Part shown: positions 1 to 64,000 of the stretch, in pieces
Layout of the letters: every line of letters begins with the position of its first letter
Position numbering within the stretch: position 1 is the first letter of the stretch
Assembly: GCA_033344815.1 (NCBI GenBank)
Contig: JAWPMR010000001.1
Coordinates: forward strand, 668,136 to 732,135
From: Paracoccaceae bacterium
GTDB taxonomy: Bacteria; Pseudomonadota; Alphaproteobacteria; Rhodobacterales; Rhodobacteraceae
Direction: 5' to 3'
Length of the DNA stretch: 64,000 nt
Notes under the pieces: generated by a model
The model's input: the letters and a program-made list of their open reading frames with translations, nothing else
Told to the model about the DNA's origin: nothing
Database searches by the model: none
Position numbers and translations under genes: made by a program

Positions 1-1
1 G

Positions 2-592
2 TTGCTGGCGGGGGGCGTTGAAACACCGCACGGTGATTTCGACAGTTCGATGCAATTGATGGAAACCGGTCTCTTTGACCAAGCCGGTTTTGAGCGCCTG
101 CACGTTGCCGGGCATCCCGAAGGCAATCGCGACATTGATTCTGATGGGTCCATGCAAAATGTGACTGCCGCATTGCAATGGAAAAATGACTTCCAGAGCC
201 GTACGGATGCGAAAATGGCAATTGCGACGCAGTTTGCCTTCGACGCAAAACCCATCATTGCCTGGGCGGATAATCTGGCGGCGGAAGGCATCACCCTGCC
301 CGTTCACATAGGTATTGCGGGGCCCGCCAAGCTGCAAACACTGATCAAGTTCGCCATTGCCTGCGGTGTGGGACCCTCTCTCAAAGTTCTGCAAAAGCGG
401 GCGATGGACGTAACCAAGCTGTTGATGCCCTATGAACCTTGGGATGTCGTGGCACAACTTGCCGCGCATAAAGCCGCCAATCCGGACTTCAACATCAGCA
501 ATGTGCATTTCTTCCCGCTTGGCGGGATCAAGACCAACGCCACATGGGCCACCGACAACGGGGGGCCTGACGCCGCCCCTGCAAATGCCTGA
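2..592 (+). CDS. metF: Methylenetetrahydrofolate reductase, 3' part
   Basis: Partial gene: the frame is already open at the left edge, so only the last ~196 codons are visible and the true start is outside. The residues resemble the C-terminal half of the MetF TIM barrel (IGIAGPAKLQTLIKFA followed by a loop with LLMPYEPWDV and a final FFPLGGIKT). MetF reduces 5,10-methylene-THF to 5-methyl-THF. The next gene starts 15 bp downstream and encodes the methyl-THF-binding part of methionine synthase, so the pair would supply methyl groups for methionine. The family call rests on the C-terminal part and this neighbour; the cofactor-binding half cannot be inspected. Confidence 0.75.
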   Translation: MLAGGVETPHGDFDSSMQLMETGLFDQAGFERLHVAGHPEGNRDIDSDGSMQNVTAALQWKNDFQSRTDAKMAIATQFAFDAKPIIAWADNLAAEGITLPVHIGIAGPAKLQTLIKFAIACGVGPSLKVLQKRAMDVTKLLMPYEPWDVVAQLAAHKAANPDFNISNVHFFPLGGIKTNATWATDNGGPDAAPANA

Positions 593-607
593 TCCAAGGA
601 CTGCTTC

Positions 608-1690
608 ATGACCAAGACCATCGTCGAATCAAAATCCAAGACCGCCATCATCGGTTTTGATCAGCCGTTCTGCGTGATCGGAGAACGGATCAATCCCACG
701 GGTCGCAAAAAGCTCGCGATGGAACTCGAGGCGGGGGATTTTTCCACCGTTGAGGCGGACGCGGTGGCGCAGGTCGCCGCTGGTGCCACGGTGCTCGACA
801 TAAATTCGGGAGCGGTTTTCACCAACAAGATGGCCCAAGACAAACGCTACGCGGATAATAACTTTGTGGAACCACCCTTGATGAAGGAACTGGTTGAACG
901 TGTGCAAGCCATCGTCGATGTGCCGCTGTGCATCGATAGCTCCGTGCCTGGTGCGCTGGAATCAGGTTTGGCCGCCGCTGAGGGTCGGCCCCTTCTGAAC
1001 TCTGTCACCGGCGAAGAAGAGCGGCTGGAGCTGGTATTGCCGCTTGTCAAAAAATACAATGTCCCTGTGGTTGCGATTTCCAATGATGATACCGGGATTT
1101 CCGAAGATCCTGATGTGCGGTTTGCAGTAGCCAAGAAAATCGTCGAACGCGCGGCGGATTTTGGCATCCCTGCTCATGACATTGTTGTTGACCCGCTTGT
1201 TATGCCGATTGGCGCCATGGCAACTGCTGGCCATCAAGTCTTTACTCTGGTTCGACGGCTACGCGAAGAACTGGGCGTCAACACGACATGTGGCGCATCC
1301 AACATCTCCTTTGGACTGCCAAATCGACACGGGATCAACAATGCCTTTCTGCCTATGGCCATGGGCGCTGGCATGACATCAGCAATCATGAATCCGGTTG
1401 CTCTGCCAGTGCCCGTCGCCAGAATAGAGGCCAAGAAACTTGAATTGCAGGCCGCTGGCGTGGTCTTCCCGGAGGAAATGGATCTGGAGCTGTTTTGCCA
1501 GTTGACCGGTTTGGGCTCCACGAAATCACGACCCGGCAAGGAAATGGAAGCCATTCGAGCGGCCAATTTCCTGACCAATAATGACCCCCATGGCGGGGCG
1601 TGGATCGCCTTCAACAAAGAAGCGCCCAAACCCGGTCAGGAAGGGCGTGGACGCGCCGCGCGAACCGGCGGGCGCCGCAGACGCGCTTAA
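608..1690 (+). CDS. Methyltetrahydrofolate:cobalamin methyltransferase (split MetH pterin-binding part)
   Basis: A 360-residue protein with a DHPS/pterin-binding barrel: an early GERINPTGRKKL motif, then DINSG (~residue 65), CIDSS (~105), NSVTGE (~130) and a late ASNISFGLPNR segment, as in the methyl-THF domain of cobalamin-dependent methionine synthase. It is far shorter than full MetH (about 1200 residues) and carries only this module, plus a basic tail rich in Arg and Gly. From knowledge of the group, Rhodobacterales split MetH into separate homocysteine-, cobalamin- and pterin-binding proteins; the other parts are not in this window. It lies 15 bp after the MetF-type gene, presumably in one transcript. 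Methylamine or betaine-type corrinoid methyltransferases are an alternative, less likely beside metF. Confidence 0.85.
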   Translation: MTKTIVESKSKTAIIGFDQPFCVIGERINPTGRKKLAMELEAGDFSTVEADAVAQVAAGATVLDINSGAVFTNKMAQDKRYADNNFVEPPLMKELVERVQAIVDVPLCIDSSVPGALESGLAAAEGRPLLNSVTGEEERLELVLPLVKKYNVPVVAISNDDTGISEDPDVRFAVAKKIVERAADFGIPAHDIVVDPLVMPIGAMATAGHQVFTLVRRLREELGVNTTCGASNISFGLPNRHGINNAFLPMAMGAGMTSAIMNPVALPVPVARIEAKKLELQAAGVVFPEEMDLELFCQLTGLGSTKSRPGKEMEAIRAANFLTNNDPHGGAWIAFNKEAPKPGQEGRGRAARTGGRRRRA

Positions 1691-1719
1691 CCGCTAAAAA
1701 GCTTTGTAAATTTACCCAG

Positions 1720-1748
1720 CCCCAATGCGCAAGCCTTGGGGTTTTTCT
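1720..1748 (+). terminator. Rho-independent terminator after the methyltransferase gene
   Basis: A CCCCAA arm (1720-1725) pairs with TTGGGG (1736-1741), followed directly by a T-run (1742-1746). It lies 30 bp after the preceding stop codon. Confidence 0.7.
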
Positions 1749-1925
1749 TGTGGTTAGAGGCCGCAAAACCAAGAAAACCAGGCCCTTGCAGGCGATCGGC
1801 AAAAAGTTCTCGGCTAGTAACGCTGTCTTAACGGACTGCGCTCTACAACCTCTCTTATTCAATTAGGCAGCCGATGTGGAGAGAGCGATGCACCTGCAAA
1901 GATCTTGTTATTTAAGGGCGGCATT

Positions 1926-2201
1926 ATGAGTGATCCAATCACCCTCGCTCCCCGTCTCGATTTACCTGCGGCTTCCGCTTTGATGACCACTCTGAAGGAT
2001 CACAAAGATGGCGACCTTATTATGGATTTGTCCGAGGTAAGCCATCTTGGTGCGTTGTGCCTGCAAGTCATGATCGCGGCTGCAACAACCGCTGTCGCGG
2101 CCGGACGCTCCGTTTCTGTGTTGAACGCGTCAGACCGCGTGATTGATCAATTGCGTGTCATGGGCATGACACCTGAAGCCATCGCAAGGGGGCGTGTATA
2201 A
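1926..2201 (+). CDS. STAS-domain protein at the head of the chemotaxis operon
   Basis: A 91-residue protein, essentially a single STAS domain (anti-sigma-factor antagonist fold): an N-terminal strand with DLPAASALMTTL, a central DLSEVSHLGALCLQVMI segment where a phosphorylatable Ser sits in SpoIIAA-type proteins (here HLGALC, with no clear DSSG Ser), and a final helix. I chose ATG 1926, with GGGCGGC upstream, over the upstream TTG-type start at 1905. It ends 2 bp before cheY, so it is cotranscribed and probably translationally coupled with the chemotaxis genes. Its role is not established. It may be an adaptor or a switch protein of a partner-switching pathway grafted onto chemotaxis. Confidence 0.75.
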   Translation: MSDPITLAPRLDLPAASALMTTLKDHKDGDLIMDLSEVSHLGALCLQVMIAAATTAVAAGRSVSVLNASDRVIDQLRVMGMTPEAIARGRV

Positions 2202-2203
2202 AA

Positions 2204-2563
2204 ATGGAAATTCTGGCCGTGGACGACAGTCGAACAATGCGTGACATGATCCGCCTGGCATTGCTGCCTGCAGGCTTTAATGTTCATACAGCCGATGATG
2301 GCGTGCATGGCATTGAAGTGCTTGATGGCATCGAACCTGATGCGATTATCACAGACATCAATATGCCGCGTATGGACGGTTTTGGCTTTATTGACGCAGT
2401 CAGAGGACAAGACAAGCATCGCGCTACACCGATTTTAGTTCTGACCACCGAAGCTGCGCCCGAATTGAAAGCGCGTGCTCGCAGCGCCGGTGCGACCGGC
2501 TGGATTGTTAAACCATTTGACCCATCCAAGCTGATCAAAGCTTTGCAAATGGTCGCAGGATAA
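2204..2563 (+). CDS. cheY: CheY-type single-domain response regulator
   Basis: A 119-residue receiver domain with no output domain. The acidic pair D7-D8, the phospho-acceptor D51 (TDINMPRMDG), the Thr switch (T81/T82) and the conserved K103 (VKPF) are all present. It lies between the STAS gene (2-bp gap) and cheA (9-bp gap). It would be phosphorylated by CheA and act at the flagellar motor, or serve as a phosphate sink for the second CheY encoded at 6220-6606. Which of the two binds FliM cannot be decided from sequence alone. Confidence 0.93.
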   Translation: MEILAVDDSRTMRDMIRLALLPAGFNVHTADDGVHGIEVLDGIEPDAIITDINMPRMDGFGFIDAVRGQDKHRATPILVLTTEAAPELKARARSAGATGWIVKPFDPSKLIKALQMVAG

Positions 2564-2572
2564 GAGGCTCGT

Positions 2573-4882
2573 ATGACTGACTCCAATGACCCAATGGCAG
2601 AAATCCGAGCGTCATTCTTCATCGAATGCGAGGAACTGCTAGAAGCACTGCAAGACGGCTTGCAATCGCTCGACGATGGCGATGAAGATCCGGAAACCAT
2701 CAATGTCGTGTTTAGAGCCGTGCACTCGATTAAGGGCGGCGCCGGGGCGTTTGGCCTGGAAGCTCTTGTGCGATTTGCGCATCGTTTCGAAACGGTTCTT
2801 GACGAGGTGCGCGCCGGTCGCATGACGCCAGATTTGGAAGCATTGAAAATTTTCTTCCAATGTGCGGACCACCTGTCAGACCTTGTACGCGCTTGCCGCG
2901 ACGATTTGGCCCTGCCAGAAGAAAAAACAGCTACTCTGCTGACCGCGCTTGGCGGACTACTTGGCGATGCGGGTGTTGAAGAAGAAGAGGAAGTCGAAGA
3001 CGAGAACATCGATTTCCAACCAGCCACAGTATCTTTGGACTTGGACTTTGGCGGGGATACCGATGACGATGACTTGCCAGGTTTGCCAGCGTTGGAAGAC
3101 TTGCCGCCGCCTGTGGGTACTGGATACCGCATTACCTTTAGGCCCGACAATGAATTGTTCGAGACAGGCAATGAGCCTTTCCACATGCTGCGCTCTATTG
3201 ATGAGATGGGTGAGTGCGAGGTCACATGTCACTTGGACAAATTACCCGACTTAAACGATATATCGTCAGAGCACTCTTATCTCGCCTGGACGATTGATTT
3301 GCACGCCGATGTCGAAGAGGCGGAGATCTCCGCCGCTTTCGAGTTTGTCGAGGGGCTTTGCACCTTGGAAATTGAGAAATTAGACAGTCTTGTATCACAG
3401 GGTGAGGATCAGGCTGAAACCGACGAGTCCTCACTCTCGCTGAAAGATGAGATGCCCGAAGCAGTTTCTGCATCAACGGAGACAACTGCTGCAAAAGATG
3501 GGGTGGGTGATTTAGACATCGAAGTTGCTCGCGAAGCAACTCCCGAAATCACTAGTACTTCTGATACACAAAATTCTGCTGCGGCAGCCCCACCGGCGGT
3601 AACGCCCTCACCTGATCAAGCAAACAAGAGCGCACCTTCTTCAAAACAGGCTGCATCTGCCACTGCAGCAAAGTCTGTAGTGCGGGTAGATCTTGATCGC
3701 ATTGAAAGATTGGTAAACTTGGTTGGCGAGCTTGTGATTAACCAAGCGATGCTTTCGCAGAGCCTCGAAAGCTCCGGGCTATCGCCGCATTCGGATGCCA
3801 TGAACGGTTTGGAAGAATTTCAACGTCTTACGCGTGATATTCAAGACAGTGTGATGATGATCCGCGCGCAACCAGTGAAGTCTCTTTTCCAACGCATGTC
3901 CCGAATTATTCGCGAAGCATCCGCAGCAGTCGGCAAGGACGTCCGTCTTCATACTGATGGAGAAGGCACAGAAGTCGATAAAACTGTTATTGAGCGCCTG
4001 GCCGACCCTCTGACTCATATGATCCGAAATGCAGTTGATCACGGCCTAGAAGGTCCTGAAGACCGAATTGCTGCGGGCAAACCAGAACAAGGCCGCGTAA
4101 ACCTAAGCGCAGCACATCGATCAGGCCGAGTGGTCATCGAAGTGTCTGATGACGGTGGCGGGATTAATCGTCCCAAAGTCCTGCAAATCGCAATTGACAA
4201 GGGTTTGGTCCCGCCAGATGCCTCACTATCAGACTCCGAGATCGACAACCTACTATTCTTGCCGGGTTTCTCTACCGCGACAGTCGTATCGGATCTTTCT
4301 GGACGGGGCGTCGGCATGGATGTTGTCAGGACTTCTATCCAGGCATTGGGTGGTAGAATAACAATATCCTCAACGCCAGGTGAAGGCACGACATTCTCGA
4401 TTTCACTACCTTTAACGCTTGCCGTCTTGGATGGTATGGTAGTGCAAGTTGCTGATGAAACACTGGTCTTACCACTGAACGTCGTTATCGAGACACTGAC
4501 TCTGTCGAATGAAGACGTCGAAATGGTGCGTCCTGGCGCGAATGTTGTTCGTGTACGCAGCGGTTTTGTCCCATTGTTCGATTTGGGCAAGGAATTAGGC
4601 TATCGCCAACCGGTTGTGGACTATGAAGGTTCCGTGGTCTTGCTCATCGCACATGAGGATGACAGCCACGCTGCTCTAATCATAGATAGCATTCAAGATC
4701 AAAGGCAGGTTGTGATTAAAGGGCTGGATGACAGTTTCTATCGAGCGCCAGGTATTGCTGCCGCGACAATCCTAGGAGATGGGCAGATAGCATTAATCCT
4801 TGATACCTCTGACATTATTTCCAACGCAATCGGCGCCTCGGGAAACACACCCGCTCAGACTCTAGGAGGAGCATCGGCATGA
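2573..4882 (+). CDS. cheA: Chemotaxis histidine kinase CheA
   Basis: A 769-residue CheA. The N-terminal HPt domain has the phospho-His H51 in AVHSIKGGAGAFG. A very acidic linker and P2-like region follows (~115-370), with a Pro/Ala/Ser-rich stretch to ~365. The dimerisation and HATPase kinase region has VDLDRIERLVNLVGEL, the N box NAVDHGLE (~487), the G1 box DDGGG (~525) and the G2 box GRGVGMD (~578). The C-terminal CheW-like domain begins around 620. The CheA is longer than the E. coli protein (654 residues) because of the linker. It overlaps cheW by 4 bp (ATGA). It phosphorylates the CheY proteins of this operon in response to chemoreceptors. Confidence 0.96.
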   Translation: MTDSNDPMAEIRASFFIECEELLEALQDGLQSLDDGDEDPETINVVFRAVHSIKGGAGAFGLEALVRFAHRFETVLDEVRAGRMTPDLEALKIFFQCADHLSDLVRACRDDLALPEEKTATLLTALGGLLGDAGVEEEEEVEDENIDFQPATVSLDLDFGGDTDDDDLPGLPALEDLPPPVGTGYRITFRPDNELFETGNEPFHMLRSIDEMGECEVTCHLDKLPDLNDISSEHSYLAWTIDLHADVEEAEISAAFEFVEGLCTLEIEKLDSLVSQGEDQAETDESSLSLKDEMPEAVSASTETTAAKDGVGDLDIEVAREATPEITSTSDTQNSAAAAPPAVTPSPDQANKSAPSSKQAASATAAKSVVRVDLDRIERLVNLVGELVINQAMLSQSLESSGLSPHSDAMNGLEEFQRLTRDIQDSVMMIRAQPVKSLFQRMSRIIREASAAVGKDVRLHTDGEGTEVDKTVIERLADPLTHMIRNAVDHGLEGPEDRIAAGKPEQGRVNLSAAHRSGRVVIEVSDDGGGINRPKVLQIAIDKGLVPPDASLSDSEIDNLLFLPGFSTATVVSDLSGRGVGMDVVRTSIQALGGRITISSTPGEGTTFSISLPLTLAVLDGMVVQVADETLVLPLNVVIETLTLSNEDVEMVRPGANVVRVRSGFVPLFDLGKELGYRQPVVDYEGSVVLLIAHEDDSHAALIIDSIQDQRQVVIKGLDDSFYRAPGIAAATILGDGQIALILDTSDIISNAIGASGNTPAQTLGGASA

Positions 4883-5337
4883 ACGATAAAGAATCCCCTG
4901 CCACCATTGAACTGCTGACCTTTCAACTCGCTGATCAGGAATACTCACTGGACATTATGTCAGTTCGAGAAATCCGGGGTTGGACTCGTACAACGCCGTT
5001 ACCACACGCGCCTTCATACATGAAAGGTGTTATTAACCTTCGTGGGACTGTACTGCCTGTCATGGATCTATCCGAGCGACTTGGATTAGAACCGCAAAAA
5101 CAAACTGACCGTAACGTGATTATTGTCGTCAACCATGATGATGTGATGACCGGCTTATTGGTTGATGCAGTTTCGGACATTATTGCGTTGACGGCAGACG
5201 ATCTACAGCCCCCACCGGAAATGCAACCAGGATCGACGTCAAATGTTGTCAGTTCACTGACTCTGATCGACGAGCGAATGATCCGTGTACTTGATCTCAG
5301 TTCAATAGTTTTGTCGGTGCAAAGCAGTGCCGCATGA
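4879..5337 (+). CDS. cheW: Chemotaxis coupling protein CheW
   Basis: A 152-residue single CheW domain: LLTFQLADQEYSLDI at the start, VREIRGW, the MKGVINLRGTVLPVMDL signature (~50-66) and a late LTADDLQPPPE segment. CheW bridges chemoreceptors to CheA. The start ATG overlaps the cheA stop and the stop overlaps the cheR start (ATGATG), so the three are translationally coupled. Nothing unusual is seen apart from the tight packing. Confidence 0.95.
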   Translation: MNDKESPATIELLTFQLADQEYSLDIMSVREIRGWTRTTPLPHAPSYMKGVINLRGTVLPVMDLSERLGLEPQKQTDRNVIIVVNHDDVMTGLLVDAVSDIIALTADDLQPPPEMQPGSTSNVVSSLTLIDERMIRVLDLSSIVLSVQSSAA

Positions 5338-6182
5338 TGAATAACCTGACATCAGAAACTGGTATTGACCCTGATAGCTTTAAAGCCATCGCTGAGTTGG
5401 CTTACCGTGAAAGCGGGCTGATATTGGCCGTTGAAAAAACTTCTATGATTCAATCCCGCCTGCGTCATAGACTGAAAGCTCTCAGCCTCTCGAACTTTTC
5501 CGAGTACAGCACTTTAGTATGCTCTGACAGTGGTTTTGACGAGCGTCGGCATATGATTTCGGCACTGACCACAAACGTGTCTCATTTCTTTCGAGAGAAA
5601 CATCATTTTGATATACTTGAGGAGCAATTGCGCTCTACGTTGCTTCCAAAATTGAAAGCTGGCGGTTCGGTAAGGATTTGGTCGGCCGGCTGTTCCAACG
5701 GTCAAGAAGCCATGTCAATCGCAATGACCCTTTTGGAAATCGAACCCGAGATCGAAAAACTTAACGTAAAGGTATTGGCAACAGACATAGATGCGCAGGT
5801 TGTAAGTTTTGCAGCCGACGCTTGCTATCCTGAGCGCTTGACGTCAGGAATACCTACTGCGCTGTCACATAAGTACTTTGACCAAAAAGATAGCGGTGGC
5901 GAACGTTTTTTCTGTGCATCTAATTCGCTAAAAAGTTTGATTTCTTATCGGGAGTTGAACTTGTTGAACGAATGGCCAATGCGCCAGCAAATGGACGTTA
6001 TCTTTTGCCGAAACGTGGTAATTTATTTCGACCAGAAAACTCAAAACAAATTGTGGCCCCGCTTTCGTCAATTGCTAACGCGGGAAGGATTTCTATTTCT
6101 TGGCCATTCCGAACGTATTCCTGAGCCACAAGACGCCGGATTTCAAACCTACGGGCCAACAACCTACAAACCAGCCGCTTAA
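5334..6182 (+). CDS. cheR: Chemoreceptor methyltransferase CheR
   Basis: A 282-residue CheR: N-terminal helical domain, then the SAM-dependent methyltransferase domain with the FFREKHHFD segment, the SAM-binding WSAGCSNGQEA (~118-128) and DVIFCRNVVIYF (~220). It transfers methyl groups from SAM to glutamates of chemoreceptors. No cheB or cheD lies in the operon as seen here, so the demethylating partner must be encoded elsewhere. Two tandem ATGs (5334 and 5337) are possible starts; the first overlaps the cheW stop. No pentapeptide-tether or TPR extension is present. Confidence 0.95.
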   Translation: MMNNLTSETGIDPDSFKAIAELAYRESGLILAVEKTSMIQSRLRHRLKALSLSNFSEYSTLVCSDSGFDERRHMISALTTNVSHFFREKHHFDILEEQLRSTLLPKLKAGGSVRIWSAGCSNGQEAMSIAMTLLEIEPEIEKLNVKVLATDIDAQVVSFAADACYPERLTSGIPTALSHKYFDQKDSGGERFFCASNSLKSLISYRELNLLNEWPMRQQMDVIFCRNVVIYFDQKTQNKLWPRFRQLLTREGFLFLGHSERIPEPQDAGFQTYGPTTYKPAA

Positions 6183-6219
6183 GTTACGTCAAAGCCGCCC
6201 AAACTGAAGGAAAAAAAGT

Positions 6220-6606
6220 ATGTCACTGCGTGATCAATTGCGCATCATGGTTGTAGATGATATGTCCACCAGCCGTGGGCTAATAACGCAAGCCTTGGAT
6301 GCATTTGGGATCAGAAACGTCGCTACGGCCGAAAACGGCGTCGACGCGCTGAAAGCGCTGGCGACGAGCCCTGTCCATCTTGTAATTTCCGACTACAATA
6401 TGCCGCAGATGGATGGCCTACAACTGCTCCATCAATTGAGGGCGTCACCGAAAACAAAAGGCGTCGGGTTTATACTCATAACAGGGCGAGCTGAACAACA
6501 AATCGTGGACCATGGCAAAAAACTGGGTATGAATAACTATTTAAAAAAACCTTTTGAGCAAGATGGGCTTCGTAATTGCATTGAAGCTGTGGTTGGGCGT
6601 CTTTGA
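6220..6606 (+). CDS. cheY: Second CheY-type response regulator
   Basis: A 128-residue receiver domain with D13-D14, phospho-acceptor D58 (ISDYNMPQMDG), T88 and a KKP lysine pair near residue 109. The gap after cheR is 37 bp and carries an AGGAAAAAAAG ribosome-binding region. It ends next to the small CheZ/CheT-like gene, and the stop codon overlaps a possible TTG start of that gene. The adjacency suggests that this CheY may be the substrate of the downstream protein; that is inference. Confidence 0.93.
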   Translation: MSLRDQLRIMVVDDMSTSRGLITQALDAFGIRNVATAENGVDALKALATSPVHLVISDYNMPQMDGLQLLHQLRASPKTKGVGFILITGRAEQQIVDHGKKLGMNNYLKKPFEQDGLRNCIEAVVGRL

Positions 6607-6608
6607 CC

Positions 6609-6980
6609 ATGACTGGGGAAACTGAGGCTATCCTCGCCGAAGACATACTGTTGCGTGTAGCAAGCTATATGGATAGCTTGGCGGGCCATGTTTTTGATAT
6701 TGAGGAAACTCTTGGAGATACGGTTTCGACCCAGCTGGCTGGTGATCACGTCGCCATACAGAATTTGCAAGTTTTGGATTTCTTACGACAATCTTTAGAA
6801 GACTTAGCGATGATGGCGCTAATTCTTAGGGATCCCAAAACACGGCCGTTCACCGATGAAACAATTAAAAAAGCTGGAAACAGACTTAAACTTAAAGCTA
6901 CTCGCAATTTACTGGACGGTACTACAGCTGGCGAATCAAAAGTAAACTTAGACAACCTTGGAGAATTAGATCTATTTTGA
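6609..6980 (+). CDS. Small CheZ/CheT-like protein, possible CheY-P phosphatase or adaptor
   Basis: A 123-residue, largely helical protein of no confidently recognised family. Visible is a DxxxQ motif (DFLRQ, residues 57-61) inside the helix QNLQVLDFLRQSLEDL. In E. coli CheZ the same spacing (D143, Q147) forms the CheY phosphatase active site, preceded by a similar FQ pair. The protein ends in GELDLF, an acidic-hydrophobic tail like the CheY-binding peptide that ends CheZ. A small last gene of rhizobial che operons, CheT, is described as a distant CheZ relative with this motif. I chose ATG 6609; TTG 6603 overlapping the cheY stop is possible. Phosphatase activity is inference. Confidence 0.6.
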   Translation: MTGETEAILAEDILLRVASYMDSLAGHVFDIEETLGDTVSTQLAGDHVAIQNLQVLDFLRQSLEDLAMMALILRDPKTRPFTDETIKKAGNRLKLKATRNLLDGTTAGESKVNLDNLGELDLF

Positions 6981-7174
6981 TCTCTACGATGATTATTTCA
7001 AACTGAGAACCTTAGATCAACCGTCATTGCTGCCTTGTCAGCCTTCCAGTCGGATGTATTGCGCTCTAGCTATGGCGCTAATTATTGACGCTTTAGTCCT
7101 AACTACGATTGATCTATCTGAAGCGCGTACGGTTTGCTGGAGGCTCTGACTGATGAGTAGGATAGAGCATCCTG

Positions 7175-7363
7175 ATTAAGACACCGAACAAATACACACC
7201 GGAAGTGCACGAAGGTGCTGTGCAGATGGTTTTGAATTGCGAAGGGTAGCATGAGAGCTGTTGGGCTGCGATTGTATCCCTGTCGTCGAAGATTGGATTT
7301 GCGCCGCAAACGCTGAACGACGGGGTCAAGAAGGTCGCGGTTGATACTGGCCAGCGAGATTGA
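7175..7363 (+). pseudogene. IS3-family OrfA remnant
   Basis: The frame reads KTPNKYTPEVHEGAVQMV, then an in-frame TAG, then WAAIVSLSSKIGFAPQTLND and VKKVAVDTGQRD before a TGA. This is the typical OrfA helix-turn-helix start of IS3 elements (KTPNKYSPEVRERAVRM...). The ATG is replaced by ATT and there is an internal stop, so it is dead. Confidence 0.7.
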
Positions 7364-7393
7364 GGAGCCCCACTTGAGTGGTTCAATTGAAAG

Positions 7394-7945
7394 TTAGTGC
7401 ATGATTGGCCTTTGGTCCATCGGTACAATGGCCTCTAGCGCCGGTGTGCGGTAGCCCAGAGCACTGTTAGGTCGTTTGGTGTTGTAATGTTTCCTCAAGC
7501 TATTAATGATTATTTGAGCTTCGCGCAACGAGTAGAAAATCTCGTCGTTCAGCAATTCATCCCGCATCCCTCGGTTGAAGCGCTCGCAATATCCGTTCTC
7601 CCAAGGTGAGCCAGGCTCGATGTATACAGTCTTCACTTTGACCGCCTTGATCCAATCCCTGACGGCCTCGGTGATGAACTCAGGGTCATTGTTCGACCTG
7701 ATGTAGCTGGGAACGCCACGCAGGATGAACAAGTCCGTCAGAGCGTCGATAACCTCACTCGAGTTGAGCTTTCATTTCACACGGATTGCACGCGCCCATT
7801 GTCCTCGGACCAATGGCGGACTAAGTCACATCATTGCTGGCGATGCTCGCCCAGAATGTTCCGTGTTCTGAATGCCCGACCATCATCCGTGCGATGGTGT
7901 ACAAAGTCGTGCGACCACACGTGATTGCGATACTCAGGGCACTGC
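7394..7945 (-). pseudogene. IS3-family OrfB (DDE transposase) remnant, opposite strand
   Basis: The best open part (7394-7732) encodes the C-terminal catalytic end: SNNDPEFI (with the Asp in a damaged DNGPEF motif), YIEPGSPWENGYCERFN and HYNTKRPNSALGYR. Homology continues upstream to about 7945 (PEYRNHVWSHDFV, DDGRAF) but is broken by an in-frame TGA and frameshifts. It resembles the IS407 or IS2-like branch rather than the element read on the + strand. The N-terminal half is absent. Confidence 0.8.
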
Positions 7946-8385
7946 CAGATTAGTCTTCGATGCTTTGGAGCAGGCCCTTCATCAACGCTGGCCGGCGCAA
8001 GGCCAATTGGTGTATCACTCGGACCGTGGGTCGCAATACCTGTCTATCAAGGAGACCGAAAGGCTGGCAGAGGCTAAGATCGCACCGCCTGTCAGCCGCG
8101 CCAAGGAGTTCCAAAACAACCTTCTGGCCAAAACGACCAACGGCTTGTTCAAGACCGAGGTCATTCACAAATGCAGGCCATGGCGCTGCATTGAAGCGGT
8201 GGCTACGCCAACCTCCAACGGGTCGATTGGTTCAACAACCGACACCTGCTCGAGCCTATCGGGACCATCCTGCCAGCCAAAGCCGAGGCAAACTTTTACG
8301 CCGCTCCGGAAAGATCAGACATGGCAGCGCAACTCAGACAAATCAACTTCCGACAGACAAACACGGCGCGGGTCAAAAGCCGATG
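7945..8385 (+). pseudogene. IS3-family OrfB C-terminal remnant
   Basis: Reads TARLVFDALEQALHQRWP, YHSDRGSQYLSI, LAETINGLYKTEVIH in damaged form (LAKTTNGLFKTEVIH), then EANFYAA in another frame. The HSDRGSQY motif marks the second catalytic Asp of the DDE domain. At least one frameshift separates the later part, and the N-terminal half and first catalytic Asp are missing. Confidence 0.75.
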
Positions 8386-8460
8386 CTGTACGGCTTTCTT
8401 CACTTGGTCGCCATTGTGGAATGGGACACGCATGCACTAGGTAAAAGCGATAACTGCTGA

Positions 8461-8811
8461 GATGTTAGCACGCTCCATAGCGTAGTGCTGGTGTGTTGAA
8501 CGACGTTGATCTGGCGGCCCAAAGGCAGCTTACATACAAATTTCGCCATCACAGGAAAGAGTTTCTCAAACGTGACAGTAATCTCGTCGGTCTTGTACAT
8601 TTATTTGCCAGTCTTGAACTCGCCTTCTCCGAGCCCTAAACGCCAAAAAGGTTAAAGCGCAAGGCGAAAAGTTCTGTTTTAATTGCATTAATACAGGCAA
8701 CCAATGCACAATAGTGGGGTCACCAGAGTCGGCCTTTATGCTGTTGGTCAAACCAGCGCATCACTATTTGAGGTTGTGTCGATGGAACGTTAATTTATCA
8801 TCGCAAACTAG
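8461..8811. other. Gene-free stretch between IS debris and the end of lon
   Basis: No convincing gene. A - strand open frame (8400-8600) containing FVCKLPLGRQINVVQ looks locally coding and may be another transposase scrap, but I cannot assign it. No promoter, hairpin or RNA gene was recognised. Confidence 0.4.
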
Positions 8812-8994
8812 TTATGCCAGAAAAACCTCCGCCTTCAAAAGCGCGTAATGTTCCCATTCGAGTTGTTTAAAAATCCGCTGATCCTTGCACGTGGGACATT
8901 TTACTATCATGCAGAGACTTTGAAAATGGCAATCCTGACACGCAACAAAACATTGCGCATCTGAATTGCCGTCGCAGTTTCGCTCAATGTGCAA
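8812..8994 (-). CDS. Short FNR-like cysteine-cluster frame, probably a truncated regulator
   Basis: A 60-codon frame beginning at TTG 8994 (overlapping the last codons of lon) and ending at TAA 8812. It contains CFVACQDCHFQSLC, i.e. C-x3-C-x2-C-x5-C. This matches the N-terminal iron-sulfur cysteine spacing of E. coli FNR (C16, C20, C23, C29), including the CQDC and SLC/QLC residues. A further CPTC follows. After the cluster only ~30 residues remain; the effector and DNA-binding domains of an FNR protein are absent, and IS debris lies immediately downstream. It may be a broken fnr-type gene or a small cysteine-rich protein. There is no ATG start and translation is unproven. Confidence 0.35.
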   Translation of the reverse strand: MHIERNCDGNSDAQCFVACQDCHFQSLCMIVKCPTCKDQRIFKQLEWEHYALLKAEVFLA

Positions 8995-11395
8995 TTGCGG
9001 TATCGGAATTGTCGTTCCGCGAGGCAATACTGGCGGCTGCGGCAGCTTCCTCTGCTTCTTGATCCCATTCAATGGCTTCCGGCGTGCGTACTAGGGCATG
9101 CTCTAAGACCTCGGACGCGTGGCGGACGGGAATAATTTTCAAGTTGGATTTCACATTATCTGGTATTTCAACTAGATCTTTAGCGTTTTCTTCCGGAATA
9201 AGGACGGTAGTGATGCCCCCGCGAAGTGCTGCCAACAGCTTCTCTTTCAAACCCCCAATAGGCATCGCATTTCCGCGCAAGGACACTTCGCCTGTCATCG
9301 CGATATCTTTGCGCACCGGAATCTGCGTGAGTACAGACACTATAGAAGTGACCATCGCCAATCCAGCACTTGGACCGTCTTTCGGCGTGGCCCCGTCAGG
9401 CACATGAACGTGTATATCGATTTTGTCGAACTTCGGTGGCTTAACGCCGATTTTGGGGCTAATGGAACGTACGTAACTCGACGCTGCATCAATCGACTCT
9501 TTCATAACGTCGCCAAGCTTTCCAGTGGTCTTCATTCGCCCTTTACCCGGCAATCGAAGTGCTTCGATACTTAGAAGCTCCCCCCCAACAGATGTATAGG
9601 CTAGACCCGTGACAACACCAATTTGGTCCTCCTTTTCAGCAAGACCGTACCGAAATTTCTTCACTCCGAGGAAATCGTCAATATTTTCATCAGTTACAGT
9701 TACTGTTTCAGCTTGCTTTTTTACAATTCTGGTCAATGATTTACGCGCAACTTTTGCGATCTCGCGTTCTAGATTTCGCACACCCGCCTCACGCGTGTAC
9801 GTCCTGATCATTTCTGTGATCGCCGAGTCTTCAAGTACGAATTCCTTCGCTTTGAGCCCGTGGTTTTTGATTTGTTTTGGCACAAGGTGTTGACGCGCGA
9901 TTTCACGCTTTTCGTCTTCCGTGTAGCCCGCAAGCGGTATGATTTCCATGCGATCCAGTAACGGGCCGGGCATATTGTAACTATTTGATGTTGTCAGGAA
10001 CATCACGTTTGACAGGTCGTATTCCACTTCCAGATAATGATCCACAAAAGTAGAGTTCTGTTCAGGGTCAAGTACTTCAAGCATTGCCGACGCAGGATCC
10101 CCGCGGAAATCCTGACCCATTTTATCAATCTCATCGAGTAGAATAAGCGGATTGGTGGTTTTCGCCTTTTTCAACGCTTGAATGATTTTTCCTGGCATAG
10201 ATCCAATGTAAGTCCGGCGGTGTCCACGAATTTCGGATTCATCCCGAACGCCCCCTAAACTGATGCGAATGAACTCACGCCCCGTCGCCTTGGCGACAGA
10301 TTTTCCAAGTGACGTTTTACCAACACCAGGCGGTCCAACCAGGCACATGATCGGACCCTTGAGCTTGGCAGAGCGTTGCTGCACGGCCAAATATTCAACA
10401 ATCCGCTCCTTGACCTTGTCGAGACCGTAGTGATCGTCATCAAGCACTTTCTGAGCGCGTCCCAAGTCTTTCTTCGTGCGCGATTTCACACCCCACGGGA
10501 TGGATAACATCCAATCCAGATAATTGCGCACAACGGTTGCTTCAGCGGACATTGGGCTCATGTTCTTGAGCTTTTTTATCTCGGCGTCAGCCTTCTCCCG
10601 CGCTTCCTTGCTCAGCTTAGTTTCGGCAATTTTTGCCTCAAGTTCAGCAACTTCGTTCTTGCCGTCCTCACCATCCCCCAGTTCCTGTTGAATCGCCTTC
10701 ATCTGTTCATTCAGATAGTATTCGCGTTGCGTCCGTTCCATCTGGGACTTAACACGCGTTTTTATCTTCTTTTCGACTTGTAAAACGGACATCTCGCCCT
10801 GCATCAAGCCATATACTTTTTCCAAACGCTCAGACACACTAAGAGTTTCAAGGAGATCTTGCTTCTGGTTGACTTCAATTCCAAGGTGACCAGCAACTAA
10901 ATCAGCAAGCTTTGCTGGCTCGGATGACTCGCCGACGGCCGCCAGCGCCTCCTCCGGAACATTCTTTTTTACTTTGGCATAACGTTCGAATTCATCCGAT
11001 ACCGTGCGCAGCAGTGCTTCAGTCGTCGCAACATCGCCCGGCATCTCAGTCAGATATTCGGCTCTTGCTTCGAAAAAGCTTTCATTTTCAAGGTATTCAG
11101 TTATGCGGACGCGCGCTTGTCCTTCCACCAACACTTTTACAGTGCCATCAGGCAGCTTCAGCAATTGCAACACATTCGCCAACACTCCGGCTTTGTAGAT
11201 GCCATCGCTATCGGGGTCATCGACACCGGGATCAATCTGGCTGGATAACAAAATCTGTTTGTCATCCGCCATGACTTCTTCCAATGCGCGCACGGATTTT
11301 TCGCGCCCGACAAAAAGGGGCACGATCATATGGGGAAAAACCACAATGTCGCGCAAAGGTAGTACTGGGTAGGAGGCGTTCAGAGGCTCTTGCAT
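8984..11395 (-). CDS. lon: ATP-dependent protease Lon
   Basis: An 803-residue LonA of normal length. The N-terminal substrate domain has PVLPLRDIVVFPHMIVPLFVGR. The AAA+ module has the Walker A GPPGVGKTSLGK (~355) and Walker B LILLDEIDK. The C-terminal serine protease domain has the catalytic Ser in PKDGPSAGLAM (~680) and the catalytic Lys in GGLKEKLLAA. It degrades misfolded and regulatory proteins in the cytoplasm; in Caulobacter it clears CcrM, DnaA and SciP. It is monocistronic, about 200 bp from the next - strand gene. I could not make out a convincing heat-shock promoter upstream. Confidence 0.97.
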   Translation of the reverse strand: MQEPLNASYPVLPLRDIVVFPHMIVPLFVGREKSVRALEEVMADDKQILLSSQIDPGVDDPDSDGIYKAGVLANVLQLLKLPDGTVKVLVEGQARVRITEYLENESFFEARAEYLTEMPGDVATTEALLRTVSDEFERYAKVKKNVPEEALAAVGESSEPAKLADLVAGHLGIEVNQKQDLLETLSVSERLEKVYGLMQGEMSVLQVEKKIKTRVKSQMERTQREYYLNEQMKAIQQELGDGEDGKNEVAELEAKIAETKLSKEAREKADAEIKKLKNMSPMSAEATVVRNYLDWMLSIPWGVKSRTKKDLGRAQKVLDDDHYGLDKVKERIVEYLAVQQRSAKLKGPIMCLVGPPGVGKTSLGKSVAKATGREFIRISLGGVRDESEIRGHRRTYIGSMPGKIIQALKKAKTTNPLILLDEIDKMGQDFRGDPASAMLEVLDPEQNSTFVDHYLEVEYDLSNVMFLTTSNSYNMPGPLLDRMEIIPLAGYTEDEKREIARQHLVPKQIKNHGLKAKEFVLEDSAITEMIRTYTREAGVRNLEREIAKVARKSLTRIVKKQAETVTVTDENIDDFLGVKKFRYGLAEKEDQIGVVTGLAYTSVGGELLSIEALRLPGKGRMKTTGKLGDVMKESIDAASSYVRSISPKIGVKPPKFDKIDIHVHVPDGATPKDGPSAGLAMVTSIVSVLTQIPVRKDIAMTGEVSLRGNAMPIGGLKEKLLAALRGGITTVLIPEENAKDLVEIPDNVKSNLKIIPVRHASEVLEHALVRTPEAIEWDQEAEEAAAAASIASRNDNSDTAIAH

Positions 11396-11592
11396 GCTCT
11401 TTCCTTGTTGTTGGCAAGATGGTTCTGGTCCCGCTCAGGCAGCAACACTCGACCATCTCCAGGCTCGGAAGACTCAGGTGGGGCGAACCACACCCGAAAT
11501 CAACCTCGCCGGTGTATTTGTTGACCACAGCATGGCTACTGCAGGTCAGAATCACAAGCCTTCAAATCACGCAAGTCCTCAATGAGGTCGAT

Positions 11593-12279
11593 CTAATTTA
11601 CATGCAATCTATCGGTTAAAGAAACTGATAGAGATGAAACGCGCGTGGACAGCACTTTGACTTCATCAGCAATTACATTGAATCCTTTGCCGGCATCGCC
11701 CGCCCGTGCCGCCACAATGGAAGCGTTCGTTGCGACCATGTTTATGACCCGCCCGATCTTTCCGATCTCCATGGCAATGGTATTGACGCGATCCAACGCA
11801 TCCACCTTGCCTTTGTCATTCAATTCAAGAAAGAAGACGCGCAGTTCGTCGCTGAACGCATTGACGCCCTTGGCAATTCGCGTGCAGCAAAGATCATACA
11901 TCGTTGGACTTGGTCGAAAGCCCTTGATTTCTCCATCCGCGACAGAGCACCGGTCGGTGATCCGCACCAGTTCTTCAAGAGCAACCACAAGTTCACCAAG
12001 CGTATCTGACAAGGACTCCGGCAGATCCAGCTCATGCGTGGTCAGGAAATAGGATTGAAAATCCTTTGCCGCATCGTACCCTTCGCGCAACTTGCTCTTG
12101 GCATCTAGAAAATCTTCCGCCGTGACATTGCTTTCTTCGTCGTTGCTCAGTTCCATGTTGTAGATGAGAATTTGCATCGCGGCCAAACGCGTCGGCGCTA
12201 TTTTCGTCTGCGTTTCATGCAGTGTATAGTCCAACGAGGGACCTTTTACTGTTTCATCGGTCTTCATTTTAGGGGGCAT
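11593..12279 (-). CDS. Soluble, truncated chemoreceptor-like (MCP signalling tip) protein
   Basis: A 228-residue protein without signal peptide or membrane segments. The C-terminal part has a recognisable receptor tip: IGRVINMVATNASIVAARAGDAGKGFNVIADEV, comparable to the NxxALNAAxEAARAGExGRGFAVVA hairpin that binds CheA and CheW. The protein stops only ~25 residues after the tip, so the returning helix and its methylation sites are missing. The N-terminal ~150 residues are helical and of no known family. I chose ATG 12279 (GGAG 10 nt upstream). A CtrA-type site lies 45 bp upstream. It may be a cytoplasmic input or decoy for the CheA/CheW of this window; function is inference. Confidence 0.65.
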   Translation of the reverse strand: MPPKMKTDETVKGPSLDYTLHETQTKIAPTRLAAMQILIYNMELSNDEESNVTAEDFLDAKSKLREGYDAAKDFQSYFLTTHELDLPESLSDTLGELVVALEELVRITDRCSVADGEIKGFRPSPTMYDLCCTRIAKGVNAFSDELRVFFLELNDKGKVDALDRVNTIAMEIGKIGRVINMVATNASIVAARAGDAGKGFNVIADEVKVLSTRVSSLSVSLTDRLHVN

Positions 12280-12323
12280 CCGGCCAACTCCGTTAATACA
12301 CCCTCTCTCTAGTCGGCTTGAAG

Positions 12324-12338
12324 TTAAACTTGCGTTAA
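12324..12338. promoter_or_regulatory. CtrA-type binding site upstream of the receptor-like gene
   Basis: The sequence TTAAACTTGCGTTAA is a perfect TTAA-N7-TTAA, the CtrA consensus. It lies 45 bp upstream of the ATG at 12279, in promoter range, in the short gap after tgt. CtrA controls motility and chemotaxis genes in Rhodobacterales, which fits the target. Confidence 0.6.
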
Positions 12339-12379
12339 ACCGAGGCGGTTTTGGCGGAAAAATCCCAGACGAATTCTCT

Positions 12380-15312
<2,933 letters not shown>

Positions 15313-15420
15313 GATCGCAGGTTGTCGCTAACCATGATCGGCAAATACCGCGTCATAACTTGCATTCCCGCGCCACCACGCTCAAATTAGAAGTCCCCCC
15401 TCACGAAAGGACGTCCACGC

Positions 15421-16317
15421 GTGGAAATTGAAACCTTCATCCTGTCCCTGATCGAAAACTCACTGGTGTTTTTGCTGCTGGCTGCCCTGTTGATCGTTCT
15501 GGTGGTCAAGGCGGTGAAAATCGTGCCGCAATCAGAGAAATACGTGATTGAGCGTTTTGGACGCCTGCGCGCCGTGCTGGGGCCGGGGATCAACCTGATC
15601 GTGCCCTTCATCGACCGCGTGGCCCATGAAATTTCCATTCTGGAGCGGCAATTGCCCAATGCCAGTCAGGATGCGATCACCAAGGATAACGTGCTGGTGC
15701 AGGTGGAAACATCCGTTTTCTATCGCATCACGGAGCCTGAGCGCACCGTCTACCGCATCCGCGATGTAGACGCGGCGATTGCCACAACGGTCGCTGGCAT
15801 TGTGCGTGCAGAAATCGGCAAGATGGATCTGGATGAAGTGCAATCCAATCGCTCGCAGCTGATCACGACCATCAAGGCCCTGGTCGAAAGTCAGGTAGAT
15901 GACTGGGGCATCGAAGTTACGCGCGCCGAAATCCTTGACGTGAACCTCGATCAGGCAACGCGCGATGCGATGTTGCAGCAGCTCAACGCGGAACGCGCGC
16001 GCCGCGCACAAGTGACAGAGGCCGAAGGGTCCAAACGCGCCGTGGAACTGGCCGCAGATGCGGAGCTCTATGCTTCCGAGCAAAACGCAAAGGCCCGCCG
16101 GATCCTGGCGGATGCCGAGGCCTATGCCACGCAGGTCGTGGCCCATGCGATCAACGAAAACGGCCTTGAAGCGGCGCAGTATCAGATCGCGCTGAAACAG
16201 GTGGATGCGTTGAACGCACTTGGCGCGGGCGATGGTAAGCAGACCATATTGGTCCCGGCGCAGGCGATTGAGGCCTTTGGCGACGCGTTCAAGTTGCTGA
16301 AGGGGCGCGTCACATGA
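15421..16317 (+). CDS. SPFH/band-7 membrane protein of the QmcA/stomatin type
   Basis: A 298-residue protein. A single N-terminal membrane segment (LVFLLLAALLIVLVVKAV, ~14-31) is followed by the SPFH domain (VPQSEKYVIERFGRL, then LERQLP, VDAAIATTVAGIVRAEIG) and a coiled-coil tail rich in Ala and Glu (AERARRAQVTEAEG, AEAYATQVVAHA). It starts at GTG 15421 after AAAGGAC. It overlaps the NfeD gene by 4 bp. This SPFH-NfeD pairing is the standard partnership; such proteins form membrane microdomain scaffolds and interact with membrane protease systems. It is probably inserted in the inner membrane. Confidence 0.93.
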   Translation: MEIETFILSLIENSLVFLLLAALLIVLVVKAVKIVPQSEKYVIERFGRLRAVLGPGINLIVPFIDRVAHEISILERQLPNASQDAITKDNVLVQVETSVFYRITEPERTVYRIRDVDAAIATTVAGIVRAEIGKMDLDEVQSNRSQLITTIKALVESQVDDWGIEVTRAEILDVNLDQATRDAMLQQLNAERARRAQVTEAEGSKRAVELAADAELYASEQNAKARRILADAEAYATQVVAHAINENGLEAAQYQIALKQVDALNALGAGDGKQTILVPAQAIEAFGDAFKLLKGRVT

Positions 16318-16589
16318 GCGAACTGCTTGACCTTTGGTGGGTCTGGATGGCGGCGGCCCTGCTGATGGGTTTGATCGAAGTGCTGGTGCCCGGATTCATC
16401 TTTCTGGGCTTTGCGCTCGGAGCCGTGGCCATGGCCGGTCTTGTGCTGGTGGCACCGGGGTTCAGCCCTGCCGCGTTGCTCGCCATTTTCGCGGGCTTGT
16501 CTTTGCTTGCGTGGATCCTTCTGCGCCTTGCCTTTCGCTCGCAATCCAGTGGCGCGCGCATTGTGCATGAGGATGTGAACGACAATTGA
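16314..16589 (+). CDS. Short NfeD-family membrane protein
   Basis: A 91-residue protein with two or three closely spaced membrane segments (LWWVWMAAALLMGLIEVLVPGF, then FLGFALGAVAMAGLVLVA and LLAIFAGLSLLAWILL) and a short polar tail. It is the short NfeD type without the ClpP-like domain and with little of the OB-fold. ATG 16314 overlaps the SPFH stop, so the two are translated together. The pair probably assembles in one complex. Confidence 0.88.
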   Translation: MSELLDLWWVWMAAALLMGLIEVLVPGFIFLGFALGAVAMAGLVLVAPGFSPAALLAIFAGLSLLAWILLRLAFRSQSSGARIVHEDVNDN

Positions 16590-16658
16590 ACCACGCTACA
16601 GCAGGGGTGCACCACCTCTGGTGACGCAAGTGGTTGAGATCACCCGGCCCACCTGTTA

Positions 16659-16681
16659 CCCCAAAGGCTGGGCATTTGGGG
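16659..16681 (+). other. Hairpin just upstream of the RimK-type gene
   Basis: CCCCAAA (16659-16665) pairs with TTTGGGG (16675-16681), nine nt loop, followed by GGTAGCGC and the ATG at 16690. It has no T-run. It could be an mRNA structure near the ribosome-binding region or a weak terminator for the NfeD transcript. Confidence 0.4.
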
Positions 16682-16689
16682 GGTAGCGC

Positions 16690-18069
16690 ATGGAAAAGCT
16701 GACTTTTGGCTGGGAAGAATGGATTTCATTGCCGGATCTTGGGCTGCCCGCGATCAAGGCCAAGGTAGACACCGGCGCGCGCACATCTGCCCTGCATGCT
16801 CATGACATCGAAGTTTTTGGTCCGGCGAAAAACCCCAAAGTTCGGTTTAACATTCACCCGATTGCCGGGCGCGATGACGTGTCGATTACCTGCTCGGCTC
16901 CTTTGGTGGACCGGCGCGAAATCACTTCATCAAACGGTGAAACCGAACAACGATTTGTGATTTCCACAACGCTTTCTGTTGGGGACGAAAAGTGGCCGAT
17001 TGAAATCACCTTGACCAATCGCGGGGCCATGTCGTCTCGCATGCTGCTGGGACGTCAGGCGCTGAATGATCACATCTCGATCTCGCCAACTGAAAAGCGG
17101 CTGCAACCGGACCTCAGCTATGACGTCTACCACACCTCCGCTCTGAAAAGCCGCGCGCCCAAACGTTCGCTGCGCATTGCCGTCTTGAGCCGGGAGGACA
17201 ACTATTCCACGCGCCGTTTGGTCGAGGTGGGCGAGGCCCGCGGTCATTCAGTTGAAGTTATTGACACAACACGTTGTTATATGGCGATAAATGCGATGGC
17301 ACCGGAAGTGTATTATGACGGCAAGCGGTTGCCGCGCTATGACGCGGTAATCCCGCGCATTGGCGCCTCCATCACGCCTTATGGCACCGCCGTTATCCGC
17401 CAGTTTGAAACCATTGGCACCTATTGTGTGAACGGATCTGCCGGCATCACCGCCTCGCGGGATAAACTGCATGCGCATCAGGTTCTGGCCTCCAAAAAAA
17501 TCGGGATGCCCACTACTGCCTTTGCGGCTTCGCCCAAGGACACCTCCAACCTCATGGGTCTGGTCGGCACCGCACCTGTGATCGTGAAACTGCTGGAGTC
17601 CACGCAAGGCAAAGGGGTCGTTCTGGCCGAAACCAAAAAGGCCGCTGAATCCGTGATCGACGCCTTTCGCGGGCTCAAAGCCAACTTCCTGGTGCAGGAT
17701 TTCGTCAAGGAAGCCGCAGGCGAAGACATTCGATGCCTTGTCATCGCAGGCAAGGTCGTCGCCGCCATGAAACGCACGGGTGCGGAGGGCGATTTCCGCT
17801 CCAACTTGCACCGAGGCGGGTCGGCAAAAGTGGTCCGGATCACCAAAGAAGAACGCGAGACTGCGGTGCGCGCCGCCCGCGCCTTCAGCTTGGGCAAGGC
17901 GGGCGTGGATCTGTTGCGTTCTGAGGCTGGCCCTAAAGTGCTGGAAGTGAATTCCTCGCCGGGCTTTGAGGGTATCGAAAAGGCAACAAACAAAGACATT
18001 GTCGGCAAGCTCTATGATGAAATAGAGACGCGCGTACGCCCGCAACCCTCTCGCAAACGGCGCGCTTGA
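16690..18069 (+). CDS. RimB-like protease domain fused to a RimK-like ATP-grasp ligase
   Basis: A 459-residue two-domain protein. Residues ~1-150 form a retropepsin-like 'ATP-dependent zinc protease' domain with [12 protein letters not shown] (~27-38) and GRQALNDHI. Residues ~165-455 form an ATP-grasp ligase of the RimK type: [21 protein letters not shown], the ATP-binding [14 protein letters not shown] (~298-311), and the metal-binding [10 protein letters not shown] near the C-terminus. RimK adds glutamate to the C-terminus of ribosomal protein S6; RimB is a protease that works with it. Here both are one polypeptide. Substrate is inference. The tail is basic ([10 protein letters not shown]). 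Confidence 0.85.
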
Positions 18070-18079
18070 AACGGCGTAG

Positions 18080-18106
18080 AGCGCGCGGATCAGACCCGCG
18101 CGCTCC
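18080..18106. terminator. Bidirectional terminator between convergent genes
   Basis: AGCGCGCGG (18080-18088) pairs with CCGCGCGCT (18096-18104), seven nt loop, followed by CCGTGTTTTA. It lies between the RimK-type gene (+) and the flavin monooxygenase gene (-), and may serve both. Confidence 0.6.
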
Positions 18107-18111
18107 GTGTT

Positions 18112-19914
18112 TTATCGACCCAAATGGTGCGTTTCCTGCAATCCGTAGACCGGGCCATCCAACCCTTCCATCCGCGCTTTGATCTGCAGCGACAGGAATT
18201 GCGAATAATGCCGTGATTGGTGCAGGTTACCACCATGGAACCAGAGCGCGTCCTGCTGCGTCGGCTTCCACATGTTGCGCTGCTCGCCTTCCCAAGGCCC
18301 GGGGTCTTTGGGCGTGTCTGAGCCAAGTCCCCAGACTTTGCCAACCTTATCCGCCGTGTCCTGATCAATGATGTCAGCAACCCATCCGTTCATCGATCCA
18401 TAACCGGTTGCATAGACGATCACATCCGCGTCCAGTTTGGTGCCATCATCCAGAACCAAACCGTCCTCGACGATTTCTGTCACCTGCCCATGCGCCAATT
18501 TGATCTTGCCATCAATCACCAACTGGCTGGCACCCACATCAATGTAATACCCCGACCCGCGCCGCAGGTATTTCATGAACAACCCGGAGTTGTCCGCACC
18601 CCAATCCAGCCGAAATCCTGCCTTTTCAAGACCCGCGTAGAAATCGGCATCGACTTCCTTGATCTTCTCATAGACCGGGATCTGGAACTCGTGCAAAATC
18701 TTATAGGGCAGTGAGGCAAAAATCAGATCCGCCTTGTTGGTGGTCATCCCGGCCTCGACCGCGCGTTCCGAATAAAGATCACCCAGACCGATTTCCATTA
18801 AAGGTTCAGAGCGTACGATATGGGTTGTCGAGCGCTGCACCATTGTGACATCCACACCTGCCTCCCAAAGGGCCGCCGAGATGTCGTGGGCGGAGTTATT
18901 TGACCCCACCACCACGGCCTTTTTACCCACATAGGCATCGGGTCCGGGGTGTTTGCTGGAATGGTGCTGATCCCCTTTGAAACTGTCCATCCCAGGCAAT
19001 TCAGGCATATTGGCCTTGCCGGACATGCCGGATGCAAACACCAGCTGCTTGGGTTTCAACGTCACCTTTTCGCCGTCCCGATCCACGGTCACGGTCCATT
19101 CCTTGGTCGCCTCGTCATAAGTGGCCGTCTCGACCGTGGAACGCGTCCAGTAATTCAACTCCATGATCTTTGTGTACATCTCCAGCCAATCGCCGATTTT
19201 GTCCTTGGGCGCAAAGACCGGCCAGTTGGGCGGGAACGGCAGATATGGCAGATGGTCATACCAGACCGGATCATGCAGGCAGAGCGATTTATACCGGTTG
19301 CGCCAACTATCCCCGGCGCGTTCGTTTTTCTCGACAATGATGGTGGGAACACCCAGTTGGCGCAGACGCGCACCCAGCGCGATACCGCCCTGCCCGCCAC
19401 CGATGATCACAGTGTAGGGTTGCGTTTCAAACCCAAGTTCAGCGCGCTCCTTCTCAAGCTCTTCAGCCCAGTTCAAACGACCCTTGCCGGCCCCGTGTTT
19501 GGCTCCGAGCGGACGTTCATACCCGAGAGGCTCCTCATAACCTTTCAATTCGACCATGGTCGTCAACAGCGTCCAGATCAGCCCATCCTTGAGGCGCAGC
19601 ATGCCATAACCCCGCGCCACAGCGGTCTCAAAGCTGATCCAGGCCGTTGTGATCCCGCCCTCTTCCGTCGCCACTTCGCCGTCCGCTATTTTCCAGCTTG
19701 TTGGCTTGGTCGTCGCGAGTTGTGCCGACAGCATGTCGCGCACCTGGTCAGGGCCTTCCATGGTTTTGATGTTCCATGTAAATGTAACCAGATCTCGCCA
19801 ATAGCAATCGGCTTGGAACATCGCAACTGCGGCATCAATATCATCCTTTTCAAGCGCAGCGCCAAAAGTATCGAGAAACTCAGTGACTTGGTCGTTGATT
19901 GTCGTGTCTAGCAT
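18112..19914 (-). CDS. Flavin monooxygenase with an N-terminal NTF2-like domain
   Basis: A 600-residue protein. Residues ~1-125 resemble an NTF2/SnoaL-type cone domain. An FAD-binding Rossmann motif follows (VIIGGGQGGIALGARL, ~169-184), then WRNRYKSLCLHDPVWY and an NADPH-binding motif VVVGSNNSAHDISAAL (~330). The fingerprint region reads FKGDQHHSSKH: the F-x-G-x3-H of Baeyer-Villiger/FMO enzymes is kept but the last Trp or Tyr is His. It would oxygenate a small organic substrate with NADPH and O2. No neighbour indicates the substrate; IS debris lies directly upstream. Confidence 0.8.
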   Translation of the reverse strand: MLDTTINDQVTEFLDTFGAALEKDDIDAAVAMFQADCYWRDLVTFTWNIKTMEGPDQVRDMLSAQLATTKPTSWKIADGEVATEEGGITTAWISFETAVARGYGMLRLKDGLIWTLLTTMVELKGYEEPLGYERPLGAKHGAGKGRLNWAEELEKERAELGFETQPYTVIIGGGQGGIALGARLRQLGVPTIIVEKNERAGDSWRNRYKSLCLHDPVWYDHLPYLPFPPNWPVFAPKDKIGDWLEMYTKIMELNYWTRSTVETATYDEATKEWTVTVDRDGEKVTLKPKQLVFASGMSGKANMPELPGMDSFKGDQHHSSKHPGPDAYVGKKAVVVGSNNSAHDISAALWEAGVDVTMVQRSTTHIVRSEPLMEIGLGDLYSERAVEAGMTTNKADLIFASLPYKILHEFQIPVYEKIKEVDADFYAGLEKAGFRLDWGADNSGLFMKYLRRGSGYYIDVGASQLVIDGKIKLAHGQVTEIVEDGLVLDDGTKLDADVIVYATGYGSMNGWVADIIDQDTADKVGKVWGLGSDTPKDPGPWEGEQRNMWKPTQQDALWFHGGNLHQSRHYSQFLSLQIKARMEGLDGPVYGLQETHHLGR

Positions 19915-20918
19915 TATCCACCTCCCGTCAGATTGATGCCACTGTGCCAGAGTTACGGCGGCCAGGCGACCTATTCCTTAGGATGATTGTCCAAGGCAGT
20001 TCCCGGTCTGCCACGCGACAAGAAACGACCCGGAAATTTGCCCTTCGGAGTGAAACCGTACGGCAGCCGTTGCGGCTCATCATTTGGCTTATTTCCAGAC
20101 GCTTGTCTCGGGAAAGACCTCTCTTCGAACCATTGCCCCAGAGTTGAAACGAACCGTTCCGCAATTCAAAAGCCAGCCGCGACACAAGCGATCGAAGCGA
20201 AGTCCTGCTGTGATCAGCCAAACACCTGCCATTATACATCAGGAAACTGTCGTTCCACGCGAAAGACGCCGCGTGGTAACCCGTTCCGGTTCGCAAGCAC
20301 GCTGCATCTCCTCCTGGTTGCTTGTTTTAACATCTGGCCCGCCAAGAAACGGCGCGTCTTCAATGTAGTAGAACACCAGAAAACGCACCAATCGGAAGTT
20401 CCCCGCAGAAGAAAGCGGGTGCCGCCTAAAAAAATGTTTTCATCAAGCGAGATGGCAAAATCGCCGATTGGATGGGTGTCTTGCAAAACCACCCTGAATC
20501 TGTCCCCAGAGCGGCATGAAGCGGCATGTGTAACCTTTTTCTCTCAGAGCCGCTGAAGTGCTTCAAACCTGCCTCCATACCGCCTCAAAGCCGCTTTCAA
20601 ACGATGCTCAAGGCGCAATTTTGCAGGATTTTGCGTCCTAAACCGCGAGTTGAGCGTCCCGGTCTGTTTCAGACTTCCCGGAACTTGACGGCCAGACGGC
20701 CGGTTACTCATCTCAGTTAGGAAACTTTTCAACAAAGTTTATTGATGCAGCTTCGGTGGTGAATGGCTTCAACCGCTGCGGTCTTGAGAAACGATGGTGT
20801 CGGGAGAACTGAAGCCCGGGTGGTGATGAACTTCGCAACTCAGGAAAGAGAGGCTAAGTCGCTTGGTAGCCCTGATATCGTTGGCAGCTTCGTATCCCAC
20901 ATTGTGGCGGATATTGGA
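19915..20918. other. One-kilobase gene-free region
   Basis: No gene could be assigned. Several overlapping open frames exist on both strands (longest + frame 19987-20556), but none has recognisable motifs, consistent codon use or a good start, and they interrupt each other. The right end abuts the truncated IS3 OrfB, so the region is probably decayed mobile or displaced DNA. No tRNA or terminator was seen. Confidence 0.5.
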
Positions 20919-21530
20919 TTAAACACAGAACCCGGCCTCCAGTGTATTCGTGACACGCCACGCCAGCAGCTTGCGCCTGTGCCAGTCCAAAATCGCAACC
21001 AGATACAGAAAGTCCCTGCGCATTGGCAGATGGATGATATCAGCGCACCAGACCTGATTGGGTCGATCAACGCGCAACCCGCGCAGTAAGTAGGGGTAAA
21101 TCTTGTGTCCCTTTGCAGCCTTGCTGGGAGTTGGCTTTTGGTAGATCGGCATGAGACCCATTAGCCGCATCTGGCGTCTGATCCGCTTCTTATTAACGCG
21201 GTTACAGTCATTGCGCAGGTGCCATGTCATCTGGCGCACGCCGTAAAACGGCGTTTCTAAGAACTGCTGGTCGATTAGGCGCATCAGACCGAGGTTCATC
21301 TCGCTTTCGCCTTTCGGCTCGTAGAAAAAGAGTGATCGCGAGATGGACAGCAACGCAAATTGTTTACCGACTGACAAACCTTTGAGGTTCGGCTCAATCA
21401 TCTTGCGCCTCACTTACCGGTCCAGGGTTTGAGCTTTCCGGCCAAAAAATCATTGGTCACGGCCAACTTCCAGATCTTGGCGTGCAGGTCTTTGACCTGC
21501 TCTTCGGCCACTTCCTGCGATCTATGGCAT
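20919..21530 (-). pseudogene. Truncated IS3-family element: OrfA tail and OrfB N-terminal half
   Basis: OrfB (20919-21413) encodes 164 residues: an N-terminal helical part (LMRLIDQQFLETPFYGVRQM), an RRLMGL-like segment (RRQMRLMGLMPIYQKP) and the start of the DDE domain with VWCADIIHLPM and the first Asp. It stops after NTLEAGFCV, before the second Asp and the Glu. The OrfA tail (21410-21530) reads AEEQVKDLHAKIWKLA and ends overlapping OrfB, as in IS3 frameshift pairs. The 5' end of OrfA and the 3' half of OrfB are gone, so it is not autonomous. Confidence 0.85.
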
Positions 21531-21840
21531 GTAATGGTCAACGCATATCATTTCGAAAGCAGAGGAGAAGATGCTCTGCAAAGTAAGCATTCTGTGCATG
21601 CCGCGTTGACGCATATTCGGTCGATTTTTCTACCTTCTCGTAAATACGAGCTGCCTCCGTCGCTACTACCGGCTGATCCGGGTTCTCCTCCAAGAAATTA
21701 GTGCTTTGATAAATTCTGAAGGTGGCATTGTTGAAATCGGAGACCGCTGATGTCTTGGCACTTCCACCTCTTCACAATACAGACACCCCGCCCCTTTACC
21801 CCCCGCACACCAAACCTTATATAAACACTAAGGAACACAA
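21531..21840. other. Remnant-like region between IS3 debris and sufT
   Basis: On the - strand, a frame open from 21771 to TGA 21538 reads FRIYQSTNFLEENPDQPVV and EKVEKSTEYASTRHAQNAYF, which looks locally like protein but has no start and no family I recognise. The segment GGCATTGTTGAAATCGGAG (21724-21742) resembles an IS end. The promoter of sufT probably lies at 21780-21840, where an AT-rich TTATATAAACAC occurs. Confidence 0.4.
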
Positions 21841-21852
21841 TTGAGGCTATCA

Positions 21853-22215
21853 ATGGACAACACATCCGAACCGTTAGAAGGCGCGCCGCTGATCGCACCC
21901 TCAACCACTGATCACCCGCTGTATGAGCAGGTCGTTGAGGCCTGTCGTTCGGTGTATGACCCCGAAATACCGGTCAATATCTATGAATTAGGCTTGATCT
22001 ATACCGTTGATATCAATGAGCAAAGCGAAGTCGCAATCAAGATGTCACTGACGGCACCTGGCTGCCCTGTCGCCGGTGAAATGCCAGGTTGGGTTGCTGA
22101 TGCAGTTGAGCCCATCGCGGGCGTGAAACAAGTGGATGTGGAACTCGTATGGGAACCACCCTGGGGTATGGACATGATGTCGGACGAGGCGCGTCTAGAG
22201 CTTGGCTTCATGTAA
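21853..22215 (+). CDS. sufT: SufT-like DUF59/MIP18-family protein
   Basis: A 120-residue MIP18/DUF59 protein: VYDPEIPVNIYELGLIY (~35-51), then MSLTAPGCPVAGEMPGWV with the conserved Cys, and VDVELVWEPPWGMDMMS near the C-terminus. SufT-type proteins help mature iron-sulfur proteins. I chose ATG 21853 (GAGG eight nt upstream) over the in-frame TTG 21841. In Rhodobacterales this gene usually ends the suf operon between sufS and sufA. Here the upstream suf genes are absent from the window and IS debris takes their place. Confidence 0.88.
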   Translation: MDNTSEPLEGAPLIAPSTTDHPLYEQVVEACRSVYDPEIPVNIYELGLIYTVDINEQSEVAIKMSLTAPGCPVAGEMPGWVADAVEPIAGVKQVDVELVWEPPWGMDMMSDEARLELGFM

Positions 22216-22224
22216 CTCGCCTCC

Positions 22225-22791
22225 ATGAAAACCGAAAAACAAAAGATGATTGCCGGTGAGTTATACCGGGCTGGTGATCCGGAACTGGTGAGGGATCGCG
22301 CCAGAAGTCAGGACCTTCAACGACAATACAATGCAACCATCGTGTCCGATGCTTTGGATCGTAAATCCATTTTGAATCAGTGGCTTGGAAGTCGAGGTTC
22401 ATCTGGATCTATCCGTACACCATTTTACGTTGATTACGGCTACAACATCCACCTGGGGGACGACGTGTTCTTCAACTATGGATGCGTATTGCTTGACGGC
22501 TGCGCCATCCACATCGGGGACAAAACGCAAGTGGGGCCGATGGTGCAAATCCTCACAGCCGACCATCCCCGCAACGCTGAAGACCGCGACGCCGGGCTGG
22601 AGTTCAGCCAGGAGATTCACATTGGGCGCAACGTCTGGATTGGTGGTGGTGCAATGATCCTGCCGGGTGTGACAATCGGCGATGACGCAATTATCGGTGC
22701 CGGTTCAATTGTGACGCGGGATGTGGCAGCGGGTGCAACGGTTGCAGGAAATCCGGCGCGCGTCCTTGTTCCACGCAGCGATATTGCCTAA
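22225..22791 (+). CDS. Maltose/galactoside-type O-acetyltransferase (left-handed beta-helix)
   Basis: A 188-residue hexapeptide-repeat acetyltransferase. The N-terminal Mac domain (KMIAGELYRAGDPELVRDR) is followed by hexapeptide turns: IHLGDDVFFNYGCVLLDG, IGDKTQVGPMVQILTADHP (with the catalytic His), IHIGRNVWIGGGAMILPG and IGAGSIVTRDVAAGATVAG. It uses acetyl-CoA to acetylate a sugar. It starts 9 bp after sufT and ends 22 bp before sufA, so it is probably cotranscribed with them, an unusual place for this family. Confidence 0.88.
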   Translation: MKTEKQKMIAGELYRAGDPELVRDRARSQDLQRQYNATIVSDALDRKSILNQWLGSRGSSGSIRTPFYVDYGYNIHLGDDVFFNYGCVLLDGCAIHIGDKTQVGPMVQILTADHPRNAEDRDAGLEFSQEIHIGRNVWIGGGAMILPGVTIGDDAIIGAGSIVTRDVAAGATVAGNPARVLVPRSDIA

Positions 22792-22813
22792 ATTAACGTC
22801 AAAGGAGACTTCC

Positions 22814-23158
22814 ATGTTTGGCATTCCCGGCAAGCAAGCCGTTACATTGACCCCAAAAGCGGCGTCTCAGGTATCAAAGCTCATGACCTCTGCCGGCCAT
22901 GCCGGGCTGCGCATTGGCGTCAAAAAAGGCGGCTGTGCGGGCATGGAATACACGATGGAATACGTTGAGGAGACCGATCCCAACGATGAGGTGGTCGAAC
23001 AGGACGGCGCCCGTGTCATGATCGCCCCGATGGCGCAAATGTTTCTGTTTGGCACAGAAATCGACTATGAAACCTCACTGCTGGAAAGCGGGTTCAAGTT
23101 TCGCAACCCCAATGTGACCGAGGCCTGTGGGTGTGGCGAGTCGATCAAGTTCGGCTGA
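22814..23158 (+). CDS. sufA: A-type iron-sulfur assembly protein (SufA/IscA family)
   Basis: A 114-residue A-type carrier. The three conserved cysteines are in GGCAGMEY (~37) and the C-terminal EACGCGESI (CxC). It receives or transfers Fe-S clusters to apo-proteins. ATG 22814 is preceded by AAAGGAG (22801-22807). It follows sufT and the acetyltransferase, and its 3' end is 3 bp from the convergent oxygenase gene. SufA versus IscA or ErpA cannot be decided by sequence alone; sufT nearby favours the Suf system. Confidence 0.9.
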   Translation: MFGIPGKQAVTLTPKAASQVSKLMTSAGHAGLRIGVKKGGCAGMEYTMEYVEETDPNDEVVEQDGARVMIAPMAQMFLFGTEIDYETSLLESGFKFRNPNVTEACGCGESIKFG

Positions 23159-23161
23159 TCA

Positions 23162-24067
23162 CTACGTCCGCTGCAAATGCACATAAGTCTCGGAAAAGCG
23201 CCGGGACAAATGGTCCCCTGCTAGCAGAACCTCACCTGTGCCGCGCGGCGCAATGTTCGTGTCATAAGATGGATTGAAGAACAAAGGTATCGAGATGCGT
23301 TCGCGATCTGTGCCAATCACGCGGTGTGGCGTGGCCTTCACCAAACCGTCCGTCCAAATCTCCATCATCTCGCCGAAATTGATCACAAACTCACCCGGCG
23401 GCGCAGAGACAGGGATCCAGCCGCCGCTCCTTTTACGCACTTCAAGCCCCGCATTCCCATCCGTGGCCAGCAGGGTGAGGCACCCGTAATCCGTGTGGGT
23501 TGCAATCCCAAAATCACGTTCCGTCGCCCAAGAGGGTCGCGCCGGATAATAGTTGCCGCGTAACAGCGCCATCGGCGTTTCAAACGACGGGTCGAAATAA
23601 TCATCAGGTGCGTCAATTGCGCGGGCGATTCCCCGCAAAACCACCATCGCGACACCGCGTGCATGATCATAATAACGCTCAATGTCGCGCTGGAATTCGG
23701 GCAAGCCGTGGGGCCACTGGTTTGGCGCATAAACAGGAAGATCACTGCGCGGGTCCTCAGCAGGCAGGGTAAAACCACTGTCGAAAAACTGTTTGAAGTC
23801 CGGGTTTGCGTTGGGGTCGACTTGTTCGGAACCCGACGCGCCCCAACCCCGGTTTGCCCCGGTTTTCGCCATGTCGATGGATGCCTTATCTGCCTCGGGC
23901 AACAAAAAAAACCTGCGATACTGCGCCAAGACGTCCTGCATGCGGGCGGGCGTCAAAGCGGTATTGAACACTGTGAAAAATCCGATGCCAGTGGCAGCCT
24001 CACGCAATTGCGCAAGTGTTTGCGCATCACCCGCAGCCAGTAGTGCCGCATCTAATCTGGGGATCAT
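23162..24067 (-). CDS. Isopenicillin N synthase-like 2-oxoglutarate/Fe(II) oxygenase
   Basis: A 301-residue double-stranded beta-helix oxygenase. The N-terminal DIOX_N region (LREAATGIGFFTVFNTAL) precedes the core with the iron ligands HTDYG (~195-199) and HRV (~251), and the RISIPLFFNPSYD segment that carries the 2-oxoglutarate-binding Arg. I chose ATG 24067 (GGAG upstream) over the long upstream extension. It probably hydroxylates a small molecule. It lies convergent with sufA and divergent from tpiA, with no pathway clue. Substrate unknown. Confidence 0.85.
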   Translation of the reverse strand: MIPRLDAALLAAGDAQTLAQLREAATGIGFFTVFNTALTPARMQDVLAQYRRFFLLPEADKASIDMAKTGANRGWGASGSEQVDPNANPDFKQFFDSGFTLPAEDPRSDLPVYAPNQWPHGLPEFQRDIERYYDHARGVAMVVLRGIARAIDAPDDYFDPSFETPMALLRGNYYPARPSWATERDFGIATHTDYGCLTLLATDGNAGLEVRKRSGGWIPVSAPPGEFVINFGEMMEIWTDGLVKATPHRVIGTDRERISIPLFFNPSYDTNIAPRGTGEVLLAGDHLSRRFSETYVHLQRT

Positions 24068-24192
24068 AGCTGTCTCCAACGTCCTCGTTTGTGCCAGTGC
24101 CATAGCGCGCCAGCCTGTGCAAGCGATGCGCGCTGATTGCCGCCAGCCAGTCTGGCTGTTACCACAGGGGCAAATCAACACAGGAGCGTTTC

Positions 24193-24945
24193 ATGCGGCG
24201 GAAAATGGCAGCGGGCAATTGGAAAATGAACGGTACTCAGGATAGCCTTGGCGTGCTGGATAGCCTTAGCACGGCGCATGGTGATCACCCCTGTGACATC
24301 GTGATCTGCCCCCCGCATCCGCTGCTGATTCCTGCCGCGACACGCTGCAGCGATGGGCCCGTTTCAATTGGGGCGCAAGATTGCCACGCAGCAGCCAAAG
24401 GTGCGTTCACAGGCGATATCAGCGCCGGAATGATTGCTGATACCGGCGCGGGCCATGTGATTGTGGGGCATTCCGAACGGCGTGAGGCCTACGGCGACAC
24501 CGACGCACAGGTGCGATCCAAGGCCGAAGCAATACAAGCAGCTGGTTTGATCGCGATTGTCTGCATCGGGGAAAGCCTGGCACAACGCGAGGCCGGCGCG
24601 GCACTGCCCGTGCTCAAGGCACAACTCGCAGGCTCCGTGCCCGCAGGCAGCAAGGGTGCCAATCTGGTGGTGGCCTATGAGCCGATCTGGGCCATTGGCA
24701 CCGGCAAGATCCCGACGCTTGAGCAGATCGGCGAGGTTCATGGCGTCTTGCGCGCTGAACTCGTCGCACGCTTTGGAGCGCAAGGTGATGCGATCCGCTT
24801 GCTTTATGGCGGGTCGGTCAAACCTGGCAATGCAGCCGAGATATTTGGTACCCCGAATGTGGATGGTGCCCTGGTTGGTGGCGCCAGCCTCAAAGCAGAG
24901 GATTTCTCACCAATCATCGACGCGCTGGCTCAAAGCCAAGAGTAA
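24193..24945 (+). CDS. tpiA: Triosephosphate isomerase
   Basis: A 250-residue TIM barrel: AGNWKMNG (Asn and Lys of the active site), the catalytic His in IVGHSERR (~92), the catalytic Glu in AYEPIWAIGTG (~161) and the phosphate-binding LLYGGSVKPGNA near the end. It interconverts dihydroxyacetone phosphate and glyceraldehyde 3-phosphate. It stands alone, not beside gap or pgk, and gap is 32 kb away in this window. The ribosome-binding site AGGAGCG is upstream. Confidence 0.97.
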   Translation: MRRKMAAGNWKMNGTQDSLGVLDSLSTAHGDHPCDIVICPPHPLLIPAATRCSDGPVSIGAQDCHAAAKGAFTGDISAGMIADTGAGHVIVGHSERREAYGDTDAQVRSKAEAIQAAGLIAIVCIGESLAQREAGAALPVLKAQLAGSVPAGSKGANLVVAYEPIWAIGTGKIPTLEQIGEVHGVLRAELVARFGAQGDAIRLLYGGSVKPGNAAEIFGTPNVDGALVGGASLKAEDFSPIIDALAQSQE

Positions 24946-24952
24946 GTTCTTT

Positions 24953-25001
24953 TGGCCGCAAATACTCCGGGGGAGGCCGCACGGCCGGGGGCAGCGCCCC
25001 C
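24953..25001. repeat. GC-rich tandem-hairpin element after tpiA
   Basis: The element begins GGCCGCAAATACTCCGGGGG, contains a GGCCG-CA-CGGCC hairpin (24975-24986) and ends with GGGGGC-AGC-GCCCCC (24987-25001). Similar elements are common at gene ends in Rhodobacterales by my general recollection. It lies between tpiA (+) and dctM (-), so it may terminate both. No T-run. Confidence 0.55.
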
Positions 25002-25014
25002 AACCACGCGATGC

Positions 25015-26394
25015 TTACTTGATGATGATTTCAGGCCCCATCACCAGCGTTGGCAACCATGTCGAAATGATCGGGATGTAGGTCACCATGATCAGGAACA
25101 CAAAAAGCACCGCCGTAAACGGCAGCGCCGCCTTGACCACTGACATCATTGGCATGTTGGCCACACCCGAGGTCACAAAGAGGTTCAGACCCACAGGCGG
25201 TGTGATCATCCCGATCTCCATGTTTACCACCATGATGATACCAAGGTGAATGGGATCAATGCCCAGTTCAATGGCAATCGGGAACACCAACGGCGCGACA
25301 ATCACCAGCAGGCCCGAGGGCTCCATAAACTGGCCGCCAATCAACAGGATGACGTTGACGATCACCAAAAAGATGATCGGCCCGAACCCTGCATCCAGCA
25401 TCGCGGAGGCAATCTGCTGGGGGATCTGCTCATCGGTCAGCACGTGTTTCAGGATCAGCGCATTGGCGATGATGAACATCAGTGTCACAGTCAGTTTGCC
25501 CGCTTCAAACAGGGTGTTCTTGGTATCACGGTGAAAGAAGGCGGTGATCAATGCGATGGGCTTGCGCATCAACGTGAGATTTTGCTCCGCGTCGCCTTTG
25601 ACATGCAAGGGTCCCATATCCCGGTAAACGAAACTCGCAATGAAGAAGGCATAGACCGCAGCCACAGCGGCGGCCTCCGTCGGCGTGAAAATACCGCCAT
25701 AAATACCGCCCAGAATGATCACGATCAGAAACAGGCCCCAACCAGCCTCGCGCCCCGCCTCAAAGACTTCGCCCCAGCCGCGCCACTCACCCTTGGGCAG
25801 ATCACGAACACGGGCGATGATGTAAATAGTGATCATCAGCATGGAGCCTGCCATGACGCCCGGAATGACCCCGGCCAGAAACATGCGCCCCACTGAGACA
25901 TCTGTGGCAGACGCGTAGACCACCATGACAATGGAGGGCGGGATCAGGATGCCGAGCGTCCCTGCATTGGCGATCACGCCTGCTGCAAAATCCTTGGTAT
26001 ATCCGACCTGACGCATGCCTGCGATCACGATGGAACCGATCGCAACCACCGTGGCAGGTGACGACCCCGACAGTGCAGCAAAAAGCATACAGGCAAAGAC
26101 ACCTGCGATCGCCAGGCCACCGGGAAAATGCCCCACCAAAGCGATGGAAAATCGGATGATGCGCCGGGCCACACCGCCCGTTGACATAAAGCTGGAGGCG
26201 AGGATGAAAAACGGAATGGCGAGCAGGGTATAATGCCCCGCCATCGCCTGAAACAAGGTCTGAGCAATGGAGGCCAAGGATGTATCACTGAGCACCAGAA
26301 GGAACACGATCGAGGACATGCCAAGGCTGATCGCGATTGGCACGCCAACCAGCATCAGGCCCACTACCATGGAAAAAAGGACTGCTACTTCCAT
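25015..26394 (-). CDS. dctM: TRAP transporter large permease (DctM type)
   Basis: A 459-residue, very hydrophobic protein with about 12-13 membrane segments. It has DctM features such as ILASSFMSTGGVARRII, SGSSPATVVAIGSIVI, GTLGILIPPSIVMVVYA (~155) and GLNLFVTSG near the C-terminus. It is 30-40 residues longer than typical DctM; the extra length is in a cytoplasmic loop (~250-300, with FHRDTKNTLFEAGK). It forms the sodium-driven channel with DctQ and receives substrate from DctP. Gap to dctQ is 3 bp. Confidence 0.95.
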   Translation of the reverse strand: MEVAVLFSMVVGLMLVGVPIAISLGMSSIVFLLVLSDTSLASIAQTLFQAMAGHYTLLAIPFFILASSFMSTGGVARRIIRFSIALVGHFPGGLAIAGVFACMLFAALSGSSPATVVAIGSIVIAGMRQVGYTKDFAAGVIANAGTLGILIPPSIVMVVYASATDVSVGRMFLAGVIPGVMAGSMLMITIYIIARVRDLPKGEWRGWGEVFEAGREAGWGLFLIVIILGGIYGGIFTPTEAAAVAAVYAFFIASFVYRDMGPLHVKGDAEQNLTLMRKPIALITAFFHRDTKNTLFEAGKLTVTLMFIIANALILKHVLTDEQIPQQIASAMLDAGFGPIIFLVIVNVILLIGGQFMEPSGLLVIVAPLVFPIAIELGIDPIHLGIIMVVNMEIGMITPPVGLNLFVTSGVANMPMMSVVKAALPFTAVLFVFLIMVTYIPIISTWLPTLVMGPEIIIK

Positions 26395-26397
26395 GGG

Positions 26398-27078
26398 TTA
26401 ATTCCCTTTGTTCATGTGTTTGACCGCTTCCACTTCGTCTTCGGCTTCATGGCTGACGATCAGGCTTGTGGTCTCGCCCCGTGCAAGCCGAAGAGTGGCC
26501 TGAATGAAGCGAAAGAGCAGCAGGGCAATGCCGAAAGGCAACATCGCATAGGGGATAAACCGTGGAATTTTTTCATAGGCTTCGCCTTGATTGAAGATCG
26601 GCTCGATCCAGCGCAGCCACTCCGGTATGGGGATGTCGACGACTTCATACCAGGCTTGATCCCGGCTGTTTTCAAACCCCGTGGGGAACCAGCGTCCGGA
26701 GGTTGCATCAAGCCCCGCAAAAGGCGCCCAGTAATCCCAGGCGCCCTTCAGCACAAGTGCTGCGTAGCACAGGCAGATGGATGCCGCAAAAAGCGCCAGA
26801 ATGCGTCGGGTGGGCGCTGAGAAGAGGTTGATCACCGCATCCACACCCAGATGGGCAGTGACCTTGACGCAATAACTGACACCAAACAGTACCAGCCAGG
26901 CAAATAGAAACGTCACCGCTTCCAAACCCCAGATAATGCCGGTGTTGAAGCCATAGCGCAGAACCACATTGATGAATGTGAGAAGGGTCATTAATCCGAG
27001 GATCAGTGCAATTGCCGTCTCCTCAATCTCGTTCACGATCCGACCCAGAACCGTTTCCGCCTCATAGGAATGCGCCAT
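26398..27078 (-). CDS. dctQ: TRAP transporter small permease (DctQ type)
   Basis: A 226-residue membrane protein with four segments (ETAIALILGLMTLLTFINVVLRYG; WGLEAVTFLFAWLVLFG; ILALFAASICLCYAALVL; IPYAMLPFGIALLLF). A ~60-residue hydrophilic loop sits between the third and fourth segments, which makes it longer than the usual DctQ. I chose ATG 27078 (MAHSYEAETVLGRI). Downstream of dctP (69-bp gap) and upstream of dctM. Confidence 0.92.
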   Translation of the reverse strand: MAHSYEAETVLGRIVNEIEETAIALILGLMTLLTFINVVLRYGFNTGIIWGLEAVTFLFAWLVLFGVSYCVKVTAHLGVDAVINLFSAPTRRILALFAASICLCYAALVLKGAWDYWAPFAGLDATSGRWFPTGFENSRDQAWYEVVDIPIPEWLRWIEPIFNQGEAYEKIPRFIPYAMLPFGIALLLFRFIQATLRLARGETTSLIVSHEAEDEVEAVKHMNKGN

Positions 27079-27147
27079 GCGCCCCCCTCCCCCTATATGG
27101 TCCCGCCGGCCCACGGAATGCGGGCCGGCGGGCATATCGCTTGTACT

Positions 27148-28149
27148 TTAGAAGCCGGCGTTGATCGCCTGAGCCGCGTCGATGTTCTCCTGACCGACGT
27201 CGTCCTTGAACTGCTCCCAGACCGGCTTCATGGTCGCGACCCATTCGGCGCGCCCAGCATCGTCCAATTGACGTACCACACCGCCCGCCGCGATGATTTC
27301 GGCCTTTGCCTGATCATTCACAGCAGTGGATTCAGCGTTTCGCACTTCGGTCACTTCGGTAATGATCGTTGCGAGCTGGTCGCGGACATCAGCATCCAGC
27401 GCATCCCACCAATCGGTGGATGTCACGACCATATAGTCAATGATCCCGTGGTTGGTTTCGGTGATCCCGTCCTGAACTTCAAAGAACTTCTGACCATAGA
27501 TGTTGGACCACGTGTTCTCCTGCCCGTCCACAACGCCGGTTTGCAGCGCACCGTAGACTTCGGAAAACGCCATCGGCTGGGGTGAACCACCTAGTGCCGC
27601 CATCTGCGCCTTCAGCACGTCAGAGTTTTGGACACGGAATTTCAGACCATTGGCATCGGACGGGCTGTTGAGCGGCACATTTGCCGACATCTGTTTCATG
27701 CCGTTGTGCCAGAATGCCAATCCCAAAAGACCACGACGGGTCATGGATTCCTTCATCGCCTGACCAGTTTCAGAGACCTGAAACGCGTCAACCGCCTCGA
27801 TGTTCTTGAACATGAAAGGCAGATCAAAGATGCGGAACACTTTGGTAAATTGTTCAAATTTGGACAGTGAGGGCGCCGCCAGTTGCACGTCGCCCTGAAG
27901 CAAGGCCTCGAGCACCTGATCATCATTGTACAGTGTTGAATTCGGGAAGACTTCGAGACAAGCCTTGCCATTCATTTCTTCATTCACCCGCGTTTGTAAA
28001 AGAGACGCGGCAATGCCCTTGGGGTGGCGGTCAGTGTTGGTCACATGGCTGAACTTGATAACGATCTCTCCATCGTCGCAGGCTGCAGCCACAGCTGAGG
28101 CGCTGACAGTCAGGGTCAACGCCGTAAGGGCAGCGGTCATAATCTTCAT
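27148..28149 (-). CDS. dctP: TRAP transporter periplasmic binding protein (DctP type)
   Basis: A 333-residue protein with a signal peptide (MKIMTAALTALTLTVSASAVAAA) and a DctP fold: VIKFSHVTNTDRHPKGIAA near the N-terminus, the conserved Arg in GLKFRVQNSDVLKAQ, the ALGGSPQPMAFSEVYGALQTGVVDGQENTWSN core and a C-terminal helical region. The FRVQ Arg is the carboxylate-binding residue of the family, so an organic acid is likely, probably a C4-dicarboxylate because DctB/DctD-type genes sit upstream. It is the first gene of the dctPQM operon. Confidence 0.94.
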   Translation of the reverse strand: MKIMTAALTALTLTVSASAVAAACDDGEIVIKFSHVTNTDRHPKGIAASLLQTRVNEEMNGKACLEVFPNSTLYNDDQVLEALLQGDVQLAAPSLSKFEQFTKVFRIFDLPFMFKNIEAVDAFQVSETGQAMKESMTRRGLLGLAFWHNGMKQMSANVPLNSPSDANGLKFRVQNSDVLKAQMAALGGSPQPMAFSEVYGALQTGVVDGQENTWSNIYGQKFFEVQDGITETNHGIIDYMVVTSTDWWDALDADVRDQLATIITEVTEVRNAESTAVNDQAKAEIIAAGGVVRQLDDAGRAEWVATMKPVWEQFKDDVGQENIDAAQAINAGF

Positions 28150-28399
28150 GAGGTTTCCTCCCAGAAACGTTTATTTTTGATCTTTCACCGGGCACCGCAA
28201 GAAACGATGCGCTGCCTTGTATAAAATAGCCGTAACCTCCCAAGCGCAAGGCTTATGAAAATTCAGGCCAAAAAAACCACTTTCTTGTTATTAATCATTA
28301 CTATATCGGAATTTCTTTATGTATTTTTTTTCGTCAAAAATCCCGACCATGTGCGATCGACCACACGAAGGATGTGAACTTTGTGCGAAAATCCGCACA
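28150..28399. promoter_or_regulatory. Leader and control region of dctPQM
   Basis: This 250-bp AT-rich gap separates dctP from the dctBD operon upstream; both are transcribed leftwards. TGTGCGAAAATCCGCACA (28382-28399) is a 6-bp palindrome directly after the dctD stop; TGTGCGATCG occurs again at 28350-28359. These may be regulator-binding sites. I looked for a GG-N10-GC sigma-54 promoter on the - strand and did not find a convincing one. Confidence 0.4.
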
Positions 28400-29632
28400 T
28401 TAATCATTGCGATAAGATTCAGCTCGAATCCCATATCGCGTCAACTTGTCATAGAATGTCTTGCGGGGCAGTTTGAGCGCTTCTGCGGCAATCACAGCCC
28501 GACCCTGCGCCCGCCGCAGGGCTTGTTCCAGCAGACTTTGTTCGACCTGTGCCATCTGCTCGGACAAGCCCAAACTTGCATCTGGCCCCGCTTGTTCGAT
28601 CAGGCCAAGGGCGAACCTCATCGCCTCTGACATCAGCGCCCGCGCATTGCCAGGCCAGTCGCGCGCCATCAGCCCTGCGACCACCTGAGGTGTGATTTCG
28701 GGCGCACTCAAACCGGCCTGCTCGCTGGCCTGTTCGACATAATGGCGAAACAGGATCGGAATATCTTCGGGACGCTCAGAAAGCGACGGGATGCGCACGG
28801 GCGTTACTTCAAGCCGGTAGTAGAGTTCAGAGTTAAGTTCGCCCATTGCGACACTGGCCTCCAAATCACGGTTGGATCCGGCAATGACGCGAGTCTGCAA
28901 TCCCGTTTCCAGTGCTTCCAGCAGGCTCAATTGGGCTTGCGGTGGCATCTGGGTGATTTCATCAATGAACAGACTTCCGGTTTTGGCACCAAACAGGGCC
29001 TCGGATAAATCTGAGACCTCCAACGCGGCAGCAGCCCGTTTGACAAAAGGGGCTTTGGACCGCGGCGAACACAAATGGATGACTTCTGCGACCTTGGAGA
29101 TCCCAGTACCAGGGGCACCTGTCACCAGCACTTCAGTGTCGGCCCCGGCCACCCGTCGGACGCGGGTTCGCAATCCTTCAGCAAGCTGTGACGCCCCAAA
29201 CAGCATCCGCGCTGCCGGGTCGCCCGCCGCAATCATGGCTCGTAATGAACGATTGTCCAAAACCAGACGACGGGTTTTCAATGCACGTTCCAATACGGCC
29301 AGCAAATCCGCCGGGGCGCAGGGTTTTTCAAGAAAATCGAACGCGCCCTGCCCGACCGCTTTCATTGCCGTCGGGATATCACCCTCCCCGGTCAACAAAA
29401 TTACCGGAAGATCCGCATCCTGCTCGCGCGCGTAAGACAGCAAATGAAACCCATCCCGTCCGGGCATCCGTAAATCCGATAGAATGACGCCATCAAAATC
29501 CGCTGTGATCAATTCCTTTGCCGCCACAAAAGACGCTGCCGGGGTCGGCTCCAGATCCGCCAATTCCAGCGTTTGGGCGAGTGCGTCGCGCACGGCCGCA
29601 TCATCATCAACCAGAAGTACTTTTTTGCTCAT
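28400..29632 (-). CDS. DctD-type response regulator lacking GAFTGA and Walker A lysine
   Basis: A 410-residue NtrC/DctD-family protein. The receiver domain has D10-D11, phospho-acceptor D53 (LSDLRMPGRDG) and K103. The AAA+ region is altered: Walker A reads GAPGTGIS (172-179), so the GTGK Lys is Ile, and the sigma-54-contacting GAFTGA loop is deleted (EALFGAKTGSLFIDEI runs straight into Walker B). The arginine-finger region reads NSELYYRL instead of RxDLYYRL. The C-terminal Fis-type HTH (AAEALKLPRKTFYDKL) is intact. I infer that it binds DNA but cannot act as an ATP-driven sigma-54 activator. It overlaps dctB (ATGA) and precedes dctP. Confidence 0.88.
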   Translation of the reverse strand: MSKKVLLVDDDAAVRDALAQTLELADLEPTPAASFVAAKELITADFDGVILSDLRMPGRDGFHLLSYAREQDADLPVILLTGEGDIPTAMKAVGQGAFDFLEKPCAPADLLAVLERALKTRRLVLDNRSLRAMIAAGDPAARMLFGASQLAEGLRTRVRRVAGADTEVLVTGAPGTGISKVAEVIHLCSPRSKAPFVKRAAAALEVSDLSEALFGAKTGSLFIDEITQMPPQAQLSLLEALETGLQTRVIAGSNRDLEASVAMGELNSELYYRLEVTPVRIPSLSERPEDIPILFRHYVEQASEQAGLSAPEITPQVVAGLMARDWPGNARALMSEAMRFALGLIEQAGPDASLGLSEQMAQVEQSLLEQALRRAQGRAVIAAEALKLPRKTFYDKLTRYGIRAESYRND

Positions 29633-31377
29633 GCCGCTTCCTGTGCCGCCCACGGCTGAATTTCAACGCTGAAGAGTGCGCCAGGATCACAATTACGTAC
29701 TCGAATTTCGCCGCCAAAACTCTGCATGATGCCGTAAGAAATCGACAGTCCAAGCCCCATGCCTTCGGATGCGCCGACCTCTTTGGTCGAATAAAAAGGG
29801 TCAAATACTTTCTCGGGATCGCTTACCCCCGGCCCTGTGTCGCGGATATGAATACAAACAGGCGCGCCTGGTGCAATCATGATCGACAGTTCGCGCGTCT
29901 CGCTTTGCCCCATCGCATCAAGTGCATTGGTCATCAGGTTTCCAAATACCTGACCAAGCCTGACTTCGCCGCCGCGCACCCAGATCGGCGCATCCGCGGG
30001 CTCATACAACAAACGCACCTGCATCTCGGCGGCGCGCGCGCTGATCATATCGACCGCGCTGTCCAAGATGGCGATCAGATCAACGCGCGCGACCGGTTCG
30101 CTTTGTTGGGTGGAAAAGGCGCGCAGGTTTTTGATGATGCGCCCCATGCGGCGGGCCATGTCCGAAATCCGGGAAAGGTTCTGTGTCGCGCGCTCCGGCT
30201 GGTCACGCTCTAAAAATTGCCCCGCGTTTTCGGCAAAGGACCGGATCGCCATCAAAGGTTGGTTCAATTCGTGACTGATGCCTGCGCTCATCTTGCCCAG
30301 AGCGCTGAGTTTGCTGGCTTGCAGCAAATCGGCCTGCGCGCGTGCAAGCGCGGTTTCCGCCTCCTGCCTTTCGGCGACTTCCTGACGCAGTGCTGTATTG
30401 ATTTCGGACAGCGCGGCAGTACGTCTGGCCACACGATCCTCCAATTGTGCATTTGCACGCGCGAGAGTGCGCCGTCGTTCAGTCGCCAGAAACAGCATCG
30501 CGCCGAACGCCAGACACAGGGCCGCGACAACCGTGGCCTGCAATTTGGCCAATTGCCGTGCCGGCGTCACATCCAGCAACACCTCGCCAGTCAACCCGAT
30601 CACCGGGAGATGGCGCACCAGATGCAACGCATTGGTGGGCAGGTATGGTCCCCACCCGAGTTGCCAGATCTCATGCCCGCCGGTTTCGTAACTGGCAAAT
30701 GAAGGTGCCTCTCCATTCGTCGGCCGCAATCCCGGCCCCTCAGTGGCGCGTTGCCACAGGATCAACTCCGAACGGTTGGTCACGAACACCCGTCCACGTT
30801 CATCGGTAAAGAAAACGGCCCGCAAACCACCACGCCATGCATCTTCGATCCCATCCATGCCTACCGCGACAGTAACAACGCCCTGCACCTTTCCATCGCC
30901 CCCAAAAGCCGGAGCGGCATAGTAAAAGGCGCGTGGGGCAAGCGGCAGTGACACGCCATGCCCCCACCCTAACGCCCCGCTGCGCGCACGCCTGAAGTAA
31001 TCCGTCTGGTTCAAATTCGGGATCGTCTGTTCCCGCGCGGACGCCAGAACTTGCCCCTTTAAGTCAACGAACATCACGTCTAGCGCATCTGCCTTGTCAG
31101 CGGCTTCCAAAAACAGCGTCTGTGCATCTTCAACCCCGCGCCCCTCCGCCAGGGCGGAGATGTAGGGATGATCCGCCAGAAAAACTGCCAACTCGCGAAA
31201 ACGTTGTAATTGCCCGATGAGCCGGTCACTCGCCAAGGCGAGATCGCTTTGTCCTTGCTGTTTCAATTGGTCGAGCGCTTGCAAGTAGGCATAGCGCCAA
31301 ACACCCACGGACATCACCGTCACAGCGCTCAGAAAAACGCAGATCACAAGGGCACGGTGCAAAAATCCTTTGGACAT
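29629..31377 (-). CDS. dctB: DctB-type sensor histidine kinase
   Basis: A 582-residue membrane sensor: segment 1 (~7-27, LVICVFLSAVTVMSVGVW), a periplasmic dCache/PAS-like domain (~30-280) with the MFVDLKGQVLAS segment, segment 2 (~282-302), a coiled-coil linker, and the HisKA H-box ISHELNQPLMAIRSFAENAG (phospho-His). The HATPase domain has NLMTNALDAMG, DTGPGV and GLGLSISYGIM. The architecture is that of DctB, which senses C4-dicarboxylates in the periplasm. It is encoded first in the operon with the DctD-type regulator. Substrate inferred from the family and the neighbouring dctPQM. Confidence 0.92.
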   Translation of the reverse strand: MSKGFLHRALVICVFLSAVTVMSVGVWRYAYLQALDQLKQQGQSDLALASDRLIGQLQRFRELAVFLADHPYISALAEGRGVEDAQTLFLEAADKADALDVMFVDLKGQVLASAREQTIPNLNQTDYFRRARSGALGWGHGVSLPLAPRAFYYAAPAFGGDGKVQGVVTVAVGMDGIEDAWRGGLRAVFFTDERGRVFVTNRSELILWQRATEGPGLRPTNGEAPSFASYETGGHEIWQLGWGPYLPTNALHLVRHLPVIGLTGEVLLDVTPARQLAKLQATVVAALCLAFGAMLFLATERRRTLARANAQLEDRVARRTAALSEINTALRQEVAERQEAETALARAQADLLQASKLSALGKMSAGISHELNQPLMAIRSFAENAGQFLERDQPERATQNLSRISDMARRMGRIIKNLRAFSTQQSEPVARVDLIAILDSAVDMISARAAEMQVRLLYEPADAPIWVRGGEVRLGQVFGNLMTNALDAMGQSETRELSIMIAPGAPVCIHIRDTGPGVSDPEKVFDPFYSTKEVGASEGMGLGLSISYGIMQSFGGEIRVRNCDPGALFSVEIQPWAAQEAA

Positions 31378-31437
31378 GAAAAATAGTCTATGCCCGGCCC
31401 CTTGCCTTGACCAGTGGTTCGCGTCTTAAAGAGCGCC

Positions 31438-32619
31438 ATGAGAACGCTCAATCAGTCGCCGCTCGATCCGGATTTTGTGCAAAACCCCTATGCGCTCTAC
31501 GCGCAGGTTTTGGCCCAGGACCCTGTGCAGTTTTGGCAAGACTACGACATGATGGCCGTTTTTGACGCAGCAACCGTGCACCGACTGTTGCGGGATCGCC
31601 GTCTGGGACGCACTGCGCCACGAGATCAGCAAACCAGCGTGCCAGATCACTTGCGGGACTTTGACGCGGTGGAACGTCACTCGATGTTGGATATGGAGCC
31701 GCCCACGCATACCCGCTTGCGCGGTTTGGTATTGCGTGCGTTTACCTCGCGGCGGGTCAAAGCGTTGGCCCCTGACATCGACGACATATGCGATGACCTT
31801 CTGGCAGCATTCCCGTGTGGTTCCTTTGACCTGATCCCGGCATTTTGTACCGCCTTGCCCGTCCGGGTAATCGCGCGACTGTTGGGGGTACCCGAGGAGA
31901 TGGGTGACCAACTGTTGCGCTGGTCCAATGCGATGGTGGCGATGTATCAGGCCAGCCGTACGCATGACACCGAAGTCGCCGCCAATACCGCTGCTCGCGC
32001 ATTTGCCGCGTTCCTGTCGGGTTACATCGAAGAACGGCGCGCGGACCCGCGCGATGATCTGATCACGCAGTTGATTGCCGCAGAAGAAGACGGCGAAAAG
32101 CTCAGCAAAGAAGAAATGATCGGCAACTGCGTGTTGCTCTTGAACGCCGGGCATGAGGCGACGGTGCATACCATGGGCAATGCGGTGATGGCTCTGCTGG
32201 AAAACCAAACGCCCCGCTCCGCTCTTGAACCAGGCGCAATTGCGGCCACCGTCGAGGAGGTGCTGCGGTATGATCCGCCGCTGCATATGTTCACACGCTT
32301 CGCTTACGCCGACATCGAGGTGGGCGGATATGTCCTGAAAAAGGGCGAACAGGTCGCCTTGATGTTGGGGGCCGTAGGGCGCGATCCTTCACGTTTTGAT
32401 CACCCCGACCGGTTTGATCCGTTTCGCGCACCTGCCCAGCATGCCGCATTTGGCGGTGGTTTGCATTTCTGCGTGGGCGCGCCGCTGGCCCGGCTTGAAC
32501 TACAGATCGGCTTGCAACGATTGTTTGCCCACGCGCCCCGCCTCAGTTTGGTCGAGGCCCCTCAGTTTACAAATACCTATCATTTCCATGGCTTGGGTCA
32601 GTTGATTGTGACGCTATAG
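31438..32619 (+). CDS. Cytochrome P450
   Basis: A 393-residue soluble bacterial P450. I-helix AGHEATVHT (~residues 242-250) carries the acid/alcohol pair as E-A-T rather than the usual D/E-T; K-helix ExxR is in EEVLRYDPP; the heme-binding loop is FGGGLHFCVGAPLARLE (Cys ~346). I chose ATG 31438 over GTG 31414. No ferredoxin or ferredoxin reductase gene is adjacent (fpr is 6 kb away). It lies divergent from dctB with 60 bp between, and its stop overlaps the convergent Lrp-type gene. It hydroxylates an unknown substrate. Confidence 0.92.
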   Translation: MRTLNQSPLDPDFVQNPYALYAQVLAQDPVQFWQDYDMMAVFDAATVHRLLRDRRLGRTAPRDQQTSVPDHLRDFDAVERHSMLDMEPPTHTRLRGLVLRAFTSRRVKALAPDIDDICDDLLAAFPCGSFDLIPAFCTALPVRVIARLLGVPEEMGDQLLRWSNAMVAMYQASRTHDTEVAANTAARAFAAFLSGYIEERRADPRDDLITQLIAAEEDGEKLSKEEMIGNCVLLLNAGHEATVHTMGNAVMALLENQTPRSALEPGAIAATVEEVLRYDPPLHMFTRFAYADIEVGGYVLKKGEQVALMLGAVGRDPSRFDHPDRFDPFRAPAQHAAFGGGLHFCVGAPLARLELQIGLQRLFAHAPRLSLVEAPQFTNTYHFHGLGQLIVTL

Positions 32620-33075
32620 CGGGAGCATGGTGGTTGATTTGATCTCCTCCATGGACAAAAGCGCTGTCACATTATGCACGCGCACTTCGGAAATCAGCGC
32701 CTGATAGAAAGCGTCATAAGCGCGCGCATTCTTCACCCGCACTTTAAGAATATAATCGATATCTCCGGCCAATCGATGGGCTTCCTGCACTTCGGGCCTG
32801 TCGCGCAGCGCCTTGAGAAAGGCCGCTTGCCATTCAGCTTCATGGGCGGAGGTACGGATCAGAACGAAGAAACATGCCTCAAACCCCAAGGCCTCCGCAT
32901 CAAGTAAAACTGTTTGCTGCCGGATCACACCCGCATCACGCAATTTTCGAATCCGGTTCCACACAGGCGTCTTGGAAGAGCCGATCCGCGCGGCAATTTC
33001 ATCCAAAGACTGGCTGGCATCACGTTGCAACTCGCCAAGAATTTTCCTGTCTACATCGTCGATACGAACGCTCAT
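32614..33075 (-). CDS. Lrp/AsnC-family transcriptional regulator
   Basis: A 153-residue regulator with an N-terminal winged HTH (DDVDRKILGELQRDASQSLDEIAARIGSS in outline, KTPVWNRIRKL as recognition helix) and a C-terminal RAM domain (AHRLAGDIDYILKVRV). It is divergent from cysG (141-bp gap), so the cys operon is the likely target and an amino acid such as cysteine or methionine could be the effector; that is inference. The 3' end overlaps the P450 gene by a few bases. Confidence 0.9.
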   Translation of the reverse strand: MSVRIDDVDRKILGELQRDASQSLDEIAARIGSSKTPVWNRIRKLRDAGVIRQQTVLLDAEALGFEACFFVLIRTSAHEAEWQAAFLKALRDRPEVQEAHRLAGDIDYILKVRVKNARAYDAFYQALISEVRVHNVTALLSMEEIKSTTMLPL

Positions 33076-33082
33076 CCTGCTT

Positions 33083-33191
33083 TGTCCCTATATGTGGTCC
33101 ATTATTCCATTTTTCACCCTAATTAGAACAAGTGTCCTTATCAACACATGTACCTAGCAAATAACTGGGAATATTTCCTATATTAAGGACA
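33083..33191. promoter_or_regulatory. Candidate operators for the divergent Lrp-type regulator and cys operon
   Basis: Between the regulator and cysG are TGTCCTTA (33133-33140) and its inverted copy TAAGGACA (33184-33191), plus TGTCCCTAT (33083-33091), one base different. They bracket the AT-rich part of the gap and the likely promoters of both genes. Confidence 0.45.
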
Positions 33192-33215
33192 GGTATTTCT
33201 GAAAGGCCGAGACCC

Positions 33216-34634
33216 ATGGACCATTTCCCGATCTTCCTGCGCGTACATGGTCGCCGTATCGTGGTCTCTGGTGGTGGTGAGGCCGCACTGGCCAAATTGC
33301 GCCTGCTGATGAAGAGCACGGGACATATCACCGTGTTTAGCACCGATGCTGCGCAAGAAATCATGCAGTGGGCGGATCAAGGCAAATTGACTTTGGTACA
33401 ACGGGCAATGGCACCGGGTGATACCGTTTGTGCCGCCCTGTTTTACGCCGCTGATGAGGACGCCCAGGAAGATGCCCGCACCTCCATGATTGCGCGGGCC
33501 GACGGCGCACTGGTGAATATTGTCGACAATCTTCAGGACAGTCAGTTCATCACACCGGCGATTGTGGACCGTGATCCCGTCACCATTGCGATCGGAACCG
33601 AAGGCGCGGCGCCGGTGCTGGCCCGCGCGATCAAAGCCGATCTGGAAACCCGCCTGCCCGCCGCGCTCGGACCGCTGGCGCGTATCGGCAAGACGTTTCG
33701 CAAAGCCGCTAATGCGCTGCCCTTTGGCCGTGCGCGCCGCGATTTCTGGCGTGAGTATTACTTCAAAGCTGGCCCCGCAGCGATCACCGGCGGCGAGGAT
33801 GGCGTGAACGAAGCGCTGGATCATTTGCTGAGCGATCATCTGGATCGCAAGTCGCGTCCCGGCCATGTGCACTTCGTCGGCGGCGGTCCCGGTGATCCGG
33901 ATCTGTTGACCATGAAGGCCCGCCGCGTGCTCGATGAAGCTGATGTGGTGATCTATGACCGTTTGATCAGCAAGCCCATTCTTGAATTAGCCCGTCGCGA
34001 GGCGGTGATGATTGATGCGGGCAAGGAGGGGTTTGGCCCCTCGATGAAGCAGGAAGACATAAACGCCCTGATCGTGGAACACGGGTTGGCAGGTGCGCAG
34101 GTCGTACGGTTGAAATCTGGCGATGCGACGGTTTTCGGACGTCTGGATGAAGAAATCGATGCCGTAGATGCCCATAACATCGGCTGGAGTATCGTCCCCG
34201 GCATCACGTCGGCGTCGGCTGCTGTTGCCGAGATCGGGCAGAGCCTGACCAAACGTGGGCGCAATGCGTCTGTCAGGTTCCTGACCGGACATGACACAAA
34301 GGGGTTTGCGGATCACGACTGGGCCACACTCGCACAACCCGGACAGGTGGCTGCCATCTACATGGGCAAGAAATCAGCGCGATTCATCCAAGGACGTCTG
34401 ATCATGCACGGCGCGGACCGCCACACCCCGGTCACCGTGATCGAAAATGCCTCGCGCCCTGAACAGCGCATTCTGGACACCACGCTGGATGCGCTGCCCG
34501 CCGCCCTGTCCGCCGCCGACATGTCTGGCCCCGCGCTGACGTTTTATGGCCTCGCACCGCGCGAAGCCGCTGCAGCACGTTTGCACGAAGCCGATCCCTA
34601 TTCTCCCCCCATGCACTCACAGGAGGCGCTCTGA
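33216..34634 (+). CDS. cysG: Siroheme synthase (CysG: dehydrogenase, ferrochelatase, methyltransferase)
   Basis: A 472-residue fusion. Residues ~1-210 form the precorrin-2 dehydrogenase/ferrochelatase part (VSGGGEAALAKLRLL as NAD-binding motif; IVDNLQDSQFITPAIV; PVTIAIGTEGAAPVLAR). Residues ~215-455 form the uroporphyrinogen-III C-methyltransferase (FVGGGPGDPDLLTMKARR; VVIYDRLIS; RLKSGDATVFGR; GITSASAAVAE). It makes the siroheme used by the CysI encoded two genes downstream. It starts the operon and its stop overlaps the next start (TGATG). Confidence 0.95.
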   Translation: MDHFPIFLRVHGRRIVVSGGGEAALAKLRLLMKSTGHITVFSTDAAQEIMQWADQGKLTLVQRAMAPGDTVCAALFYAADEDAQEDARTSMIARADGALVNIVDNLQDSQFITPAIVDRDPVTIAIGTEGAAPVLARAIKADLETRLPAALGPLARIGKTFRKAANALPFGRARRDFWREYYFKAGPAAITGGEDGVNEALDHLLSDHLDRKSRPGHVHFVGGGPGDPDLLTMKARRVLDEADVVIYDRLISKPILELARREAVMIDAGKEGFGPSMKQEDINALIVEHGLAGAQVVRLKSGDATVFGRLDEEIDAVDAHNIGWSIVPGITSASAAVAEIGQSLTKRGRNASVRFLTGHDTKGFADHDWATLAQPGQVAAIYMGKKSARFIQGRLIMHGADRHTPVTVIENASRPEQRILDTTLDALPAALSAADMSGPALTFYGLAPREAAAARLHEADPYSPPMHSQEAL

Positions 34635-34939
34635 TGCCCCGCGCATTTACCCCCAAAGTCGTGACCGCCAACGCCTTGCTTGAAGGCGACGTCATCTATC
34701 AGACCGTCTCTGGTTGGAGCCGTAATCTGGAGGAGGCGGAAGTCCTGACCGATGAGGCAGATGCAGACCTGCGTCTGATCGATGCCTCCCAGCAACAGGA
34801 ATTGGTGGTCGGCGTGTACCTGGCTGATGTCGACATCAGCGGCGCAGCCCCCAAACCCACACATTTTCGCGAAGACTTCCGCGCACGCGGCCCGTCCAAC
34901 TACGCCCATGGCAAACAAGAGGTGAAAGCACATGTATAA
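34634..34939 (+). CDS. DUF2849 protein of the cys operon
   Basis: A 101-residue soluble protein of the DUF2849 type (FTPKVVTANALLEGDVIY; ETAE-like segment DLRLIDA; FREDFRARGPSNYA). It has no cysteines that would bind a cluster. It always lies between cysG and cysI in alphaproteobacterial sulfate operons, and here it overlaps both (1 bp and 8 bp). Its biochemical role is unknown; the fixed position suggests an auxiliary of sulfite reductase or siroheme delivery. Confidence 0.85.
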   Translation: MPRAFTPKVVTANALLEGDVIYQTVSGWSRNLEEAEVLTDEADADLRLIDASQQQELVVGVYLADVDISGAAPKPTHFREDFRARGPSNYAHGKQEVKAHV

Positions 34940-36596
34940 TTACACCGACTTTGACACCGCCTTTATCAAAGAGCGCAATGCACAGTTCCGCTCGCAAGTT
35001 GAACGTCGTATTGACGGATCACTCACCGAGGATGAATTCAAGCCGCTGCGCCTGATGAATGGTCTGTATCTGCAATTGCACGCCTACATGCTGCGCGTCG
35101 CGATTCCCTATGGCACGCTGAACAGCCGCCAGATGCATGTGCTCGCAGATATCGCGGACAAGTGGGACAAGGGTTATGGCCATTTCACCACGCGCCAGAA
35201 TATTCAATACAACTGGCCCGAGCTGCGCGATGTGCCTGACATGCTCGATGCATTAGGTGAGGTGCAGATGCATGCGATCCAGACCTCGGGCAACACCATT
35301 CGCAACGTGACGGCGGACCATTTCGCCGGGGCTGCCGCCGACGAAATCGCCGATCCGCGCCCGGTTGCGGAATTGATCCGACAATGGTCCACGGATCATC
35401 CAGAATTCCAGTTTCTGCCACGGAAATTCAAGGTGGCTGTGACCGGATCGCAAAATGATCGTGCTGTGACAAAGGCGCATGATATCGGCCTGCGCATGGT
35501 GGAACGCGACGGTGCTACAGGTTTCGAGGTCATTGTCGGTGGGGGTCTTGGCCGCACGCCAATGATCGGCAAAGTGTTGCGGGATTTCCTGCCGCGCGAA
35601 GACCTGTTGCCCTATCTTGAGGCCATCGTCAGCGTCTACAACCTGCTGGGCCGGCGCGACAATAAATACAAAGCGCGGATCAAAATCACCGTGCATGAGA
35701 ATGGCCTGGAAGACTTTGGTGCGCGCGTCGAGGAGCGTTTTGCCCTGATCCGTCCGCAATTCGGCGGTGTCGATCAGCAGATGCTGGCCGGTATCGAATC
35801 CGATTTCGCCGCGCCTGAATTTCGCAGTGCAGCGACACAGGACTACGAAGATGCGCGCCAACACTATCCGGCGTTTCGCAGTTGGGCGGATACAAACCTG
35901 TCCGAGCACCGCGCCCCGGGTTATGCCATCGTCACCATCAGCCTCAAGGCACATGGCGCAACGCCGGGGGATGCCACATCAGCTCAGATGCGCCTGATGG
36001 CCGATCTGGCGAAACGTTATGGGCATGATGAGTTACGCATCAGCCACGAACAGAACGTGATTTTGCCGCATGTTCACAAGAACGACCTGCCCTCAATCTA
36101 CTCGGCGCTGCGTGCAGCGGGTCTGGGCACGGCGAACATTGGTCTGATTTCGGACATCATCGCCTGCCCGGGCATGGATTACTGCGCGCTGGCGACCGCC
36201 CGGTCGATCCCGATTGCACAGGAAATTGCGACACGCTTTGATGAGCTGAAGATTGAGCATGACGTTGGCCCGCTGAAGATCAAGATTTCGGGTTGTATCA
36301 ATGCCTGCGGCCACCACCATGTGGGTCATATTGGTATTCTCGGTTTGGACCGTGCGGGTGTCGAAAGCTATCAGATCACTCTGGGCGGTGACGGCACAGA
36401 AAACGCCGCGATCGGGGAACGTGCTGGTCCCGGTTTTTCCGCAGATGACATCATCCCGGCGATCGAACGTCTGGTCATGGCCTATCTGGATCTGCGTTCT
36501 GAACCTGCGGAGACATTTCTGGACACCTACCGCCGGTTGGGTCTGGCCCCCTTCAAGGCCGCGCTGTATCCAGAGGCCCGGGCCAATGCCGCTTGA
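34932..36596 (+). CDS. cysI: Sulfite reductase hemoprotein
   Basis: A 554-residue nitrite/sulfite reductase with two ferredoxin-like repeats (GLYLQLHAYMLRVAIPYG and KGYGHFTTRQNIQYNW) and the siroheme/4Fe-4S site. The cluster cysteines are in ACPGMDYC (~410) and SGCINACGHHH (~455). The usual sulfite-reductase cluster motif is C-x5-C-x(n)-C-x3-C, as seen here. It reduces sulfite to sulfide. It overlaps cysH at its 3' end (ATG 36586 inside the last codons). No flavoprotein CysJ is present, so ferredoxin and Fpr (37793-38641) are the likely electron donors. Confidence 0.93.
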   Translation: MYNYTDFDTAFIKERNAQFRSQVERRIDGSLTEDEFKPLRLMNGLYLQLHAYMLRVAIPYGTLNSRQMHVLADIADKWDKGYGHFTTRQNIQYNWPELRDVPDMLDALGEVQMHAIQTSGNTIRNVTADHFAGAAADEIADPRPVAELIRQWSTDHPEFQFLPRKFKVAVTGSQNDRAVTKAHDIGLRMVERDGATGFEVIVGGGLGRTPMIGKVLRDFLPREDLLPYLEAIVSVYNLLGRRDNKYKARIKITVHENGLEDFGARVEERFALIRPQFGGVDQQMLAGIESDFAAPEFRSAATQDYEDARQHYPAFRSWADTNLSEHRAPGYAIVTISLKAHGATPGDATSAQMRLMADLAKRYGHDELRISHEQNVILPHVHKNDLPSIYSALRAAGLGTANIGLISDIIACPGMDYCALATARSIPIAQEIATRFDELKIEHDVGPLKIKISGCINACGHHHVGHIGILGLDRAGVESYQITLGGDGTENAAIGERAGPGFSADDIIPAIERLVMAYLDLRSEPAETFLDTYRRLGLAPFKAALYPEARANAA

Positions 36597-37323
36597 TCGC
36601 GCACCCCAATCGCATCTGAGCACACAGGTGGCGCAGCTGAATGATCAGCTCCGCCATCACAGTGCGACGGATGTGCTGCGCGTGGCCTTGAGCGAAGTGC
36701 CCGATCTGGCGCTGGTGTCGAGCTTTGGCGCGGAATCGGTCGCTTTGTTGCACCTGACAGCCATGGTGGACCGCGATGTGCCTGTGTTGTTTATCGACAC
36801 GGAAATGCTGTTCACGCAAACACTTGTCTATCAGCAGGAGGTTGCTGAACGCCTCGGCTTGCGCAATCTGCGCATTCTGCGAAATGAGAACAATGCCTCC
36901 CGTGATCCGCATGGCACGCTGCACCAGAGGTATGCAGACGCCTGTTGTGCCCTGCGCAAAACGCAGCCTTTGCAAAACGCACTGGCCTCCCATGGCGGTT
37001 GGATCACCGGGCGCAAACGGTTCCAGTCGGGCAAAAGGGCTGAATTGGAATTCTTTGAGGTCGAGGCAGGCACCGACCGCATCAAGGTCAATCCGCTTGC
37101 CTATTGGCAACCCGGCGATGTGGCCGATTACATCGCTGAAAACCGCCTGCCGCGTCATCCGATGGTCGCTCAAGGCTACCCCTCCATTGGCTGTGCGCCC
37201 TGCACCTCCCCTGTCGCTGCGGGCGAAGACACGCGCGCAGGCCGCTGGCGCAACACAGAAAAAGACGAATGTGGCATCCACTTCGTCAATGGTAAAATGA
37301 TCCGCACAGGAGCCTCCGTATGA
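36586..37323 (+). CDS. cysH: Phosphoadenylyl/adenylyl-sulfate reductase
   Basis: A 245-residue PAPS-reductase family enzyme. It has the P-loop-like SSFGAESVALLHL (~45) and a VLFIDTEMLFTQT segment. Cysteines CC in DACCALRK (~123) and CxxC in GCAPCTSP (~205) form the four-Cys set that binds a 4Fe-4S cluster, which marks the APS-reductase branch. A TGRKRFQSGKR loop follows. It reduces (P)APS to sulfite with thioredoxin. I chose ATG 36586, which overlaps cysI by 11 bp; an upstream in-frame extension lies inside cysI and is unlikely. Stop overlaps the next start. Confidence 0.92.
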   Translation: MPLDRAPQSHLSTQVAQLNDQLRHHSATDVLRVALSEVPDLALVSSFGAESVALLHLTAMVDRDVPVLFIDTEMLFTQTLVYQQEVAERLGLRNLRILRNENNASRDPHGTLHQRYADACCALRKTQPLQNALASHGGWITGRKRFQSGKRAELEFFEVEAGTDRIKVNPLAYWQPGDVADYIAENRLPRHPMVAQGYPSIGCAPCTSPVAAGEDTRAGRWRNTEKDECGIHFVNGKMIRTGASV

Positions 37324-37721
37324 GCATTCTCGTCAAAGACACCGGTTTCACTCAAGACGACTGGGTTGAGCCTTTCATCACGCTGGAGGCGGCCAATGAT
37401 GCAACCGCTTTGGACGTACCCTCAGATACAGACCCGGCCGATATCCCGCTGTGCGAAGGGCTGCATATGATCCGCGTCGATTTCCCATCCTCCGCCGATG
37501 GGCGCGGCTTTACGATTGCGCAACAATTGCGGCTGCGCGGGTTTACGGGCCGGTTGCGCGCACGCGGCCATGTCCTGGCAGATCAATACGCCATGGCGCG
37601 CAGGTCTGGCTTTGATGAGGTCGAAATCTCGGAGGAACTCGCCGCGCGCCAACCCCAGGATCAATGGCAATTCCGTTCCAACTGGAAGGATCACAACTAT
37701 CAGTCCCGCTTACGCGGCTGA
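37320..37721 (+). CDS. DUF934 protein of the cys operon
   Basis: A 133-residue protein of the DUF934 family (IRVDFPSSADGRGFTIAQQLR; LRARGHVLADQYAMARRSGFDEVEI). It follows cysH with a 4-bp overlap (ATGA) and ends the operon. The family co-occurs with cysI/cysH in alphaproteobacteria and may support sulfite reduction, but no activity is established. No signal peptide or membrane segment. Confidence 0.87.
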   Translation: MSILVKDTGFTQDDWVEPFITLEAANDATALDVPSDTDPADIPLCEGLHMIRVDFPSSADGRGFTIAQQLRLRGFTGRLRARGHVLADQYAMARRSGFDEVEISEELAARQPQDQWQFRSNWKDHNYQSRLRG

Positions 37722-37761
37722 TTGACACCTTTCCCCCATCCATATTTCTTTCTAAAAGGGA

Positions 37762-37783
37762 AACGCAGGTGTAAGCCTGCGTT
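37762..37783 (+). other. Hairpin between the cys operon and fpr
   Basis: AACGCAGG (37762-37769) pairs perfectly with CCTGCGTT (37776-37783), six nt loop TGTAAG. It lies 9 bp upstream of the fpr ATG (37793), with no T-run after it. It may attenuate read-through or mask the fpr ribosome-binding region. Confidence 0.5.
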
Positions 37784-37792
37784 GACATATTC

Positions 37793-38641
37793 ATGACTGA
37801 GCAAACACCTGTGACCCAAGCCGCCGCCGTAAAAGTGCCAACCCTGCCCGACGCGCAGACCGTGACTTCCGTTCAGCACTGGACGGACCGGCTGTTTTCA
37901 TTTCGCGTGACGCGGCCTGCGTCGTTGCGGTTTCGGTCCGGGGAATTCGTGATGATCGGGCTGATGGGTGATCCGCATCCAGAAACCGGCAAGCAAAAAC
38001 CACTGCTGCGCGCCTATTCCATCGCCTCCCCGTCCTGGGATGAGGAATTGGAATTTTATTCGATCAAGGTTCAGGACGGTCCGCTAACCTCAAAGCTGCA
38101 ACATATCCAACCCGGTGATGAGATCATCCTGCGCCCCAAGCCCGTGGGCACATTGGTGCATGACGCCTTGTTGCCGGGCAAACGGTTGTGGTTTTTTGCA
38201 ACCGGCACCGGGTTTGCGCCTTTTGCGTCCTTGCTTCGGGATCCCCAAACCTTTGAGGATTACGATCAGGTCATCATCGCGCATACCTGCCGGGATGTGG
38301 CGGAACTTGAATACGGTCGTCAGTTGATCGACAACCTGCGCACTGATGAGATGATGGGCGAGCTTCTGGGTGAGGAAAACCTGAAGAAGCTGACCTATTA
38401 TCCAACCACGACGCGCGAAACGTCACCCAAGATGGGGCGTATCACCACATTACTGAAAGACGGTACGGTTTTTGCGGATTTGGGCATCGACGGCATTTCA
38501 GCTGAAACGGATCGCGCGATGGTCTGCGGGTCGATGGGATTGAACACCGACCTCAAGGAAATTCTGGAAGGGTTCGGGCTTGAAGAAGGCGCAAACTCCG
38601 ATCCCAAACATTATGTCGTGGAAAAAGCCTTCGTGGGTTAG
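37793..38641 (+). CDS. fpr: Ferredoxin--NADP reductase
   Basis: A 282-residue FNR flavoprotein: FAD-binding RAYSIASP (~73) with the RxYS motif, the NADP-binding GTGFAPFASLLRD (~139-151), CGSMGLN (~243) and a C-terminal YVVEKAFVG (aromatic-less end, as in bacterial subclass I). It shuttles electrons between NADPH and ferredoxin or flavodoxin. It is placed 72 bp after the cys operon, so it may feed sulfite reductase. A terminator follows. Confidence 0.94.
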   Translation: MTEQTPVTQAAAVKVPTLPDAQTVTSVQHWTDRLFSFRVTRPASLRFRSGEFVMIGLMGDPHPETGKQKPLLRAYSIASPSWDEELEFYSIKVQDGPLTSKLQHIQPGDEIILRPKPVGTLVHDALLPGKRLWFFATGTGFAPFASLLRDPQTFEDYDQVIIAHTCRDVAELEYGRQLIDNLRTDEMMGELLGEENLKKLTYYPTTTRETSPKMGRITTLLKDGTVFADLGIDGISAETDRAMVCGSMGLNTDLKEILEGFGLEEGANSDPKHYVVEKAFVG

Positions 38642-38659
38642 GCCACGGCCTCAAGAAAA

Positions 38660-38690
38660 AGAAGGGCATGACACAAAGCCACGCCCTTCT
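38660..38690. terminator. Terminator between fpr and the Ala/Glu-rich protein gene
   Basis: AGAAGGGCATG (38660-38670) pairs with CACGCCCTTCT (38680-38690) with one mismatch, nine nt loop. Both flanking genes converge on it, so it probably acts in both directions. Confidence 0.6.
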
Positions 38691-38697
38691 GCTGTTC

Positions 38698-39483
38698 TTA
38701 TTGAACGCCTAAAGCGCTGCGCAATTGCGTCAGAGCCGCTTGCAACAGTTCAGGATTGTCCTGAGCCTGTTTGACAGCATTAGTCAGCACCAGTTTCTGC
38801 GACGTCGCCAAGTCGGAGTTGTCGATCATATCGCTGACCTTCGCAAAATCAAAGCCTTCGACCGTCAGAGCATCCGCCTGTTTTGCCGCATCAAGGGCTG
38901 CAACACCCTCTTCTGACGCCACTTCGAGCGTTTCTGCGCTTTGCGTCACGGCCTCCTCTGCCCCGGTGGCTGCTTCTTCTGTGATGCTATCCACACTAGT
39001 CTCCACGGCCGCCGTGTCTTCGGTCGTCGACGTTGCCTCATCGATCAAACTGTTCACGCTTTCCTGCGCGTCAGTTGCTGCCTCCGTCGCGACGTCGCTC
39101 GCCGCTTCTGCGGTTTCAGTGATCGCCTCAACGCTTTCTGTGGCTGCGTCCGAGACAGCTGTACCCACTTCTTCTGCGGCTGTTGTGGCACTTTCAACGG
39201 CTTCATTCACCGCGTCCTCGGTCGCAGTGGCCACATCACCCGCCGCGCTGGCCGCGGCTTCGCCCGCCTCAGCCGCTGTTTCTTCGATTGCGGTCGCGGC
39301 TTCACTTGCCGCCTCAGCGGTTGCTTCGGACGCGTCTTCGACGGCCTCGACCGCGTCACCTGCAGCCACTGGCGCGCTTTCTTCAACTTCTTGCGCAACC
39401 TCACTAAGCTGTTGACCAGTGATCAAGAAATAGCCGCCAACAGCGATAACGCCTGCGACCAAGATCCATATCAGATTTTTCAT
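38698..39483 (-). CDS. Ala/Glu-rich membrane-anchored coiled-coil protein
   Basis: A 261-residue protein with one N-terminal hydrophobic segment (LIWILVAGVIAVGGYFLI, ~3-21) and then ~170 residues of almost only Ala, Glu, Thr, Ser, Val and Asp in ATEAASEAATAIEE-type pattern (low complexity, likely long helix or coiled coil). The C-terminal ~50 residues are more ordinary (FDFAKVSDMIDNSDL, TNAVKQAQDNPELL). I chose ATG 39483. Function unknown. Placed between fpr and infC, divergent from infC. Confidence 0.7.
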   Translation of the reverse strand: MKNLIWILVAGVIAVGGYFLITGQQLSEVAQEVEESAPVAAGDAVEAVEDASEATAEAASEAATAIEETAAEAGEAAASAAGDVATATEDAVNEAVESATTAAEEVGTAVSDAATESVEAITETAEAASDVATEAATDAQESVNSLIDEATSTTEDTAAVETSVDSITEEAATGAEEAVTQSAETLEVASEEGVAALDAAKQADALTVEGFDFAKVSDMIDNSDLATSQKLVLTNAVKQAQDNPELLQAALTQLRSALGVQ

Positions 39484-39685
39484 TTTGATTGCTTCCTTTT
39501 GTAGCCACCCGCAGATTTCACAGGCGCATGATTGAGCATGGTATCGCCTAGTGCTCCTGTGGGATAAAACCAATAACGGGGAAATCTGTTCCATTCGGCT
39601 CATTCCAGCCTAAATTCCGGCTTGAAGTGGCGCTTTCCCGCGGTTACTTTAACGATCTATAAACATGAACTAGGCAAGGACGACA

Positions 39686-40234
39686 ATCATCGCTCGCAGA
39701 CCGCATAACGCGCCGCCCCAACGTGAAACAGGCCCCCGCGTCAACGAAAAAATCCGTAACTCAGAAATCCGCCTGATTGGTGCTGATGGCGAAAATGTTG
39801 GCGTTGTATCGCCAGACCGGGCCATGGAAATGGCTGATGACGCCGGATTGGACCTGGTGGAAATATCGCCAAATGCCAATCCGCCGGTATGCAAAATCAT
39901 GGATTTTGGCAAGTTCAAGTATGAGACACAAAAGCGCGAAGCTGAAGCGCGCAAAAAGCAGAAGATCATCGAGATCAAGGAAGTCAAATTCCGTCCGAAT
40001 ACGGACACCAATGATTATGATGTGAAGATGCGCAATGTTTTCAAGTTCATTGAAAACGGCGACAAGGTGAAAATCACTCTGCGCTTCCGGGGTCGCGAAA
40101 TGGCGCACCAGAATCTGGGTCGCGAGTTGTTGGAGCGGGTCGCAGAAGACACCAAAGACGTCGGACGGGTCGAAAACTTTCCAAAGATGGAAGGCCGTCA
40201 GATGGTCATGTTGATCGGACCTTTGCCCAAATAG
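39686..40234 (+). CDS. infC: Translation initiation factor IF-3, ATC start
   Basis: A 182-residue IF-3. The N-domain reads [16 protein letters not shown], the linker is basic ([17 protein letters not shown]) and the C-domain has [13 protein letters not shown]. The frame is closed upstream by TAG at 39671-39673. From there to the first ATG (39824) it holds no ATG, GTG or TTG, yet the conserved N-domain lies upstream of that ATG. An AAGGA box (39676-39680) is followed by ATC ATC GCT CGC, so initiation at ATC 39686 (or 39689) is the only good reading. Non-canonical starts are a known feature of infC, which allow IF-3 to repress its own translation. Confidence 0.9.
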
Positions 40235-40259
40235 GCGACTGAAATTGCTGTGATGCATA

Positions 40260-40289
40260 AACGCCTCGGCTTTGCGGTCGGGGCGTTTT
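40260..40289 (+). terminator. Terminator after infC
   Basis: AACGCCTCG (40260-40268) pairs with CGGGGCGTT (40279-40287) with one G-U pair; a TTTT run ends the stem (40286-40289). Confidence 0.65.
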
Positions 40290-40365
40290 CCATGACGCGC
40301 AGGCATTGCTTGAACGCAAAAAATTTATCACTTCAATGGCCATCCAATTCATAATATGGATAGGC

Positions 40366-41244
40366 ATGACATTTGATCAGATCCGCACTTTTCTCTGGGT
40401 CTCCCGGTTGGGCGGGTTTCGCAAGGCAGCTGAACGGTTGCATTTGTCCCAACCCGCTGTTTCAACACGTATTTCCAACCTCGAAGACGAATTACGCGTG
40501 CCCTTGTTCGAACGCGGGCATGGGTCTTTGGTTCTGACCAAGCACGGCACCTTGCTGTTATCTTATGCCGAGCAGATGTTGTTTGTCGAAGAAGAAATCA
40601 AACAGCGCGTGGCCAATCCGTCAGAAGCCGAAGGTCTGTTTCGTGTCGGGGCTTCGGAAACCATCGCTCAGGCGTGGCTGCCGGAATTTCTGAAGGCCTT
40701 CAGCCAACGTTATCCACGGGTCAATGTCGATCTGACCGTGGATATATCGATCAACCTGCGCGCCGCATTGCTTGAACGGCGGCTTGATCTGGCCTTTCTC
40801 ATGGGACCGATATCGGAATTTTCCGTGGAGAATTTCCCCCTGCCCGCCTTTGATCTGCATTGGTACCGCTCGACCCGGAACGAACAGACCGATCTCAGCG
40901 TCATCCCGGTCATTTCCTACTCCAGCCAAACGCGCCCCTACCGCGAATTGCTGTCTGAATTATCCCGCACCGTCGGCCCAAAGGCGCGTGTTTTTACCTC
41001 TGCCTCCCTTTCGGCCAGCTTGAAAATGATTGCCGCCGGTGTGGCCGTGGGCCCTTATCCACGCGCTTTGGCCAATGATTTTTTGACCTCTGGACAGATC
41101 GTCGAATTTGATCCCGGTGTGCGTGCGCAGCCCTTGCAGTTCACGGCGTCCTATTTGTCAGAACCCCGCAGTTTTCTGGTTGAGGACAGCGCTGAAATTG
41201 CCCGTGACATTGCGCAGGCCTGGGATGACGCCCACCCGCGCTGA
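40366..41244 (+). CDS. LysR-family regulator upstream of the DUF1445/TRAP cluster
   Basis: A 292-residue LysR regulator: N-terminal HTH (FDQIRTFLWVSRLGGFRKAA, RLHLSQPAVSTRISNLE) and a C-terminal effector domain (~88-290) with AEGLFRVGASETIA. I chose ATG 40366 (MTFDQIRTF). It is oriented like the genes downstream, with two palindromes in the 94-bp gap, so it probably controls the DUF1445-TRAP operon. The ligand is unknown, perhaps the transported acid. Confidence 0.9.
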   Translation: MTFDQIRTFLWVSRLGGFRKAAERLHLSQPAVSTRISNLEDELRVPLFERGHGSLVLTKHGTLLLSYAEQMLFVEEEIKQRVANPSEAEGLFRVGASETIAQAWLPEFLKAFSQRYPRVNVDLTVDISINLRAALLERRLDLAFLMGPISEFSVENFPLPAFDLHWYRSTRNEQTDLSVIPVISYSSQTRPYRELLSELSRTVGPKARVFTSASLSASLKMIAAGVAVGPYPRALANDFLTSGQIVEFDPGVRAQPLQFTASYLSEPRSFLVEDSAEIARDIAQAWDDAHPR

Positions 41245-41251
41245 TCTAAAT

Positions 41252-41287
41252 TATCTATCACAATAGATACAAAATGATAATTTGTAT
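41252..41287. promoter_or_regulatory. Two palindromes, candidate LysR operators
   Basis: TATCTAT-CACA-ATAGATA (41252-41269) and ATACAAA-ATGATAA-TTTGTAT (41267-41287) are perfect inverted repeats, overlapping by 3 bp, in the gap between the LysR gene and the DUF1445 gene. They fit T-N11-A-type LysR sites. Confidence 0.6.
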
Positions 41288-41338
41288 GAAATATCTTTAA
41301 TATGTGAAGATTGACGGGCGTTTGCAAAGGCCGCCCAT

Positions 41339-42163
41339 ATGACCCTCACACCCATGTCACACTCCCGACTGCGCGCCGCATCTGCGGTGGATGTCCGTCA
41401 TGCCATTCGCACAGGCTCCTATACGGGTCACACGGCCGGGCTGGCACCGGGCAAACTCCAGTGCAACCTCGCCATTCTGCCCGAACATTACGCGCTCGAC
41501 TTTCTAAGGTTCTGCCAACGCAATCCCAAACCCTGTCCACTGGTGGGCGTTGGTGACAGCGGTGATCCCTATTTGCCGACCCTTGGTCATGATATCGACA
41601 TCCGCAGTGATGTTTCCAAATATCGCGTGTTCCGAAATGGCGAGTTGAGTGAGGAAGTCACGGATATCTCGGACATCTGGACTTACGATCTGGTGACGGT
41701 GGCTTTGGGATGCTCCTTTACCTTTGAAAATGCGCTAATGCGTGACGATATCCCCGTGCGTCACATCGAGACGGGCAAGAACGTCCCGATGTTCCGTTCT
41801 AACATTGATCTCACGCCTGCCGGTCCATTTGCGGGAAAAATGGTCGTTACCATGCGCCCGATCCCAAAAGCACTGGTCGATCAGGCCCGCCAGATCAGCG
41901 CGCGATTTCCGCAAGCGCATGGCGCGCCGATTGCCGTAGGCGACCCCGGACAGATCGGAATTGCCGATCTCTCCAAACCCGATTGGGGCGACGCGGTGGA
42001 GATCAAACCGGGTGAAATCCCGGTCTACTGGGCCTGCGGCGTGACCCCTCAAAACGTTCTTCTGGACGCGAAACTGCCCATTTGCATCACCCATTCGCCC
42101 GGTCACATGTTGATCGCGGATGTGGCTGAGGACGCCGAAACAACAATTCTAAAAATAAACTGA
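41339..42163 (+). CDS. DUF1445 (YcsI/D-glutamate cyclase-like) hydro-lyase
   Basis: A 274-residue protein of the DUF1445 family: GLAPGKLQCNLAILP, PLVGVGDSGDP, LGCSFTFENAL and VTMRPI, CGVTPQNVLLDAKLP and HSPGHMLIADV near the end. Family members include D-glutamate cyclase and are often called putative hydro-lyases; the substrate here is not known. ATG 41339 with AAAGG upstream. It is followed 19 bp later by a TRAP transporter operon, so the enzyme probably acts on what the transporter imports, a carboxylic acid such as a lactam or hydroxy acid (inference). Confidence 0.85.
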   Translation: MTLTPMSHSRLRAASAVDVRHAIRTGSYTGHTAGLAPGKLQCNLAILPEHYALDFLRFCQRNPKPCPLVGVGDSGDPYLPTLGHDIDIRSDVSKYRVFRNGELSEEVTDISDIWTYDLVTVALGCSFTFENALMRDDIPVRHIETGKNVPMFRSNIDLTPAGPFAGKMVVTMRPIPKALVDQARQISARFPQAHGAPIAVGDPGQIGIADLSKPDWGDAVEIKPGEIPVYWACGVTPQNVLLDAKLPICITHSPGHMLIADVAEDAETTILKIN

Positions 42164-42182
42164 TACGACAAGGAGATCTACT

Positions 42183-43214
42183 ATGAAACGCACTCTAACC
42201 CTTTTGATCGCCACCACGGCGCTTGCCGCTCCCAGCTTTGCCGAGGACCTGTCCGTGGTCGGCAGCTGGTCCAGCCTTCCCCTGCACAATCAATATGAAG
42301 CACCCTTCTGGAGTACCACCCTGCCAGAAGCCTCCGGCGGCAGCCTCAATGTGGAACTGACCACGCACAACCAAATGAGTTTGGGATTGGGTGATATTTA
42401 CCCTCTGCTGGGACAGGGCGTTTATGATGTGGCCATGACGGTTGCGGATTACGCCGTGGCCGATGCGCCCGAACTTGAAGGACTTGATGTACCGCTTCTG
42501 GCACTGTCAGCGGACGAGGCCCGCGCCATGGTCGATGCCGCCCGTCCAATGGTGTCGGATATTTACCGTGACCGGTTCAACTCGCATGTTCTGGCCATCG
42601 CGCCTTACCCGCCGCAGGTGGTATTCTGCAATCACGACATCTCGCAACTGTCTGACCTTGAAGGGTTAAAGGTGCGGGCCTCTGGCCGTATGACAGCGAA
42701 ACTGCTGGAGGCGCTTGGCGCTGAAGGCGTGAACGTATCCTTCTCGGAAGTTCCCGGCGCCTTGCAAAACGGTGTGGTTGATTGCGCGGTCACCGGAGCG
42801 GGATCGGGATATAGCGCGGGATGGTGGGAAGTGTCTACGCATCTGCTGCCGATCCCACTGGGTGGTTGGGACTCGGTCGTGACCGCGATCAACATGGACA
42901 AGTGGAACAGCCTTGATGCTGATGCGCAAAGCCTGATTACAGAGCAAGTCAAATCCGGCTTTGAGGACCTTGCATGGGCCAGCGCGCAAGACGCACTGGT
43001 CAATGACATTGCCTGTCTGACCGGCAATGGCGACTGCCCTGCTGGCGATGCGCGCGGTATGACGCTAGTGGATGTGAGCGATGCGGATTTCGAGCGTGCC
43101 CGCGACATTCTGACCAGCGAAGTGCTGCCAGAGTGGGCTGAACGTGCCGGTGGCGATTGGGCGGCGCGTTGGAATGACAGCGTCGGTAAAGTGGTCGGCG
43201 TCACCATCAACTAA
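42183..43214 (+). CDS. TRAP transporter periplasmic binding protein
   Basis: A 343-residue DctP-family protein with a signal peptide (MKRTLTLLIATTALAAPSFA). Core motifs: LEGLKVRASGRMTAKLLEALG (carboxylate-binding Arg) and VSFSEVPGALQNGVVDCAV. Two Cys pairs occur (FCNHDI and ACLTGNGDCPAG), not typical. A strong AAGGAGATC box precedes it. It lies between the DUF1445 enzyme and the permease genes, so it is a specific acid-binding protein; not the same lineage as the dctP at 27148-28149. Confidence 0.9.
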   Translation: MKRTLTLLIATTALAAPSFAEDLSVVGSWSSLPLHNQYEAPFWSTTLPEASGGSLNVELTTHNQMSLGLGDIYPLLGQGVYDVAMTVADYAVADAPELEGLDVPLLALSADEARAMVDAARPMVSDIYRDRFNSHVLAIAPYPPQVVFCNHDISQLSDLEGLKVRASGRMTAKLLEALGAEGVNVSFSEVPGALQNGVVDCAVTGAGSGYSAGWWEVSTHLLPIPLGGWDSVVTAINMDKWNSLDADAQSLITEQVKSGFEDLAWASAQDALVNDIACLTGNGDCPAGDARGMTLVDVSDADFERARDILTSEVLPEWAERAGGDWAARWNDSVGKVVGVTIN

Positions 43215-43242
43215 GCGACAAATCCAAAGGGGCATGCCGATT

Positions 43243-43791
43243 ATGGAACTGAAGATGATAGAGAGCCTGCGCAGGATCAACAAAGGGGTTGCCCTGTTGG
43301 TTGGTTTTGGCCTTCTGCTCTGTGCGGCATTCGTGCTGACGGATATCATCATGCGCCAGATCGGCACGTCGCTTGGGGGCACCGAGGAGATCGCGGGATA
43401 TGCCATGGCGCTCGCGACCTCTTGGGGCATGTCCTACACCTTGCTGGAACTGGGACATGTGCGCATTGACCTGCTGCGCACCCGGGCGCATAGCTTCGGG
43501 CGTTGCTTGTTTGATGTGTTTTCCATGATCGTGATGTCAGGCGTGGTGATCACCATCGCGATCAAAGCATGGCCGGTGGTGGAACGCTCCCTTACCAATG
43601 GATCACGCGCCAATACACCGCTCGAAACACCGCTGATCCTTGTGCAACTGCCCTGGTTTGCCGGTTGGGTCTGGTTTGCTGTGATGTCCAGCCTGACAAC
43701 CCTCGCAGCCCTCAGCCTTTTGCTCAAACGCCGCTTTGATGAGACCGAACAATTTGTCGGCGCCTTTGCCGAACAGGATACGTTGCAATGA
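43243..43791 (+). CDS. TRAP transporter small permease
   Basis: A 182-residue DctQ-type protein with four membrane segments (GVALLVGFGLLLCAAFVLTDIIM; YAMALATSWGMSYTLL; CLFDVFSMIVMSGVVITIAI; LVQLPWFAGWVWFAVMSSLTTLAALSLLL, given in outline). I chose ATG 43243; ATG 43234 lies too close to the AAAGGGG box. It overlaps the large permease gene by 4 bp. Confidence 0.88.
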   Translation: MELKMIESLRRINKGVALLVGFGLLLCAAFVLTDIIMRQIGTSLGGTEEIAGYAMALATSWGMSYTLLELGHVRIDLLRTRAHSFGRCLFDVFSMIVMSGVVITIAIKAWPVVERSLTNGSRANTPLETPLILVQLPWFAGWVWFAVMSSLTTLAALSLLLKRRFDETEQFVGAFAEQDTLQ

Positions 43792-45071
43792 TCACCTATG
43801 TTTCCATTGGCCTGCTTGGCCTGCTGGCCCTGTCCATCCCGGTGGGCATCGTCTTATTTCTGTTGGGCTTTGGCATCGATGTATTCTTCTCCAGCTTCCC
43901 GCTCACGCGCGGCCTCGGCAATATGGTGTGGTCGTCCTCCAATTCCGCGACCTTGATCGCCATTCCGTTTTTTGTGCTTCTGGGCGAGATTCTGGTGCGC
44001 AGCGGCGTGGCGACTCGCACCTATGCCGCTCTGGATCGTTGGGTCTCATGGTTGCCCGGCGGGCTGGTGCACGCCAACATCGCCACGGCTACGATGTTTT
44101 CTGCCACCTCTGGGTCCTCCGTGGCGACCGCGGCAACTGTGGCGACCGTCGCCATGCCACAGGCCGAAAAGCTGGGCTATGATCCTAAACTCTTTTCCGG
44201 GGCGATCGCGGCCGGTGGCACCCTCGGCATCATGATCCCACCTTCAATCAACCTGATCGTCTATGGGTTCCTGACCCAATCCTCGATCCCACAGCTATTC
44301 CTCGCCGGGTTGATCCCGGGCATCGCACTGGCGCTGGCCTTCATGGCGATCACGGCACTTATCTGTGTGATCCGGCCTGATCTGGGCGGTCTGCGCCGCA
44401 CTTTCCCATTTCCACAAATGTTGCGTGCGCTCATCGACCTCATTCCGATCCTGATCCTCTTTGGTTTGATCGTCGGCTCGATCTATCTCGGGTGGGCCAC
44501 ACCCACCGAAGCCGCCGCTGTCGGGGTCGCCGGGGCGCTGGTCATCGCGCTGGCCTTTGGCGGTGTTTCCTGGTCCATGCTCACGCAAAGCCTCACGGGC
44601 ACAGTCAAAATCACCTCAATGATCATGCTGATTGTGATTGGAGCCTCCTTTTTGAACTTTACGCTGGCGTCGGCCGGTCTGGGACGCGAGTTGACCGACT
44701 TCATGACCGGACTTGGTCTTACGCCCCTCAAGACGATCCTCGTGGTTGTCGTGCTCTACATAGTGCTGGGCTTTTTCATCGAAACCCTGTCGCTGATGGT
44801 CGTGACCATTCCGATCATCGTGCCGCTTGTGATTGCCCAAGGTTATGATGTGATCTGGTTCGGCATCCTAATGATCGTATTGATCGAAATGGCGCTGATC
44901 ACGCCGCCCGTAGGCCTGAACCTTTATGTGGTTCAGGGTGCGCGCAAATCCGGAAGCCTCAATGAGGTGATGCTGGGCGCGCTGCCCTATTGCCTGACCA
45001 TGCTGGCCATGGCGTTCCTGCTGATCGCCTTTCCCAGCATTGCTTTATTCTTGCCCAACGCCTTGCAGTAG
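43788..45071 (+). CDS. TRAP transporter large permease
   Basis: A 427-residue DctM-type protein of ordinary length with 12 or so membrane segments: LIAIPFFVLLGEILVRSG, SGSSVATAATVATVAMPQ, GGTLGIMIPPSINLIVYG and GLNLYVVQGARK. Third gene of the operon. The substrate specificity is unknown. A terminator hairpin follows. Confidence 0.94.
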   Translation: MITYVSIGLLGLLALSIPVGIVLFLLGFGIDVFFSSFPLTRGLGNMVWSSSNSATLIAIPFFVLLGEILVRSGVATRTYAALDRWVSWLPGGLVHANIATATMFSATSGSSVATAATVATVAMPQAEKLGYDPKLFSGAIAAGGTLGIMIPPSINLIVYGFLTQSSIPQLFLAGLIPGIALALAFMAITALICVIRPDLGGLRRTFPFPQMLRALIDLIPILILFGLIVGSIYLGWATPTEAAAVGVAGALVIALAFGGVSWSMLTQSLTGTVKITSMIMLIVIGASFLNFTLASAGLGRELTDFMTGLGLTPLKTILVVVVLYIVLGFFIETLSLMVVTIPIIVPLVIAQGYDVIWFGILMIVLIEMALITPPVGLNLYVVQGARKSGSLNEVMLGALPYCLTMLAMAFLLIAFPSIALFLPNALQ

Positions 45072-45080
45072 GCATAAAAA

Positions 45081-45110
45081 AACGACCGGAGATTTCGCCC
45101 CGGTCGTTCT
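45081..45110. terminator. Bidirectional terminator between the TRAP and cox operons
   Basis: AACGACCGG (45081-45089) pairs with CCGGTCGTT (45100-45108), flanked by an A-run (45075-45082) on the left and a T-rich stretch on the right. It serves the TRAP operon (+) and the coxM gene (-). Confidence 0.7.
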
Positions 45111-45127
45111 GATTTCGTTCATTTAAA

Positions 45128-45919
45128 TCAAGCTGCGGCGGCAACGGCCCGCTTGGTCATAACGCCGACCAGATGAGCGCGATAGGCACCGGTGCCATGC
45201 AGATCGTTGATCATAGTGTCCCCCGATAGCGTCAACCCATCAATGGCCCCGGCAGAGAAATCTGACGATAACGCTGCTTCGGCCTCGCCCCAGCGGAACA
45301 CACCCTCCTCGGACGCGCCTGTCACGGCAACCCGCACACCATCTGCAAACTTCGCGACAAAAACGCCAACAAGTGCGAAGCGTGAGGCGGGTTGCAGGAA
45401 TTTCTGGTAGTTGGAGGCTTGCGGGATGGGAAAACGCACTTCGGTGATGATTTCACCCTCTTCCAGAGCGGTTGTGAACATGCCCTGAAAATAGTCATCC
45501 GCAGTAATCGAGCGGGAATTCGTAACAATTGTTGCACCCGATCCGAGTGCCGCGGACGGATAGCACGCCGAGGGGTCATTGTTGGCAAGGCTGCCGCCAA
45601 TGGTGCCGCGATTGCGCACGGCCGGATCCCCGATATGGCTGGCAAGATCTGCAAGCCCTGGGTATTTGGCAGCCGCATCCTTGGCCACCGTCGCATGGGT
45701 TGTGGCCCCCCCGATGCACAGCTGTCCATCATCGCCCGTGCACACGCCTTTCATTTCGGTAATGCCCGAAAGGCTCACAAGAACCGAGGGGCTGGCAAGG
45801 CGCTGTTTCAACGTCGGGATCAGCGTCTGCCCGCCACCCAAAGCCTGGGCGTCTTCGCGCCCCAGGGCAGAAACGGCATCCGCCACGGAGCCCGGCATTT
45901 CTACATCAAAATAATACAT
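45128..45919 (-). CDS. coxM: FAD-binding subunit of a CoxM-type molybdenum hydroxylase
   Basis: A 263-residue CoxM/CutM subunit: FAD-binding motifs AQALGGGQTLIPTLKQR (~28-44) and AVRNRGTIGGSLANNDPS (~98-115), then the CO dehydrogenase flavoprotein C-terminal domain. It passes electrons from the Fe-S clusters to FAD. Third in transcription order after coxS and coxL, 99 bp after coxL, which is the form II (S-L-M) order. Confidence 0.93.
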   Translation of the reverse strand: MYYFDVEMPGSVADAVSALGREDAQALGGGQTLIPTLKQRLASPSVLVSLSGITEMKGVCTGDDGQLCIGGATTHATVAKDAAAKYPGLADLASHIGDPAVRNRGTIGGSLANNDPSACYPSAALGSGATIVTNSRSITADDYFQGMFTTALEEGEIITEVRFPIPQASNYQKFLQPASRFALVGVFVAKFADGVRVAVTGASEEGVFRWGEAEAALSSDFSAGAIDGLTLSGDTMINDLHGTGAYRAHLVGVMTKRAVAAAA

Positions 45920-46018
45920 CGTTCGTCCTTTCCTTTGACCACATAAACGCGCCGCGTTTTGCAGTCAGAAATATCGCGGCAGGTCCAGGCCATCATGTCC
46001 CGGTCCTGCCTTTTCAGA

Positions 46019-48379
46019 TCACTGCATTGCTGCCCAGACACGCGAAGGCGTCAGTGGCATATCGATATGCGTCACGTCCTTGCCGCCTGATTGCAGCGCA
46101 TCCACCACAGCGTTCACAACCGATGGAGGTGAGCCAATCGCCCCCGCCTCACCACAGCCTTTCACGCCCAAGGGGTTGTGCGTACAAGGTGTCTGACAGG
46201 AGTGATCCACCGCATAGAACGGCACGTCATCGGCGCGCGGCATCGCGTAATCCATATAGGATGCGCTCAGCAACTGGCCGTTTTCGTCATACGAACAGTT
46301 TTCCAACAACGCCTGTCCGATGCCTTGGGCCAGCCCCCCATGGACCTGACCGGTCACGATCATCGGGTTCACCACATTGCCGAAATCATCGACAGCGGTG
46401 AAGCGTTCAATGCTCACCTTACCGGTATCCGGGTCCACTTCGACCTCACAAGCATAAGCGCCTGAGGGATAGGTGAAGTTGCTCGGATCATAGAATGCGG
46501 TTTCTTCCAAACCCGGTTCGATGTCATCAAGCGGGTAGTTATGTGGCACATAAGCGGCCAGTGTCACATCCCCCCAGGCGACGGATTTATCCGTCCCTGC
46601 AACGCTGAACGCACCGTCCTTGAGCTCGATGTCATCTTCCGAGGCTTCCAGCAAGTGGCTGGCGATCTTCTTGGCCTTGGCGATGATTTTTTCTGTGGCG
46701 CGCACCATTGCAGAACCACCTACCGCGAGCGAACGGGAACCATAGGTGCCCATTCCCATAGGCGCATTGGCGGTATCACCGTGCACAATTTCGATCATGT
46801 TTTCGTCTATCCCGATCATCTCTGCGATGACCTGTGGAAAGGCGGTTTCATGACCCTGCCCGTGACTGTGGCTGCCGGTCATGACAACCAGACCGCCGGT
46901 GGCATTGACCCGTACTGTCGCAGATTCGTATAGGCCTGCGCGCGCACCGAGTTGCCCCACAAGGTTGGACGGCGCAATGCCGCAAGCCTCGATGTAGCAA
47001 TTGATGCCCAAACCACGCCATTTGCCTTTGGCCTCAGAGGCTTTACGGCGCGCATCGAAGCCGGACAGATCGCCCAATTCCTCAAGCTTGTCCATCGTGG
47101 CAGGATAATCGCCCGTGTCATACTCAACGGCCACCGGAGTGGCATAGGGGAACTGGGTAATGAAATTCTGACGGCGCAGCGCAATCGGGTCCACACCCAG
47201 TTCACGCGCCGCCTTGTCGATCACCCGTTCCAGTTGGAACGTCGCTTCGGGACGACCGGCTCCGCGATAAGCATCGACAGGTACAGTGTTGGTAAACACC
47301 GCTTTGACGTTCACATAGATGAGCGGCGTTCTGTAATTGCCCGCCATCAAGGTACCGTGAAGCCACGTTGGCACCGAAGGTGCAAAGGTGCTGAGATACG
47401 CGCCCATGTTCGCATAGGTATCCGTGCGCAGGGCCGTGAAGTTGTTCTCTGCATCCAGCGCCAGTTCGATCTTGGTCACATGGTCGCGACCGTGCGCGTC
47501 AGACATGAAGGCCTCAGAGCGACTGGACGTCCACTTCACCGGGCGGTTGCAGGCTTTGGCCGCGAAGGTCACAAAAGCCTCTTCTTGATAATGGAATATC
47601 TTGGTGCCGAAGCCGCCGCCCACGTCCGGGGCGACAACACGCAACTTGTGCTCGGGGATGCCCAACACAAACGCGCCCATCAAGAGGCGGATGACATGCG
47701 GGTTTTGCGACGTGGTATAAAGCGTGTGATCGTCGGTGCCGCGGGCATAATCGCCGACCGCTACACGCGGTTCCATCGGATTGGCGACAAGACGGTTGTT
47801 GACCAGTTCAAGCGTCGTGACATGGGCCGCTTTGGTAAAGGCCTCATCCGTCGCGGCCTTGTTTTCCTCAACAAAACCCCAATCGTAACAAAGGTTTGAC
47901 GTCAGATCATCATGCACTTTTGGTGCATCACTTGCGACCGCCGACTTCATATCAACCACCGCCGGCAGTTCGTCGATGTCAACGGTGATCGCTTCTGCGG
48001 CGTCGCGCGCCTGCTCCAATGTCTCCGCAACAACGGCGGCGATGGGTTCGCCAACATGGCGCACCTTGCCATGTGCCAGAATGGGGTGGCGCGGCTCCTG
48101 CATCGGCTCGCCATGTTTGTCCGTCACCTGCCAGCCGCATGGCATCCCACCAACGGCTTCAAAATCGGCACCTGTGAAAACCTTCACAACGCCTGCCATG
48201 GCTTCGGCTGAAGATGTATCGATTGACGAAATCGTACCGTGCGCAATATCGGAGCGCAGGAAAAACACATGCGCCTGCCCTCGAATGTTGATGTCGTCTG
48301 TATAATTTCCCTCACCGGTCAAAAACCGGATGTCCTCGCGGCGCTTTGAGCTGGCGCCGATGCCTCCATCTTTTGGCAT
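46019..48379 (-). CDS. coxL: Form II CoxL-type molybdopterin subunit
   Basis: A 786-residue molybdenum-cofactor subunit of the xanthine oxidase family: GKVRHVGEPIAAVVAE, VVAPDVGGGFGTKIFHYQE, then the active-site loop AYRGAGRPEATF (~368). The AYRGAGR motif is the mark of form II CoxL, whereas form I (true CO oxidisers) has AYxCSFR. Late motifs SHSHGQGHETAF and GVKGCGEAGAIGSPP with the catalytic Glu are present. Form II enzymes' physiological substrate is unsettled, so CO oxidation cannot be claimed. Maturation helpers lie upstream. Confidence 0.93.
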   Translation of the reverse strand: MPKDGGIGASSKRREDIRFLTGEGNYTDDINIRGQAHVFFLRSDIAHGTISSIDTSSAEAMAGVVKVFTGADFEAVGGMPCGWQVTDKHGEPMQEPRHPILAHGKVRHVGEPIAAVVAETLEQARDAAEAITVDIDELPAVVDMKSAVASDAPKVHDDLTSNLCYDWGFVEENKAATDEAFTKAAHVTTLELVNNRLVANPMEPRVAVGDYARGTDDHTLYTTSQNPHVIRLLMGAFVLGIPEHKLRVVAPDVGGGFGTKIFHYQEEAFVTFAAKACNRPVKWTSSRSEAFMSDAHGRDHVTKIELALDAENNFTALRTDTYANMGAYLSTFAPSVPTWLHGTLMAGNYRTPLIYVNVKAVFTNTVPVDAYRGAGRPEATFQLERVIDKAARELGVDPIALRRQNFITQFPYATPVAVEYDTGDYPATMDKLEELGDLSGFDARRKASEAKGKWRGLGINCYIEACGIAPSNLVGQLGARAGLYESATVRVNATGGLVVMTGSHSHGQGHETAFPQVIAEMIGIDENMIEIVHGDTANAPMGMGTYGSRSLAVGGSAMVRATEKIIAKAKKIASHLLEASEDDIELKDGAFSVAGTDKSVAWGDVTLAAYVPHNYPLDDIEPGLEETAFYDPSNFTYPSGAYACEVEVDPDTGKVSIERFTAVDDFGNVVNPMIVTGQVHGGLAQGIGQALLENCSYDENGQLLSASYMDYAMPRADDVPFYAVDHSCQTPCTHNPLGVKGCGEAGAIGSPPSVVNAVVDALQSGGKDVTHIDMPLTPSRVWAAMQ

Positions 48380-48399
48380 TTTATTCCTCCCTGAAAAGC

Positions 48400-48458
48400 G
48401 GTGGCCTGAAAGCCCACCTTACGGTGCGATCCTCTGTAGGGTGGGCTTTCAGGCCACC
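48400..48458. repeat. Long inverted repeat between coxS and coxL
   Basis: GGTGGCCTGAAAGCCCACC (48400-48418) and its exact reverse complement (48440-48458); four further pairs with one wobble extend the stem to 23 bp with a 13-nt loop. Shape and position suggest a REP-like intergenic element that may also set the coxS:coxL ratio. Confidence 0.8.
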
Positions 48459-48473
48459 CTGGATCATCAGTTT

Positions 48474-48959
48474 TTATTCTGCAGCGATTGTTGTTACATC
48501 CTGACCCGAAGCGGCCATGATCGCCTTGACGATATTATGATACCCTGTGCAGCGGCAAATATTGCCCTCCAGGTATTCTCGAATTTCCGTCTCGGTCGGG
48601 TTTGCATTTTCTTTCAAAAGCGCTGCGGCGCTCATCACCATGCCCGGCGTACAGAAACCGCACTGCAACCCATGATGATCCTGAAACGCTTGCTGGATGA
48701 CACTCAACGAACCATCCGCATTCGACATGGCTTCGATGGTTGTGACCTCAGAACCTGCGGCTTCAGCGGCAAGCATGGTGCACGCTTTGACCGCCTCGCC
48801 ATCCACATGCACAACACATGCGCCGCATTGGCTGGTATCGCATCCTACATGGGTGCCTGTCAGTTCCAGCGTATCGCGCAGGAATGACGACAAAAGCGTG
48901 CGCCCCTCCACATCGCCAGACGCGGCCTTACCGTTAACGGTCATCGAGACCTGAGCCAT
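48474..48959 (-). CDS. coxS: CoxS-type 2Fe-2S subunit
   Basis: A 161-residue two-cluster subunit: N-terminal plant-type ferredoxin cysteines CDTSQCGAC (~39-47) plus KAC, and the C-terminal helical cluster domain with CGFC (~98-101) and CRCTGY (~134). It transfers electrons between the molybdenum site and FAD. First of the coxSLM operon, 115 bp downstream of the MoCF-domain gene. Confidence 0.95.
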
Positions 48960-49074
48960 ATTCTTCTCCCTAAGTTTTTTTGTTGAGTTGAGTTAAGCAT
49001 GCCCCTTACCGGTTGAGAACCTATTATTTCGTCGCATGGGTCAAGATGCGTTATAATGCCTCTTCCGGACTGGT

Positions 49075-50088
49075 TCATTTGGTGGGTTCAGGTCGCTTTC
49101 CAGCGCGCGGTTGCGGGCGTGTGGGGATTTCCTTCAACAACCCACCGACTCCCATGGCCGCCACATCATCATCGCTGACGTCTATACCGCACATCACCCG
49201 TGACAAAACCCAATCCGCCCCGTTTAAGGCTGGCGCGCGGGCGCACCCCGGCAGACCAATCACCGATTGCTTTGCGAGGTTTCCCAAAAACAATAGGTTA
49301 CCGGGGTCCACAGGCATGCCAAACCGTGTCACTTGTCCGCCAGCGTTTCTGAGGGCAGCAGGTGCGACGTCATTTATGTCTGATGTCGCAGAACCGTTGA
49401 GGATCAATATTAGCTCATCCTGACATTCACCAATCGCATGGGACAAGGCATCGACCTCATGGTGCACAACAATCGGTTTGGAAAGTGTTACGCCGAATGC
49501 CGCAACCCGGTCGGCAATGGCCTTTTGCCCTTTGGAGCCCGCGCCCCCTTCGATCTCGGATATGATCAAACCAACTGTTTTAATTTTGGGCGGTGCCAAA
49601 CGAATGGCAGACTTTGCCAGTTTGCAAGCTTCCATCAAAGCGGCCTCAGGCACAGCGTAGGAAATAATCTTGATCGTCCCAACCATCCCGCCGGGTGACA
49701 TTTGTTGAAACGGCGGAACAGTTGCCAGCGTAATCATCGGATGCACTCGGTTCAGCGCCTCAAGAGCCGCGACATCCATGACGGCAACGCCCGGCCCTTC
49801 GGCCAGCAAATTGACGCGCCCGGTAAAAGCGTCCGTCACCTTAAGACACTGGTCAGACGCATTTGGGACAAGTGCCTTCGCAAGCAATTGCGCCGCGTCG
49901 TTTTCGAAAACGTCACCAGCCTCCAACCGCGCGACAGTCACCTCGGTGATGCCAGCATGGGTCAAAGAACCAATATCGCTTGCGTCCAGAATACGCCCTT
50001 TGCGCAATCGCCTGCGATCGCCCAGCGATACGGAATGGGCCAATACGCCGCCTTCAGCATCCCCAACGGCGACCTGTCCAAACTTCAT
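49075..50088 (-). CDS. Molybdopterin-binding (MoCF-domain) protein
   Basis: A 337-residue protein with an N-terminal region (KFGQVAVGDAEGGVLAHS) and a MoeA/MogA-type molybdopterin-binding fold around residues 165-310: VGLIISEIEGGAGSKG and ILILNGSATSDINDVAPAAL, then a FGMPVDPGNLLFLG loop. Such proteins modify or insert the molybdenum cofactor of CoxL-type enzymes. It overlaps the xdhC-like gene by 4 bp and precedes coxS, which supports a maturation role. Exact reaction unknown. Confidence 0.82.
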   Translation of the reverse strand: MKFGQVAVGDAEGGVLAHSVSLGDRRRLRKGRILDASDIGSLTHAGITEVTVARLEAGDVFENDAAQLLAKALVPNASDQCLKVTDAFTGRVNLLAEGPGVAVMDVAALEALNRVHPMITLATVPPFQQMSPGGMVGTIKIISYAVPEAALMEACKLAKSAIRLAPPKIKTVGLIISEIEGGAGSKGQKAIADRVAAFGVTLSKPIVVHHEVDALSHAIGECQDELILILNGSATSDINDVAPAALRNAGGQVTRFGMPVDPGNLLFLGNLAKQSVIGLPGCARAPALNGADWVLSRVMCGIDVSDDDVAAMGVGGLLKEIPTRPQPRAGKRPEPTK

Positions 50089-51053
50089 GCGCCGCGCCTC
50101 AACACCCGAGTCATTTCGCCAAGAATAGCAACTGCAATTTCGGGCGGACCGGCCGCCCCGATGTTCAACCCCACCGGTCCATGAACGCGGCCGATCTGAT
50201 GCGGTTCGAATCCTGCATCAGCAAGACGTCCTGCGCGCGAGGCCTGCGTGCGCGTGGATCCAAGCGCCCCGATGTAGAAAGCACGAGACCGCAGTGCAAT
50301 ATGCAACGCCGGATCATCCAGTTTGGGATCATGGGTCAACAGCACAACGGCGGTGCGACTGTCCACACCAATGGTTTCAAGCGCTTCATCCGGCCAGTCT
50401 TGCAAGATCCGCTCTCCCGGAAAGCGCGCTTCAGAACCAAAAGCGGCACGCGGATCCACAATAAAGGGGTCATACCCGGCAATCCGCGCCATCGGTACCA
50501 AGGCCTGTGCAATATGCACCGCGCCCACAACCACCAAACGCAATGGCGGATTGTGGATCGCAACAAAAACATCCCCGTCTTGTTCGAAGCCCGATTTGTC
50601 CATGGCAAACCGATCCACATACCCCTCGTGAACAAGGCGTCGTGCCCCCGTTTTAAGGCTTGCTTCATACGCGGTGGGGGTACGGGCCGCACGGGCAGCC
50701 ACGAGGTCACTCAAAACATCGACGGGCAGGACCGTGCCGACGGGTTCCACCAGAATACGAATCGTGCCGCCGCAAGCCAGACCGACGGCAAAGGCATCAC
50801 CATCGCTGACGCCGTATTCAAGCAAGCGCTGCTCGCCCTTTTCCAATGCATCTGCCGCCTCCAAAACGACAGCGCCCTCGACGCAGCCGCCCGATACGGA
50901 CCCTTGCATCTCACCATCGCCAGCAATCACCAATTGCGCTCCGACGCGCCGGGGTGCTGACCCCCAGGTTTCCACCACCGTGGCCAACACCGCCCCGCGT
51001 CCCGCGTCATGCCAGGCCAGCGCCTGTTCCGGTGCGTTTTCAAAAACATCCAT
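50085..51053 (-). CDS. XdhC/CoxI-family maturation protein
   Basis: A 322-residue XdhC-family protein. The N-terminal XdhC_CoxI domain has AVLATVVETWGSAPRRVGAQL and SVSGGCVEGAVV (~52-63); the C-terminal Rossmann-like domain has LRLVVVGAVHIAQAL and VVLLTHDPKLDDPALHIAL. XdhC binds the molybdenum cofactor, adds the terminal sulfur or protects the cofactor, and delivers it to xanthine dehydrogenase-type enzymes. First gene of the cox operon in transcription order. Confidence 0.9.
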   Translation of the reverse strand: MDVFENAPEQALAWHDAGRGAVLATVVETWGSAPRRVGAQLVIAGDGEMQGSVSGGCVEGAVVLEAADALEKGEQRLLEYGVSDGDAFAVGLACGGTIRILVEPVGTVLPVDVLSDLVAARAARTPTAYEASLKTGARRLVHEGYVDRFAMDKSGFEQDGDVFVAIHNPPLRLVVVGAVHIAQALVPMARIAGYDPFIVDPRAAFGSEARFPGERILQDWPDEALETIGVDSRTAVVLLTHDPKLDDPALHIALRSRAFYIGALGSTRTQASRAGRLADAGFEPHQIGRVHGPVGLNIGAAGPPEIAVAILGEMTRVLRRGA

Positions 51054-51218
51054 ACCGACTCTCCCTGAACCGAACTATCTAACATGTGGCACGGCTTGTC
51101 TGCCCCAAACGCGAGAATCCCTTTCCGTCTGAGCTATCCTGTGGAATTCAATTTGGCACCTTGTCCCCACCTGCCCCGACCACTACATTTGCAGACAGAC
51201 CACAACGGAGCCGAGCCC

Positions 51219-51455
51219 ATGCCCATGCAAGCCAGCGAAATCGAAGATCTGCTGCGTGCCAGCTTTCCTGATGCAACAATAACTGTAGAGGGCAACGACG
51301 GCGTTCACATGGCAGCCATGGTTGTTGATGAGAGCTTTCGCGGCAAGAATCGCGTGCAACAGCAGCGCGCAGTCTACGCGGCCCTGAAGGGCAAAATGGA
51401 CGGCTCCAACGGAGAGCTGCACGCTTTGGCGCTGACAACAAGAATCCCTGATTGA
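51219..51455 (+). CDS. bolA: BolA-family protein
   Basis: A 78-residue BolA: IEDLLRASFPDATITVEGND, the conserved His in NDGVHMAAMVV and the C-terminal RVQQQRAVYAAL and ELHALALTT with the second His. It pairs with the monothiol glutaredoxin encoded 58 bp downstream in iron-sulfur cluster handling. I chose ATG 51219 (GGAG upstream). Confidence 0.93.
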   Translation: MPMQASEIEDLLRASFPDATITVEGNDGVHMAAMVVDESFRGKNRVQQQRAVYAALKGKMDGSNGELHALALTTRIPD

Positions 51456-51513
51456 GACACTTGAATTTTCGGCATTGAACCTCTTAAACGCCGAGCGATC
51501 CGAAGGAATTGAA

Positions 51514-51876
51514 ATGACAGACACAACAACACAAATTCAAGAAACCATTTCCGGATCGGACGTGGTTTTGTTCATGAAGGGCACCAAAGAGATGCCGCAA
51601 TGTGGTTTTTCCAGCCGCGTGGCTGGCGTTTTGAACTACATGGGCGTCGACTTTTCGGATGTGAATGTCCTGTCCGACGAGGCACTGCGTCAGGGCATCA
51701 AGGACTTTTCCGACTGGCCCACGGTTCCGCAGCTCTATGTCAAAGGTGAGTTCGTCGGCGGGTGCGACATCATCACCGAAATGACCCTGTCAGGTGAACT
51801 AGATACGCTGTTCGCCGAAAACGGTGTGACGTTTGACAAGGATGCTGCGGATAAGATTCGCGAAGCCAACGGTTAA
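51514..51876 (+). CDS. grxD: Monothiol glutaredoxin
   Basis: A 120-residue monothiol glutaredoxin: VLFMKGTKEMPQCGFS with the CGFS site (~32), TVPQLYVKGEFVGGCDI with the TVP loop and the glutathione-binding GGCD. Such proteins bridge a 2Fe-2S cluster and form complexes with BolA, which is encoded just upstream. ATG 51514, preceded by GAAGGA. Confidence 0.95.
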   Translation: MTDTTTQIQETISGSDVVLFMKGTKEMPQCGFSSRVAGVLNYMGVDFSDVNVLSDEALRQGIKDFSDWPTVPQLYVKGEFVGGCDIITEMTLSGELDTLFAENGVTFDKDAADKIREANG

Positions 51877-51943
51877 GCGTCGCCGCTTTCATCCAGCCAG
51901 AAAGAAAGCGAGCTCCGCTTTCCTTTGTTAGTAGACCCGCTCA

Positions 51944-52291
51944 TCAGCCATCGGATTGCGTGCATTGCGCGTAAACCGGTGTCTCTTGGCCTGTTGTTGC
52001 ATCAAACCAAGTCAGCATTGCCGCGTCGCCCTTTGTCCACCACACGTATCCAGACAGATTGCGCGGCCCTGCATAGCGCGCGCCAGAGGCTGAAGGTGTG
52101 GTTTCAAGATGGATCATTTCGCCTTCAACCAACAGAACAGCAACGCCAATCGAGTCCTTCCCTTCAACAAAAACCACCGGAAGCTCGACGGAACGTTCAC
52201 ACAGGTAGAGAGCCGCCACCGAACCCGCATTTGCGGTCATGGCGGCGCCCGTCCAGATCATGAAACCAGCCATGATCTGAAACTGTCCCAT
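51944..52291 (-). CDS. MliC-like lysozyme-inhibitor domain protein
   Basis: A 115-residue protein. The first ~22 residues look like a signal peptide (GFMIWTGAAMTANA). The rest matches the MliC/PliC fold: VAALYLCERSVELPVVFVEG, then SGARYAG, GYVWWTKGDAAMLTW and a final Cys (VYAQC), likely disulfide-linked to the first. Members inhibit c-type lysozymes in the periplasm or outer membrane. The start overlaps the zapA stop (TAATG), so it is read from the zapA transcript, an unusual partner. No lipobox Cys is clear. Confidence 0.7.
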   Translation of the reverse strand: MGQFQIMAGFMIWTGAAMTANAGSVAALYLCERSVELPVVFVEGKDSIGVAVLLVEGEMIHLETTPSASGARYAGPRNLSGYVWWTKGDAAMLTWFDATTGQETPVYAQCTQSDG

Positions 52292-52683
52292 TACGCTTTC
52301 GACTTTTCTTCGACGGAAGCTGCAACTGCCTCGGCGCGGGCGGCAAGTTCAGCAAGCGTGTCTGTCACCGACTGCGGTACGACAGGGACTTCGACCCGCT
52401 CCGGCTCAACGACGGTATCGCGCAGATTTGCCAGTTCAGCGTCACGTGCGGTCAGCTTGGCTTGCAATTCAGCAACCTGATCTTCCACATTTGCCGTCTT
52501 GTCCGCGAGCATCAGACCCGCCATCAGCAACATGCGCGCTTCGGGCATGCGACCGGCCTGATCGGCCAGAACCTGCGCTTCGTCATCGAGCATCTTTGCT
52601 GCCGTGTGCAGAAAATGCTCCTCGCCGACCTGACAGGCGACTTCAAATTGACGGCTTCCGATGGAAATTGTGACTTCCGGCAT
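52291..52683 (-). CDS. zapA: Cell-division protein ZapA
   Basis: A 130-residue ZapA: VTISIGSRQFEVACQVGEEHFL at the start, the coiled-coil part (MLLMAGLMLADKTANVEDQVAEL) and an Ala/Glu-rich tail longer than in E. coli (109 residues). It cross-links FtsZ filaments at the Z-ring. It overlaps the upstream coiled-coil gene (ATGA) and the downstream MliC-like gene. Confidence 0.9.
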   Translation of the reverse strand: MPEVTISIGSRQFEVACQVGEEHFLHTAAKMLDDEAQVLADQAGRMPEARMLLMAGLMLADKTANVEDQVAELQAKLTARDAELANLRDTVVEPERVEVPVVPQSVTDTLAELAARAEAVAASVEEKSKA

Positions 52684-53168
52684 CAGACAGTCTCCTCATT
52701 TTGGGGTGCGCCGGCTTCCAGCAGAGGCGTCAAGGCGGCGATAATCTCATCCGCCTGCGTGACCTCGGCGGTCCGTGCTGCGCGCAGAGATTCAAGTTCG
52801 GCCATCATTGCAGCGTTGATCAGATCCGGCTCACCAACCCCTTCGGCATTGGCGGTCCTGAGCGCTTCGCATGCTTCACCAAGCTGCGCGTTTGCGCGAC
52901 GCAACCGTTGCAGGTCCTGATCAAACTGACTGATCCGCGCGGCGGTTTCTGTCGCCCGGTTTTCCAGTTCTTCCAAGGCCTTGGACTGACGTTCTCCCAA
53001 GGCACGCACCCGTTCATTTAACTGCGCGTTCACGGTTTTCTCATCTTCGAGCGCCAGTTTGAGTGCCTCCATGCTTTCAGATGCACCGCTTCCAATAACG
53101 TCGACACCTTTGGCAACCCGGTCCAAGGCGGACATAATCCGGCTTTGAAGATCTTCGATTTCGCTCAT
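52683..53168 (-). CDS. Coiled-coil protein cotranscribed with zapA
   Basis: A 161-residue soluble protein, nearly all helical: residues ~20-110 have heptad-like pattern (LALEDEKTVNAQLNERVRAL, FDQDLQRLRRANAQL). No family recognised. It ends in the first codon of zapA (ATGA). I chose ATG 53168; an in-frame GTG at 53174 is possible. The position before zapA suggests a divisome partner comparable in place to small Z-ring-associated coiled-coil proteins, but that is inference. Confidence 0.7.
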   Translation of the reverse strand: MSEIEDLQSRIMSALDRVAKGVDVIGSGASESMEALKLALEDEKTVNAQLNERVRALGERQSKALEELENRATETAARISQFDQDLQRLRRANAQLGEACEALRTANAEGVGEPDLINAAMMAELESLRAARTAEVTQADEIIAALTPLLEAGAPQNEETV

Positions 53169-53459
53169 GCCCACCTCATCATCTCTCTATAAAACGCGCC
53201 GCGATTGCGGCTGCCTCATTCTGCGAGAGACGAATCGCTCCCGTGCAGGCTCAGATTAACTCTATTCCACCAACCTCACAAACACGCCTTTCTTTGTGAT
53301 CAATTGCTTGCCGGACGCTGTTGAAGTCAATGGTTTGCCAAAGGCAAGCCCCCGCCCTTGATCTTTGCGAGGCGACTGTTATGCAGCGCTCAAACTTTGG
53401 CTATCTCGCCTGAAACCCCGCTTTTGGGGCCGCTTCGAACCGACAAAGGATTCTACCAC
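53169..53459. promoter_or_regulatory. Divergent control region between the zapA operon and tkt
   Basis: About 290 bp without a gene. A CCCC-GCTTTT-GGGG hairpin (53416-53429) lies in the tkt leader 30 bp before the start. No tRNA seen; no 6S RNA was recognised. Confidence 0.4.
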
Positions 53460-55478
53460 GTGGATTTAAAAGCCCTCGCTGCCGCCAACCCTGATCACTG
53501 GTCCAAGGCCACGGCGATTCGTGCGCTCACACTGGATGCCGTCGCTGCTGCCAATTCGGGGCATTCCGGCATGCCGATGGGCATGGCCGACGTCGCGACC
53601 GTGCTCTTTGAAAAGCACCTCAAGTTCGATCCTACGCAACCCACCTGGCCAGATCGCGACCGGTTTATTCTCTCGGCGGGCCATGGTTCCATGTTGCTTT
53701 ATTCGCTGCTGCATCTGACGGGGTACGCCGATATGACGCTGGAGGAGATCAAGAATTTCCGCCAGTGGGGATCGCGCACGGCAGGTCACCCGGAATATGG
53801 TCATGCCTCTGGCATTGAAACCACGACCGGGCCGCTTGGTCAGGGCATCGCCAATTCCATCGGTTTTGCCATGGCGGAGGAAATCCAGCGTGCGCATTAT
53901 GGGAAAAAAGTTGTGGATCACTATACCTATGTGATCGCCGGTGACGGATGCCTGATGGAGGGCGTGAGCCAAGAGGCCATTACACTGGCCGGACGCCAAA
54001 ACCTGAGCAAGTTGATCGTGCTATGGGACAATAACGACATCACCATTGACGGGCCTGTGTCGCTGTCGGATCGCACCGATCAGGTGGGCCGTTTCAAGTC
54101 CGCGGGCTGGGATGTTCTGGAAATTGACGGACATGATCCGGCGGCCATTGACGGCGCACTGACGCAGGCCAAGAAGGGCAGCAAACCGACGATGATTGCT
54201 TGCAAGACCCACATTGCCTTGGGCCATGCAGCACAGGATACTTCCAAAGGCCACGGCGCGCTGACGGATGCCGCCCAATTGACCGCCGCCAAAGAAGCCT
54301 ATGGTTGGAAAACCGGACCCTTTGAGGTGCCCGCAGATGTGAAATCTGCCTGGGAAGCCATCGGCGCGCGCGGTGCAGAGACCCGCCGCGCCTGGGAAGA
54401 GCGGTTTGACACCCTCCCCCGCGCCAAGCGTGAAACCTTCAATCGGGCTTTTGCGCTGGAAGCACCCAAAAAGCTGAGCGCGGTGATCAAAGCGTTCAAA
54501 AAGCAGATGTCAGAAGCCGCGCCCAAGCTCGCGACCCGCGCGAGTTCCGAAAAGGTTTTGGAGATCGTCAACCCGGTCATGCCTGAAACAGTGGGTGGGT
54601 CTGCAGATCTGACCGGCTCCAACAATACCAAAACCGGTGATCTGGGTGTTTTTGACGTCGACAGTCGCGGTGGACGTTATGTCTATTGGGGCATTCGTGA
54701 ACACGGCATGGCGGCGGCGATGAACGGCATGGCGCTGCACGGCGGTCTGCGCCCCTACGGTGGGACGTTCATGTGTTTCACCGATTATGCACGCCCCGCG
54801 ATGCGTTTGGCGGCCCTGATGAAAATCCCAACCGTTTTTGTGATGACCCATGACAGCATCGGTCTGGGCGAAGACGGCCCAACGCACCAACCGGTGGAGC
54901 ATCTTGCAATCAGCCGCGCGACACCGAACACCTATGTGTTCCGCCCCGCCGATACGATTGAGACGGCAGAGGCCTGGGAATTGGCGTTGACGTCCAAGGA
55001 AACACCATCTGTGTTGTCTCTGACGCGTCAGGGTTTGAAAACAGTGCGAACAGAGCACAAGACCAAGAACCTGACCGCACAGGGCGGCTATGTTTTGGCG
55101 GATGCGGATGGAAAACGGCAGGCCATCCTGCTGGCCACCGGTTCCGAAGTCGAGATCGCACTGGCCGCCCGCGACATTCTCCAGGCGGAAGGGATCGGTA
55201 CTCGGGTTGTGTCCCTGCCGTGCTGGGAATTGTTTGAGGAACAGGATGAGGCCTACCGCAAGCGTGTCTTGCCCGGTGGTCCGGTGCGGGTTGCAGTCGA
55301 GGCCGGCATTCGCTTTGGCTGGGATCGCTGGCTCTTTGGGGAGCGTGGCAAGCGCGAGAAATCCGGGTTCGTTGGGATGCATGATTTCGGAGCATCTGCC
55401 CCTGCTGGCACGCTTTATGAAGAGTTTGGCATCACCGCACAGGCCGTTGCGGATAAAGCGAAATCCCTCATCAAATAG
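53460..55478 (+). CDS. tkt: Transketolase
   Basis: A 672-residue transketolase. The thiamine-diphosphate motif is [13 protein letters not shown] with DNNDITIDG (~160-195), the active-site His in GHPEYGH, and the pyrimidine-binding domain has [17 protein letters not shown] (~415-431). I chose GTG 53460 (AAAGGA nine nt upstream; start [20 protein letters not shown]); an upstream frame from 53358 lacks conservation. It links glycolysis and the pentose phosphate pathway. The 3' terminator is clear. Confidence 0.95.
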
Positions 55479-55507
55479 CGAGCATCGCTTCAAAAACAAA
55501 AACATTG

Positions 55508-55537
55508 AAATGCGCCTACGTTTAGGGCGCATTTTTT
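55508..55537 (+). terminator. Terminator after tkt
   Basis: AAATGCGCC (55508-55516) pairs with GGCGCATTT (55526-55534), with a further G-U pair, followed by TTTTTT. A textbook rho-independent terminator. Confidence 0.85.
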
Positions 55538-55610
55538 ATTGGATCCAGCGCGATGCATTAATTTCGCAAAAGCAAATTCGTTAACCAACCCGCGCAATCC
55601 ATCTAGCGCG

Positions 55611-55625
55611 TTAACCTCGCCTTAA
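55611..55625. promoter_or_regulatory. CtrA-type binding site upstream of a small membrane-protein gene
   Basis: TTAACCTCGCCTTAA is a perfect TTAA-N7-TTAA. It lies 37 bp upstream of the ATG at 55662, where CtrA binding could cover or activate the promoter. A half-site GTTAACC occurs near 55580. Confidence 0.6.
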
Positions 55626-55661
55626 CACCTTATTCACAAAGTGGGCGCAGGAGGTCTTCAA

Positions 55662-55949
55662 ATGGCAATCGGATTTGTACTTGTTGGCGGCGTTTCAGGC
55701 TTCATTGCAGCGGTTGTGACACTGTTGATGGGCCAAGGGCTTTGGCAGGCATTGCTGAACTACTGGAAGGTCGGAACGATAGCGCTGGTTGCGCTGGTTA
55801 TAGTGCATCTGGTTGCGTCAAGCATTCGAAGCATTGGCACGAAACTTGATGCTGAAGCAGCGCGCCGTGCCAAAGCGGACGGCTATGGGTTTGGCGGGCT
55901 GAAGCCATCAACCGTCGAACAAACAGCATTCAAACCGTCCCAGCACTGA
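55662..55949 (+). CDS. Small membrane protein under a CtrA-type site
   Basis: A 95-residue protein with two hydrophobic segments (GFVLVGGVSGFIAAVVTLLM, ~4-23; VGTIALVALVIVHLVASSI, ~36-54) and a polar tail (LDAEAARRAKADGYGFG). I chose ATG 55662 (GGAGG seven nt upstream). No family recognised. It converges on the DUF808 gene. The CtrA-type site upstream suggests cell-cycle or motility-type regulation; function unknown. Confidence 0.75.
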   Translation: MAIGFVLVGGVSGFIAAVVTLLMGQGLWQALLNYWKVGTIALVALVIVHLVASSIRSIGTKLDAEAARRAKADGYGFGGLKPSTVEQTAFKPSQH

Positions 55950-55954
55950 AACTG

Positions 55955-56920
55955 TTAACCGATCGTCTTGCGCAGCAGAGGCGTGACCACCTTTTCGCCC
56001 ACGGGGATCAAGGCAAGCCCAAGCGCGATGCCGACAATGCCATCCATAAAGGCTTTTGCGGCCCATTCTCCCACCCCAATCACCGGTTCGGGCAAAGCAT
56101 GGCCGATTGCGTAGGCCCAATCATGAATGTGATGTCCAAGCCAAGGCGCGCCCAGAACTTCCAGCCCATGCACGATGATACTGCCGCCGACCCACAACAT
56201 GGCCGCCGTACCAATAACGGTTAATCCCCACATCACCTTGGGCATTGCCTTCACAATACCCCGTCCCAATGCGCGGGTCGCCCCGAGCCTTGCATTGGCG
56301 GCCATGGCCAACCCGGCGTCATCGGCTTTTACAATTAAAGCAACCGATCCATAAACCGCCACTGTGATCATGACGGCAACAGCCGCAAGGGTCGCTGCCT
56401 CCATCCAGAAATTGCTCGGTGGTATCGCCGCCAGAGAGATCGTCATGATTTCTGCCGATAATATGAAATCGGTCTTGATTGCGCCTGCGGCTTTTTGTTC
56501 CTCAAGATGGGCCGGGTCCTGCGCTTCGGTATCCGCTGCCGGGTAATCCACATGCCCGTGCCCGCCGATACCCAGAGCGTGAGCAATCTTTTCAGCGCCT
56601 TCAAAGCATAAATAGGCGCCGCCCAGCATGAGCAAAGGCGTGATCAGCCAGGGCGCGAAGTTCGACAACAGCAGGCCAATCGGCAAAAGATACACCAGTT
56701 TGTTAACGAATGATCCTTTTGCGATCCGCCAAATAATCGGCAATTCGCGATCCGCAGAAAAACCCTGAACGTATTTTGGGGTTACGGCAGCATCATCAAT
56801 GACGGCCCCCGCAGCTTTGGCGCCCGCTTTTGCCGCCTGCCCAATAACGTCATCCACGGAGGCAGCGGCAACCTTTGCGATTCCCGCAACGTCATCCAGT
56901 AATGCCAGCAATCCGCTCAT
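55955..56920 (-). CDS. DUF808 (YedI-type) membrane protein
   Basis: A 321-residue protein of the DUF808 family: LLALLDDVAGIAKVAAASVDDV at the N-terminus, KYVQGFSADRELPII, then about six membrane segments (KLVYLLPIGLLLSNF, WLITPLLMLGGAYLCFEGAEK, and later segments). Inner-membrane protein of unknown function. No informative neighbours apart from gap divergent upstream. Confidence 0.87.
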   Translation of the reverse strand: MSGLLALLDDVAGIAKVAAASVDDVIGQAAKAGAKAAGAVIDDAAVTPKYVQGFSADRELPIIWRIAKGSFVNKLVYLLPIGLLLSNFAPWLITPLLMLGGAYLCFEGAEKIAHALGIGGHGHVDYPAADTEAQDPAHLEEQKAAGAIKTDFILSAEIMTISLAAIPPSNFWMEAATLAAVAVMITVAVYGSVALIVKADDAGLAMAANARLGATRALGRGIVKAMPKVMWGLTVIGTAAMLWVGGSIIVHGLEVLGAPWLGHHIHDWAYAIGHALPEPVIGVGEWAAKAFMDGIVGIALGLALIPVGEKVVTPLLRKTIG

Positions 56921-57133
56921 TTGTTGGTTTCCTTACTCTCGCCCTGTCTCGCTCAAAGACCTAGAGCGCCCTGCGCCTCTTGGCAATCATGGTTAAAATG
57001 CACGCAAAACGTGCGGGCAACAGACTGTTGCCGAGGTTTAACGCTAACATTTTGAAAACACGCCGTTTTAACCATTCCGCCAAATCAGGTTACCGGGTAT
57101 AGAGCGCACAAATGGGCATTGTGGAGTAAAGAT

Positions 57134-58135
57134 ATGACGATCAGAGTTGGTATCAATGGGTTTGGGCGCATCGGGCGCTGCACACTGTCCTACATCGCAA
57201 CTTCAGGACGCAACGATATCGATGTTGTCGCGATCAATGCAACCGGTCCGCTGGAAACCTCCGCCCATCTGATGAAATACGACTCGGTTCATGGCCGCTT
57301 CCCCGGTGATGTGATCGTCGGTGCGAACTCGCTTGATCTGGGACGTGGACCGATCCGAATGATGTCGACCTATGATATGAATGAACTTGACTGGACCGAT
57401 GTTGACGTCGTGTTGGAATGCACAGGCAAATTCAATGACGGTGACAAGGCCAAAACCCATATCGATCGCGGTGCGAAACGCGTGCTGATTTCCGCCCCGG
57501 CAAAGAATGTGGACCGAACCATCGTATATGGTGTGAACCACCGCGATCTTCTGCCGTCTGACGCTGTCATTTCCAACGGGTCCTGCACCACAAACTGCCT
57601 TGCCCCGCTCGCCAAGGTCATGGATGACGCGATTGGGATCGAGCGCGGGATCATGACGACCATTCACTCTTATACAGGCGATCAACCGACACTGGACCGG
57701 CGCCACGATGATCTTTACCGGGCCCGCGCCGCCGCCATGGCGATCATCCCGACCTCCACCGGTGCGGCCAAGGCATTGGGCGAAGTATTGCCACAGATGG
57801 CCGGTAAACTCGACGGCACCGCGATGCGCGTGCCAACGCCGAATGTTTCTGCTGTTGATCTGACCTTTGAAGCGCCGCGAGATGTAACAGTAGAGGAAGT
57901 CAACGCGGCCCTGGAAGCCGCAGCGCTTGGCCCGATGTCGCGAGTCATGGCCTATGACGCCGAAGCAAAGGTATCGATTGATTTCAACCACACCGAACAA
58001 AGCTGCATCGTCGCGCCGGATCAGACCAAGGTCGTTGGGGGCCGCACCGTGCGCGTTCTGGCATGGTATGACAACGAATGGGGCTTCTCCGCGCGTATGG
58101 CGGATGTTGCCGTCAGCATGGGTCATCTGGGTTAA
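57134..58135 (+). CDS. gap: Glyceraldehyde-3-phosphate dehydrogenase, GapB-like coenzyme site
   Basis: A 333-residue GAPDH. NAD(P)-binding GINGFGRIGR starts it; catalytic Cys in NGSCTTNC (~151); the partner His in TTIHSYTGDQ (~178). The coenzyme loop reads VVAINATGPLETSAHL, without the Asp (NDLTD) that selects NAD in glycolytic GapA; it resembles the ASYSAETLAHL loop of B. subtilis GapB, which prefers NADP. I infer an NADP-tolerant, possibly gluconeogenic enzyme. ATG 57134, GGAG upstream. No pgk neighbour. Confidence 0.94.
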   Translation: MTIRVGINGFGRIGRCTLSYIATSGRNDIDVVAINATGPLETSAHLMKYDSVHGRFPGDVIVGANSLDLGRGPIRMMSTYDMNELDWTDVDVVLECTGKFNDGDKAKTHIDRGAKRVLISAPAKNVDRTIVYGVNHRDLLPSDAVISNGSCTTNCLAPLAKVMDDAIGIERGIMTTIHSYTGDQPTLDRRHDDLYRARAAAMAIIPTSTGAAKALGEVLPQMAGKLDGTAMRVPTPNVSAVDLTFEAPRDVTVEEVNAALEAAALGPMSRVMAYDAEAKVSIDFNHTEQSCIVAPDQTKVVGGRTVRVLAWYDNEWGFSARMADVAVSMGHLG

Positions 58136-58237
58136 AACATCGGATCATTGATCCCGGGGTCATTTGCGCGGGCGCATAAATCGGAAAACACCACCCAGCT
58201 GCGGGCCGAGCACCCCGGCAACATATCATGGCGCGCC

Positions 58238-58735
58238 CTACTTTTTCCCGAGCCGTGTCATGAGTGCGGATTTAACACGTGGTGTGACGAATTTACTGAC
58301 GTCTCCATCGAGACGGGCAATTTCCTTGACCAGTTTGCTTGCGATCGCCTGATGTTGTGCCTCGGCCATCAGAAAAACGGTCTCAATGCCATCATCCAAC
58401 TGTCGGTTCATCCCAACCATCTGGTATTCATACTCAAAGTCCGCCACAGCGCGAAGGCCGCGCACGATGACCTGGGCCCCGACGTCGCGCGCGCAATCTA
58501 TCAGAAGATTTTCAAATGGGTGCACGAGGATTTCGATCTCGGCCTGCCCCGCCAATTTGGCGCATTCGGCTTCCACCATCGCCACCCGTTCTTCCAGACA
58601 AAAAAGCGGCCCCTTGTCGCGGTTAATCGCAACCCCGATCACCAATCGGTCCAACAGGATACTGGCGCGGCGAATGATATCAATATGGCCCAATGTGATC
58701 GGATCAAAGGTGCCGGGATAGAGGCCAACGCGCAT
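58238..58735 (-). CDS. coaD: Phosphopantetheine adenylyltransferase
   Basis: A 165-residue CoaD: YPGTFDPITLGHIDIIRR with the T/HxGH nucleotide motif, the RGLRAVADFEYEYQM segment (~88-102) and VKEIARLDGDVSKFV near the end. It makes dephospho-CoA, the penultimate step of coenzyme A synthesis. Convergent with gap. The gap between is 100 bp with no clear terminator. Confidence 0.95.
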   Translation of the reverse strand: MRVGLYPGTFDPITLGHIDIIRRASILLDRLVIGVAINRDKGPLFCLEERVAMVEAECAKLAGQAEIEILVHPFENLLIDCARDVGAQVIVRGLRAVADFEYEYQMVGMNRQLDDGIETVFLMAEAQHQAIASKLVKEIARLDGDVSKFVTPRVKSALMTRLGKK

Positions 58736-58831
58736 GTGGTCTCTCCTGTCGTGAGAATTTCGGGTAAACGACCACTTCGGACTTGGGATTGCAAGTCCTT
58801 TACCTGAGGCCTCTGTGAACGATACCGCCCG

Positions 58832-59266
58832 TCAGTGCCCCATGATCATGCCTTCAAGGGCATCTTTTTCCATCGCGAGTTCCAACAGCTTGGCTTTAAC
58901 CACGTCCCCCAATGAAATCACGCCGATCAAAGTGCCCGCATTGAGAACGGGCATGTGGCGAAATCGACCGTCTGTCATTTGTTGCAGCACGGAATCTGCG
59001 GCATCTTCCTGCCCACAGGTCACCAATTTCGTTGTCATCAGGGTTTCGACAGTATGTGTCAGGCATCCGGCACCGCGCGCACCGATTTCGCGCACGATGT
59101 CACGTTCTGACAGGATGCCGTCCGCTGTATTGCCATCGCGCGAAACGACCACTGTGCCGATGCGTTTTTCTGATAGAATTCTCGCAGCTTCTGCGATGGA
59201 CAATGTGGGGGAAACCGTAACAACGTCTTGCTGTAATTTGGTTTTCAGGATCTGGGACACCAACAT
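58832..59266 (-). CDS. Two-CBS-domain protein
   Basis: A 144-residue protein made of two CBS motifs: AARILSEKRIGTVVVSRDGNTADGILSERDIVREI (first, in outline) and DSVLQQMTDGRFRHMPVL with GVISLGDVVKAKL (second). CBS pairs usually bind adenine nucleotides and regulate partners; none is fused or adjacent. Stand-alone gene. Confidence 0.9.
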   Translation of the reverse strand: MLVSQILKTKLQQDVVTVSPTLSIAEAARILSEKRIGTVVVSRDGNTADGILSERDIVREIGARGAGCLTHTVETLMTTKLVTCGQEDAADSVLQQMTDGRFRHMPVLNAGTLIGVISLGDVVKAKLLELAMEKDALEGMIMGH

Positions 59267-59326
59267 GCCGGACCTCCTTGCAACGTGTTGACAACATCCC
59301 TAGCGTCACCGCAAAGCGCAACCAAG

Positions 59327-60223
59327 TCAAGCCAGCGCTTCCAAGCGTACAACTTCTGCGCGCAAGCCGCTGCTGAGCGCGTCGGCAAAACGGCTCAACC
59401 GCGAGTTACGCTGGTCATCTCCGTGACGGATCAGGTAAAATGCGCGCGTCAGGCTGATTTGATCGGTCAATATCCGTCGGACCCCTGTCATGGCTGGAAT
59501 TGAGAAATCATGGGCCACCCCGACACCGCCGCCCTGACGGATCCAGTTAATCTGAACCGAGACCGAATTGGACGCAAGCGGAACGCGGGTCATCCCCAGA
59601 TCGCTGAGGTAATCCAATTCCCGGTCAAAGATCATGTCGGGAATATATCCCACAAGCCTGTGATGTTTGAGATCTGACGCCGTATGGATCACCGGGTTTT
59701 GCGCCAGGTAGGTCTCAGAGGCGGCGAGATGAAGCTGATAATCGGTGATCTTCTGCACCACCAAACGCCCTGCCGTGGGGGCGCTGACTGCGATGGCCAT
59801 GTCGGCTTCGCGACGCGATAGATTGAACACCCTTGGCAAGGCCACAATCTGTATATCAAGGTCCGGATTATCATCACCAATGGTGGCGCATACTTGCGGT
59901 AATAGATAGTTGGCAGCCCCATCTGGCGCCCCGATACGGATTTGACCCGTAAGGCGATCAGATTGCACTGGGAGATCAGCAACCACGCTGCGCATCGCTC
60001 TTTCCGCGGTTTCGGCACGTACCAGCAAAGATGCCCCGGCATCTGTCAGAATGTAACCTTGCGGCGACTTGGTAAAAAGGGTGGCTTGCAAGGCGCGCTC
60101 CAAACGCTGCATCCTGCGCCCGACTGTCGCCGGATCAAGCCGCAATAGCTTTCCGGCACCCGAGAGGGTCTCTTCGCGCGCAACAGTCAAAAACAGGCGC
60201 AGATCATCCCAATTGGTTTGCAA
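59327..60223 (-). CDS. LysR-family regulator divergent from mmsA
   Basis: About 298 residues. The HTH part (WDDLRLFLTVAREETLSGAG, RLDPATVGRRMQRLERAL) is typical, as is the effector domain (DRLTGQIRIGAPDGAA). No ATG fits: the frame continues far upstream, but homology begins at QTNWDD, so TTG 60223 (AAGGA just before it) is the likely start; the exact start is uncertain. It is divergent from mmsA with 225 bp between and probably controls valine degradation; the divergent layout is the only evidence. Confidence 0.8.
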   Translation of the reverse strand: MQTNWDDLRLFLTVAREETLSGAGKLLRLDPATVGRRMQRLERALQATLFTKSPQGYILTDAGASLLVRAETAERAMRSVVADLPVQSDRLTGQIRIGAPDGAANYLLPQVCATIGDDNPDLDIQIVALPRVFNLSRREADMAIAVSAPTAGRLVVQKITDYQLHLAASETYLAQNPVIHTASDLKHHRLVGYIPDMIFDRELDYLSDLGMTRVPLASNSVSVQINWIRQGGGVGVAHDFSIPAMTGVRRILTDQISLTRAFYLIRHGDDQRNSRLSRFADALSSGLRAEVVRLEALA

Positions 60224-60447
60224 TTTCCTTAACCCTTCTGAAATGAAACAACCCGATGTGGCAGTAGCACGTGCCTCCGGTGTTTTGCAAAAACGCAAAA
60301 TAACTTTGCCAACTTGCCCCTTTCGCAGGGGTTTTTGCAAGACTATGCTGTCAAAACAGAGCGACGATGTCATAATACCGCAAAGCCACACGACAGTCGC
60401 GCAGGCAGTGCCACGCAATACACCGCCCCACAACTTTGGAGAGCAAC

Positions 60448-61947
60448 ATGCAAGAATTAACCCACTATATGAACGGCGCACATGTCAAAGGCACGTCAGG
60501 GCGTTTTGCCGACGTCATGAACCCGGCCACCGGTGAGGTTCAGTCAAAATGCCCCCTCGCCTCCAAGGCAGAAGTTGAGCAAGCCGTGGCAATCGCGGCG
60601 GCGGCACAACCCGCATGGGCTGCTGTAAACCCGCAACGGCGTGCGCGTGTTATGATGAAATTTGTCGACCTTTTGAACCGCGACATGGACAAACTGGCCG
60701 AAGCGCTGAGCCGTGAGCATGGGAAGACGCTGCCTGATGCGGCGGGCGATGTGCAGCGTGGTCTGGAAGTGGTGGAATACTGCATCGGCGCGCCGCAGTT
60801 GCTGAAAGGTGAATACACCGACAGTGCCGGTCCTGGAATTGATATGTATTCCATGCGTCAGGCGCTTGGCGTGACCGCAGGGATCACCCCGTTCAATTTC
60901 CCGGCAATGATCCCGATGTGGATGTTTGCGCCCGCCATTGCCTGCGGCAATGCTTTCATCCTCAAGCCATCCGAACGCGATCCTTCGGTGCCTTTGATGT
61001 TGGCTGAATTGATGGAAGAAGCCGGACTTCCCAAAGGCATCTTGCAAGTCGTGAATGGCGACAAGGAAGCGGTGGATGCATTGCTGCACGATGAAATCGT
61101 TCAGTCCATCGGTTTTGTCGGTTCGACCCCGATTGCTGAGTACATCTATGGAACCGGCTGCGCGAACGGCAAACGGGTGCAGTGTTTTGGCGGTGCCAAG
61201 AACCACATGATCATCATGCCGGACGCCGATATGGATCAGGCGGCGGATGCGCTGATTGGGGCCGGGTATGGTGCCGCAGGCGAGCGCTGCATGGCAATTT
61301 CGGTCGCGGTCCCAGTGGGTGATGAAACCGCAGACAGGCTGGTTGAAAAGCTGGTTCCCCGGATCGAAAAGCTCAAAGTTGGTCCCTACACCGCCGGCGC
61401 GGATGTTGATTATGGTCCCGTGGTCACGGCGGCAGCAAAAAGCAATATCGAAAGACTGGTGCAAACCGGCATTGATCAAGGCGCAAAACTGGTCGTTGAT
61501 GGCCGTAACTTCAACTTGCAGGGTTATGAAGACGGCTTCTTTGTCGGACCACATTTGTTTGACCACGTCACCAAGGACATGGACATTTACAAGCACGAGA
61601 TTTTTGGTCCCGTCCTGTCTACCGTGCGGGCGCAAAGCTACGAGGAGGCGCTGGGGCTTGCGATGGATCACGAATATGGGAACGGCACGGCGATCTTCAC
61701 CCGCGATGGTGACGCAGCGCGTGATTTTGCCAACCGTGTCAATGTCGGCATGATCGGGGTCAACGTACCGATCCCCGTGCCTTTGGCGTATCACACCTTT
61801 GGCGGGTGGAAAAAATCAGTATTTGGGGATTTGAACCAGCACGGACCGGACGCATTCAAGTTTTACACCCGCACAAAAACGATCACCTCGCGGTGGCCAT
61901 CGGGCATCAAAGAAGGCGGCGAGTTCAACTTCAAACCAATGGAATAA
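60448..61947 (+). CDS. mmsA: Methylmalonate-semialdehyde dehydrogenase (CoA-acylating)
   Basis: A 499-residue aldehyde dehydrogenase of the MmsA class: GVTAGITPFNFPAMIPMWMF (~145), GSTPIAEYIYGTGCANGKRVQ, the nucleophile Cys in GERCMAISVAV (~280) and GPVLSTVRAQSYEEAL. It converts (methyl)malonate semialdehyde and CoA to propionyl- or acetyl-CoA in valine and myo-inositol degradation. ATG 60448 with GGAGA. In related operons an acyl-CoA dehydrogenase gene follows; here a 656-bp AT-rich gap does. Confidence 0.95.
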   Translation: MQELTHYMNGAHVKGTSGRFADVMNPATGEVQSKCPLASKAEVEQAVAIAAAAQPAWAAVNPQRRARVMMKFVDLLNRDMDKLAEALSREHGKTLPDAAGDVQRGLEVVEYCIGAPQLLKGEYTDSAGPGIDMYSMRQALGVTAGITPFNFPAMIPMWMFAPAIACGNAFILKPSERDPSVPLMLAELMEEAGLPKGILQVVNGDKEAVDALLHDEIVQSIGFVGSTPIAEYIYGTGCANGKRVQCFGGAKNHMIIMPDADMDQAADALIGAGYGAAGERCMAISVAVPVGDETADRLVEKLVPRIEKLKVGPYTAGADVDYGPVVTAAAKSNIERLVQTGIDQGAKLVVDGRNFNLQGYEDGFFVGPHLFDHVTKDMDIYKHEIFGPVLSTVRAQSYEEALGLAMDHEYGNGTAIFTRDGDAARDFANRVNVGMIGVNVPIPVPLAYHTFGGWKKSVFGDLNQHGPDAFKFYTRTKTITSRWPSGIKEGGEFNFKPME

Positions 61948-61954
61948 AAGAATT

Positions 61955-61977
61955 GGGGCGGCTCATTGAGCCGCCCC
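61955..61977 (+). terminator. Strong GC hairpin after mmsA
   Basis: GGGGCGGCTC (61955-61964) pairs with GAGCCGCCCC (61968-61977), a 10-bp perfect stem with a three-nt loop, 8 bp after the mmsA stop. No T-run follows, so termination may be partial. Confidence 0.6.
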
Positions 61978-62603
61978 GTACCGTTTAAAATACGTCGCCT
62001 TTTGAAATTAATAGACACCTTTCAGTGCCCGACCCCCGTATTATTGCGGGCCGAATCCAGCCAATGGCCGGAAAACGTAAAGCTGCTTGTTTTGTCTAAG
62101 GAAGCGAGGCTCCAATTGCCCGGCATCACAGGAAGACGACAGCTTAATCTTGCAAAAGTGTGTCTGTGTAGAACAAAAAGACCCACCCAATCTCTCTAGT
62201 CAGCGAAAACTTACCACAAGCGGACTTCCGCCGCAAAGAAATAATAGCAAAAAATGGTAACCGTGATATTGAGGGGAATTGCACGAAAGTATAAATTTTT
62301 AACTAAATAATACAGATGCTTAATAGGTAACGGCATTTGATTTGCTAAAGTCAACTCATGATTGAACGTACTACCCTTTAAGTTGCTTTTTTGATTTCGG
62401 CCCCAAAGACTCTCAGATTCATCGCAACTTTCCCGTATTACGATAATTTTTATTGACGAAATGATTCTTTGTTTTGAGTTCATTTCCCGAAGCCGGTCAG
62501 AGAATCAATCGAAGCTCCAAAGTCGGGCTGGAATGCGATGGGTCTTGAATGGCGCGCACAGCCAAGCAATACATCATCAAACAGTTTTGAAAGCCACCAC
62601 TCC
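61978..62603. other. AT-rich gene-free gap between mmsA and the fusion gene
   Basis: A 626-bp stretch, clearly more AT-rich (especially 62210-62480) than the rest. A - strand open frame (62211-62483) has no start or family and reads like noise. An acyl-CoA dehydrogenase gene often sits here in related loci, but no trace of one was seen. The promoter of the fusion gene presumably lies in the right part. Confidence 0.5.
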
Positions 62604-64000
62604 ATGAACGATATTTTCATTCGCGTTGTCGGAGCGACCGGACGCATTACGCTTGCACGGCCCGCGGCATTAAATGCACTGACCTATAAAATGTGTCTTG
62701 ATATTGAAACCGCCCTGGACAGTTGGCGCACCGATGCCAAGGTCGCGCAGGTTATCTTTGACGCTGAAGGAGACCGCGCATTTTGTTCGGGCGGGGATAT
62801 CGCTGAGTTGTACGCCACCGGCACCCGCAATGATTATGCTTACGGGCAAAAATTCTGGGCTGATGAATACAGGTTGAACGCGAAGATCTTTGAGTACCCA
62901 AAACCGGTCATTTCGTTTCTTCAGGGTTTTACGATGGGTGGCGGCGTCGGGATCGGGTGTCACGGATCGCACCGTATTGTCGGTGAAACCAGTCAGATCG
63001 CAATGCCAGAATGCGGAATCGGACTGGTTCCTGATGTCGGTGGATCGCTGATGCTCGCACTGGCCCCAGGACGCATAGGGGAATATCTGGCCATTACGGC
63101 GACGCGGATGACCGCCGCTGATGCCATTCTGGCCGGTTTCGCGGATTATTTCATCCCGGAACAGCAGTGGCCTGATCTGATTGCGCAGCTTGAAGCTGGT
63201 GCAACACCTGATGTTCTGGATGCGGCGGCAGAAACCGCGCCTGAGGGCGCGTTATCCCGAATGAGGCCCGACATCGACCGTCACTTTGGCGGTGAAACCC
63301 TGAGCGACATTCTCAGCAGCTTGAAAGGCGAACAAACTGACTTTGCCGCGCAAGCGCGCGAGAAGCTCAGCCGTAACAGCCCGCTTTCCATGGCTTGCGC
63401 GATAGAGATGATCCACAGGCTGCGCGGACCTTCGATCAACATCGCAAAGGCATTGGACCTTGAACATCGCTTTACTTTCCGCGCCATGGAGCATGGTGAT
63501 TTTCTCGAAGGCATACGCGCCGCGATTATCGACAAGGATCGCAAACCGAACTGGCAGTTTGCAGATCAGAAGGTCCCGGCGGCAGCGGTCAGCAAAATGC
63601 TCATGCCGCTGGGGAAAAGCGCATTGAAACTGGAGGAAAAGCACATGGATACGATCAAGGTGGGATTCATAGGGTTGGGCAATATGGGCGCGCCAATGGC
63701 GGCCAACCTCGCTGCGGCCGGATGTCAGGTGACGGGCTTTGACACCGCCAACACCACGGCGGAAGGGGTTGCAGTGGTGTCAAACCCCGCCGAGGCCGCC
63801 AAGGGTGCCGATGTTCTCATCACGATGTTGCCAAATGGCGATATCCTCAGACAGGTCGCGGCCGACGTGTTACCGGCTCTGCCAAAAGGTGCGTTGCTCC
63901 TCGATTGTTCCACCGTTGATGTGGAAAGCGCACGGGATGTTGCCTCGCAGGCAGCGTTCATGGGCTTGCAGTTCGTTGACGCCCCCGTCTCTGGTGGCAT
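62604..64000 (+). CDS. Fusion of 3-hydroxyisobutyryl-CoA hydrolase and 3-hydroxyisobutyrate dehydrogenase, 3' end outside
   Basis: One frame runs without a stop from ATG 62604 to the window edge (465 codons, C-terminus missing). Residues ~1-347 are a crotonase-fold hydrolase: FCSGGDIAELYATG (~55), FTMGGGVGIGCHG (oxyanion hole, ~110), MPECGIGLVPDVGG (with catalytic Glu and Asp of HIBYL-CoA hydrolase). From Met 348 (nt 63645) the 3-hydroxyisobutyrate dehydrogenase begins: KVGFIGLGNMGAPMAANLAA (NAD site), DCSTVDV and DAPVSGG. Codon positions 62604 and 63645 differ by 1041, a multiple of 3. GGAGG lies 8 nt before Met 348, so the second part may also be translated alone. Together they are consecutive valine-degradation steps after mmsA. 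Confidence 0.85.
   Translation, partial: MNDIFIRVVGATGRITLARPAALNALTYKMCLDIETALDSWRTDAKVAQVIFDAEGDRAFCSGGDIAELYATGTRNDYAYGQKFWADEYRLNAKIFEYPKPVISFLQGFTMGGGVGIGCHGSHRIVGETSQIAMPECGIGLVPDVGGSLMLALAPGRIGEYLAITATRMTAADAILAGFADYFIPEQQWPDLIAQLEAGATPDVLDAAAETAPEGALSRMRPDIDRHFGGETLSDILSSLKGEQTDFAAQAREKLSRNSPLSMACAIEMIHRLRGPSINIAKALDLEHRFTFRAMEHGDFLEGIRAAIIDKDRKPNWQFADQKVPAAAVSKMLMPLGKSALKLEEKHMDTIKVGFIGLGNMGAPMAANLAAAGCQVTGFDTANTTAEGVAVVSNPAEAAKGADVLITMLPNGDILRQVAADVLPALPKGALLLDCSTVDVESARDVASQAAFMGLQFVDAPVSGG

Follow-up and report, generated by a model that had tools for sequence, protein, structure and literature searches.

3-Hydroxyisobutyryl-CoA hydrolase (HIBCH) and 3-hydroxyisobutyrate dehydrogenase (HIBADH, or MmsB) catalyze successive steps of valine breakdown. 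Both are described as stand-alone proteins, the hydrolase in 4j2u, 4hdt, and 3bpt and the dehydrogenase in the TIGR01692 family, with 5y8g and 3obb. In-frame internal starts that give a functional C-terminal product are reported for archaeal Cas11b (PMC11899642) and for RpnS, which is encoded inside RpnL (PMC10327210). PMC10666635 deals with tightly coupled operon pairs, expressed by termination-reinitiation, and states that genes come to overlap most often when the upstream stop mutates to a sense codon. We searched open-licence PMC papers (titles and the starts of abstracts) for the fusion of these two enzymes, the roseobacter pathway, fusion routes, and inner starts, and none of the papers listed is on this fusion; sequence databases very probably already contain such proteins as single entries.

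The locus described here carries both enzymes in one open reading frame on the forward strand, at the end of the window (the whole stretch of 64,000 nucleotides that was analyzed, positions 668136-732135 of the single-contig genome, 5,082,563 bases long, of a marine bacterium). An earlier note had claimed that no stop separates the hydrolase from the dehydrogenase, that the dehydrogenase Met has its own GGAGG box, and that the catalytic residues of both parts are visible, and on these points it was right. The frame is open for the 465 codons from 62604 to 64000, and, when extended beyond the window as the note had proposed, it reaches a stop codon at window-equivalent positions 64527-64529 (527-529 bases past the window end). 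The complete chain has 641 aa and a calculated mass of 67.5 kDa, with 37.7 kDa before codon 348 and 29.8 kDa from that codon on. A mechanical reading places the start of the ORF at 62538, yet the matches of relatives start at or near 62604.

The first 347 codons (62604..63644, forward strand), including an ordinary C-terminal tail (...LKLEE), are predicted to code for a HIBCH on the basis of profile score and catalytic residues. Residues 13-332 match the Pfam family ECH_2 (PF16113, E 5.9e-106) over positions 2-334 of the 335 in the model, and residues 2-342 match the NCBIfam model NF004127 (3-hydroxyisobutyryl-CoA hydrolase) with 371 bits, against a cut-off of 274. E136, D144, and G112-G114 are invariant across 50 aligned fusions, and the acid pair E136/D144 is aligned in the solved relatives 4j2u and 4hdt; we take these two residues, found in the MPE...PDVGG stretch, to be the catalytic Glu and Asp of HIBCH. 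The genome contains 16 ECH_2 matches, and the fusion alone covers nearly the whole model. A second hydrolase candidate (L259) was discarded, as by eye it resembles an ordinary enoyl-CoA hydratase.

The dehydrogenase part starts at 63645 on the same strand and occupies 63645..64000 of the window (118 codons and two bases), running past the window end to a total of 294 aa. It matches NAD_binding_2 from residue 352 on, and in a whole-genome search it scores 360.1 bits against the HIBADH model TIGR01692, whose cut-off is 291.6, being the only one of eight HIBADH matches in the genome to exceed it (the seven others lie below). Together with the motif residues, this curated cut-off predicts a HIBADH. 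G357, G359, G362, S463-G465, K512, N516, and K587 are invariant across the same 50 fusions, and we assume that they have the roles of the Gly-rich NAD motif and of the catalytic Lys and Asn in the beta-hydroxyacid dehydrogenase family. In an AlphaFold model made from the alignment of the 50 fusions, the pLDDT averages 86 (pTM 0.68) and falls below 50 at residues 345-349 (the junction) and 552-579.

When compared with stand-alone HIBCH, the hydrolase part shows the same length as the aligned part of 4j2u, the same acid pair and glycines, and a C-terminal tail of the same kind; the difference is that it has no stop and the chain runs on into the dehydrogenase. In the same way, the dehydrogenase part shares with stand-alone HIBADH the score over the cut-off and the residues S463-G465, K512, N516, and K587, but here it is C-terminal within a larger chain and keeps start signals of its own. 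Judged by these features, the fused protein is most likely a bifunctional enzyme.

Upstream of the fusion, the ORF at 60436..61947 (forward strand) is a pathway neighbor that we take to be mmsA, coding for methylmalonate-semialdehyde dehydrogenase. A homolog of this gene was found upstream in 48 of the 139 loci scanned, many of which come with only about 1.5 kb of upstream DNA. The distance between the mmsA homolog and the hydrolase (window 61948-62603) is 660 bases here and 68 to 1230 bases in those genus loci that have a match, 17 of 19; in the other loci with a match, it is mostly 1150 to 1530 or about 1900 to 2700 bases, which leaves room for more genes. Downstream, past the window, there is an ORF of 447 aa (L003, 4731-6074) that by eye looks like a member of the MmgE/PrpD family. 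A scan for promoters and terminators gave no clear excess over shuffled sequences.

The codon at which the dehydrogenase starts in unfused relatives is the ATG at 63645-63647 (forward strand), codon 348 of the fusion and a likely internal start. Its putative Shine-Dalgarno sequence, GGAGG at 63632-63636 (forward strand), lies within the coding frame at a spacing of 8 bases and has a duplex energy of -9.3 with the 16S tail, compared to -0.4 at the hydrolase's own start (window 62584-62603), which has almost no Shine-Dalgarno. The residues just before this Met, GKSALKLEEKH, had been described in the earlier note as an 11-residue linker, and it had suggested comparing them with relatives in which a stop separates the genes. 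That comparison gives a different picture, since the hydrolases of these relatives have comparable tails. The solved stand-alone protein 4j2u_A aligns to residues 1-346, and its chain ends two residues later with a tail of the same kind (ALTFEEE), so that little before the Met is extra. GKSALKLEEKH thus appears to be mainly the natural tail of the hydrolase. Unfused members of the family have hydrolases that end, for example, in ...LTFEED, ...LTFEEE, or ...LKL, and their dehydrogenase Met stands mostly a few codons after the hydrolase end, or overlaps it, with longer spacers in some. The Glu-Glu-Asp/Glu tails of these unfused relatives are coded mostly by GAG GAG GAN, which is a Shine-Dalgarno sequence well spaced from the dehydrogenase Met. 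With the tail being mostly the hydrolase's own, fusion would have required little beyond the loss of an in-frame stop.

One fusion, L040 (G216), has a longer junction, with extra residues after the hydrolase tail and 653 aa overall, which suggests a different route to fusion. The predicted tryptic peptides of the junction are NALTLEDVAMTK in G011, LEENAMTHPK in Roseobacter sp. H9, and only HMDTIK in the genome of the window.

The frame is open at the junction in 19 of the 19 genomes of the genus, the other 18 of which have proteins with 72-80% identity to that of the window. An artifact of sequencing or assembly, or a stop lost recently in this strain alone, would be in keeping with the presence of unfused relatives with a junction stop in the same family, but the 19 genomes belong to distinct species and their open frames refute it, so we ruled this explanation out and give it practically no weight. 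In the family draw (394 genomes, from 393 genera by code, 330 of them matching at E 1e-100), at least 46 of the 394 genomes are fused. We classified 90 places, namely, the 87 best (full or nearly full-length matches) and three partial ones, and found 46 fused and 44 with a same-frame stop; two of the fused ones are at contig edges (G287 and G161), and two (G000 and G018) come from one genus. The other 304 genomes of the family have separate, lower, or no matches, so that 46 of 394 is a lower bound. The fusion architecture, which the earlier note had proposed to look for in other genomes, is thus present in the whole genus and in a good number of its relatives.

Of 80 loci taken from named organisms, 79 allowed a classification and 14 of these are fused, among them those of Sulfitobacter brevis, Thalassovita taeanensis, Thalassococcus profundi, Marivita hallyeonensis, Pelagimonas varians, Thetidibacter halocola, Tropicibacter naphthalenivorans, and Maliponia aquimaris. 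All 10 loci labeled Ruegeria have a stop or the two genes in different frames. The hydrolase and dehydrogenase genes are also in different frames in Tritonibacter mobilis (L142), presumably the same species as Epibacterium mobile. A roseobacter proteome paper (PMC6308992) is on Epibacterium mobile.

Outside the family, the class draw (385 genomes, 43 matching at E 1e-100) gave 32 spanning matches, each with at least one stop as counted by the search program, and the 26 of these that were classified were all unfused; in the phylum draw, which overlaps the class draw (398 genomes, 96 matching at E 1e-80), the 16 outside-family spanning matches listed also had at least one stop each by the program's count, and fusions too distant for these E thresholds would escape both draws. 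Because every listed spanning match outside the family has at least one stop, the unfused state is likely the ancestral one.

Gene trees were built from L004-L033, L035-L143, L144-L200, and five class loci, without identical rows and without rows in which either enzyme part was short (such as the fused L196; L201, also short, lay outside the starting set). The resulting 179 distinct rows comprised 68 fusions, 89 loci having a same-frame stop, and 22 with the genes in another frame. The fewest state changes were 14 on the 179-row tree (FastTree; 68 fused and 111 not) and 16 on a hand-picked tree of 65 rows (28 of the 68 fused and 37 of the 111 others; quick IQ-TREE), on gene trees in which many inner branches are weak and gains are not told from losses. 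A single inherited fusion was rejected, as one fused clade costs 591 lnL units on the hand-picked 65 rows. The fused state is scattered over these trees and probably arose several times, and our claim is for recurrence and not for a number of gains.

Within the open frame, all 68 distinct fused loci retain a start codon for the dehydrogenase, ATG in 66, GTG in one (L015), and TTG in one (L163). Of the 19 genomes of the genus, 18 have Met in column 348 and one has Val (GTG), and columns 346, 347, 349, 350, and 351 hold 7, 11, 9, 6, and 7 residue types. Many Mets elsewhere in the fusion are conserved as well, so that retention of this Met is weak when taken alone, and we used it only against the neighboring linker columns. 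We also considered that Met 348 could be held for packing, which is unlikely, as its distance to the Rossmann motif differs (6 codons from the inner start in the genus and 3 in most other fusions) and the residue at -3 in the genus can be I, L, R, T, P, A, or G.

The Shine-Dalgarno energy at the inner start is -5.5 or better in 67 of the 68 fused loci, with weak sites (-5.5 to -6.3) in nine of them (L006, L021, L037, L040, L042, L048, L057, L064, and L158). Among 1610 other in-frame ATGs, 80 reach the score of the junction in their own locus. In 59 of the 68 loci, the dehydrogenase has a stronger site than the hydrolase, and in 1 the two are equal. The sole fused locus without a Shine-Dalgarno at the inner start is L084, from an uncultured Marivita, which makes it a natural candidate for a single-product fusion.

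These data can be set against the expectations of a plain bifunctional fusion, in which only the 67.5-kDa chain is made and the inner signals are leftovers, or the tail residues matter to the hydrolase. Such a fusion agrees with the lack of a stop, which makes the fused chain unavoidable when the hydrolase is translated, and with the LTLEED and LTFEED tails, which occur in unfused hydrolases too. It also agrees with L084, where the Shine-Dalgarno has proved dispensable at least once, which means that not every fusion can depend on internal initiation. Leftovers would be expected, however, to erode as their neighbors do, and here the start codon is kept in all 68 loci while the flanking linker residues are not.

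The choice of codons at the junction also bears on this alternative. We made 1000 synonymous recodings per locus with the amino acids kept, which renders the test conservative, on rows that are related to each other; p was below 0.05 in 19 of the 68 loci, with the remaining 49 individually not significant, and 64 of the 68 junctions beat the middle of their own recodings (below 0.5), four doing no better. Column controls, which share the relatedness of the rows, gave a similar bias for three residues. Leu343, in the Shine-Dalgarno, is the only one of the 30 invariant Leu columns of the genus with xTG in 19 of 19, and Glu344 has the highest share of GAG among the 14 Glu columns of the genus (15/17, followed by column 268 with 15/18). 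The ten FRE-type fusions code their junction Arg by AGG in 10 of 10 cases, whereas none of the remaining 19 invariant Arg columns uses AGG more than once in ten; AGG represents 3.5% of the Arg codons in the fused genes. When the linker Glu codons of the genus are pooled, 26 of 30 are GAG, versus 47% (p 6e-6, with relatedness uncorrected). The junction Leu, Glu, and Arg codons are thus biased toward the Shine-Dalgarno relative to conserved columns of the same residue, something that leftovers would not be expected to show, and we consider the plain fusion unlikely, though deserving of attention. The putative ribosome-binding site and start are conserved at the nucleotide level inside the open frame, and both seem to be kept beyond the needs of the protein sequence, with the per-locus synonymous test significant in 19 of the 68 loci only.

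A different use for the inner Shine-Dalgarno-like stretch would be to slow ribosomes at the domain boundary for folding, with no initiation. Slowing by stretches of this type in coding regions has been proposed and is controversial (PMC5100845), and the stretch in the fusion does fall at a domain boundary, where the model has its pLDDT below 50 at 345-349. Pausing would nevertheless leave unexplained why all 68 loci retain a start codon downstream, with only GTG and TTG as replacements, and we regard this explanation as very improbable.

The explanation that we favor, and find probable, is that the gene has two products, a bifunctional hydrolase-dehydrogenase that is obligatory and a separately initiated dehydrogenase of 29.8 kDa. 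The earlier note had offered the bifunctional chain and a recent stop loss with internal initiation as alternatives, and in our reading both probably hold together. The first is favored by the lack of a stop in all 19 genomes of the genus and by the invariant active-site residues, and the second is supported, from sequence, by the start in 68 of 68 loci and the Shine-Dalgarno in 67 of 68. What does not stand is that the loss was recent, as the whole genus shares the fusion and the linker columns on either side of the start show 6 to 11 residue types in 19 genomes, with the start kept.

A possible sequence of events begins with an arrangement that is frequent in the family, with the hydrolase and dehydrogenase genes end to end. 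A tightly coupled gene pair is the likely starting state of the fusion, and in many unfused members the last codons of the hydrolase (GAG GAG GAN) also provide the dehydrogenase with its Shine-Dalgarno. Where the genes were in frame, a mutation that removed the hydrolase stop would then have joined them, which probably happened several times. With the stop gone, a ribosome on the hydrolase must continue into the dehydrogenase, and every ribosome that translates the hydrolase would produce the 67.5-kDa chain with both active sites. Other ribosomes would bind the kept GGAGG and start at codon 348, giving the free 29.8-kDa dehydrogenase, a second product that we infer from the conserved signals. 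Dehydrogenases of the HIBADH kind act as oligomers. A likely reason for a second product is therefore that free subunits would go into mixed oligomers and provide additional dehydrogenase. The free dehydrogenase may supplement or complete these mixed oligomers, and it may help to draw free 3-hydroxyisobutyrate to methylmalonate semialdehyde.

This arrangement has points in common with the described systems. Many of the unfused relatives resemble the tightly coupled operon pairs of PMC10666635, with stop and start within a few bases and the Shine-Dalgarno in the upstream gene, but the fused genes have no termination step, and a free second protein would need fresh internal initiation. The reports on Cas11b and RpnS describe, as here, one frame with an inner start and a C-terminal part that becomes a separate protein (in our case, a putative one); unlike them, the fusion concerns two metabolic enzymes of successive steps, joined by stop loss of neighboring genes, seemingly more than once. 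On balance, we lean toward a repeated one-gene, two-product design, in which successive enzymes of valine breakdown would have been fused again and again by stop loss with the inner site and start under selection, so that the cell would have a tethered enzyme and extra free dehydrogenase, probably in mixed oligomers.

Fusions are usually read as a plain gain in channeling. The fusion described here suggests that joining two genes need not end the independent supply of the downstream enzyme. A single family offers a series of overlapping genes, in-frame genes separated by a stop, fusions that have an inner start, and a fusion without the Shine-Dalgarno, which would make the steps from operon to fusion testable. 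For annotation, a gene of this type would appear as one protein, and its second product would be missed.
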